A stretch of DNA of 30,465 bases from a virus. The notes under the pieces are model-generated. The model saw only the letters and a program-made list of their open reading frames with translations, was not told the DNA's origin and searched no databases. Positions 1 through 30,465 of the stretch are shown piece after piece. The position numbers were made by a program, and so were the translations under genes. The stretch spans positions 1 to 30,465 of the IMG/VR virus record IMGVR_UViG_3300000153_000003; one strand, given 5' to 3'. Position 1 is the stretch's first letter. Each line of letters starts with the position of its first letter.

Positions 1-3000
1 CCAGATGTGAATCCACCAACATTTGCAACACTCATCGTTGTGTCTGTTGCAGATAATTGTACAGAACTTGTGTAAATAGTTGAATTTGCTACATATAATT
101 GACCACCTACAGCGTTTACAGATTCTTTTTCAAAAACTGTAGTTGACAAAGTTCCCCTAATCGTAACCTTTTCAAATTCCGCCTCACCATTGTTAGCTGA
201 AGTTATTCTCCAACCCTGAACTCCACTTGCAAAATCTGATGTTTGAATTATACCAGCAGAATCTAATATAAGATTTTCACTTGTGATTTGAGTAGGGCTT
301 AATGACCAACTTGCTATTTGATTTTTAACATCACTAAAATGAACTATTTCATCTGCAGAACCACTACCCGTTCCATCATAAATAACCATTCCATAATGAT
401 TTGCTGCTGTGGGATCAACTTCACCGATTCTTACTCTTAAATCACTTCCATCTACCCCACCACTTGCATCATAAATGTCAATTCTACTATTTGCTGAATC
501 TATATCTAATCTATCCGTGTCGAGTTTGAAGCTTGGAACTTTAATATCAATTCCACTTGTTAACATTCTAATATATTGACTATTACCAGTTCCTACCGTA
601 TAGTCAAATTCAGGATCATTAGATGTATCTCCATTGATACCCATTATTAATCCCGCGGTTGTTGTTTGGTCAAAGGTTGTTTTATTACCAAACTTCAACA
701 TCTTATCCGTTCCATCTGCGTGTAAAACGATTGCCCCACCACTTGAATCTGGATCACCAATACTCATACTTGCGTGAGTAGATGAAATTTGAATATTAGA
801 AGCACTTACTTCCATTTTTGTAGTTCTTAAATCAAGACCATCAGTAGAATCCCACCTCAGATAATCATCTCCACTTTTTGCCATTTCAATCTTAGGAATA
901 TCATCATCCATTCCAACAATGATACCAATCGTAGATTTATCATAATCAGTAAAGGAAGTTTTATTTCCCATAGTCATAAAGTTATCAGAAGCCCCACCTT
1001 GTATAGTAACTTTATTTGCTGATCCAACTTCTATTTTTGAATTTGCACCATCTAATAATATATTGGCTGCTGCTCCTGGTACACCACCTAAACTCATAGA
1101 TGCTTGTGTAGATGAAAGTTGTATATTAGAAGCTGCTAATGCTAATGTTCCTGTTTTTATATCAAGGTCGGTTCCTGTAAATTTAAAATGTCCAGCACTT
1201 CCTACATAAGAAACTCTTGGTCTTGAAACCGAACTTACATATCCAAGAAATACTCCAGTCTCACCATAGGCATCTGTTGCTTGTCCAATACTAACAAATG
1301 GATTTGCATTTCCACCTTTTAATAATAACTCTTTACCAGTTCCCAACGACATTGAAGCTTCATTTGAAGATAATTCAAATCCTGTGGCTGATATATTGAT
1401 ATCCGTAACATTAATATCAACATCAGAACCAGTAATTGAAAAGTTTCCATTTTCAAATACTATACCACCATCGGAATCACCAAAACGGAAATTACCATCT
1501 CCGTCCATAAAAATACCACTACCCGTTGCTAAACTAATAAAGTCAGCATCTGGTCCCATTGCAAACGTCGGTGTCCCTTTACCCTCTATAATAATCTTAC
1601 CCTGTGGACTGTCAGAAGTATGTCCAAAACTCATAGAAGATTCGTTTGTTGATATTTGAATGGTTGATGCGGATACTTCAAGTTTACGAGAAGCTAAATC
1701 AATTTCTCCACCATCGAATTTTATAAAATCTGTTGCATTACCAACATGAAATTCTGGGTCAGTATTATTATTTGCTAACCAAAACCCCGCGGTTGTTGAT
1801 GTTGCAGATGTTTTACCTGTTGCTATATATCCATAATCCGCATGACCTTGAAGTGTAATTTGTTTTGTCGATGTCGAACCTACTGTAATTTTACTATTCG
1901 CCCCGTCAAGTAAAATCTTACCCTCACCCAAAGACATACTTTGTTGGGTAGAACTTATTTCAATATTTGTTGCATCTAATTCTAATGAACCAACTTGAAC
2001 ATCAAAATTAGTTCCATCATATTGTAAATGGTCACCACTTGCACTTCCAATTAAAAATTTTGCATCTCCATCAAAATAAATACCATTTCCACTATTATGG
2101 GCAGTAGGTGGTGTAGAACCAAGTGCTATTTTACCACTATTTGTTGCACTATCTATAACAACTGTTCCAGCATCTAAATCAAAAACTTGTGATTTTATAT
2201 CTATACCACTACCGGATGAAATCTTCAGATAATCATTTCCACTTACATTACCTTTTATCAATACATTACCACTACTATCAGCGAAGAAACCACTATTGGT
2301 TGTGGCTACGGTTGTTGCATCACTCAACCCACCAACTTCTATTGAACCAGCTGAATTTAATGTTACTACTCCACCAGTTAATGTGGTATCAGTTAATGTC
2401 CAACCACCCACTTTTCCACCAGTAAATAATACTTGTGATCCCGTTACATCTCCATCCGCTGTTACTTTAAATCGACTTGAAGAAATAAATAAATTAGTAT
2501 CATCTGTACCATCATTTCCTGTTGCAGAACCACTTAAAAAGAAATTACTGGAATAAATTGCATCACTACTAATTCCAAATCCGCCAATGTTACCTGCCGT
2601 AGCGGTAATAGTTCCTTGCATTGTAGTATTACCTGCATTATCAAGATAAAATCCTGAAGAACTTATTTCTAATAGTCCATTAGAACCACTTACATATTGA
2701 CCAGCCCCACCTAAGAAAAAATTTGATGAACTTAATATTAAATTAGTACCATTAAATTCTACTCTTTGTCCATCTGCATCACCTGCTCTAAAGTAACCAC
2801 TATTACCTATCCAAACACCATCTCCAGTATTAAGGTCAGTGGCATCCCCCATTTCTATTGCGTCTCCAGCTCGTAATGCCATATTTGTTGCAGTTAAATC
2901 ATCACCACTTATAGTCCAACCAGCGATTTTTCCACCGTCAAATAATACTTGTGATCCTGTTACAACACCACCCGCGGACACTTTAAATCTACTTGATGAA

Positions 3001-5708
3001 ATAAACGATGCTGGATCTGATGTATCTGCGGAAGCAGATATCCTCCAATATGGTGAATAGGCTAATGACGCACTTTCTATTGATGCTCCACCGATTAAAC
3101 CTGCAGATGCTGTAATTGTTCCTTCAAATACCGCTCCACTTGCAACCAATACTCCATCACTATCAACTGCAAAATTAGGTCCAAACTTAACAAAATAATT
3201 AGTAGTATTACCTTGATCAGCTGGTGTAAAATCAATATAATATTCATCTCTTTGAATATCAAATGTAGCCGAACTATCAGTATCTGGTCCCTTGTCGGAC
3301 ATATATAATGCCGCTCCAGTTGCATCTAATGTAGCGTTACTACCACTTAATTTACCATCTTTAATAATCCAATCACCAATATTACCTGCCGTGGCTGTAA
3401 TAGTTCCTGTCATAGTAACATCACCACTTGCAGATAAATGAAAATTAGATGAACTAATTTCTATATTTCCACCACTACCACTAATGTATTGAGTGTTTTG
3501 ATTTCCTACGTAGAATGCATCGGCTCTAATATCTAATTCACTTGGACTACTTCTATATCTTAAATAACTTTCACTTGTAGCTACGAGTTCTAACCCAACA
3601 CCCGTATAAGAATCACCACTATCTGGTAATACTGAACCGGACCACATTAAGAATCCACCTTGACCAGTTCCTTCTGATGCACTTGTGAATCCTTCATATC
3701 CTATTGAACGAATAAAGCCAGAACTTACACCTGCCATTTCAATACCACTACCGATGGCATTACCAATATACATAGAACCACTTAATATATTATCAGTTCC
3801 ACCAATGGACGTATTCTCTCCTTGAAATGTAAAAAAATCACTAAAAATTACCGTGTCGGCTATATTATTATTTACATCATAAAACTCCACTAAAAATCTT
3901 ACACTATCTGGTCGGGTGTACAATGGTGGTATCGGTGCAACTACTTTTACATAATCAGGATTAAAAGCAGTATCTGACGCTGCTTTTACAGAAATATCTG
4001 AAATATACCATTCACCTGACGGAACTTTAAATTGTAATTTTCCTGTTCCTGTATTGTCTGCTGTGAAATTTCCTTCTATGGTTCCAAAGTCGTAATTATC
4101 AACTCCGCTTGGGAATTCTGGAACTTCTAATTTTTGAACTCCCCAATGTGATGCTTCTGTAGTATCTTTATTAAATGCATCACCTACCACGTATACTTGA
4201 AAATCACCCCGTTTAGTTACATTCCCACTAACATCCTTTTTATTCGTCTTTGTACCGTAAAGTTTTGCACGGAAAGTGTATAGTCCGTTAGCAACAAAAT
4301 TTAAATCATTTTTTACTTGAACACGTAGTTCACTTTCATATTCTCTATTTGATCCAGAGATTTTCATAGAATCTATTACAATAGAAGAATCAAAAGTTAA
4401 TGTTCCACTTCCCCCATCTCCATTATTTCCTTCATACGATTCCCAGTATTTTGTTATTCTCGCCTGGTCAATCCAATACCCCATGTTAGATAATGAAGTA
4501 TCTTCGTTAGAATCAAATAATATTTCTGAACTTTCTATTGGAGAATCAAATATCTTTTCAAAGTCCCCAAGTGAACCTTCAGCCTTTGAATAAATCTTTA
4601 CTTTATGTACATCTCCTGAAAATGTTTTTAAATCGGAAATTTCCATATCAGCGAATGAAACATAATTTATAGATGATGTAGTCTGAGTTGAAATATCTTT
4701 GTAACTTGTATTTATAGTTTGAGATGCCAAAGGGGCTGGTACAAGAGTTACAGGAGAAGTTCTCGTATCGTGAACATAAAATAGATCAGAAGTTACAAAT
4801 GAAGTTTCATTCAATACTTTCATTACTGATGAACTGAAATAAGTAGGGATGGAGTGATATGATTCTAATGTGAATTTTGAAGCATCTACTTGTGGTGAAG
4901 TTATAGTAACTTCTTGACCTACATATAAACTTGTTACTAATGTGGAAGAATCAGTTGTAATTATATAATCATTTGGAGATGGAGAATTCGTTTTTAATAA
5001 TTTTCCGTGTGAACCAATATGACCACCTTTACCAGTTAATTTAATAAGTGGTTTATTTTCTTCTATTGTAGCCTTATTTGCTTTTTGTTTAAAATCAAGT
5101 TCTGGATAATCACCAGCTACAGAATTTGGAGTTGGTGTAATACTTTGTAAACCGTCTCTCGGTTGACCACTTACAAGTAAAGAAGAAGTTATTGGAGTTA
5201 CACTTGGAACATTTAAATATCCCTTAAAAATTTCTGAAACTGTTATAGTTGGTTGTTTATAGAAAAATATAGGTTCGGTATTTACACCAGCAGCATTTAT
5301 TGTAATCTGTTTAGTCCACCTTACATTATAAATCCCTTGCCATTCTGTTGGTATATTTACATCAGAAGAATCTGGATTTAATTCTCCAACTATATAAAGA
5401 GTTGCTGGACCTGGTTCAACATCTTCATATATTTCAATGGAAACTCTACGAGAACCGGCTTCTAAATGACCACTAACGGCTTGAGTATATATTACTTCAC
5501 CGGTTCCGTTATGTATTAACTCAAATTTTAATTCAACACCAGACTTTAAATAGGATGATCCACCGATTAGGAAACTACTTTTACCTTGAGTTAATATTGT
5601 AGGGCATTCCAATACCCTAAAATACTTGGAATCAAATAAAGTATCTTCTACTAATATATCTATGTCTTTTAAGTTTAATAACTCGTTTTTACGTTTTAAT
5701 ACACCCAA
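1..5708 (-). CDS. Giant repetitive tail fibre / virion protein, 3' end beyond the window
   Basis: An open frame of about 1902 codons runs on the minus strand from a TTG codon at 5708 to the left edge without a stop; the C-terminus is outside the window. The start is set by AGGAG (plus-strand 5716-5720) seven bases upstream; the frame has a TGA 24 bases further up and no ATG. The product opens with MGVLKRKNELLNLKDIDIL. The first ~600 residues are non-repetitive, beta-rich, without a signal peptide. The rest is Ser/Gly/Asn-rich with recurring modules: GTITATAGNIG-type turns and ISSTxASMSxG-type repeats. This pattern is usual in phage fibres made of stacked beta modules. Role as a host-contacting fibre or baseplate-attached protein is inferred from size, composition and the structural neighbourhood; I do not recognise a specific family. 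Confidence 0.8.
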   Translation of the reverse strand, partial: MGVLKRKNELLNLKDIDILVEDTLFDSKYFRVLECPTILTQGKSSFLIGGSSYLKSGVELKFELIHNGTGEVIYTQAVSGHLEAGSRRVSIEIYEDVEPGPATLYIVGELNPDSSDVNIPTEWQGIYNVRWTKQITINAAGVNTEPIFFYKQPTITVSEIFKGYLNVPSVTPITSSLLVSGQPRDGLQSITPTPNSVAGDYPELDFKQKANKATIEENKPLIKLTGKGGHIGSHGKLLKTNSPSPNDYIITTDSSTLVTSLYVGQEVTITSPQVDASKFTLESYHSIPTYFSSSVMKVLNETSFVTSDLFYVHDTRTSPVTLVPAPLASQTINTSYKDISTQTTSSINYVSFADMEISDLKTFSGDVHKVKIYSKAEGSLGDFEKIFDSPIESSEILFDSNEDTSLSNMGYWIDQARITKYWESYEGNNGDGGSGTLTFDSSIVIDSMKISGSNREYESELRVQVKNDLNFVANGLYTFRAKLYGTKTNKKDVSGNVTKRGDFQVYVVGDAFNKDTTEASHWGVQKLEVPEFPSGVDNYDFGTIEGNFTADNTGTGKLQFKVPSGEWYISDISVKAASDTAFNPDYVKVVAPIPPLYTRPDSVRFLVEFYDVNNNIADTVIFSDFFTFQGENTSIGGTDNILSGSMYIGNAIGSGIEMAGVSSGFIRSIGYEGFTSASEGTGQGGFLMWSGSVLPDSGDSYTGVGLELVATSESYLRYRSSPSELDIRADAFYVGNQNTQYISGSGGNIEISSSNFHLSASGDVTMTGTITATAGNIGDWIIKDGKLSGSNATLDATGAALYMSDKGPDTDSSATFDIQRDEYYIDFTPADQGNTTNYFVKFGPNFAVDSDGVLVASGAVFEGTITASAGLIGGASIESASLAYSPYWRISASADTSDPASFISSSRFKVSAGGVVTGSQVLFDGGKIAGWTISGDDLTATNMALRAGDAIEMGDATDLNTGDGVWIGNSGYFRAGDADGQRVEFNGTNLILSSSNFFLGGAGQYVSGSNGLLEISSSGFYLDNAGNTTMQGTITATAGNIGGFGISSDAIYSSNFFLSGSATGNDGTDDTNLFISSSRFKVTADGDVTGSQVLFTGGKVGGWTLTDTTLTGGVVTLNSAGSIEVGGLSDATTVATTNSGFFADSSGNVLIKGNVSGNDYLKISSGSGIDIKSQVFDLDAGTVVIDSATNSGKIALGSTPPTAHNSGNGIYFDGDAKFLIGSASGDHLQYDGTNFDVQVGSLELDATNIEISSTQQSMSLGEGKILLDGANSKITVGSTSTKQITLQGHADYGYIATGKTSATSTTAGFWLANNNTDPEFHVGNATDFIKFDGGEIDLASRKLEVSASTIQISTNESSMSFGHTSDSPQGKIIIEGKGTPTFAMGPDADFISLATGSGIFMDGDGNFRFGDSDGGIVFENGNFSITGSDVDINVTDINISATGFELSSNEASMSLGTGKELLLKGGNANPFVSIGQATDAYGETGVFLGYVSSVSRPRVSYVGSAGHFKFTGTDLDIKTGTLALAASNIQLSSTQASMSLGGVPGAAANILLDGANSKIEVGSANKVTIQGGASDNFMTMGNKTSFTDYDKSTIGIIVGMDDDIPKIEMAKSGDDYLRWDSTDGLDLRTTKMEVSASNIQISSTHASMSIGDPDSSGGAIVLHADGTDKMLKFGNKTTFDQTTTAGLIMGINGDTSNDPEFDYTVGTGNSQYIRMLTSGIDIKVPSFKLDTDRLDIDSANSRIDIYDASGGVDGSDLRVRIGEVDPTAANHYGMVIYDGTGSGSADEIVHFSDVKNQIASWSLSPTQITSENLILDSAGIIQTSDFASGVQGWRITSANNGEAEFEKVTIRGTLSTTVFEKESVNAVGGQLYVANSTIYTSSVQLSATDTTMSVANVGGFTS
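762..1985 (-). repeat. Protein-level repeats in the fibre gene (ISSTxASMSxG modules)
   Basis: Five diverged copies of a motif of the form (N/T)I(Q/E)(I/L)S(S/T)(T/N)xxSMS(L/F/I)G occur at about 1935-1985, 1626-1679, 1347-1390, 1090-1142 and 762-815, spaced 257-328 bases apart (about 85-110 residues). Each copy is followed by a short segment such as LLDGANSKI and then a sequence describing the next strand set. The copies differ at the DNA level, so they look like old duplicated structural modules and not a fresh tandem expansion. Confidence 0.75.
2586..3413 (-). repeat. GTITA(T/S)AG(N/L)IG turns in the fibre gene
   Basis: Three copies of GTITATAGNIG or GTITASAGLIG lie at about 3380-3413, 3096-3130 and 2586-2620 on the minus strand. 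Each follows a segment of the type SSSNFxLSAxG and leads into a new module (IGDWII, IGGASI, IGGFGI). Such G-x-I-T-A-x-x-G-x-I-G turns recur in beta-structured phage fibre proteins. Other parts of the gene carry degenerate versions such as GTISxxGxxxGWxI. Confidence 0.65.
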
Positions 5709-5715
5709 TCGGATT

Positions 5716-5736
5716 CTCCTGAATAGTGTTATTCAG
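5716..5736 (-). promoter_or_regulatory. Hairpin overlapping the fibre-gene ribosome binding site
   Basis: On the minus strand CTGAATA-ACAC-TATTCAG (plus 5719-5736) is a perfect 7-bp stem with a 4-base loop. The Shine-Dalgarno AGGAG (plus 5716-5720) begins inside the 3' arm of the stem, so folding would cover its first two bases, seven bases before the TTG start. This could modulate translation; alternatively the inverted repeat is a protein operator, since a ribbon-helix-helix gene starts 65 bases away. Confidence 0.5.
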
Positions 5737-5737
5737 T

Positions 5738-5747
5738 AATAAATATA
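5738..5747 (-). promoter_or_regulatory. Candidate promoter element, variant TATATTTATT
   Basis: The coding strand carries TATATTTATT, a 9/10 match to the TATATTTATA found upstream of three other minus-strand operons in this window. It lies 30-39 bases before the fibre TTG start and just before the SD hairpin. The AT-rich background means a single copy would mean little; the weight comes from recurrence in the operon gaps. Confidence 0.4.
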
Positions 5748-5765
5748 CGAAATGGGAATTATTGA

Positions 5766-5773
5766 TATTTATA
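5766..5773 (-). promoter_or_regulatory. Exact T4-type late promoter box TATAAATA
   Basis: TATAAATA, the T4 late promoter consensus, reads on the minus strand about 58-65 bases before the fibre gene start. A transcript from it would have a leader of roughly 50 bases that contains the SD hairpin. It fits late expression of a fibre gene. The window encodes no gp55-like sigma factor, so this is inference from T4 biology. Confidence 0.45.
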
Positions 5774-5801
5774 GTATGGATATTATATGGAGGATATATA
5801 G

Positions 5802-5981
5802 ATGAAAAAAGAAAAAGTATCTTTTACTATTGATGAAGATTTAATAGCTTGGTTTAGGTTGCACATAAAGGACGAACATACTACTATGTCAGCCCTTGTT
5901 AATGCTTATATTTTAAATTTGAAACGGGATAGAGAAGGTCATTCTTCTCCAAGGAATATTTTACTGTCGTCTAAATTATAA
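5802..5981 (+). CDS. Small ribbon-helix-helix (Arc/MetJ/CopG-like) regulator
   Basis: This 59-codon ORF is the only credible plus-strand gene. It starts at ATG after GGAGG about eight bases upstream and ends with TAA at 5981. The product has a short basic strand (KKEKVSFTIDEDL) followed by two helices (IAWFRLHIKDEH, then MSALVNAYILNLKR), the order expected for a ribbon-helix-helix DNA-binding domain; the ~14 C-terminal residues look disordered. Such proteins bind DNA as dimers at short inverted or direct repeats. It is divergent from the fibre gene, with 93 bases between them that hold an inverted repeat and two GGATAT steps, and it ends one base before the stop of the Mre11-Rad50 gene. A likely job is control of its own promoter and perhaps the fibre promoter; this is inference. 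Confidence 0.75.
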   Translation: MKKEKVSFTIDEDLIAWFRLHIKDEHTTMSALVNAYILNLKRDREGHSSPRNILLSSKL

Positions 5982-5996
5982 CTATTTAAATTTAGA
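5970..5996. terminator. Inverted repeat at a convergent gene end
   Basis: TCTAAATT (5970-5977) and AATTTAGA (5989-5996) form an 8-bp stem with an 11-base loop, extendable outward by G-T, C-G and further wobble pairs. It covers both stop codons of the convergent ribbon-helix-helix and Mre11-Rad50 genes. It could act as a bidirectional terminator, but the stem is AT-rich and no clean T tract follows on either strand. Confidence 0.35.
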
Positions 5997-8900
5997 TGGT
6001 AATTTCAACTGACTAAATCCATCTATTTTAGATATTTCTAATAAACTGTCTACGGCATCTCTCATTGATTCAATATGAGAAACAATAAATACAAATTGAA
6101 ATTGAGTTTTAAGATATTGAAATAGCATATAAACAGAATTCAAATTATCCGAATCCATATTTCCAAACCCTTCATCTATTGCTAAAAAATTGGCTCGTGG
6201 TAAATTACACACGTTAATCAATCCAACACGTATTGCTAATGAACTAACAAATCGTTCCATTCCACTACTTAATTCAAGTGGCCAAACATTATCTTCATCA
6301 TATGTAATATATGTATTTATATTCTTTCCATCCATTTCTAATACAATACCAAATTCTACCATCTGAGCAAGAATATCATTAACCTCACCTTCAATTGCAG
6401 GGAGTGCCTTCTCTATAAGTTCATATGGAATACCATCACGTTTTACCGCGTCCATGTAAAAATCGTAAGCTTCATATTTATTTTCTAAATCTTCCACTCT
6501 ATTCATTGTTTCAATGATAGACGTTTTCTTTGTTTGATTTATCTTTATTTCACCATGAATAGTTTGTATTTTTTTATCTATGGTTTCTATTTGATAATCA
6601 AAATCTTCAACTGAATTTTTTAAATTTTCAATTTCTATTTCTGTCTTATTATTATAGATTATATCATTTTCATTTTCATGGTATTTTTCAATCTTATTAT
6701 TAGTATTTGACATTTGATGAAGTACATTTATCTTTTTTTCTTTTAAAATAACTTCTTCTGATTCTAATTTATTTTGCGTTATTTCAATTTGTTTTAATGA
6801 TTCAATCACTTCATCATAATTTACTTTGTCATCGTGAATGTTTTCAATCTTTTTTAATTTAACATCAATATCATCTAACTTAGAAATATATTCACTTGCT
6901 AACTTCTTGTCACCATTTAATCTTTCTTTGGTTTCCATTGCATCTAACGTGAATGGATTGTTCATACAATACTCACAATTCTCATCCCATCCTAAATTAC
7001 CAAGTTTTTCAATTTTGTCTAATTTATTACGAACTTCAATTTTTAGCTTGTCAATTTCTATCTGAATTTTCTGTCGTTTATTTTCCAAATTAATAAAATC
7101 GTTATACTTTTGATTCACATTTGAATCAGTATATGATTTCGCTCTATTCGTTAATTCAGTATTATTTGATTGTAAAACAATCATTTCTGATTTAACTGAG
7201 CCAAGTCTCGTATCTATTACATCAAGTTGAGTATTAAATCCATCTAACTCCACATTCAACTTATCTATATCTGAAATGGATGCATCGATAGGTCTTAACT
7301 TTTTAGTCAATCCTAATATTTGCTCACTTAATTCTGTTCGTCTTGTTGTAAGAGTTTTCTTTTGACTTTTTAAATCCCTACGAACTTCATTATATTGAGT
7401 ATTGTCTTTTTCTATATCAGCCAATTCCACGTCATAATTAGTTTTATTAAAATCTCGTAATACTGCTGATATATCTGACATTTCATCGTTTGCTAAAGTA
7501 TAAAGACTATCGAATGCACTTAATCCCATGAACTGGGCAAGTAGATCTTTCCGTTCTTTTTGAGTTTTATCTATAAATACAGTTGAATTATTTTGTAGAG
7601 AAAGAGATGTTATAATAAAATCATCGTATGTTCCAATAATTCTATATATGTTATTATTTGTGGTTCTACGTTGATCTCCATTTAAGGAAATTTTATCTCC
7701 ACTATCATCAATTGTCCAGAAATCAACATCAACTTTTACATGCCCATTTCGTTGTCGTTTTGCGTTACGTTCAATAAAATATTCAGTTTCGTTTATTTCA
7801 AAATTAACTTTACATTTAAAATAATTTCTTTTGTTATTTAATACTCTATCCGCTTTATATGCTCTATCTGACGTATCGAATAAACAAAAAGAAAGAGAAT
7901 CCAAAAGAGCTGACTTTCCTGATGCGTTTGGTGCGAATAATCCAATAATACCATTTAACTTAGTAAAATCAACTATATTATCTTCACCATAACTAAACAT
8001 ATTGGAAAATTCAAATTTCTTTAATTTCCAATTTATATTACGAGAAACATCTTCATCTGGAAGTTGATTATTTAAATCATCATTTATTCCTTTTATTTCT
8101 AATAATATTTCATCACTTACTGTGTGGTTTCTTTTTAAATAATCTCTAATTAATTTAAACTGGTAATCTGGATTTGTAACGTCTCCAACATCAACGGTTC
8201 TATCCCCACGAACTCTTTCTGTCAATCTGTCAGTCCTATTTACAACTATCTCCTTTATACCGTATTTCGTCTGTATTACAGTCAAGGCCTTCTTTAGTTG
8301 AACAGAGTCAGTGTTAGATACCCTTACTCTTAACCTGGCCTTTTGAGGCATATCGGGTACATCAGGAACTATACCATCATCAATATCCATAGTATAATAT
8401 CCGTAATCATTTTGTATTTTTATATATTCAGATTTTCTATTTGGAACATCCCATAATAGATAACCGTGATCTAATCCTTCCCCATGGTTTTGTTGTACGA
8501 GGCTACCACAATAACTTATCGTCTCTTCCTTATTTAGATGCTGTCGAAGGTGAATATCTCCCAGTAATCCCAAATCGTAACCTTTGAATTTGTTAATTTT
8601 AACATCGGATGGCAATCTAAATCCTAAATCTGTTGAACTTTTATCAACCGTTCCATGAAATAATACTATTTTAGTATCACCTTCTACATCTGTAGCTTTG
8701 ATAAAATTTTTCGATTCATCCCATACATCCCACACCACAAACCTAACATCTGCGAATTTATATATTCCACTATCTTTTAGATAATGTAAGTTTGGATGAT
8801 TGAGGTTATCTACTATTGGTGATAAACAATCCATCCTTGATAAATTATTTAAATTACAATCATGATTTCCCGCAATGATAATTGTAGGACAAATGTCAGA

Positions 8901-9146
8901 TAAATTCTTAAATAACCTTGATAATTGGTCAATCAACTCAGGTGACATTTCAGTTTTTGAATGTGCTATATCACCACCGATATAAGCTATTGAATTACCA
9001 TCATTGTGTTTATTTATTGATTCATATAACCGCTCAAACACTTCTTCATATTCACGATGGCGTTTCAAATTTCTGATTTGTATATCGGATATATGAAATA
9101 TTTTTTTTAGTTTACGAAATGGAACTTTTACAACTTGCTCTTTCAA
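5982..9146 (-). CDS. Mre11-Rad50 (SbcD-SbcC / gp47-gp46) fusion protein
   Basis: One 1054-residue chain joins the two subunits of the Mre11-Rad50 nuclease/ATPase, which T4 makes as separate proteins gp47 and gp46. Residues ~15-340 are a calcineurin-like phosphoesterase: SDIQ (D21), GGDIAH (D59, H62), GNHD (93-96), FHG (H164) and GDIHLR (D197, H199). Residues ~373-1054 are Rad50-like: Walker A APNASGKS (405-412), long Lys/Glu-rich coiled coil, zinc hook CEYC (724-727), signature ELSSGME (~958-964), Walker B FLAIDEGFG (987-995) and an H-loop histidine (~1024). The usual DxH of phosphoesterase motif I reads D-I-Q here. Expected role: DNA end processing for recombination-dependent replication and repair. 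The start is TTG; AAGGAG lies 11 bases upstream, overlapping the previous gene's end, and no ATG precedes the conserved region. Confidence 0.95.
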   Translation of the reverse strand: MKEQVVKVPFRKLKKIFHISDIQIRNLKRHREYEEVFERLYESINKHNDGNSIAYIGGDIAHSKTEMSPELIDQLSRLFKNLSDICPTIIIAGNHDCNLNNLSRMDCLSPIVDNLNHPNLHYLKDSGIYKFADVRFVVWDVWDESKNFIKATDVEGDTKIVLFHGTVDKSSTDLGFRLPSDVKINKFKGYDLGLLGDIHLRQHLNKEETISYCGSLVQQNHGEGLDHGYLLWDVPNRKSEYIKIQNDYGYYTMDIDDGIVPDVPDMPQKARLRVRVSNTDSVQLKKALTVIQTKYGIKEIVVNRTDRLTERVRGDRTVDVGDVTNPDYQFKLIRDYLKRNHTVSDEILLEIKGINDDLNNQLPDEDVSRNINWKLKKFEFSNMFSYGEDNIVDFTKLNGIIGLFAPNASGKSALLDSLSFCLFDTSDRAYKADRVLNNKRNYFKCKVNFEINETEYFIERNAKRQRNGHVKVDVDFWTIDDSGDKISLNGDQRRTTNNNIYRIIGTYDDFIITSLSLQNNSTVFIDKTQKERKDLLAQFMGLSAFDSLYTLANDEMSDISAVLRDFNKTNYDVELADIEKDNTQYNEVRRDLKSQKKTLTTRRTELSEQILGLTKKLRPIDASISDIDKLNVELDGFNTQLDVIDTRLGSVKSEMIVLQSNNTELTNRAKSYTDSNVNQKYNDFINLENKRQKIQIEIDKLKIEVRNKLDKIEKLGNLGWDENCEYCMNNPFTLDAMETKERLNGDKKLASEYISKLDDIDVKLKKIENIHDDKVNYDEVIESLKQIEITQNKLESEEVILKEKKINVLHQMSNTNNKIEKYHENENDIIYNNKTEIEIENLKNSVEDFDYQIETIDKKIQTIHGEIKINQTKKTSIIETMNRVEDLENKYEAYDFYMDAVKRDGIPYELIEKALPAIEGEVNDILAQMVEFGIVLEMDGKNINTYITYDEDNVWPLELSSGMERFVSSLAIRVGLINVCNLPRANFLAIDEGFGNMDSDNLNSVYMLFQYLKTQFQFVFIVSHIESMRDAVDSLLEISKIDGFSQLKLPSKFK

Positions 9147-9151
9147 ACTAT

Positions 9152-9358
9152 TTATTTCTCCTTGAGAATTTTTCTTGCAACTTTTATTTTATTTGCAGGA
9201 ACACTAATATCCCATGCAAATACTTTACTTTTCTTAAAATATTCACATACGATTTTTCCGTTTGCTTCTTTGACTATTTTGTTCACTTTACGTTTTTTCT
9301 CCGAATGAATTCTGTATTCATCATCGTAAAGTTTCCAAACGTCTTGGTTTTTTGCCAT
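9152..9358 (-). CDS. Small basic protein of unknown function
   Basis: A 68-residue, lysine-rich protein (begins MAKNQDVWKLYDDEY) without transmembrane segments or cysteine motifs. Its ATG lies inside the 3' end of the primase gene (38-base overlap), and its TAA lies five bases before the TTG start of the Mre11-Rad50 fusion; its last codons encode KEK and supply the AAGGAG of that next gene. I do not recognise the family. The tight packing in both directions argues that it is real and translated from the same transcript as the replication genes. Confidence 0.65.
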   Translation of the reverse strand: MAKNQDVWKLYDDEYRIHSEKKRKVNKIVKEANGKIVCEYFKKSKVFAWDISVPANKIKVARKILKEK

Positions 9359-10289
9359 TTAATTTATATCGCATCAAATCTGAAAACTTCATTTTTTTGG
9401 TAGATTTTAGTATATCTACCATTTTTGTAAATCCCAAATCCGATGGATCCTTTTGTGAAAGTTCTACAAAATATACATCTATACCGTTTCTCATAAACTC
9501 ATCAACCATTTTTAATGAATCTTTAATAGCGTCAGTGTCTAATGATATATATATCGTTTTTACTTTTTTTTCAATAATTTTTCTTTTTAATTTTGATAGG
9601 ATAGTTTTACCGAATAGAGGAATGGCATTCCTTTTGATTGCTATCGCGTCAAATACTCCCTCAACTAAACATATTGGCTCATCCCAGTTAATAAGTAAAT
9701 CAAATCCAATAATATTCTTTGGAGACGGCGAATTTCTATATTTCATTTTACTATCAAATATATCCCTACCCACAAAAAAATTTAATTGGCTGTTATTATC
9801 ATATGACGGGATAATAACTCTATTAGTATACAATCCACTTGTGCAATATCCTATATTATACTTTAATAAATCTTCTTGTGTAATACCACGCCTGAACATA
9901 TATTTTTTAGCATTTTCAAATTCAGGACCTCTACCACCATTCCATAATGGTTGATATTCTTTTGGTAACTCTACAGTTTGAACTTGTGTATTTTTTACAC
10001 TAGTTCGATTATACGAAGTTTCACCAACGATATCACGAAGCTCACTCCATTGTTCTTTTGTTGCATTTAACTTTTTGAATAACTGGAATAACGTTCTTCC
10101 TTTAAAATCACACACCCAGCAATGATAAAAACCAAATTGTTTAGAATTTCGATTTAAATTTACCTGTAATTTTTTCTTATAGTGATTACACTTTGGACAA
10201 TAAAATTGCAATTCACCAGATTTTAATTTCTGATATTTTCCTATAAGTCGTTCAACTAAATAATATAATTTATCCAATAACGAACTCAC
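9321..10289 (-). CDS. DnaG-type toprim DNA primase (T4 gp61-like role)
   Basis: A 322-residue protein with the architecture of a phage primase. Residues 31-60 hold a zinc ribbon, CPKC (31-34) and HCWVC (C57, C60). A toprim catalytic domain follows, with the glutamate motif LVEGVFDA (E210-G211) and SLDTDA (D251, D253), and DPSD at 281-284. It would make RNA primers for lagging-strand synthesis with a replicative helicase encoded elsewhere. The frame starts with GTG at 10289, just after an in-frame TAA, with no clear Shine-Dalgarno; it overlaps the end of the upstream nuclease by 20 bases, so translational coupling is likely. The C-terminal tail is basic (GKKPRRLETLR). The assignment as primase is strong; the exact subfamily is inferred. 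Confidence 0.9.
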   Translation of the reverse strand: MSSLLDKLYYLVERLIGKYQKLKSGELQFYCPKCNHYKKKLQVNLNRNSKQFGFYHCWVCDFKGRTLFQLFKKLNATKEQWSELRDIVGETSYNRTSVKNTQVQTVELPKEYQPLWNGGRGPEFENAKKYMFRRGITQEDLLKYNIGYCTSGLYTNRVIIPSYDNNSQLNFFVGRDIFDSKMKYRNSPSPKNIIGFDLLINWDEPICLVEGVFDAIAIKRNAIPLFGKTILSKLKRKIIEKKVKTIYISLDTDAIKDSLKMVDEFMRNGIDVYFVELSQKDPSDLGFTKMVDILKSTKKMKFSDLMRYKLNGKKPRRLETLR

Positions 10290-10540
10290 TTTGTTTTATT
10301 CTATAAAAATCACATTTTAAAGCTTTAATTATTTCAGATTGTCTATGTTTATCTTTATCCATTAATTCACCATTTTCATAATGACTATCTTCATCCCACT
10401 CAATTACTATATTTAAGTTTGGGCTTATGGTGTGATATGAATGGGGACCAATACATATACTCATTTTGTTTCTTTAACTTCCTACCCTTTGAACCTATAA
10501 CTCTGTCTAATAAATAAACTATTTTATTTTGATTTGTCAT
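10270..10540 (-). CDS. Vsr/DUF559-like (EDxHD) nuclease interrupted by a +1 frameshift
   Basis: Two overlapping frames seem to make one 89-residue gene. Frame one starts at ATG 10540, overlapping the preceding stop by 17 bases, and encodes 46 residues including YLLDRVIGSKGRKL and SPFISHHKPKL before TGA (10400-10402). Frame two, open from 10473 to the stop at 10270, encodes NLNIVIEWDEDSHY, then DKDKHRQSEIIKALKCDFYRI. That is the core of Vsr/DUF559-like PD-(D/E)XK nucleases: an E-x-D strand, a histidine, D/R helix residues and a final strand. Removing one base of CCC (10421-10423) joins them as HHKPNLNIVIEWDED. The joined gene fits exactly between the resolvase and primase genes. It may be programmed frameshifting, a recent disabling mutation, or a sequencing indel. 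A shorter product from ATG 10464 has no visible Shine-Dalgarno. Confidence 0.65.
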
Positions 10541-10892
10541 GTATTAACTTTATAAATTTATCCAATTCTATAACTGCGTATGTTTTACTTCTATTTCTTT
10601 TGAATACCAGAACAGGGTCTACATTATCAGGACAATTTGCTTCTGCTTGTTCTAATGAACTCCATATTGAAATGGACTGCTGATTTTTCATTTCCCATGA
10701 GTATGGGATTAATTTACGACATAATGGGGAGACTTGAAGATCCTCACCACCAGCTCCCATTGAAGTTGATCTAATATCATCGGGCTCTAATTCATCTTTG
10801 AATGCTTCTAATAGTAAATCCCTAACTGTTTGCTGTAATTTACGACCTTTAGCTTTACCACTCTGGACTGATATTTTTCGTTTTTTAGTCAT
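10524..10892 (-). CDS. Holliday-junction-resolvase-like PD-(D/E)XK nuclease
   Basis: A 122-residue protein with a resolvase-type nuclease core. The N-terminus is basic (TKKRKISVQSGKAKGRKLQ), typical of small DNA-binding nucleases. The catalytic pattern is GGEDL (48-52, E50 and D51) followed by YSWEMKN (E67, K69), that is D-x15-E-x-K, and then a helix with Gln (LEQAEAN) and a final strand VLVFKRNR. Similar small proteins in phages are annotated as Holliday junction resolvases and would debranch replicative DNA before packaging, a job done in T4 by the unrelated endonuclease VII. ATG start with AAGG seven bases upstream. It sits in the presumed operon ahead of the second nuclease, primase and Mre11-Rad50 genes. 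No substrate can be read from sequence. Confidence 0.75.
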   Translation of the reverse strand: MTKKRKISVQSGKAKGRKLQQTVRDLLLEAFKDELEPDDIRSTSMGAGGEDLQVSPLCRKLIPYSWEMKNQQSISIWSSLEQAEANCPDNVDPVLVFKRNRSKTYAVIELDKFIKLIHDKSK

Positions 10893-10904
10893 ACTGTAAC
10901 CTTT

Positions 10905-10920
10905 TTTAATAACTATTAAA
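10905..10920 (-). other. Short AT-rich inverted repeat in the gap before the resolvase gene
   Basis: TTTAAT-AGTT-ATTAAA on the minus strand forms a 6-bp stem, 12 bases upstream of the resolvase start, inside the 46-base gap after the metallopeptidase gene. The stem is all A-T and may be chance. This gap is the only one over 40 bases without the TATATTTATA motif. Confidence 0.2.
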
Positions 10921-10938
10921 CTAAAACCTCAAAATCAA

Positions 10939-11322
10939 TTATATTTTATTTTTCCACACCCTAATAAATTCTTTCTGTGCCCAATTCTCCGCCTTTTCTT
11001 CATATCTATTATCGTCATGGTGATGACCACCTTTTTCTATAGCATAAGCAGTTTCCATTTCATAATCCTTTTTATATTTAGACTTACCCATCTTTTTGGC
11101 ATCTTTAGCATGGTCGATTTCATGTAAAACTGTAATATAAAAATCTTTAACGGATGAATAAGATGATCTTATATTGATAGTGTCTCTATCCACATCGTAG
11201 TCAGCTTTATCTGGACCATTGGTGATTTTTACTTTTGATTTTAACTTATATTGTTTTACGAGCTGTTCCGCAAATTCTATATAATCAACTCGTTCTAATA
11301 ATAGATGTTTTAATTTAATCAT
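10939..11322 (-). CDS. HExxH zinc metallopeptidase-like protein
   Basis: A 127-residue protein with a zinc-binding HExxH helix, VLHEIDHAKDA (about residues 65-75), and a downstream helix, NRYEEKAENWAQKEF (about 105-119), whose glutamates could supply the third ligand as in gluzincin-type peptidases, including the ImmA/IrrE-like group. The region between is rich in His and Asp (GGHHHDDN). It has no signal peptide or membrane segment, so it should act in the cytoplasm or the virion. The start ATG lies eight bases inside the end of the MscS-like gene, so the two are probably translated together. The N-terminus MIKLKHLLLER is of a type common on small phage proteins. Substrate unknown; maturation of a phage protein or cleavage of a host regulator are both possible. 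Confidence 0.7.
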   Translation of the reverse strand: MIKLKHLLLERVDYIEFAEQLVKQYKLKSKVKITNGPDKADYDVDRDTINIRSSYSSVKDFYITVLHEIDHAKDAKKMGKSKYKKDYEMETAYAIEKGGHHHDDNRYEEKAENWAQKEFIRVWKNKI

Positions 11323-11683
11323 TCGTTTTTTTTCTTAATGTATCTGCTGGTGTCGCATCCTTTGATAAATTATGTCCTATACGGTGTGGTAATATTTTTT
11401 CTAATGTTAAATTTTTTAATTTTTCATTTGGTACAATCATTTTAGTTCCCCTGTCAGTCATATAAAAAACAGTTTTACTTATTCCTACTCTAACTATACG
11501 AGCCTCTCTACCACTAATATAAATCACATCATCATTATTAAAATCATTACCAATAAAAATCATTATAGCCTCTAAAGCGTTTGTTATAGATTCTTTAAAT
11601 AAAAATCCCGCTACTATCATTAGCACCATCCACCCATAATGTCCTAACACATCTTCTACTAACAGTTTTATTTCTTGATCCAC
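11315..11683 (-). CDS. Mini-MscS: mechanosensitive-channel-like membrane protein
   Basis: A 122-residue protein resembling the pore helix plus beta domain of MscS channels. A hydrophobic segment (residues ~16-29, YGWMVLMIVAGFLF) leads into an amphipathic helix (SITNALEAIMIFIGNDF), matching the TM3a/TM3b order. Then comes the MscS beta-domain signature: NNDDVIYISGREARIV, a strand ending in T-x-x-x-M-T-D-R-G, and IVPNEKL (compare D-G-x-x-I-x-I-P-N in the family). The first two membrane helices and the C-terminal alpha/beta cage are missing; the tail is short and polar. It starts at GTG (11683), seven bases after GGAG; a nearby ATG in another frame stops at once. It is the first gene of the presumed recombination/replication operon. 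A role in membrane permeability, lysis timing or osmotic protection is inference. Confidence 0.75.
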   Translation of the reverse strand: MDQEIKLLVEDVLGHYGWMVLMIVAGFLFKESITNALEAIMIFIGNDFNNDDVIYISGREARIVRVGISKTVFYMTDRGTKMIVPNEKLKNLTLEKILPHRIGHNLSKDATPADTLRKKTND

Positions 11684-11715
11684 TTACATTCTCCAAATAT
11701 ATTATATTTCCCTTA

Positions 11716-11725
11716 TATAAATATA
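11716..11725 (-). promoter_or_regulatory. Candidate promoter element TATATTTATA before the MscS-like gene
   Basis: TATATTTATA reads on the coding strand 33-42 bases before the GTG start of the MscS-like gene, in a 51-base gap. The same ten bases occur before the 14172-15215 and 17542-18354 genes, with a one-base variant before the fibre gene. If it is a promoter, it would drive the run of seven genes from 11683 to 5982. Confidence 0.4.
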
Positions 11726-11734
11726 ATATATACA

Positions 11735-11974
11735 CTAAATCGTATCATCCAAATTAATTAATTTACGATTTAAATCTAATAAAACGTCTATTATATCATC
11801 ATAATTACAATAATTTAATTCAACAAGTATTTTACCAAGTTTTCTATCGTCCCCCCTCATTTGATTTTGAATTGCCTTTGATAATTGTCGTTTTGTAATA
11901 GTATTAGTATTCAATAACAATTTTCCTAATTTTCCACTATCGTCATTATACACTGTATTTCTCCCATGGATCAT
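11735..11974 (-). CDS. Stand-alone MshEN (GspE N-terminal)-like domain protein
   Basis: A 79-residue protein with two half-repeats typical of MshEN/T2SSE N-terminal domains: GKLGKLLLNTNTITKRQLSKA (~residues 14-34), a helix ending in Q (IQNQ, 35-38), then RKLGKILVELNY (44-55) and DDIIDVLLDLN. In MshE and related ATPases this domain carries two RLG-x4-G type motifs that bind cyclic di-GMP. Here K/RKLG is kept twice, but the glycine that usually follows five residues later is replaced (N22, N54), so nucleotide binding is uncertain. No ATPase part follows. The ATG at 11974 lies 15 bases after the stop of the previous structural gene. It could be a nucleotide sensor, a sponge, or only a structural use of the fold; function unknown. 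Confidence 0.6.
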   Translation of the reverse strand: MIHGRNTVYNDDSGKLGKLLLNTNTITKRQLSKAIQNQMRGDDRKLGKILVELNYCNYDDIIDVLLDLNRKLINLDDTI

Positions 11975-11989
11975 AAATTATAATATACT

Positions 11990-13123
11990 TTAAGAATCAA
12001 ATCTAATTAAAAATGAAAGTGGCAATTCTTTATCGTTTTTAATTGGATTTGATAATTTTGCTATAACCATTAATTCATTTGCATCATTATAAAGACCTAT
12101 ATTAGTAATATAAGTCCCAAATTCTGAATGGGTTGTGAAATTCTGATAATGTGTTCCAGAATCGTATGATAAATTATATGAACTACTTGCTGGTGGCATT
12201 ACTAAATCAATAGTATTTTCATATTGTGGATTTTGAAGGTTTCCATCGTAAATATATTTTGCACCCTGTGGGACATAAATACTTCCACTTCGTCCATTAA
12301 CTGCACTTGGATTTGTAGTACCAGTAAATTCAAATTCTGGAACATGACAAACATATTCATATTCATATGAAGTTTTTGTTGCTTGAAATGTAACAGTAAA
12401 TCCATCAGTTCCATCATATTGTCCAGACGGTGATGAACCACTACCAATACTTGCAGAAATATATAGAGAACCTGTATCTGTAATTGTGATAAGTCCATGT
12501 TCGTAAAATACATTTCCCACGCAACTTCCAGTTAAAGGACTTCCACCAGGAGTTCCAGCGGCAAAACTTGCTGAATACTGGTAATCGTAGAGTTGTCCGT
12601 TTCCATCATCTCTTAAATCTAAAGTGGTGTCTCCACTATCATCTAATATCTTTACGGAGTGTGGTTTTATTTCTTCGCCATAGTATTCTTGTGGAATTGT
12701 TATAACATTAAATTTATTATGAAGTTGTCGTGGATTTATTGAACCCCAACTTTCTCTGCCATGTGGCCATTTTCTACTCCAATCAGTGACAGTATAAATT
12801 GGGAATCTTGTAGTATTTGATTTTGGATTTGAAGTTTTATCGTATTGATAATATAGATGATTTAATGAATAATATAATGGAATCTTAAAAAAAGTTCCAT
12901 CACTATACCAAGTTTTCCAATCTTTACCTACACTTTGAGAATCTTGATTAAATACACCATAACTTTGAGATGCAGCTGATCCCGTTAGGAAATTGTGAAA
13001 ACTACCACTCACACCTTCTATTCCATAAACACCACTTCCACTATCTGTTTGCGTGAAGGTGAATTTTTTATAAGTTTTGAATTCTTTTATTGATCTATCG
13101 TCTGGAGATATATCCTTAAACAT
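11990..13123 (-). CDS. Structural-type protein, diverged member of the YITxVGLYND paralogue array
   Basis: A 377-residue, Ser/Gly/Tyr-rich protein. Its last ~50 residues (TYITNIGLYNDANELMVIAK, then LSNPI and a strand ending IRFDS) match the C-termini of the next two genes upstream (13135-14160 and 14172-15215), where the pattern is YITTVGLYND, ELLAVAKLSQP and IKVRLDF. The middle holds KILDDSG, the counterpart of KLIDDSG in the paralogues; the N-terminal half is diverged (for example WSRKWPHGRESWGS). No signal peptide or membrane helix. Position among tail genes and composition suggest a virion or tail protein; I do not recognise a named family. ATG start after GGGAG. Confidence 0.75.
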   Translation of the reverse strand: MFKDISPDDRSIKEFKTYKKFTFTQTDSGSGVYGIEGVSGSFHNFLTGSAASQSYGVFNQDSQSVGKDWKTWYSDGTFFKIPLYYSLNHLYYQYDKTSNPKSNTTRFPIYTVTDWSRKWPHGRESWGSINPRQLHNKFNVITIPQEYYGEEIKPHSVKILDDSGDTTLDLRDDGNGQLYDYQYSASFAAGTPGGSPLTGSCVGNVFYEHGLITITDTGSLYISASIGSGSSPSGQYDGTDGFTVTFQATKTSYEYEYVCHVPEFEFTGTTNPSAVNGRSGSIYVPQGAKYIYDGNLQNPQYENTIDLVMPPASSSYNLSYDSGTHYQNFTTHSEFGTYITNIGLYNDANELMVIAKLSNPIKNDKELPLSFLIRFDS

Positions 13124-13134
13124 TGGGATCTCCC

Positions 13135-14160
13135 TTAAAAATCAAGTCGTACTTTGATAAGTGCTTCGGTATTTTGGTCTTTTTTGAAAGGCTGAGATAA
13201 TTTAGCAACTGCAAGAAGTTCATTCTTATCATTATATAAACCAACAGTTGTAATATATGAAGTTGGTTCGGTAATGAATGAATTATTTACGAGGGTAGCA
13301 TTAGATCCTGTGAAATATGACGGATTTTGACTGTGATTAAATTCAGTATTTTGTACTCTACAGAAGTAAAATGAACTTCGTTTACGTTCTTCTCGTCGTG
13401 ATGCAAAATATGATCCACTTTTTATAGAAGTGAATAGCTTTCTATGATTTAAGTCATTTGTAGAAGCACTACTTCCCATTGTATGCATAACTCTATCACT
13501 AAGTCCAGAAGATAAAGAACTTGGATTTAATAAAATTATACCCGTTTCAGGATAAAATAATCCATATGAACCTGAAGTTGTGGATGTTGCTGTTGAAGTT
13601 GCAGTTGTATGAACTCCGTTTGCAATTGAACCAGATACTACCCAAAATTCTCTTTGAGCATCTCCTACATTCGAGTTTGAAGAAGCTCCACTGTCATCGA
13701 TGAGTTTAATAGTATTACTACCACTTGTTAAATGTAATTCCCAATTACCTGGATCCATCTTTTCTCTATATCGTGCACGATTTGCTACTACAGTTAGAAC
13801 ATCATCACTATAATAATTTGTACCAGAATCCCCATGAAAATTAAATTTAGTTGTTTCTGCTGGAAGTAAAACTTGTCTAAATTGAGAGTATATTGCTTTA
13901 GTAGGATTTGTTTCTCCAGTAGCAGTTCCACCTTCTGAACCGGAACCTAATCTATGACCATACGATACAGCAAACTGAACATCCGTTGTTTGATCATCTG
14001 ACGAATGTACGTCATAATAGTATTTTCCAGTATTGGATGATTGTACTGATCCAGTAAAAAACGTGGTTAATGTTCCTACTGCACTTGACCACATTGGTTC
14101 AGCAACCGTACTGACCATATTTTCCAATTTATCTTTAGAATCAAAAACTTTAAATGACAT
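13135..14160 (-). CDS. Structural-type protein, member of the YITxVGLYND paralogue array
   Basis: A 341-residue protein closely related along its whole length to the 347-residue product of 14172-15215. Shared blocks are YYYDV, QFAVSYGHR/I, NPTKAIY, NRARYREKMDPGNWELHL, KLIDDSG, YFYPE/LFYPE, RREE/RREER, NPSYFTGSN/NPTYYTGSN and YITTVGLYND. The pair is therefore a tandem duplication that has diverged. No enzyme motif, signal peptide or membrane segment is visible. It is separated from both neighbours by only 11 bases with a Shine-Dalgarno in each gap. Probably a virion protein such as a tail or fibre-attachment component; this is inferred from context. Confidence 0.78.
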   Translation of the reverse strand: MSFKVFDSKDKLENMVSTVAEPMWSSAVGTLTTFFTGSVQSSNTGKYYYDVHSSDDQTTDVQFAVSYGHRLGSGSEGGTATGETNPTKAIYSQFRQVLLPAETTKFNFHGDSGTNYYSDDVLTVVANRARYREKMDPGNWELHLTSGSNTIKLIDDSGASSNSNVGDAQREFWVVSGSIANGVHTTATSTATSTTSGSYGLFYPETGIILLNPSSLSSGLSDRVMHTMGSSASTNDLNHRKLFTSIKSGSYFASRREERKRSSFYFCRVQNTEFNHSQNPSYFTGSNATLVNNSFITEPTSYITTVGLYNDKNELLAVAKLSQPFKKDQNTEALIKVRLDF

Positions 14161-14171
14161 TTAAGTTCTCC

Positions 14172-15215
14172 TTAAAAGTCCAATCTAACTTTTATTACAG
14201 CTTCTCTATCTCTTGATTTTAGTAATGGTTGACTTAATTTAGCTACTGCTAAAAGTTCATTGTTATCATTGTAAAGACCAACCGTAGTGATATAAGATTT
14301 TGGATCTTGAATAAATGTAGGATTTCTCAATTCTGCATTTGACCCTGTGTAATATGTTGGATTTTGACTCCAGTTATATTCATCAGATCTAACTCTACAA
14401 AAGTAATGAGAAGATTTAATTTCTTCTTCTCTACGTGCTTGGAATTTTGCTCCTGTACTAATAGATGATACTAATTCGTATGCAGTATTATCGTTTGTGG
14501 CAGTTGATCTTGTCAGTGTAATTGCGAGTGAATCTTGATTTAACGCGTATGCATTCAATACAATAATACCGAGTTCTGGATAAAAATATCCAAATGAACC
14601 ATTAGTTGCTGATTGGGCAACTGCTGTCGTTTTTATTGTTGCAGTACCACCACTTATTGAACCACTAACTATGTTGAATACTCGTTGAGATGCGTTAACT
14701 GTTGAATCAGAAGTTGCACCACTATCGTCAATTAATTTTAAAGTATTTCCACCTTTAGTCAAATGTAGTTCCCAGTTACCTGGATCTATTTTTTCTCTAT
14801 ATCTTGCTCTGTTTACACCAATCGCAAATACATCAGCTGCTTCATAAGATGTACCATCACCATCAGCATTAAAATTGAATCGTGTTTCACTTGACGCATT
14901 TTTAATACAAATGTTTCTAACTTGACGATAAATTGCCTTTGTTGGATTGTTACCGGCAGATGTAGATAATGATCCACTTCCTTCGATGTGTCCATAAGAC
15001 ACAGCAAATTGTACCTGTCGTGTAGAATCACTTCCAGCTTTATCATATACATCATAATAATAATCACCACTACTACCACTTTGAGTTGATCCGGTATAAA
15101 ATGATGTTAGAGTAGCAGCACCACCAGACCATACTGGTGATGAAATAGTACTTGGTATGTTTGTTCTTTTATCACTATTTTCTAAAATAGTAAAGAAGTT
15201 ACTTACTTCACTCAT
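14172..15215 (-). CDS. Structural-type protein, first gene of the YITxVGLYND paralogue array
   Basis: A 347-residue protein, the first of three paralogues in a row. Key shared residues with the next gene are NRARYREKIDPGNWELHL (about residues 129-146), KLIDDSGA, YFYPELGIIVL, FCRVRSDEYNWSQNP and the C-terminal YITTVGLYNDNNELLAVAK. The gene starts at ATG, six bases after AAGGAG; a candidate promoter motif lies 22 bases upstream of the start, so this looks like the head of a short operon that also carries the other two paralogues and the MshEN-like gene. Virion role inferred; family not recognised. Confidence 0.78.
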   Translation of the reverse strand: MSEVSNFFTILENSDKRTNIPSTISSPVWSGGAATLTSFYTGSTQSGSSGDYYYDVYDKAGSDSTRQVQFAVSYGHIEGSGSLSTSAGNNPTKAIYRQVRNICIKNASSETRFNFNADGDGTSYEAADVFAIGVNRARYREKIDPGNWELHLTKGGNTLKLIDDSGATSDSTVNASQRVFNIVSGSISGGTATIKTTAVAQSATNGSFGYFYPELGIIVLNAYALNQDSLAITLTRSTATNDNTAYELVSSISTGAKFQARREEEIKSSHYFCRVRSDEYNWSQNPTYYTGSNAELRNPTFIQDPKSYITTVGLYNDNNELLAVAKLSQPLLKSRDREAVIKVRLDF

Positions 15216-15236
15216 TGTTTATCTCCTTAATATATC

Positions 15237-15246
15237 TATAAATATA
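15237..15246 (-). promoter_or_regulatory. Candidate promoter element TATATTTATA before the three-paralogue array
   Basis: Exact copy of the ten-base motif on the coding strand, in the 42-base gap between the PKD-protein gene and the first YITxVGLYND paralogue. It lies 22 bases before the ATG with AAGGAG in between; as a -10-type element it would give a leader of roughly 15 bases. Confidence 0.4.
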
Positions 15247-15257
15247 TTGTTATTAAA

Positions 15258-15704
15258 TTATTTAAGTTTAAATCCACTAGAATCACCAACTCCACCTGTG
15301 TTTCCACCAACTCCACCTGTGTTTCCACCAACTCCACCTGTGTTTCCACCAACTCCACCTGTGTTTCCACCAACTCCACCTGTGTTTCCACCAACTCCAC
15401 CTGTGTTTCCACCAACTCCACCTGTGTTTCCACCAACTCCACCTGTGTTTCCACCAACTCCACCTGTGTTTCCACCAGATGCAACTACTATTGGAACCGA
15501 TTTAATATCACTTCCATTATCATTACTTACAGCTAATGAAACAGAATATACTCCACCGTTTATAAAAGTATGAGTAGGATTTTTATCCGTGGATGAATTA
15601 CCATCTCCAAAATCCCAAAAATATGTTAACCCATCACCGATGGAAGTATCATTAAAATTTATTGTTAACGGTGCTGTTCCCTGTTGTATTGACTGTACTG
15701 ACAT
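15258..15704 (-). CDS. PKD-domain protein with a GGNTGGV repeat tail
   Basis: A 148-residue protein. Residues ~9-75 form a PKD (polycystic kidney disease-type, Ig-like) domain: APLTINFNDTS, then the hallmark WDFGDG (30-35), NPTHTF and GVYSVSLAVSNDNGS. Residues 77-139 are nine perfect copies of GGNTGGV, followed by GDSSGFKLK. PKD domains are beta sandwiches used for protein or carbohydrate contact on cell surfaces and in some phage virion proteins; the Gly-rich tail would be a flexible or polyglycine-type extended segment. No signal peptide, so surface exposure would come from being part of the virion. It lies between the two paralogue arrays; decoration or fibre-tip function is inference. ATG start after an AGAGGAG Shine-Dalgarno. 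Confidence 0.85.
   Translation of the reverse strand: MSVQSIQQGTAPLTINFNDTSIGDGLTYFWDFGDGNSSTDKNPTHTFINGGVYSVSLAVSNDNGSDIKSVPIVVASGGNTGGVGGNTGGVGGNTGGVGGNTGGVGGNTGGVGGNTGGVGGNTGGVGGNTGGVGGNTGGVGDSSGFKLK
15289..15477 (-). repeat. Nine perfect 21-bp tandem repeats
   Basis: Nine head-to-tail copies of a 21-bp unit (plus strand ACTCCACCTGTGTTTCCACCA) with no mismatch among them span 189 bases inside the PKD-protein gene. The unit is a whole number of codons (seven, GGNTGGV), so copy-number change keeps the frame. Perfect identity at synonymous positions points to recent expansion or ongoing homogenisation by slippage or recombination. Read lengths shorter than the array could also mis-assemble its copy number. 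Confidence 0.95.
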
Positions 15705-15720
15705 TTTTATTCTCCTCTGG

Positions 15721-16257
15721 TTAAAATCCTATTGACCAAGTAAATCCTGAAATAGGTGGTAAATTTATATCACTTCCATCCGAATTTACTGACCAACTAA
15801 AATCTGATGTTGGTGCGTTCCAAGGAACGTACATTTCAAATAAGTTATCATGTTCTAAGAAAAACTCATATACTTCTGTATCATCATAATTATCCGTTGT
15901 CGGTAAAATATCTATTATATCACCGACTCCAGTTAATTCTATTTGGTCTTGTAAATTTGACAATGTTGGTCCATATCCAGTAGGTGGTGGATCTACTATA
16001 AACGAATTCATAATTTCTTTTTGATTTATAAATGATTCTACCATGGGCATATTATCTATTATTCTTCCCTTTAAATTTGAAGATTGAGTTTCATCCCATA
16101 ATCCATAATCTATTTCATCATCTCCTAATGCAAATTTAGTAATGATATATGATAAATCTACTTCCCCATCACCAGAAATACAATCGGCCAAAACTTCTCT
16201 TCCACGTTTTGTAAAATTTGCAGTTACTGTTAGAGATGTTTTATCTAAATATCCCAC
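15721..16257 (-). CDS. KFALGDDEIDY-family structural-type protein
   Basis: A 178-residue protein whose N-terminal ~75 residues match three other genes in the array: TKRGREVLADC, ITKFALGDDEIDYGLWD and, further on, INQKEIMNSFI. The C-terminal half is unlike the other members and is rich in Asp, Pro and Trp (SDFSWSVNSDG, ISGFTWSIGF). No membrane or signal segment. It starts at GTG (16257) with AGGA seven bases upstream; no in-frame ATG precedes the conserved region. The conserved head with a variable tail suggests a shared attachment domain carrying different ends, probably on the virion. I do not recognise a named family. Confidence 0.75.
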   Translation of the reverse strand: MGYLDKTSLTVTANFTKRGREVLADCISGDGEVDLSYIITKFALGDDEIDYGLWDETQSSNLKGRIIDNMPMVESFINQKEIMNSFIVDPPPTGYGPTLSNLQDQIELTGVGDIIDILPTTDNYDDTEVYEFFLEHDNLFEMYVPWNAPTSDFSWSVNSDGSDINLPPISGFTWSIGF

Positions 16258-16266
16258 TATTATTTC

Positions 16267-16521
16267 CTATATTATATTGAATGAAAAATTTGCAGTTGGT
16301 AATTGTGGAGTATATTCTTCTGCTGGTGGAGTAAAATATACTCCACCACCAGGTTTAACCATTACATCTAATGTCCGAGTTGCTCCAGTATTCATTCCTG
16401 TTACTTTTAGTGTTGTAAACTTTGTAGTTGAAATTTCCTTTCCTTTTAATCTAACTCCACTACTAAACAAAGTTTTTTCTTTTCCAATACCATCTTTACC
16501 AACTTGTTTTGCACTTAACAT
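16267..16521 (-). CDS. C-terminal half of a split KFALGDDEIDY paralogue
   Basis: An 84-residue protein. Its middle, STTKFTTLKVTGMNTGATRTL, lines up with the C-terminal domains of the two full-length members (TSIIITGQMSGAIYVLPIEV in 16823-17518 and TSIVITGESSGAVIEFDVTV in 17542-18354), which look like an Ig-like beta sandwich edge. It lacks the KFALGDDEIDY head, which is on the gene just upstream (16521-16823). The two share a TAATG junction, so ATG 16521 overlaps the upstream stop by one base and translation is probably coupled. Either one gene split in two or a modular arrangement. Confidence 0.7.
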   Translation of the reverse strand: MLSAKQVGKDGIGKEKTLFSSGVRLKGKEISTTKFTTLKVTGMNTGATRTLDVMVKPGGGVYFTPPAEEYTPQLPTANFSFNII

Positions 16522-16823
16522 TATTTATTACTCTCTTCAATTCTATTTTTAAAAATAAAAGAATTCATAATTTCAGTATTTGTAATTATAGGTTCGAATA
16601 CTGGTTGATTGTCTATTACTTGACCATATGGTTTTACAAAATTAGAACCACTTGGGGTAACATCCCATAAACCATAATCCACTTCATCATCACCTAATGC
16701 AAATTTAGTAATAATGTGTTCTCTATTTTGATTTTCACCAAAAACAGCAGACCGTAGATAATCAATTCCACGTTTAGTCAATACTGCATCTAAAACTAAA
16801 GTTGTTTTATTTATAAATCCCAT
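16521..16823 (-). CDS. N-terminal half of a split KFALGDDEIDY paralogue
   Basis: A 100-residue protein consisting almost only of the family head: TTLVLDAVLTKRGIDYLRSA, ITKFALGDDEVDYGLWD and VFEPIITNTEIMNSFIF, ending soon after in RIEESNK. Full-length members continue for another 130-170 residues; here that continuation is found on the following gene in another frame. It is linked to both neighbours by one-base TAATG overlaps (at 16823 and 16521). Whether the head alone is functional cannot be told. Confidence 0.72.
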   Translation of the reverse strand: MGFINKTTLVLDAVLTKRGIDYLRSAVFGENQNREHIITKFALGDDEVDYGLWDVTPSGSNFVKPYGQVIDNQPVFEPIITNTEIMNSFIFKNRIEESNK

Positions 16824-17518
16824 TATACACCACCTGAAGTATTATCCACATATTTTACTTCTATTGGAAGAACATAAATTGCCCCTGACATTTGTCCTGT
16901 TATAATTATTGAAGTTTCTCTATTAGATGTAAGCATTTGAGATTTTATTGTTGATACTCTTGAAACTACCTTTTTACTCAATCTACCACTTTCTTCATTA
17001 TAAACCGCTCCAATATCATAATTTACATTTTCACCTTGTCCTGTTCCAATATCAATTACATTTTTATTCAATACTAAAAAACTATATTTTTCATTGGAAA
17101 ATGCTCCATCTGCTCCTACCGTACTTGGATTTAAAACGTGGTCACTCATTGACCATTTCGGAATTGTATTTCCATTATATTCTGTATTTAATGCATTCAC
17201 ACCTGTTAAACCAGTTGGAGGAGTTATGTTACTAATATATGGTAAAGCTGTTGTTCCTATTGGAAGTGTAATTAACTTATATTTCATTACCACTTCTGGA
17301 TCAACAACTGGTTCTATCATTGGAGTACTTTCCAATACCGCACCGTAATAATCTGTCCCCCTTGGGTGTGCTGTATCCCATAATGTATAATCTATTTCAT
17401 CGTCTGCTAATGCAAACTTTGATATATTAAACTTACCATCACTTTTTGATAGATATTCTCTACCTTTTTTAGTTAATACCGCATTTAGTATGTACGAAGT
17501 ATTATTTATAAATCCCAT
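16823..17518 (-). CDS. KFALGDDEIDY-family structural-type protein, full length
   Basis: A 231-residue protein with both family regions: the head (TSYILNAVLTKKGREYLS, ISKFALADDEIDYTLWDTAH, RGTDYYGAVLESTPMIEP) and a C-terminal beta domain (TSIIITGQMSGAIYVLPIEV). The stretch RGTDYYGAV is shared with 17542-18354, so these two are the closest pair in the array. ATG start; ends with a TAATG overlap onto the next gene. No enzyme motif. A virion or tail component is likely from location and composition. Confidence 0.78.
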   Translation of the reverse strand: MGFINNTSYILNAVLTKKGREYLSKSDGKFNISKFALADDEIDYTLWDTAHPRGTDYYGAVLESTPMIEPVVDPEVVMKYKLITLPIGTTALPYISNITPPTGLTGVNALNTEYNGNTIPKWSMSDHVLNPSTVGADGAFSNEKYSFLVLNKNVIDIGTGQGENVNYDIGAVYNEESGRLSKKVVSRVSTIKSQMLTSNRETSIIITGQMSGAIYVLPIEVKYVDNTSGGV

Positions 17519-17541
17519 TTATTTTCCTTCGTGTTATTATT

Positions 17542-18354
17542 TTATGATTTACGAACAGTAACATCAAACTCTATTACTGCCCCAGAACTTTCACCTGTAA
17601 TTACTATTGAAGTTTTAGTTTGTTGTGAAATTCGTTTTGGATAAATCATTATTGGTGCTGCCAACCCTGATTTTCTCAAATTACCACCACTACCTATTAC
17701 TGTTCCAGAAATAGTTTGAGATATATGCTGAACATTATTCACAAATGGTAGCCACAATGAATCTAATGATGTATTATTTGATTTTTCAACCATAACACCT
17801 TCTTTCACAGTTTGATAATCTGGAGCTAATAAAGCAATAGATGAGTCTAACAAAGTAATAGTATAACTTTCTCCTGAATACAAGTTTTGATCGACAGCGC
17901 CATAGTTAGAATTATCTTTATGTTGAATTGATATTGCAACTCCTGGAGCACCAAATTTTTCTAATGTCGGTTCACCAACAACAAGCGCCCTATTGAAATC
18001 ATTTTCTGTTGTCTCCCAAACTAATGCACTATTTGTTCCAGATAATTGAGTGCTTGTGTTATTGGTTTCAACCAACTTTGCCATCGCCCGAGTACCATCG
18101 GATCTTGATACCAGTTTATATTTCATAATTTCAGATGGATCGTTAAATGGTTCTAGTGCTGGTAGATTTTCTATTACAGCTCCGTAATAATCCGTTCCCC
18201 TTGTATGTGTTGTATCCCATAGATCATAATCTATTTCATCATCTCCCAATGCAAATTTACTGACTGTAAAATTTCCACCAGTTGACAAAAGTTCTCTACC
18301 CTTTTTTGTCAAAATAGCGTCTAATGTTCGTGTTGTATTATTTAGATATCCCAT
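17542..18354 (-). CDS. KFALGDDEIDY-family structural-type protein, first in array
   Basis: A 270-residue protein, the longest member of the array. Head: TTRTLDAILTKKGRELLS, VSKFALGDDEIDYDLWDTTH and RGTDYYGAVIENLPALEPF. C-terminal domain: TSIVITGESSGAVIEFDVTV. The middle (~110-230) is specific to this copy. ATG start seven bases after AGGAG; upstream are 103 bases without a gene, holding a candidate promoter motif. It would head an operon of the array genes and the PKD protein. Function unknown beyond a probable virion role. Confidence 0.78.
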   Translation of the reverse strand: MGYLNNTTRTLDAILTKKGRELLSTGGNFTVSKFALGDDEIDYDLWDTTHTRGTDYYGAVIENLPALEPFNDPSEIMKYKLVSRSDGTRAMAKLVETNNTSTQLSGTNSALVWETTENDFNRALVVGEPTLEKFGAPGVAISIQHKDNSNYGAVDQNLYSGESYTITLLDSSIALLAPDYQTVKEGVMVEKSNNTSLDSLWLPFVNNVQHISQTISGTVIGSGGNLRKSGLAAPIMIYPKRISQQTKTSIVITGESSGAVIEFDVTVRKS

Positions 18355-18424
18355 TTTTCTTTTCTCCTGTGTAAAATAATTTGGATTTTTTTATAAGATG
18401 TAATAAAACTTGTTATTCTTCACT

Positions 18425-18434
18425 TATAAATATA
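18425..18434 (-). promoter_or_regulatory. Candidate promoter element TATATTTATA before the KFALGDDEIDY array
   Basis: Exact copy of the ten-base motif on the coding strand, 71 bases before the ATG of the first array gene, in the 103-base gap after the 2255-residue protein gene (the longest intergenic gap in the window). No convincing terminator hairpin or RNA gene was seen in this gap. Confidence 0.4.
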
Positions 18435-18457
18435 ATTTTTTTTAGTTTTCATCATTT

Positions 18458-21400
18458 TTATTTAACGTTAAGTGGGGTAGATGGTGAGTCTGTTGTTACA
18501 AGTTTTGTTGGACTTGTTATTGTTATTTCTACTGCCGCTGATTTATCTTCATATCTACTTCCATTATCTGAAACTGTTGTATCGTTAGTTTGAACACACC
18601 CAAGATAAAATAGTCTATCAGTACCCAAGGATTCATCCCACTTATTATCTAAATCAGATAATACAAAACTTGATGAATATGGATTATGTAATGATGCACT
18701 TAATGAAGATGAATAATGATACTCAACTTCAGAATTAAAATATGATGTAACATTCGTTTCAATTCTTGGCATAACTACTTCTTCAAAAATTGATTTTTGA
18801 CTTCCTAATTGGATTGTGGCATTATAATAATCACTTCCGTACCATCCACTTTCATCTCTATCCCCTATTCCATATAAAGCTGGCATTTCTAATATATCCT
18901 TTCCTACATATGACCCTGTTCCTGATGCTACTTCTGAAAAAGTATGACTTGGTGCGTTATATGATACAAGGTCTGCAGAAAACACTACACTTGAACCGGT
19001 TTCTTGTGTTTTATAATTTAATTTAAATGGATCATATAAATTTACATTTGAAGTAAAATCTTCATGTATAGCGGATGCTGAAATATAAGAACCCGTTTCA
19101 TTTGTATGAAAATTAACATTAAATGGATTTGAATAATTCATGTTTGTTTCTAATGGAACATATTCTGATGACGCTGAAATATATGACCCCGTTTTATTTG
19201 TTTTTGAGGATACTTTGAATGGATTACTATAATTTATATTTGCATCATAATTAGGATACTCCGAGCTCTCTGAAATATATGCCATGGTGTCAATAAATGT
19301 TGTGTGGTGTGCTGTCTCAAGTATTGGTTTCTTACCAATAATTATTTTATCCCTTTCCAATACAGTTGGTTCTATCATAATTCCAACATTTGCATTTGCT
19401 CTTGCTGGAATTAAACTTTTTACTTGTTTATATAATGAACTATCATAATATTTTAATAATCTTAAATAATCCCAGAAGTTATTTGGTCCACTATATTTCT
19501 GCCAATATAAATTTCGTGCCTCCACAAGTCCGGTATATTGTTCTTTGTACTGGTCACGTGGATCTCCAATATATTGGTCGAAATCAAGGTCTGGCATTGA
19601 TAATATAATATCTTCATCAATTGGAGCAGATGGTGAAAAGTATATTCCAAGTTTGTTAGAATCAATTGGAGCATTGTCATAAGCCGGTGTTGTAATACTT
19701 TCACCGAATTTTAATATTGGGTTTCCTATCTTATCATTTCTAACATCATCTTCTATTCTAATTTTTGTAGATGATCTACGAGATGGACCAAGATTTGGAA
19801 CTTTCATTTTAGTTTCATCAACTACTGATGAGAAGTGATCTTTAAGTCCACTTGTAAAATTATATGGAACTGCAGATGAAGTGAATGATTGGTCTGCACT
19901 TGCATCTTGAAACCATTGATTTACTCCAACACTCAAATCTTTGTCATCATCGAATGAATAACGTGTGACTAAATCTGTATAAGATGCGGATGGGTGGTTT
20001 CCATCAAATGATATTGGAGCTGTCACATGATTATCAAATGACGATTCTAATAGTGGTGTAGTCCAATTTCTATATTCCATCATAGAACCACTAAATGATT
20101 CACCGAAATCAACACTTTCTGGACCACCTATTGTAATTGTATTTCCACCTCCATTATATGAAGTATTATATGATTGTGAAACAGCTCCTAATGAACCACT
20201 TACTGTCATTTCACTTGTGGATTCTAAATATATTTTACTTCTACCTACATCGTATTTTTTAGTGTATAATGTATAAACTACATCCTGACTTGTATCATCA
20301 TCACTTAAATGAGTTCCAGATGCAGAAGTTCTGGTTAACATTACCGAATAAAACTCTCCATCATATACTGGTAGTGCTGATGATGTTATTTCATTGTACC
20401 CTCTACTGCCACTTAATTTAAAATTAACATATCCATATTGATCTGATGAGCCATTGTCTTTAAGTCCAATAGACCAATCTGTTCCTCGTCTAACTAATAC
20501 TTGATTAGAACCCGTTACAGCTTTAAATCTAAATTCTATTGTGTCTGGTCGTCTACTTGTTGCTCCATCTCCTTGTGTAACTGCTTGCCAAGTATCATTT
20601 TGAACATAAGTGTTATTTGTTGCTCCGAAGAAATTTAATGCTTTTGTAAATTTTCTTGTTAAAAACGATTCTGCAGATTGTCCTGGTAGTTTTGGTCCAC
20701 CATATTCCACAACACGTAAAATAGAAGATGGAATACCATAACAACTTATCAGACCATTAATTGCTCTGGAGGTCCCTTTTGTTTTTAGGAAATATGGCAT
20801 ATTGTTTATTATACGACTCCATATTTCTCTGGATATATCTCTATCTGATGTTCCGCTAAATTGCCATGGAGTTTCTGAACCAGTTTGCTCCATTCCCAAA
20901 ATGTATCGTGGTATGGAAACTAAATCTTTTCCATCATAAACTTCCCAACCAAGTGATTGTGCAACAGGTTTTAATAAATCTCTTGCTAAACCACTATCTA
21001 CACCATCTCGTCTATCATGAACATCGGTCATTGACTTTACGAATGCCCAAATGTCATCAAAATAATGACCAATCATATCTATAAAGTTTAAGAATAAGTC
21101 ATTTTCAGAATCATCTTGGACAAATGTTGGAAGATTAACTCTTAATCTATTCATATTTTGTTTATCATATACAGATGATGAAATTATTTGATTATTATAC
21201 CAATCAACAGCTACAGATTGTGTAACTCTGTAATTTATATACGGGTCGGAATAAGTCCCAGTTCCAGATAGTTTCGGCCATGCATTGTCGTGTTGTATTC
21301 CAATGGAACTACTTGAATAAGATGAACTTTTGTTATACATATAGTTTTCAAATTTATCAAACGTATTTATAGTTTCACGACGCTTTCTTTCCCACCATGC

Positions 21401-24400
21401 AATTTGAGTTGTAGAACCACTAATCGGAGATAATCCTGGATTATATGATGATGACCCTGAAAGTGGGAGATAACCAGTTCCACTTAATGTTCCAGAAAGA
21501 GACGCACTTCTATCTGAATACATTTCGATTAAATCTAATTTATATTTAAAATTCCGGACTCGTTTTTCTGCTGAACCAAAATGTATGAAATTATCGAATA
21601 AAAAATGATCAATATTGATATCTATACTTAAACTTCCACTCAAAAGTTCATTTTCTAAACTTTCTTTTATAGAAGAATCTGTTGTTGTTAATGAATCATA
21701 TCCTTTATATTCTGTTTTTCCTGTTCCAATGGGACTATTAACATTTCCAGGTTCTGGTGTACGAAGAACTATATCACTTATTTCTTCTTCAATAAAAGGA
21801 ATGAGAGTACAAGTTTCTTCAATAGGTGGTATCATTTCCTTTACCACACTACAAAAATCTTGATCTTTTATGTCACCCTGTAACGGTTCATATAATTTAT
21901 ATACAGCTGAGTGTGGATATTCTGGATATGTAATCGTATCCAATTTAAAATTAGTTATCAAACTAAAATTATTAGGGCCAAATTTTATAAGTTTACTTAA
22001 ATCTTCTTCGGTATCCCTTGGACTATTTATAAACCACTTTTCAAACCCATTTGAATTTTCATCATTTATAGATTGCATATCATATAATGAATACGAATCA
22101 AAATCATGACCAGCTTCATTTCCAAGTTCTTCATATGAATTTAATAACGTAATAGTATTTCCACTTATTCCAGCAATATCACCCCGTAGTGTTCCAAAGG
22201 TAGGTTCTACTGAATAAAGTGATGATGTATAATCTACACTAAATTCTGTAAATTCATTCCAAGGACGAATGTTTGTAGAATTATCAAAAACTGAACCATT
22301 GGGTGCTAAATTCTCATAAGTATCTTTTAAAATAATAGTATTTTTATCTATTATGGTTTCAATTTCTGCAACCAAGTCCTCCGTAACAGGAATTTTATCA
22401 ATAGTGGTTGATATTACAGTTCTTTGTATTTGTACATTTTCTACCCAAAGTATTCCTTCTGGACCATAGTGACCATATACATATAAAGATGTTGGTTTCG
22501 TTAAATCCCAATCTTCTTCTACTTCTGCCGTATAACTTACCTGTTCCCATTCATCAGTATTGGAAACTGGAATATACCTTTGAAATTCTCGTTGCCATGC
22601 GTGATGACTACCTTCCTCTAAAGTTGATGGATGATTTCCAATATTAGATCCCCAATATTGACCAACTTCACTTTTTCTATGATGTAACAATCCAACCATT
22701 GCACCTTTTTTAATGGTATCGGATTTTTGCCACCAGGTTATTGTAATGTTATCACCAACACTAATTCCTTGTGATGCCATTTCATATGGCAATGTTTGGG
22801 CTATACCCAACCATCTATGTGCAAGACCCATTGGTTGACTTTCAACTGTATTAAGTCCCGTTTTAAATGGACCATCATAACTTGTATGATTTGGAGCATC
22901 AAATTGAGAATTTTTATCGATGAATTTCATTACAGTATCACCATATTGTCCTTCACCTTGTACCCATTTAGCGTGATATCCTAACCAACCACTGTGCCAT
23001 CTTGATCTACTATTTTGTATATCAACACTCCCACCCCAATCGAACCAATTAAATCCATATGACCAATTTTCAACCTGTACTGCATCTTTATGTAATGCGG
23101 GATCCCAAGCTTTCCAAATTTCATCTGTTATGTTGAATGTGGGTGTCCACTCCCAAACTAAATTATTTTTTCTATTTCCATTATTCCAAATCCATTCACA
23201 TTCTTCCAATTCTGGGTCATTATTACTCCCCCAAGTACCACTGCTATTTGCGAGTCCGAGTGACTTCCACCCAGGTAAATTAGAAGTAGAACCATCAGCT
23301 TCAATAATTTTCCACACTCCAGGTGAAGTGGTAGATAAATTAGATTCAGATTCTGTATCTATTACATAATCACCGTCAACATCACCAGTTTTATATTCCG
23401 TTCCCTTATATGTTATTTTTGCTAAAAATGCTGCAGCACCGGAAATATTTTTTGTAACCAATCTGAGCTTATCTGACAGTGAAAAATCTGCTGTGCTGAA
23501 ATCCTTACTTTGTCTCCAGTTATTATGTGATCCCAATTGACTTTCATTGCCGTTTGAATCTACTTTATAAAGTATAAATTCATGGTCCGCTTGTATCCAC
23601 ACTTTTATTGTAGAATTCCCTATATCTGGAAAATCACCGTGGTATTTAGATTTTCTAAATTCTCCTTCATAATTAGTTATTTGAGTGGCATTAGAATTTT
23701 TTATTGAAATGTCATCCACAACTTTGATTTCAGTGACTTCGCTAAAATTTTCATCTACTACGAAAGCATCCTTAATGATAATTTTACCACTTCCTCTACT
23801 ACCACCCTCTCCCATAAGGGATATAAATCCAGCATCTTCATTCGATATTTCTGCATATAACTTATTATCATCTATAAAAGAAATTGTACCAGTTGTTTGG
23901 CTATCCATTTCTTCTTGTCTTGAACTGACCATATATGGACTTGGAGTTCCAGAAACACTTCCTGGTTCAACTTGAACATTTGTAATATACCTAATTCCTG
24001 TTTCTGTTACAGTGGTTTTTCCTAAAAGCCATTTTATAGTACCATCGGAATTTTCTGGAATAGTTATAGTTTTATATTCACGCTTCCATTCATTTCCACT
24101 TATAATTTTAGTTTCAAATGTTCCACCTGCATTTTCAATTGAAGAGATATTAACCTCGGAGTCTCCCTTATTGATTTTTCCAGAAAATAATTCTCTGTTG
24201 GATGTCCAATCATCACTCCAATACACCCAACAACTCAATATATAAGTTTCATTTGATATTCCCTTTACAATAACTTCATACTTGTTATCAGATCCATTAG
24301 ATGTTGTTTTTAATGTCCATGCACTATTACCTGGATTAGAAAATTTTTCTATCGTGTGATTATTTGATATTAACGATTTTTCAGTAATATCATTTCCATC

Positions 24401-25225
24401 AAAAAAGTTCCCATTGGAAACTAAATTTTCAGATATAGGTAATGTTTCATTTTCTATTACAGGAGTATATTTTGATATTACTTCGGCACTCTCGTCCTTG
24501 TCTATAACAAATGCATTTCTAATTTTAAGAGTTCCACCTACCATGGAATTATTTAATTGAATATCACCTGGACTATGTAAAGTTACAACTTTTCCAGTAT
24601 CGTCAAATGTTAAATATGAAGTACCATTTACGATTGAATACGCTAAACAAGTATAACATATTAACCTAAATTGTTCGTGAAAATCTGGATCATTTATTCC
24701 AGGATTTGGTCGTAATCTAATTTCTGTTCTTGAAGGTGATATTTCTTGTAACCAAAATTTATCTTCTTGTATGAGAAGTTCTATAAAATTATTATTTTCA
24801 TCTTTTAATGGTTCTTCTACAGTTCCAGCATATATTTTACCATTTGTATCTACCCAATGTGGGTCATCTGACTGATAAATACTTCTATCATTTTTATAAA
24901 CCAAAATAAACTTATCACTGCCACCAAGTTCTCGTAAAAAATTATAAACTATTTTATAAGTTCCCCTTTCATATCCAAGACTTCTAACATGAGAACCAAC
25001 ATCCAACTTTGGTGGAAGCGGATGTGGAAGTTTTCCTGATGCTATATAATTGTCTGATGTATCATATAAATGAAATTCTATAACATCAGTTGGTGATTCA
25101 CCAAATGGTATAGGTTCGTCTCCAACATCTAATCCAGAAATACTTATCAAAGGAAGATTTTCAGAATTTAATCTTGATAATTTTCCAGTTACATTATCTA
25201 ATGTTAATTGTTTTTTTCTTGGCAT
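18458..25225 (-). CDS. 2255-residue multidomain tail / fibre protein with lectin-like regions
   Basis: The largest complete gene here. Approximate layout: residues 1-265, beta-rich head; ~268-420 and ~720-935, carbohydrate-binding-module-like jelly rolls (NLVSNGNFF, YILSCWVYW; and ITWWQKS, SLYVYGHYGPEG); ~1180-1480, a segment with WWERKRRETINTFDKFENYM and helical ENDLFLNFIDMIGHYFDDIW; ~1478-1510, NNMPYFLKTKGTSRAI and YGIPSSILRVVEYGG, a pattern of tail protein I-like baseplate proteins; ~1555-1740, a LamG/ConA-like lectin region (DTIEFRFKA, GSMMEYRNW); ~1980-2085, three internal repeats. It follows the baseplate genes with a TAATG overlap, so it is probably the baseplate-proximal fibre or a wedge-fibre connector contacting host polysaccharide. 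Domain assignments are by eye; the tail/fibre role is fairly sure. Confidence 0.8.
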   Translation of the reverse strand: MPRKKQLTLDNVTGKLSRLNSENLPLISISGLDVGDEPIPFGESPTDVIEFHLYDTSDNYIASGKLPHPLPPKLDVGSHVRSLGYERGTYKIVYNFLRELGGSDKFILVYKNDRSIYQSDDPHWVDTNGKIYAGTVEEPLKDENNNFIELLIQEDKFWLQEISPSRTEIRLRPNPGINDPDFHEQFRLICYTCLAYSIVNGTSYLTFDDTGKVVTLHSPGDIQLNNSMVGGTLKIRNAFVIDKDESAEVISKYTPVIENETLPISENLVSNGNFFDGNDITEKSLISNNHTIEKFSNPGNSAWTLKTTSNGSDNKYEVIVKGISNETYILSCWVYWSDDWTSNRELFSGKINKGDSEVNISSIENAGGTFETKIISGNEWKREYKTITIPENSDGTIKWLLGKTTVTETGIRYITNVQVEPGSVSGTPSPYMVSSRQEEMDSQTTGTISFIDDNKLYAEISNEDAGFISLMGEGGSRGSGKIIIKDAFVVDENFSEVTEIKVVDDISIKNSNATQITNYEGEFRKSKYHGDFPDIGNSTIKVWIQADHEFILYKVDSNGNESQLGSHNNWRQSKDFSTADFSLSDKLRLVTKNISGAAAFLAKITYKGTEYKTGDVDGDYVIDTESESNLSTTSPGVWKIIEADGSTSNLPGWKSLGLANSSGTWGSNNDPELEECEWIWNNGNRKNNLVWEWTPTFNITDEIWKAWDPALHKDAVQVENWSYGFNWFDWGGSVDIQNSRSRWHSGWLGYHAKWVQGEGQYGDTVMKFIDKNSQFDAPNHTSYDGPFKTGLNTVESQPMGLAHRWLGIAQTLPYEMASQGISVGDNITITWWQKSDTIKKGAMVGLLHHRKSEVGQYWGSNIGNHPSTLEEGSHHAWQREFQRYIPVSNTDEWEQVSYTAEVEEDWDLTKPTSLYVYGHYGPEGILWVENVQIQRTVISTTIDKIPVTEDLVAEIETIIDKNTIILKDTYENLAPNGSVFDNSTNIRPWNEFTEFSVDYTSSLYSVEPTFGTLRGDIAGISGNTITLLNSYEELGNEAGHDFDSYSLYDMQSINDENSNGFEKWFINSPRDTEEDLSKLIKFGPNNFSLITNFKLDTITYPEYPHSAVYKLYEPLQGDIKDQDFCSVVKEMIPPIEETCTLIPFIEEEISDIVLRTPEPGNVNSPIGTGKTEYKGYDSLTTTDSSIKESLENELLSGSLSIDINIDHFLFDNFIHFGSAEKRVRNFKYKLDLIEMYSDRSASLSGTLSGTGYLPLSGSSSYNPGLSPISGSTTQIAWWERKRRETINTFDKFENYMYNKSSSYSSSSIGIQHDNAWPKLSGTGTYSDPYINYRVTQSVAVDWYNNQIISSSVYDKQNMNRLRVNLPTFVQDDSENDLFLNFIDMIGHYFDDIWAFVKSMTDVHDRRDGVDSGLARDLLKPVAQSLGWEVYDGKDLVSIPRYILGMEQTGSETPWQFSGTSDRDISREIWSRIINNMPYFLKTKGTSRAINGLISCYGIPSSILRVVEYGGPKLPGQSAESFLTRKFTKALNFFGATNNTYVQNDTWQAVTQGDGATSRRPDTIEFRFKAVTGSNQVLVRRGTDWSIGLKDNGSSDQYGYVNFKLSGSRGYNEITSSALPVYDGEFYSVMLTRTSASGTHLSDDDTSQDVVYTLYTKKYDVGRSKIYLESTSEMTVSGSLGAVSQSYNTSYNGGGNTITIGGPESVDFGESFSGSMMEYRNWTTPLLESSFDNHVTAPISFDGNHPSASYTDLVTRYSFDDDKDLSVGVNQWFQDASADQSFTSSAVPYNFTSGLKDHFSSVVDETKMKVPNLGPSRRSSTKIRIEDDVRNDKIGNPILKFGESITTPAYDNAPIDSNKLGIYFSPSAPIDEDIILSMPDLDFDQYIGDPRDQYKEQYTGLVEARNLYWQKYSGPNNFWDYLRLLKYYDSSLYKQVKSLIPARANANVGIMIEPTVLERDKIIIGKKPILETAHHTTFIDTMAYISESSEYPNYDANINYSNPFKVSSKTNKTGSYISASSEYVPLETNMNYSNPFNVNFHTNETGSYISASAIHEDFTSNVNLYDPFKLNYKTQETGSSVVFSADLVSYNAPSHTFSEVASGTGSYVGKDILEMPALYGIGDRDESGWYGSDYYNATIQLGSQKSIFEEVVMPRIETNVTSYFNSEVEYHYSSSLSASLHNPYSSSFVLSDLDNKWDESLGTDRLFYLGCVQTNDTTVSDNGSRYEDKSAAVEITITSPTKLVTTDSPSTPLNVK
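18965..19290 (-). repeat. Three ~35-residue internal repeats near the C-terminus of the giant protein
   Basis: The pattern Y-I-S-x-S-(S)-E-Y, ~8 residues, N-x-N-Y-S-N-P-F-x-V, ~6 residues, N-E/K-T-G-S recurs: YISESSEY...NINYSNPFKV...NKTGS, YISASSEY...NMNYSNPFNV...NETGS and YISASAIH...NVNLYDPFKL...QETGS. The third copy is the most diverged. Probably stacked beta modules. Confidence 0.75.
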
Positions 25226-25527
25226 TATAGTTCCGTAAATTCTCTGTCTATTATTTTATTTAAATCTTCATTTTCATCATAATCAAAATAACCATGAGAC
25301 CAAGTAATCTTATTATTTTCTGGATGACCTGATCCATCGGTTCCCTGTCCTGGGGTTATCTTTTCAAATAAAATTATATTTCCTGATGTTGAATCTCTTA
25401 AAATTCCATCTGTTAGATTTCCGGTGGTGGTTCTCTTTTGAATAACTTCTATATATTTTGCTTCATCGCGTCTTGTAATTTCTTGATAGAAATCATTAAC
25501 CTTTAATTCTTCTTTGTTATATGGCAT
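25225..25527 (-). CDS. Small protein between baseplate and fibre genes, function unknown
   Basis: A protein of 100 residues beginning MPYNKEELKVNDFYQEI. The frame stays open to 25599, but the ATG at 25527 is preferred: it lies one base after the stop of the preceding gene, and the extra 24 residues would overlap that gene. The product is acidic in its C-terminal part (DYDENEDLNKIIDREF), with no membrane or enzyme motif. Its stop overlaps the start of the 2255-residue protein by one base (TAATG). Co-translation with baseplate and fibre genes suggests a connector or assembly role; family not recognised. Confidence 0.7.
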   Translation of the reverse strand: MPYNKEELKVNDFYQEITRRDEAKYIEVIQKRTTTGNLTDGILRDSTSGNIILFEKITPGQGTDGSGHPENNKITWSHGYFDYDENEDLNKIIDREFTEL

Positions 25528-25528
25528 T

Positions 25529-26647
25529 TTATCTTTCCACTTTGAAACTGTTCTTTTCGTCAAAATATTGAACAGTTTCATCGGCAGTACCACTACCACT
25601 TACTATTTTATAATTTATTCTGTAAAATCGTTCTGATTGTAATCCGTTCATCCAGAAGTTAAAATAGTTTCCGGTTGAATCACAACTAACTACTGAACCA
25701 CTGCCAAACGGAACAATAACATCATCTGTATAAGCATCTTTTATTTGATAATATGTACTGCCACTTGGAAGAGTTTTTACCGTATTATATCCGGTAGTAT
25801 ATTGAGTTGATGAATATGACCGTTCTGGAAACATTTCCCTACCAACAACTCTAAATTTTACTTTTGAATTTTCTTTATACTTTTCTCTAAACCCTCTCAT
25901 ATAAATTTGCACATCTTCTAAATTAGCTGATGATAATGCTGTTAATGAACCAGTTACCCATTTTGAATCATCCCAAACTACTTCTAATTTTGGGGGATAA
26001 ATTGTGTGAGTTTCCCTTGAGAAAAAACTGAAATTTCCATATCGTGTAGTATTTCCTTCTTCAACATCAGAATCAATATTTCCAATGCTACCACTTCTTT
26101 TTACCATAAATCCCTCGTTTGAAACTGTACTGTGTAACCATTTCCACATAATATCAGTTACATCCATTCTTACATCTGCTGGTTCATTTGTAAAAGATTG
26201 TGATGCTTCGTATCCACTTCCACTATACCACGTTCCACCAGATCCAGAAACAGTATTCCATTGGGTTCTTGTTATCCCATTATCTTTCCATTTCCAACCT
26301 GCTCCATCTTCTACGATTGGAGAAAGATTATATCTTCCAGATCCATTCTCCCATGATTGACTTACTGGATATGAGTATAAAGTTTGATCTACATTCAATG
26401 CAGATGAATTTGCATCAAATAAATTTAAATAAAATTTTGTGCTTGAACCGGAAGTTATTAAACCAGATGATACTGATTGAGAAATATAAGTTAAATCAAA
26501 TTTAACGAGTGCTCTTGAAACATATATTTGAGTTCCGGCTACATTCATATCTTTTCTTATTTCTAAAATTTCATCCAACCCTGTATTCATGCTATGACTT
26601 TGTTCGTAAAGTGTTGTGTCCTTTTCACTAAATTCAAAATAATGCAT
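25529..26647 (-). CDS. DNRLRE-like baseplate/tail protein
   Basis: A 372-residue protein. The N-terminal ~215 residues resemble DNRLRE-type beta domains found in surface and phage proteins: DTTLYEQ near the start, SRALVKFDL (44-52), a strand with FYLNLFDANS, PVSQSWENGSGRY (~94-106), WKWLHSTVSNEGFMVKRSG and a PPKLEVVWDD close. The C-terminal part (YMRGFREKYKENSKVKFRV and on) is a second beta domain. It starts at a TAATG overlap with the gp6-like gene stop (26647), so it is made together with the baseplate wedge. Likely a baseplate-associated protein; the specific T4 counterpart is not clear. Confidence 0.72.
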   Translation of the reverse strand: MHYFEFSEKDTTLYEQSHSMNTGLDEILEIRKDMNVAGTQIYVSRALVKFDLTYISQSVSSGLITSGSSTKFYLNLFDANSSALNVDQTLYSYPVSQSWENGSGRYNLSPIVEDGAGWKWKDNGITRTQWNTVSGSGGTWYSGSGYEASQSFTNEPADVRMDVTDIMWKWLHSTVSNEGFMVKRSGSIGNIDSDVEEGNTTRYGNFSFFSRETHTIYPPKLEVVWDDSKWVTGSLTALSSANLEDVQIYMRGFREKYKENSKVKFRVVGREMFPERSYSSTQYTTGYNTVKTLPSGSTYYQIKDAYTDDVIVPFGSGSVVSCDSTGNYFNFWMNGLQSERFYRINYKIVSGSGTADETVQYFDEKNSFKVER

Positions 26648-28575
26648 TATATATCTCCCAATACTCTTCCCCTAATATCTGTATCTGGGAATTTAATTTC
26701 AAAAATTGCTGGATCAACCGATGGGTAAACTGTCCCATTAAATGTCGCACTTTGAATATCATAAATATTATCTGAATATCCAGAAGATGTTCCCCATTTG
26801 TTTTCTACTATAACCAACTCATCTCTATTTTCAAGAGGTTTAACTATTGTAGCTACACCATCAACTTTTAATAACTCTGAAGCTATTCCTGATAGAATAA
26901 TTGGTTGATTTATTTGCCACCTATCTATATTAAAATATGTTTTTAGTGAATCTACACACTTCAACAATACTTCATTTTTATTAAATCCTTTTTTTGTATA
27001 AATTGCAAATTGCAATCCTATATTTATTACCCAAGCATCTTTTAATTGAACTGCATCTGTCATCATTCTATATTGACTTAAATAAATTTTTACATTTTCT
27101 TTTACTGCAGTATTTAGTCCGACTAATTTTTTACTTTGATTATATCCCAACATATACATATTTAATGCTAATGGGTTTGGTTGAAATGTTGTATCTGACT
27201 CATTTTGACCTGTTGCAGAAACTTGTTCATCTTGGATCATATAAACTTTAGATATATTGCCATATTTTGATGGTAATGAATATACACGAGTTATATAATC
27301 ATCCTTGGTTACTGCACGACCTTGAGCTTGAAAATATGCAAGTGCATTAGTTCGTACATTTTCTATTGTTTCACCACTACTACCACCTGTTGCTGGGTTT
27401 GGGTTAGTAACTGCTATAGAATTTTGAGTACTTGTTTTTAAACTCGCATCTAATGTTAAAGAATTATCAAACTCTGAACTTATCAATGAAATGTTATTTA
27501 TTCCGTTTGATGCGACATTATCACTAATACCACCACCGTAACTATATTTTATTGTTAATGTAGTATTTGTTGGAACTTGACCATACGTATCTGTATTTAA
27601 AAAGTTTGCTGGATCAAATGAAGTATCAAGAAAACTTGGAGTTCCTGGTAGACTAGACCCAACGTTATTTGGGTTTGGTATTATTTCTTCATCTGCTCCA
27701 GAAGCTACTCCTGAGCCGAACCTTAATTCGGTTTTTTCGTCTGTTCTAATGTAAGTTTTAAATCTCTTTGAAGTTTTTACAAGTTTCAATAAAAATGGTG
27801 CAAAATTTCTACCATTCACTAAATCTGGTGAATTCTTTGAAGTGTTTTCAAAGTCTGCATATACAGTATCTTGTGCTAAAAATGGGACTTCATACCATTT
27901 GTTTCCATCACTATCCGTTACTGAAATTATTTCTAAAATTGGAGTGTTTTGTAAAACTACTCTTTTATATTTTTCAGCAGAACCAAATGTAATATATTCA
28001 GTAGAAACCGTTCCACTTACAGCCTTTGCTGATTTTTTAAGTAACCACTTTGTAATGTTACCACTATCATCCACTTCAAATATGTCTTCTTGTCGTGGAC
28101 TCATTGAACTTGAATTTCTAAAAATTACATCATCCACACTTCTAAATACCGTGCCATTTGTTGAAGTTGCTTGTAATCCGTTGGATACATTAAGACAATA
28201 ATCTTCATTTGGTTGCCGTTTTCCATCTACTACATTATTTGGATCTGATGGAACGGTTTGGAACACGTCAAGTGTTACCGAAGATGGAGATGATAATTTG
28301 GGCTTATATCCATATCCTTGAACTATTTCATAAATTGTTTTCTTTTCTTCTGCAAATGATAATAAACTTTCTTTAAATTGTTCATCAATATAATATGATA
28401 AAACGTCTCCAACATATGATGCCATTTCTATAAACATCATCCCAGGGTCTGCTTCATTAAAATCATTATATGTGTTTGGGAAATAGGTCTGTGCATATTC
28501 CATTAACCCATTCCTGAAACTACTAAAATCTTTATTTAAATATTTTACATCTCTGCTAAGTCCATGTTTAGCCAT
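26647..28575 (-). CDS. Baseplate wedge protein, T4 gp6 / baseplate J-like
   Basis: A 642-residue protein with the N-terminal signature of gp6/J-type baseplate wedge proteins: a short head, then DFNEADPGMMFIEMASYVGD (38-57) and VLSYYIDEQ with helix, followed by YGYKPKLSSPS. The centre is beta-rich, with AYFQAQGRAVTKDDYITRVYSL (about residues 410-435), the J-like A-x-x-x-x-x-x-R-A-V-T-x-x-D-Y element; the C-terminus has ATIVKPLEN and KFPDTDIRGRVLGDI. In T4, gp6 dimers form the ring of the baseplate wedges and transmit the signal for sheath contraction. It directly follows the gp25-like gene, as in T4-type phages (20-base gap). ATG start after GGAGAAATTAA. Confidence 0.92.
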   Translation of the reverse strand: MAKHGLSRDVKYLNKDFSSFRNGLMEYAQTYFPNTYNDFNEADPGMMFIEMASYVGDVLSYYIDEQFKESLLSFAEEKKTIYEIVQGYGYKPKLSSPSSVTLDVFQTVPSDPNNVVDGKRQPNEDYCLNVSNGLQATSTNGTVFRSVDDVIFRNSSSMSPRQEDIFEVDDSGNITKWLLKKSAKAVSGTVSTEYITFGSAEKYKRVVLQNTPILEIISVTDSDGNKWYEVPFLAQDTVYADFENTSKNSPDLVNGRNFAPFLLKLVKTSKRFKTYIRTDEKTELRFGSGVASGADEEIIPNPNNVGSSLPGTPSFLDTSFDPANFLNTDTYGQVPTNTTLTIKYSYGGGISDNVASNGINNISLISSEFDNSLTLDASLKTSTQNSIAVTNPNPATGGSSGETIENVRTNALAYFQAQGRAVTKDDYITRVYSLPSKYGNISKVYMIQDEQVSATGQNESDTTFQPNPLALNMYMLGYNQSKKLVGLNTAVKENVKIYLSQYRMMTDAVQLKDAWVINIGLQFAIYTKKGFNKNEVLLKCVDSLKTYFNIDRWQINQPIILSGIASELLKVDGVATIVKPLENRDELVIVENKWGTSSGYSDNIYDIQSATFNGTVYPSVDPAIFEIKFPDTDIRGRVLGDI

Positions 28576-28595
28576 TTAATTTCTCCATTGTATTG

Positions 28596-29030
28596 TCACT
28601 GTGCTAATTCACTATATGATTCAAATTGCTCAAAACTTATAGACACTTGTGCAGACATTCCAGGTTCGAATGATAATCCAAAGTCTATTGATATATTTAC
28701 TGTATTTCTTCCGTAATCTGGAAGTTCCACTTTAAGTTTTTTAATATTTACATATGGAAGCCATTGTTCCATAGATTCTCTAATTGCCTCCTCTAATTTA
28801 TCATTTAAATTCTCATCCATTGGTTCAAAAATAACTTCATTTAATCTTGAACCAAATTCTGGTTGACCCACCCTTTCACCCTTCATAGTTTTCAATAAAT
28901 TTACTATATTGTGTTTTGCCTGTTCAAGAGTTGTATTTGTTTGAGTAAAATGACCAGTGTTGGAATATCCCATTGGTAAACTCAGACCAATGGATACATC
29001 TGGATTTAAATCTTTTTCTCTTGCTCCCAT
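28596..29030 (-). CDS. Baseplate wedge protein, gp25 / GPW family
   Basis: A 144-residue protein of the gp25-like baseplate family. The middle shows QAKHNIVNLLKTMKGER (~38-53) followed by GQPEFGSRLNEVIFEP, the usual T-x-x-G-E-R-x-x-x-P-E-F-G-x-x-L pattern, then LEEAIRESMEQWLPYV and a beta half (VNISIDFGLSF). The family's usual length is 110-150 residues. gp25 joins the wedge to the sheath initiation ring. It lies 10 bases downstream of the next gene upstream, with a GGAG-type Shine-Dalgarno (TAGGAGACTATAC) before its ATG. Confidence 0.93.
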   Translation of the reverse strand: MGAREKDLNPDVSIGLSLPMGYSNTGHFTQTNTTLEQAKHNIVNLLKTMKGERVGQPEFGSRLNEVIFEPMDENLNDKLEEAIRESMEQWLPYVNIKKLKVELPDYGRNTVNISIDFGLSFEPGMSAQVSISFEQFESYSELAQ

Positions 29031-29040
29031 GTATAGTCTC

Positions 29041-29634
29041 CTACCTATTTATTGTTTCTTGACCAACTATTAACCCATCTTTTACTATAATTCTTTTTCT
29101 AATATATGATACAGTTCCATTTTCATTTTCAATAGTATCAGTTACTATAAAATCTTCTGTTAATCCGATATCACCATCCTTTGATTTATAGCCACCAGTC
29201 CGTATCTTTCCATCAAATTTAATTTCTTTACGATTAAAAGTAATATTTAAACTATCAAAAATATTTCTAAATATTATTAACTGTTTTGCTGCATCAATAT
29301 TTGATTTAGCTACTGTTCTAAATCTTTTTAGTAATCTTGATAATTTAGTTTTCTTAGTTTTAGGATTAGTTTGTACCCGTCTAATATTTAACTGTCCTTT
29401 TGGTGTTAAATATAAACTACCAGGTAACCTATTTTCTAAATAAGACTTATTATCAAGTTTATCTATCTCATCTTCACCAGTTAAATAGGAATGTATAGCA
29501 TCAGCTTCTTCAGCTGCCAATTTAGCATTTTCTTTTCGTATTCTACGTTTAGTTTCAGTATCTTGATCCTTATAAATTCTATCATTTTTTATTTTTTCAA
29601 GTTTGTACTTTAAAAACTGTTTATCTAATGCCAT
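29041..29634 (-). CDS. Basic protein next to gp25, function unknown
   Basis: A 197-residue protein with a lysine/arginine-rich helical N-terminus (KYKLEKIKNDRIYKDQ, TKRRIRKENAKLAAEEADAI) and a basic middle (TNPKTKKTKLSRLLKRF), ending in beta strands (SYIRKRIIVKDGLIVGQETI). No cysteines, membrane or signal segment. Position just before gp25 hints at a baseplate or tail-assembly part (T4 has gp53 near gp25), but I see no motif that would support that match. ATG start; the Shine-Dalgarno is weak (TGAGATAA). Confidence 0.7.
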   Translation of the reverse strand: MALDKQFLKYKLEKIKNDRIYKDQDTETKRRIRKENAKLAAEEADAIHSYLTGEDEIDKLDNKSYLENRLPGSLYLTPKGQLNIRRVQTNPKTKKTKLSRLLKRFRTVAKSNIDAAKQLIIFRNIFDSLNITFNRKEIKFDGKIRTGGYKSKDGDIGLTEDFIVTDTIENENGTVSYIRKRIIVKDGLIVGQETINR

Positions 29635-29645
29635 TATTTATCTCA

Positions 29646-30164
29646 TTATGGGCGGAAATGTTTTCCACCTTTTTTCTCGTCTATTGCCTTCATTACCTTT
29701 GAATAATCTCTTGTCAGTGCGTTTTGTACATGATCTGGAACACTTTCAACATTTACACCAGCTTTTTTTATCGATTCTACTGCTGCAATATCTCGTTTTT
29801 GCTGTTTGTCACCTTCAGTATTCATTCCGTAAGAACCTGCTAATAAATCATTCATTTTATTTGTGTCGTAAGTTCCACCACCCATTGTTGGATAGTCATT
29901 AGTACCACCACCTTGAATTCCACCGACCGTTTCATTTAAAATATTATTGAGAACTTCATTTTCTGTATAATTGATTGTCTCGTGTTTCTTGGCCTTATAT
30001 TGTTTTTTACTTGGCAAATTCAAGTGGTTCTCTGTTAAGGGCTTTGAAACTAATTCGGTAAGTGAAGATGATCTATCTTCCTTAATAAATATCTCGTTTA
30101 CCTGTTTTTTCACTTCTTTACGGACTACAAGTTCAATTATTTTTATTAACTCTTGTTTTTTCAT
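29646..30164 (-). CDS. Hypothetical protein, probable virion-associated
   Basis: A 172-residue protein with a charged helical N-terminus (KKQELIKIIELVVRKEVKKQ), a low-complexity centre with Gly-rich turns (GGIQGGGTNDYPTMGGGTYD), and a basic C-terminus (DEKKGGKHFRP). Proteins with such K/E-rich starts are frequent among structural genes of environmental T4-like phages; no family is recognised with confidence. ATG start with TAGGAGATAACAAA upstream. Eleven bases separate it from the next gene. Confidence 0.65.
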   Translation of the reverse strand: MKKQELIKIIELVVRKEVKKQVNEIFIKEDRSSSLTELVSKPLTENHLNLPSKKQYKAKKHETINYTENEVLNNILNETVGGIQGGGTNDYPTMGGGTYDTNKMNDLLAGSYGMNTEGDKQQKRDIAAVESIKKAGVNVESVPDHVQNALTRDYSKVMKAIDEKKGGKHFRP

Positions 30165-30181
30165 TTTGTTATCTCCTATTA

Positions 30182-30465
30182 TTAAAACCCATCTAAATAT
30201 TGTTTTAATTCGTCACTAGAAAAACATCTATCCAATTCTTCTATTTGTTTTGCCAATTCTTCTGATAAGGCTGAAGTATCTGTTTCGTCAAAGTCCGTAT
30301 CAGCATCTAATTCTTTCCAAGTTCCACCATTATCTTCACATTCTTTTTTCGTTGAGTGTTTTGTTATGGTACAGAAACCAGCAGATTCATCATCACCCAT
30401 AGTTGGTGTTTCTTCTGTTATCTTCTTATACATATCTTGTAGGTCTTGAATATCCTTTGGATCTA
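30182..30465 (-). CDS. C-terminal part of an unrecognised protein, 5' end beyond the window
   Basis: The frame ending at 30182 stays open through the right edge. An ATG at 30433 exists but has no Shine-Dalgarno, and the ten codons above it (DPKDIQDLQD) read as a natural continuation, so the visible 93 residues are most likely a C-terminal fragment. It is strongly acidic and holds a small cysteine motif, FCTITKHSTKKECEDNGGTW, of a kind seen as a short repeat-like insert in virion proteins, plus a third cysteine (RCFSSDEL). Family unknown. Confidence 0.6.
   Translation of the reverse strand, partial: DPKDIQDLQDMYKKITEETPTMGDDESAGFCTITKHSTKKECEDNGGTWKELDADTDFDETDTSALSEELAKQIEELDRCFSSDELKQYLDGF

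Follow-up and report, generated by a model that had tools for sequence, protein, structure and literature searches.

The window examined here is the whole stretch of viral DNA analysed, 30,465 bases that make up the whole of an IMG/VR record classed as a linear fragment, and its positions 5982 to 9146 encode, on the minus strand, a single chain in which an Mre11 (SbcD) nuclease is followed by a Rad50 (SbcC) ATPase. The initial annotation, which gave no strand, had read one 1054-codon frame holding a complete Mre11 and a complete Rad50; this reading is confirmed, and all the motifs that it named are present in the translated minus-strand open reading frame (ORF), which measures 1068 aa from stop to stop. 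The gene and its parts are as follows.

5982..9146, minus strand: fused Mre11 (SbcD)-Rad50 (SbcC) coding sequence, 1054 aa, TTG start
9158..9163, minus strand: Shine-Dalgarno-like AAGGAG, 11 nt ahead of the fusion-gene TTG
8367..9113, minus strand: nuclease (calcineurin-like phosphoesterase) domain, residues 12-260, by Pfam Metallophos and an Mre11/SbcD fold match
9078..9086, minus strand: motif I, D21-I-Q23 (read H18-I-S-D21-I-Q23), Gln replacing the canonical ligand His (P. furiosus Mre11 His10)
8961..8975, minus strand: motif II, G58-D59-I-A-H62 (GDxxH, as in Mimivirus R555)
8859..8870, minus strand: motif III, G93-N94-H95-D96, from the sequence
8655..8657, minus strand: motif IV, His164 (F-H-G), from the sequence
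8550..8561, minus strand: motif V, G196-D197-I-H199, Asp replacing the canonical ligand His (P. furiosus Mre11 His206)
8052..8366, minus strand: Mre11 capping domain and C-terminal region, residues 261-365, by profile alignment, model and fold match
8064..8171, minus strand: helix-loop-helix, residues 326-361, equivalent of the Rad50-binding domain of Mre11
8034..8063, minus strand: linker of about 10 residues (362-371; class range about 9-12) from the Mre11 helix-loop-helix to the first Rad50 strand, by secondary structure
5985..8033, minus strand: Rad50/SbcC part, residues 372-1054, two ATPase lobes and a short coiled coil
7911..7934, minus strand: Walker A, APNASGKS, residues 405-412
6966..6977, minus strand: CxxC zinc-hook apex, CEYC, residues 724-727
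6252..6272, minus strand: ABC signature, LSSGMER, residues 959-965
6153..6188, minus strand: Walker B and D-loop, FLAIDEGFGNMD (including IDEGFGNMD), residues 987-998

Profile searches (Pfam, PHROGs, NCBIfam, PDB) recognised both halves, with Pfam matches for the nuclease (Metallophos at residues 15-172, 9e-8) and for the ATPase (AAA_23 at residues 381-617, 9e-12), and the Rad50 half also matches phrog_77 (1.7e-44). A profile built from 43 relatives matches T. maritima Mre11, in both its nuclease and Rad50-binding parts, as well as E. coli SbcC. Mre11/SbcD motifs II to IV (GD, GNH[DE], H) are all present and the Rad50/SbcC H-loop VSH is found in addition to the elements listed above, while the canonical motif I DxH is absent, D21-I-Q23 standing in its place, as is the canonical motif V GHxH, the fusions having GDIH as a family-wide trait. 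An AlphaFold model made for residues 1-372 (pLDDT 86) gives Z scores of 22-24 against SbcD/Mre11 structures; it superposes on 7dog_B (Z 24.2, rmsd 3.4, 274 residues) as an Mre11 fold with its cap domain, and its alignment to T. maritima Mre11 3tho_B covers residues 14-361, the helix-loop-helix included. The full-length model (pLDDT 80) retrieves Mre11-Rad50, SbcCD and SMC heads, and its pTM of 0.48 means that the position of one half relative to the other in the monomer is poorly determined. The gene encodes a genuine one-chain Mre11-Rad50, and both halves are complete in motifs and fold.

Helices 326-340 and 345-361 are present in both models and align to 3tho_B through residue 361, and the first Rad50 strand begins at residue 372 in the secondary structure of the full-length model; since the Rad50-binding helices directly precede the short linker to that strand, the fusion joins two ends that are already close together in the two-gene complex, as has been argued for such fusions by Yoshida et al. 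(PMC3175470). A junction-internal Shine-Dalgarno sequence and start that would yield free Rad50 was found in none of the 43 members inspected, which leaves plausible the earlier suggestion that fusion fixes a 1:1 stoichiometry. The companion suggestion, that it might change how the ATPase gates the nuclease, need not hold, as the two-gene Mre11:Rad50 complex is already 2:2.

The possibility that the single frame is an assembly or sequencing artefact, with a missed stop and start between two genes or a miscalled Gln codon, is so slight that it can practically be set aside. Nothing was found in its favour; the fused frame with its DIQ motif occurs in 81 distinct nuclease segments and recurs, at 56-100% identity, in contigs of many further datasets, no junction ribosome-binding site exists in any of the 43 members, and a sequencing error, hidden stop-start or frameshift is ruled out because more than 120 relatives on other contigs have the same fusion as an open frame. 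When viral contigs were scanned with the nuclease half, at least 599 stretches matched, 596 of which were confirmed, and among the 216 fetched relatives with a readable nuclease part and 3' end all were fused except one (L158), a Staphylococcus phage SbcD that had been included as a control. In eight related contigs of 101-194 kb, which are fragments like the window, Metallophos and SbcC each match the fusion and nothing else, and no second Mre11 or Rad50 gene was found there. The cellular matches come from metagenome-assembled bins, mostly on short contigs, and are probably mis-binned phage; no close plasmid relative was found. Fusions of this kind are abundant in aquatic phages, and both the one-chain architecture and the motif V Asp have been known since 2011 (PMC3175470). 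The initial annotation had presented the fusion as unusual, a view that the collection of homologues it called for contradicts: in a large viral family that is already known, being fused is the normal condition (PMC3175470), and largely the same applies to the motif I Gln, which is fixed in the window's clade.

Four relatives (L014, 2959-7181; L132, 3974-7250; L129, 3304-6544; L314, 9392-10579) have the gene split again, the nuclease frame ending 20-45 residues past GDIH, so that the break falls inside the nuclease domain and not at the Mre11/Rad50 junction. The N-terminal pieces are 224-250 aa long and carry an added tail, which in three of the loci follows a common pattern like VDExxLxxYLxxGWKL, and in the three loci that cover the downstream part a second ORF of ~860 aa comprises the remaining nuclease domain, the cap and Rad50. 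The two pieces overlap in L132 and L129; an ORF with a TnsA-like endonuclease domain lies between them in L014, and a zinc-ribbon ORF follows the N-terminal piece in L314. A group I intron was considered for L014, and no Rfam match was obtained. In T4-type phages, genes such as nrdA, topoisomerase and gene 43 are split by homing endonucleases (PMC2988022). By analogy, the re-split loci resemble those cases, and the TnsA-like and zinc-ribbon ORFs suggest fission by a mobile endonuclease.

The gene belongs to a conserved neighbourhood, the members of which are given below.

9321..10289, minus strand: DnaG-like primase (zinc finger and Toprim; phrog_47, 6e-40), upstream neighbour of the fusion
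9152..9358, minus strand: small ORF (68 aa) that separates primase and fusion and is also present in close relatives
10524..10892, minus strand: RusA-like Holliday-junction resolvase (PHROG name; phrog_244, 5e-17), adjoining the primase in close relatives

All 30 of the loci compared, down to ~30% identity, have the primase followed by the fusion, and the primase, fusion and resolvase form a replication-recombination cassette that sits among tail and baseplate genes. Several small genes nearby were also recorded. Adjoining the resolvase, and conserved in close relatives, is a small zincin-like metallopeptidase domain (10939-11322, minus strand; MPTase-PolyVal, 4e-7). In a 122-aa protein (11315-11683, minus strand), an MscS-type mechanosensitive channel beta-domain (Pfam PF00924, 2.4e-5) is combined with a single probable membrane helix; a similar sequence is present twice in the relative L005. 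A 59-aa ORF of ribbon-helix-helix-like appearance (5802-5981, plus strand), whose stop abuts that of the fusion gene, converges on it, whereas all other coding in the window is on the minus strand. Farther away, a 148-aa protein (15258-15704, minus strand) consists of a PKD domain and then a perfect 21-bp repeat encoding GGNTGGV units (array 15284-15477, 9.2 copies, 100% identical); because the repeat identity is perfect, the array suggests a recent expansion or active copy-number change in what is probably a virion protein.

Metal 1 of P. furiosus Mre11 is bound by Asp8, His10, Asp49 and His208, and metal 2 by Asp49, Asn84, His173 and His206. Read from aligned sequence, site 1 of the fusion protein would be made up of D21, Q23, D59 and H199, with one His changed to Gln, and site 2 of D59, N94, H164 and D197, with one His changed to Asp, the motif V assignment being based on a profile alignment of GDIH with GHIH (T. 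maritima) and GHLH (S. aureus) (3qg5, 7dog). The Gln at a metal-ligand position of motif I, pointed out in the initial annotation, is real, but GDIH had there been taken as normal, although cellular Mre11 and SbcD have GHxH; the motif V ligand is substituted as well, and it is not one metal ligand that differs but two, one in each site. The residues D21, D59, N94, H95, H164, D197 and H199 are invariant among 43 diverse members.

After deduplication, and with profiles cleaned of neighbouring tail-fibre ORFs of >1000 aa, the nuclease segments comprise 81 of Q type and 78 of H type, all with Asp in motif V, and only Q or H occurs at position 23; the count without deduplication, 201 Q and 122 H loci, includes repeats, as loci were not merged by contig. 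Motif strings read directly at the aligned positions show Gln in 87 loci of the window's clade. The Q forms group as one clade of the nuclease tree (SH-aLRT 98), DxQ being fixed in the window's clade and DxH found in its sister clades, so the idea that the Gln is a private oddity of this contig was rejected. The motif V Asp is the older trait, almost universal in the fusion family, and the Gln is a later change. One relative, L005 (6001-9174), has an H-form nuclease half, which the nuclease tree places as sister to the Q clade, while the full-length tree nests the protein within that clade, a conflict which suggests either exchange of the nuclease half between phages or a reversal.

Gln in motif I is also found in a second fusion lineage, that of Tenacibaculum, Chryseobacterium and Sphingomonas jumbo phages. 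A wider tree that includes three unfused phage outgroups calls for two changes of the motif V state (a single gain of Asp, and its loss in PAU) and for three of the Gln, the latter all inside the fused set; these counts are provisional in view of long branches and few outgroups. A single origin of all Gln is unsupported by the three changes, fewer gains combined with losses being possible, and viral fusions probably acquired Gln on more than one occasion. It is absent from the unfused comparison proteins, of which the tree holds only three from phages. No report of a motif I Gln was found in the open-licence papers searched, and this lineage-fixed feature is apparently undescribed so far.

With a probability of about 0.82, the protein is a one-chain phage SbcDC (Mre11-Rad50) that is functional, with a remodelled metal centre and a role like that of gp46/gp47. 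Two copies of the fusion would dimerise into the usual M2R2 head, in which ATP binding by the Rad50 lobes would close access to the nuclease, and hydrolysis together with DNA-end binding would open it; the nuclease would then trim or nick ends to give 3' single strands, and these would feed phage recombination-dependent replication and repair, as with T4 gp46/gp47. Such an end-resection role would be, by analogy, the most economical one for a gene of this cassette. That the protein is a working enzyme of recombination-dependent replication is argued from its low dN/dS, the intactness of its remaining ligands and its synteny with the primase and resolvase. Computed against four relatives, dN/dS amounts to 0.05-0.09 for the nuclease domain, 0.05-0.12 for the ATPase lobes and 0.20-0.28 for the coil, values that are rough, since dS approaches saturation in some of the comparisons and could not be computed in one; all domains of the fusion are under purifying selection.

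Replacement of a metal ligand can abolish nuclease activity in characterised Mre11 proteins, and conserved presence is hence no proof that the nuclease is active. The protein could be mainly a Rad50-type DNA-end tether or ATPase on which the nuclease, its catalysis lost or strongly reduced, persists as a vestigial scaffold, in keeping with two metal-ligand positions unlike those of cellular Mre11 and with general chemistry, by which Gln replaces His poorly in binding metal. This is nevertheless improbable, as the nuclease domain is constrained as much as the ATPase lobes or more, the nuclease of the Q clade is better conserved than the remaining protein (e.g., 74% vs 55% identity to L003), and the other ligands are invariant across the 43 members; moreover, decay would scatter over many residues, yet position 23 is only ever Q or H. 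We found no report on the biochemistry of any viral Mre11-Rad50 fusion. We expect an active enzyme, not a dead one, that is probably Mn2+-dependent and may have an altered metal preference.

A refinement of the functional SbcDC reading, not exclusive of it, is that the Gln/Asp centre shifts metal preference or substrate, which we put forward tentatively and consider rather doubtful. With oxygen donors replacing nitrogen donors at both sites, the centre could come to prefer Mg2+ or an altered Mn2+ site, and the balance of exo- and endonuclease activity could shift. The Gln probably arose at least twice in the sampled viral fusions and not at all in the unfused comparison proteins, but only three of these in the tree are from phages. 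In the window's clade Q23 is accompanied by S to D/E at position 140 and F/Y to W at position 142, which may represent local adjustment; positions 56, 75, 114, 166, 179 and 180 are likewise associated with Q, however, and shared ancestry alone could explain the covariation. Strict coupling of the Gln to the motif V Asp is rejected by PAU gp288, which combines Gln with the canonical GHIH. That the two-metal centre was rebuilt alongside the one-chain architecture, first with Asp and then repeatedly with Gln, altering metal use or the choice between exo- and endonuclease action, is similarly conjectural and, in our estimate, rather unlikely.

Nothing established is overturned by these results, the fusion and the motif V Asp having been reported previously, and the new part is modest. 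Nevertheless, a one-chain Mre11-Rad50 of ~120 kDa with a short coil is convenient for structural and gating studies, and the natural Q/H variation at a metal ligand, L005 included, offers a ready-made test of the role of that ligand.

Yoshida, Claverie and Ogata described in 2011 Mre11/Rad50 fusions in Mimivirus (R555) and Bacillus phage 0305phi8-36, with further ones in marine metagenomes (GOS; mostly phage-like scaffolds, some with primases), plasmids and scattered cells (PMC3175470). Like these, the window protein has Mre11 at the N-terminus, Rad50 at the C-terminus and extra linker residues, and it shares with the viral fusions an aquatic distribution and, with the GOS scaffolds, primases nearby. 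Mimivirus R555 has GDxxH as motif II, has Asp in motif V where P. furiosus has His206, and keeps DxH in motif I (PMC3175470); the window protein agrees with it in the first two, whereas R555 is longer (1351 aa against 1054 aa) and has DxH where the phage protein has DxQ. Among named phages, Microcystis phage Mel-JY01 encodes WWT39521 ("AAA domain containing protein", 1066 aa; 40% identity over 98%), which is likewise fused, with GDIH and the same order of primase, small ORF and fusion, but has DVH in motif I. The jumbo-phage proteins, annotated "metallo-phosphoesterase" or "DNA repair", from Tenacibaculum (pT24/PTm1), Chryseobacterium (MA9V-1) and Sphingomonas (PAU gp288) are fused and have DxQ in motif I in four of four cases, with GDIH in motif V in three and GHIH in PAU gp288; they are only ~25-27% identical to the window protein, longer (~1300 aa) and set in another gene neighbourhood. 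T4 gp47/gp46, E. coli SbcD/SbcC and Mre11/Rad50 have the same domain content, fold and order of parts as the window protein but, unlike it, are encoded by two genes and carry DxH and GHxH.
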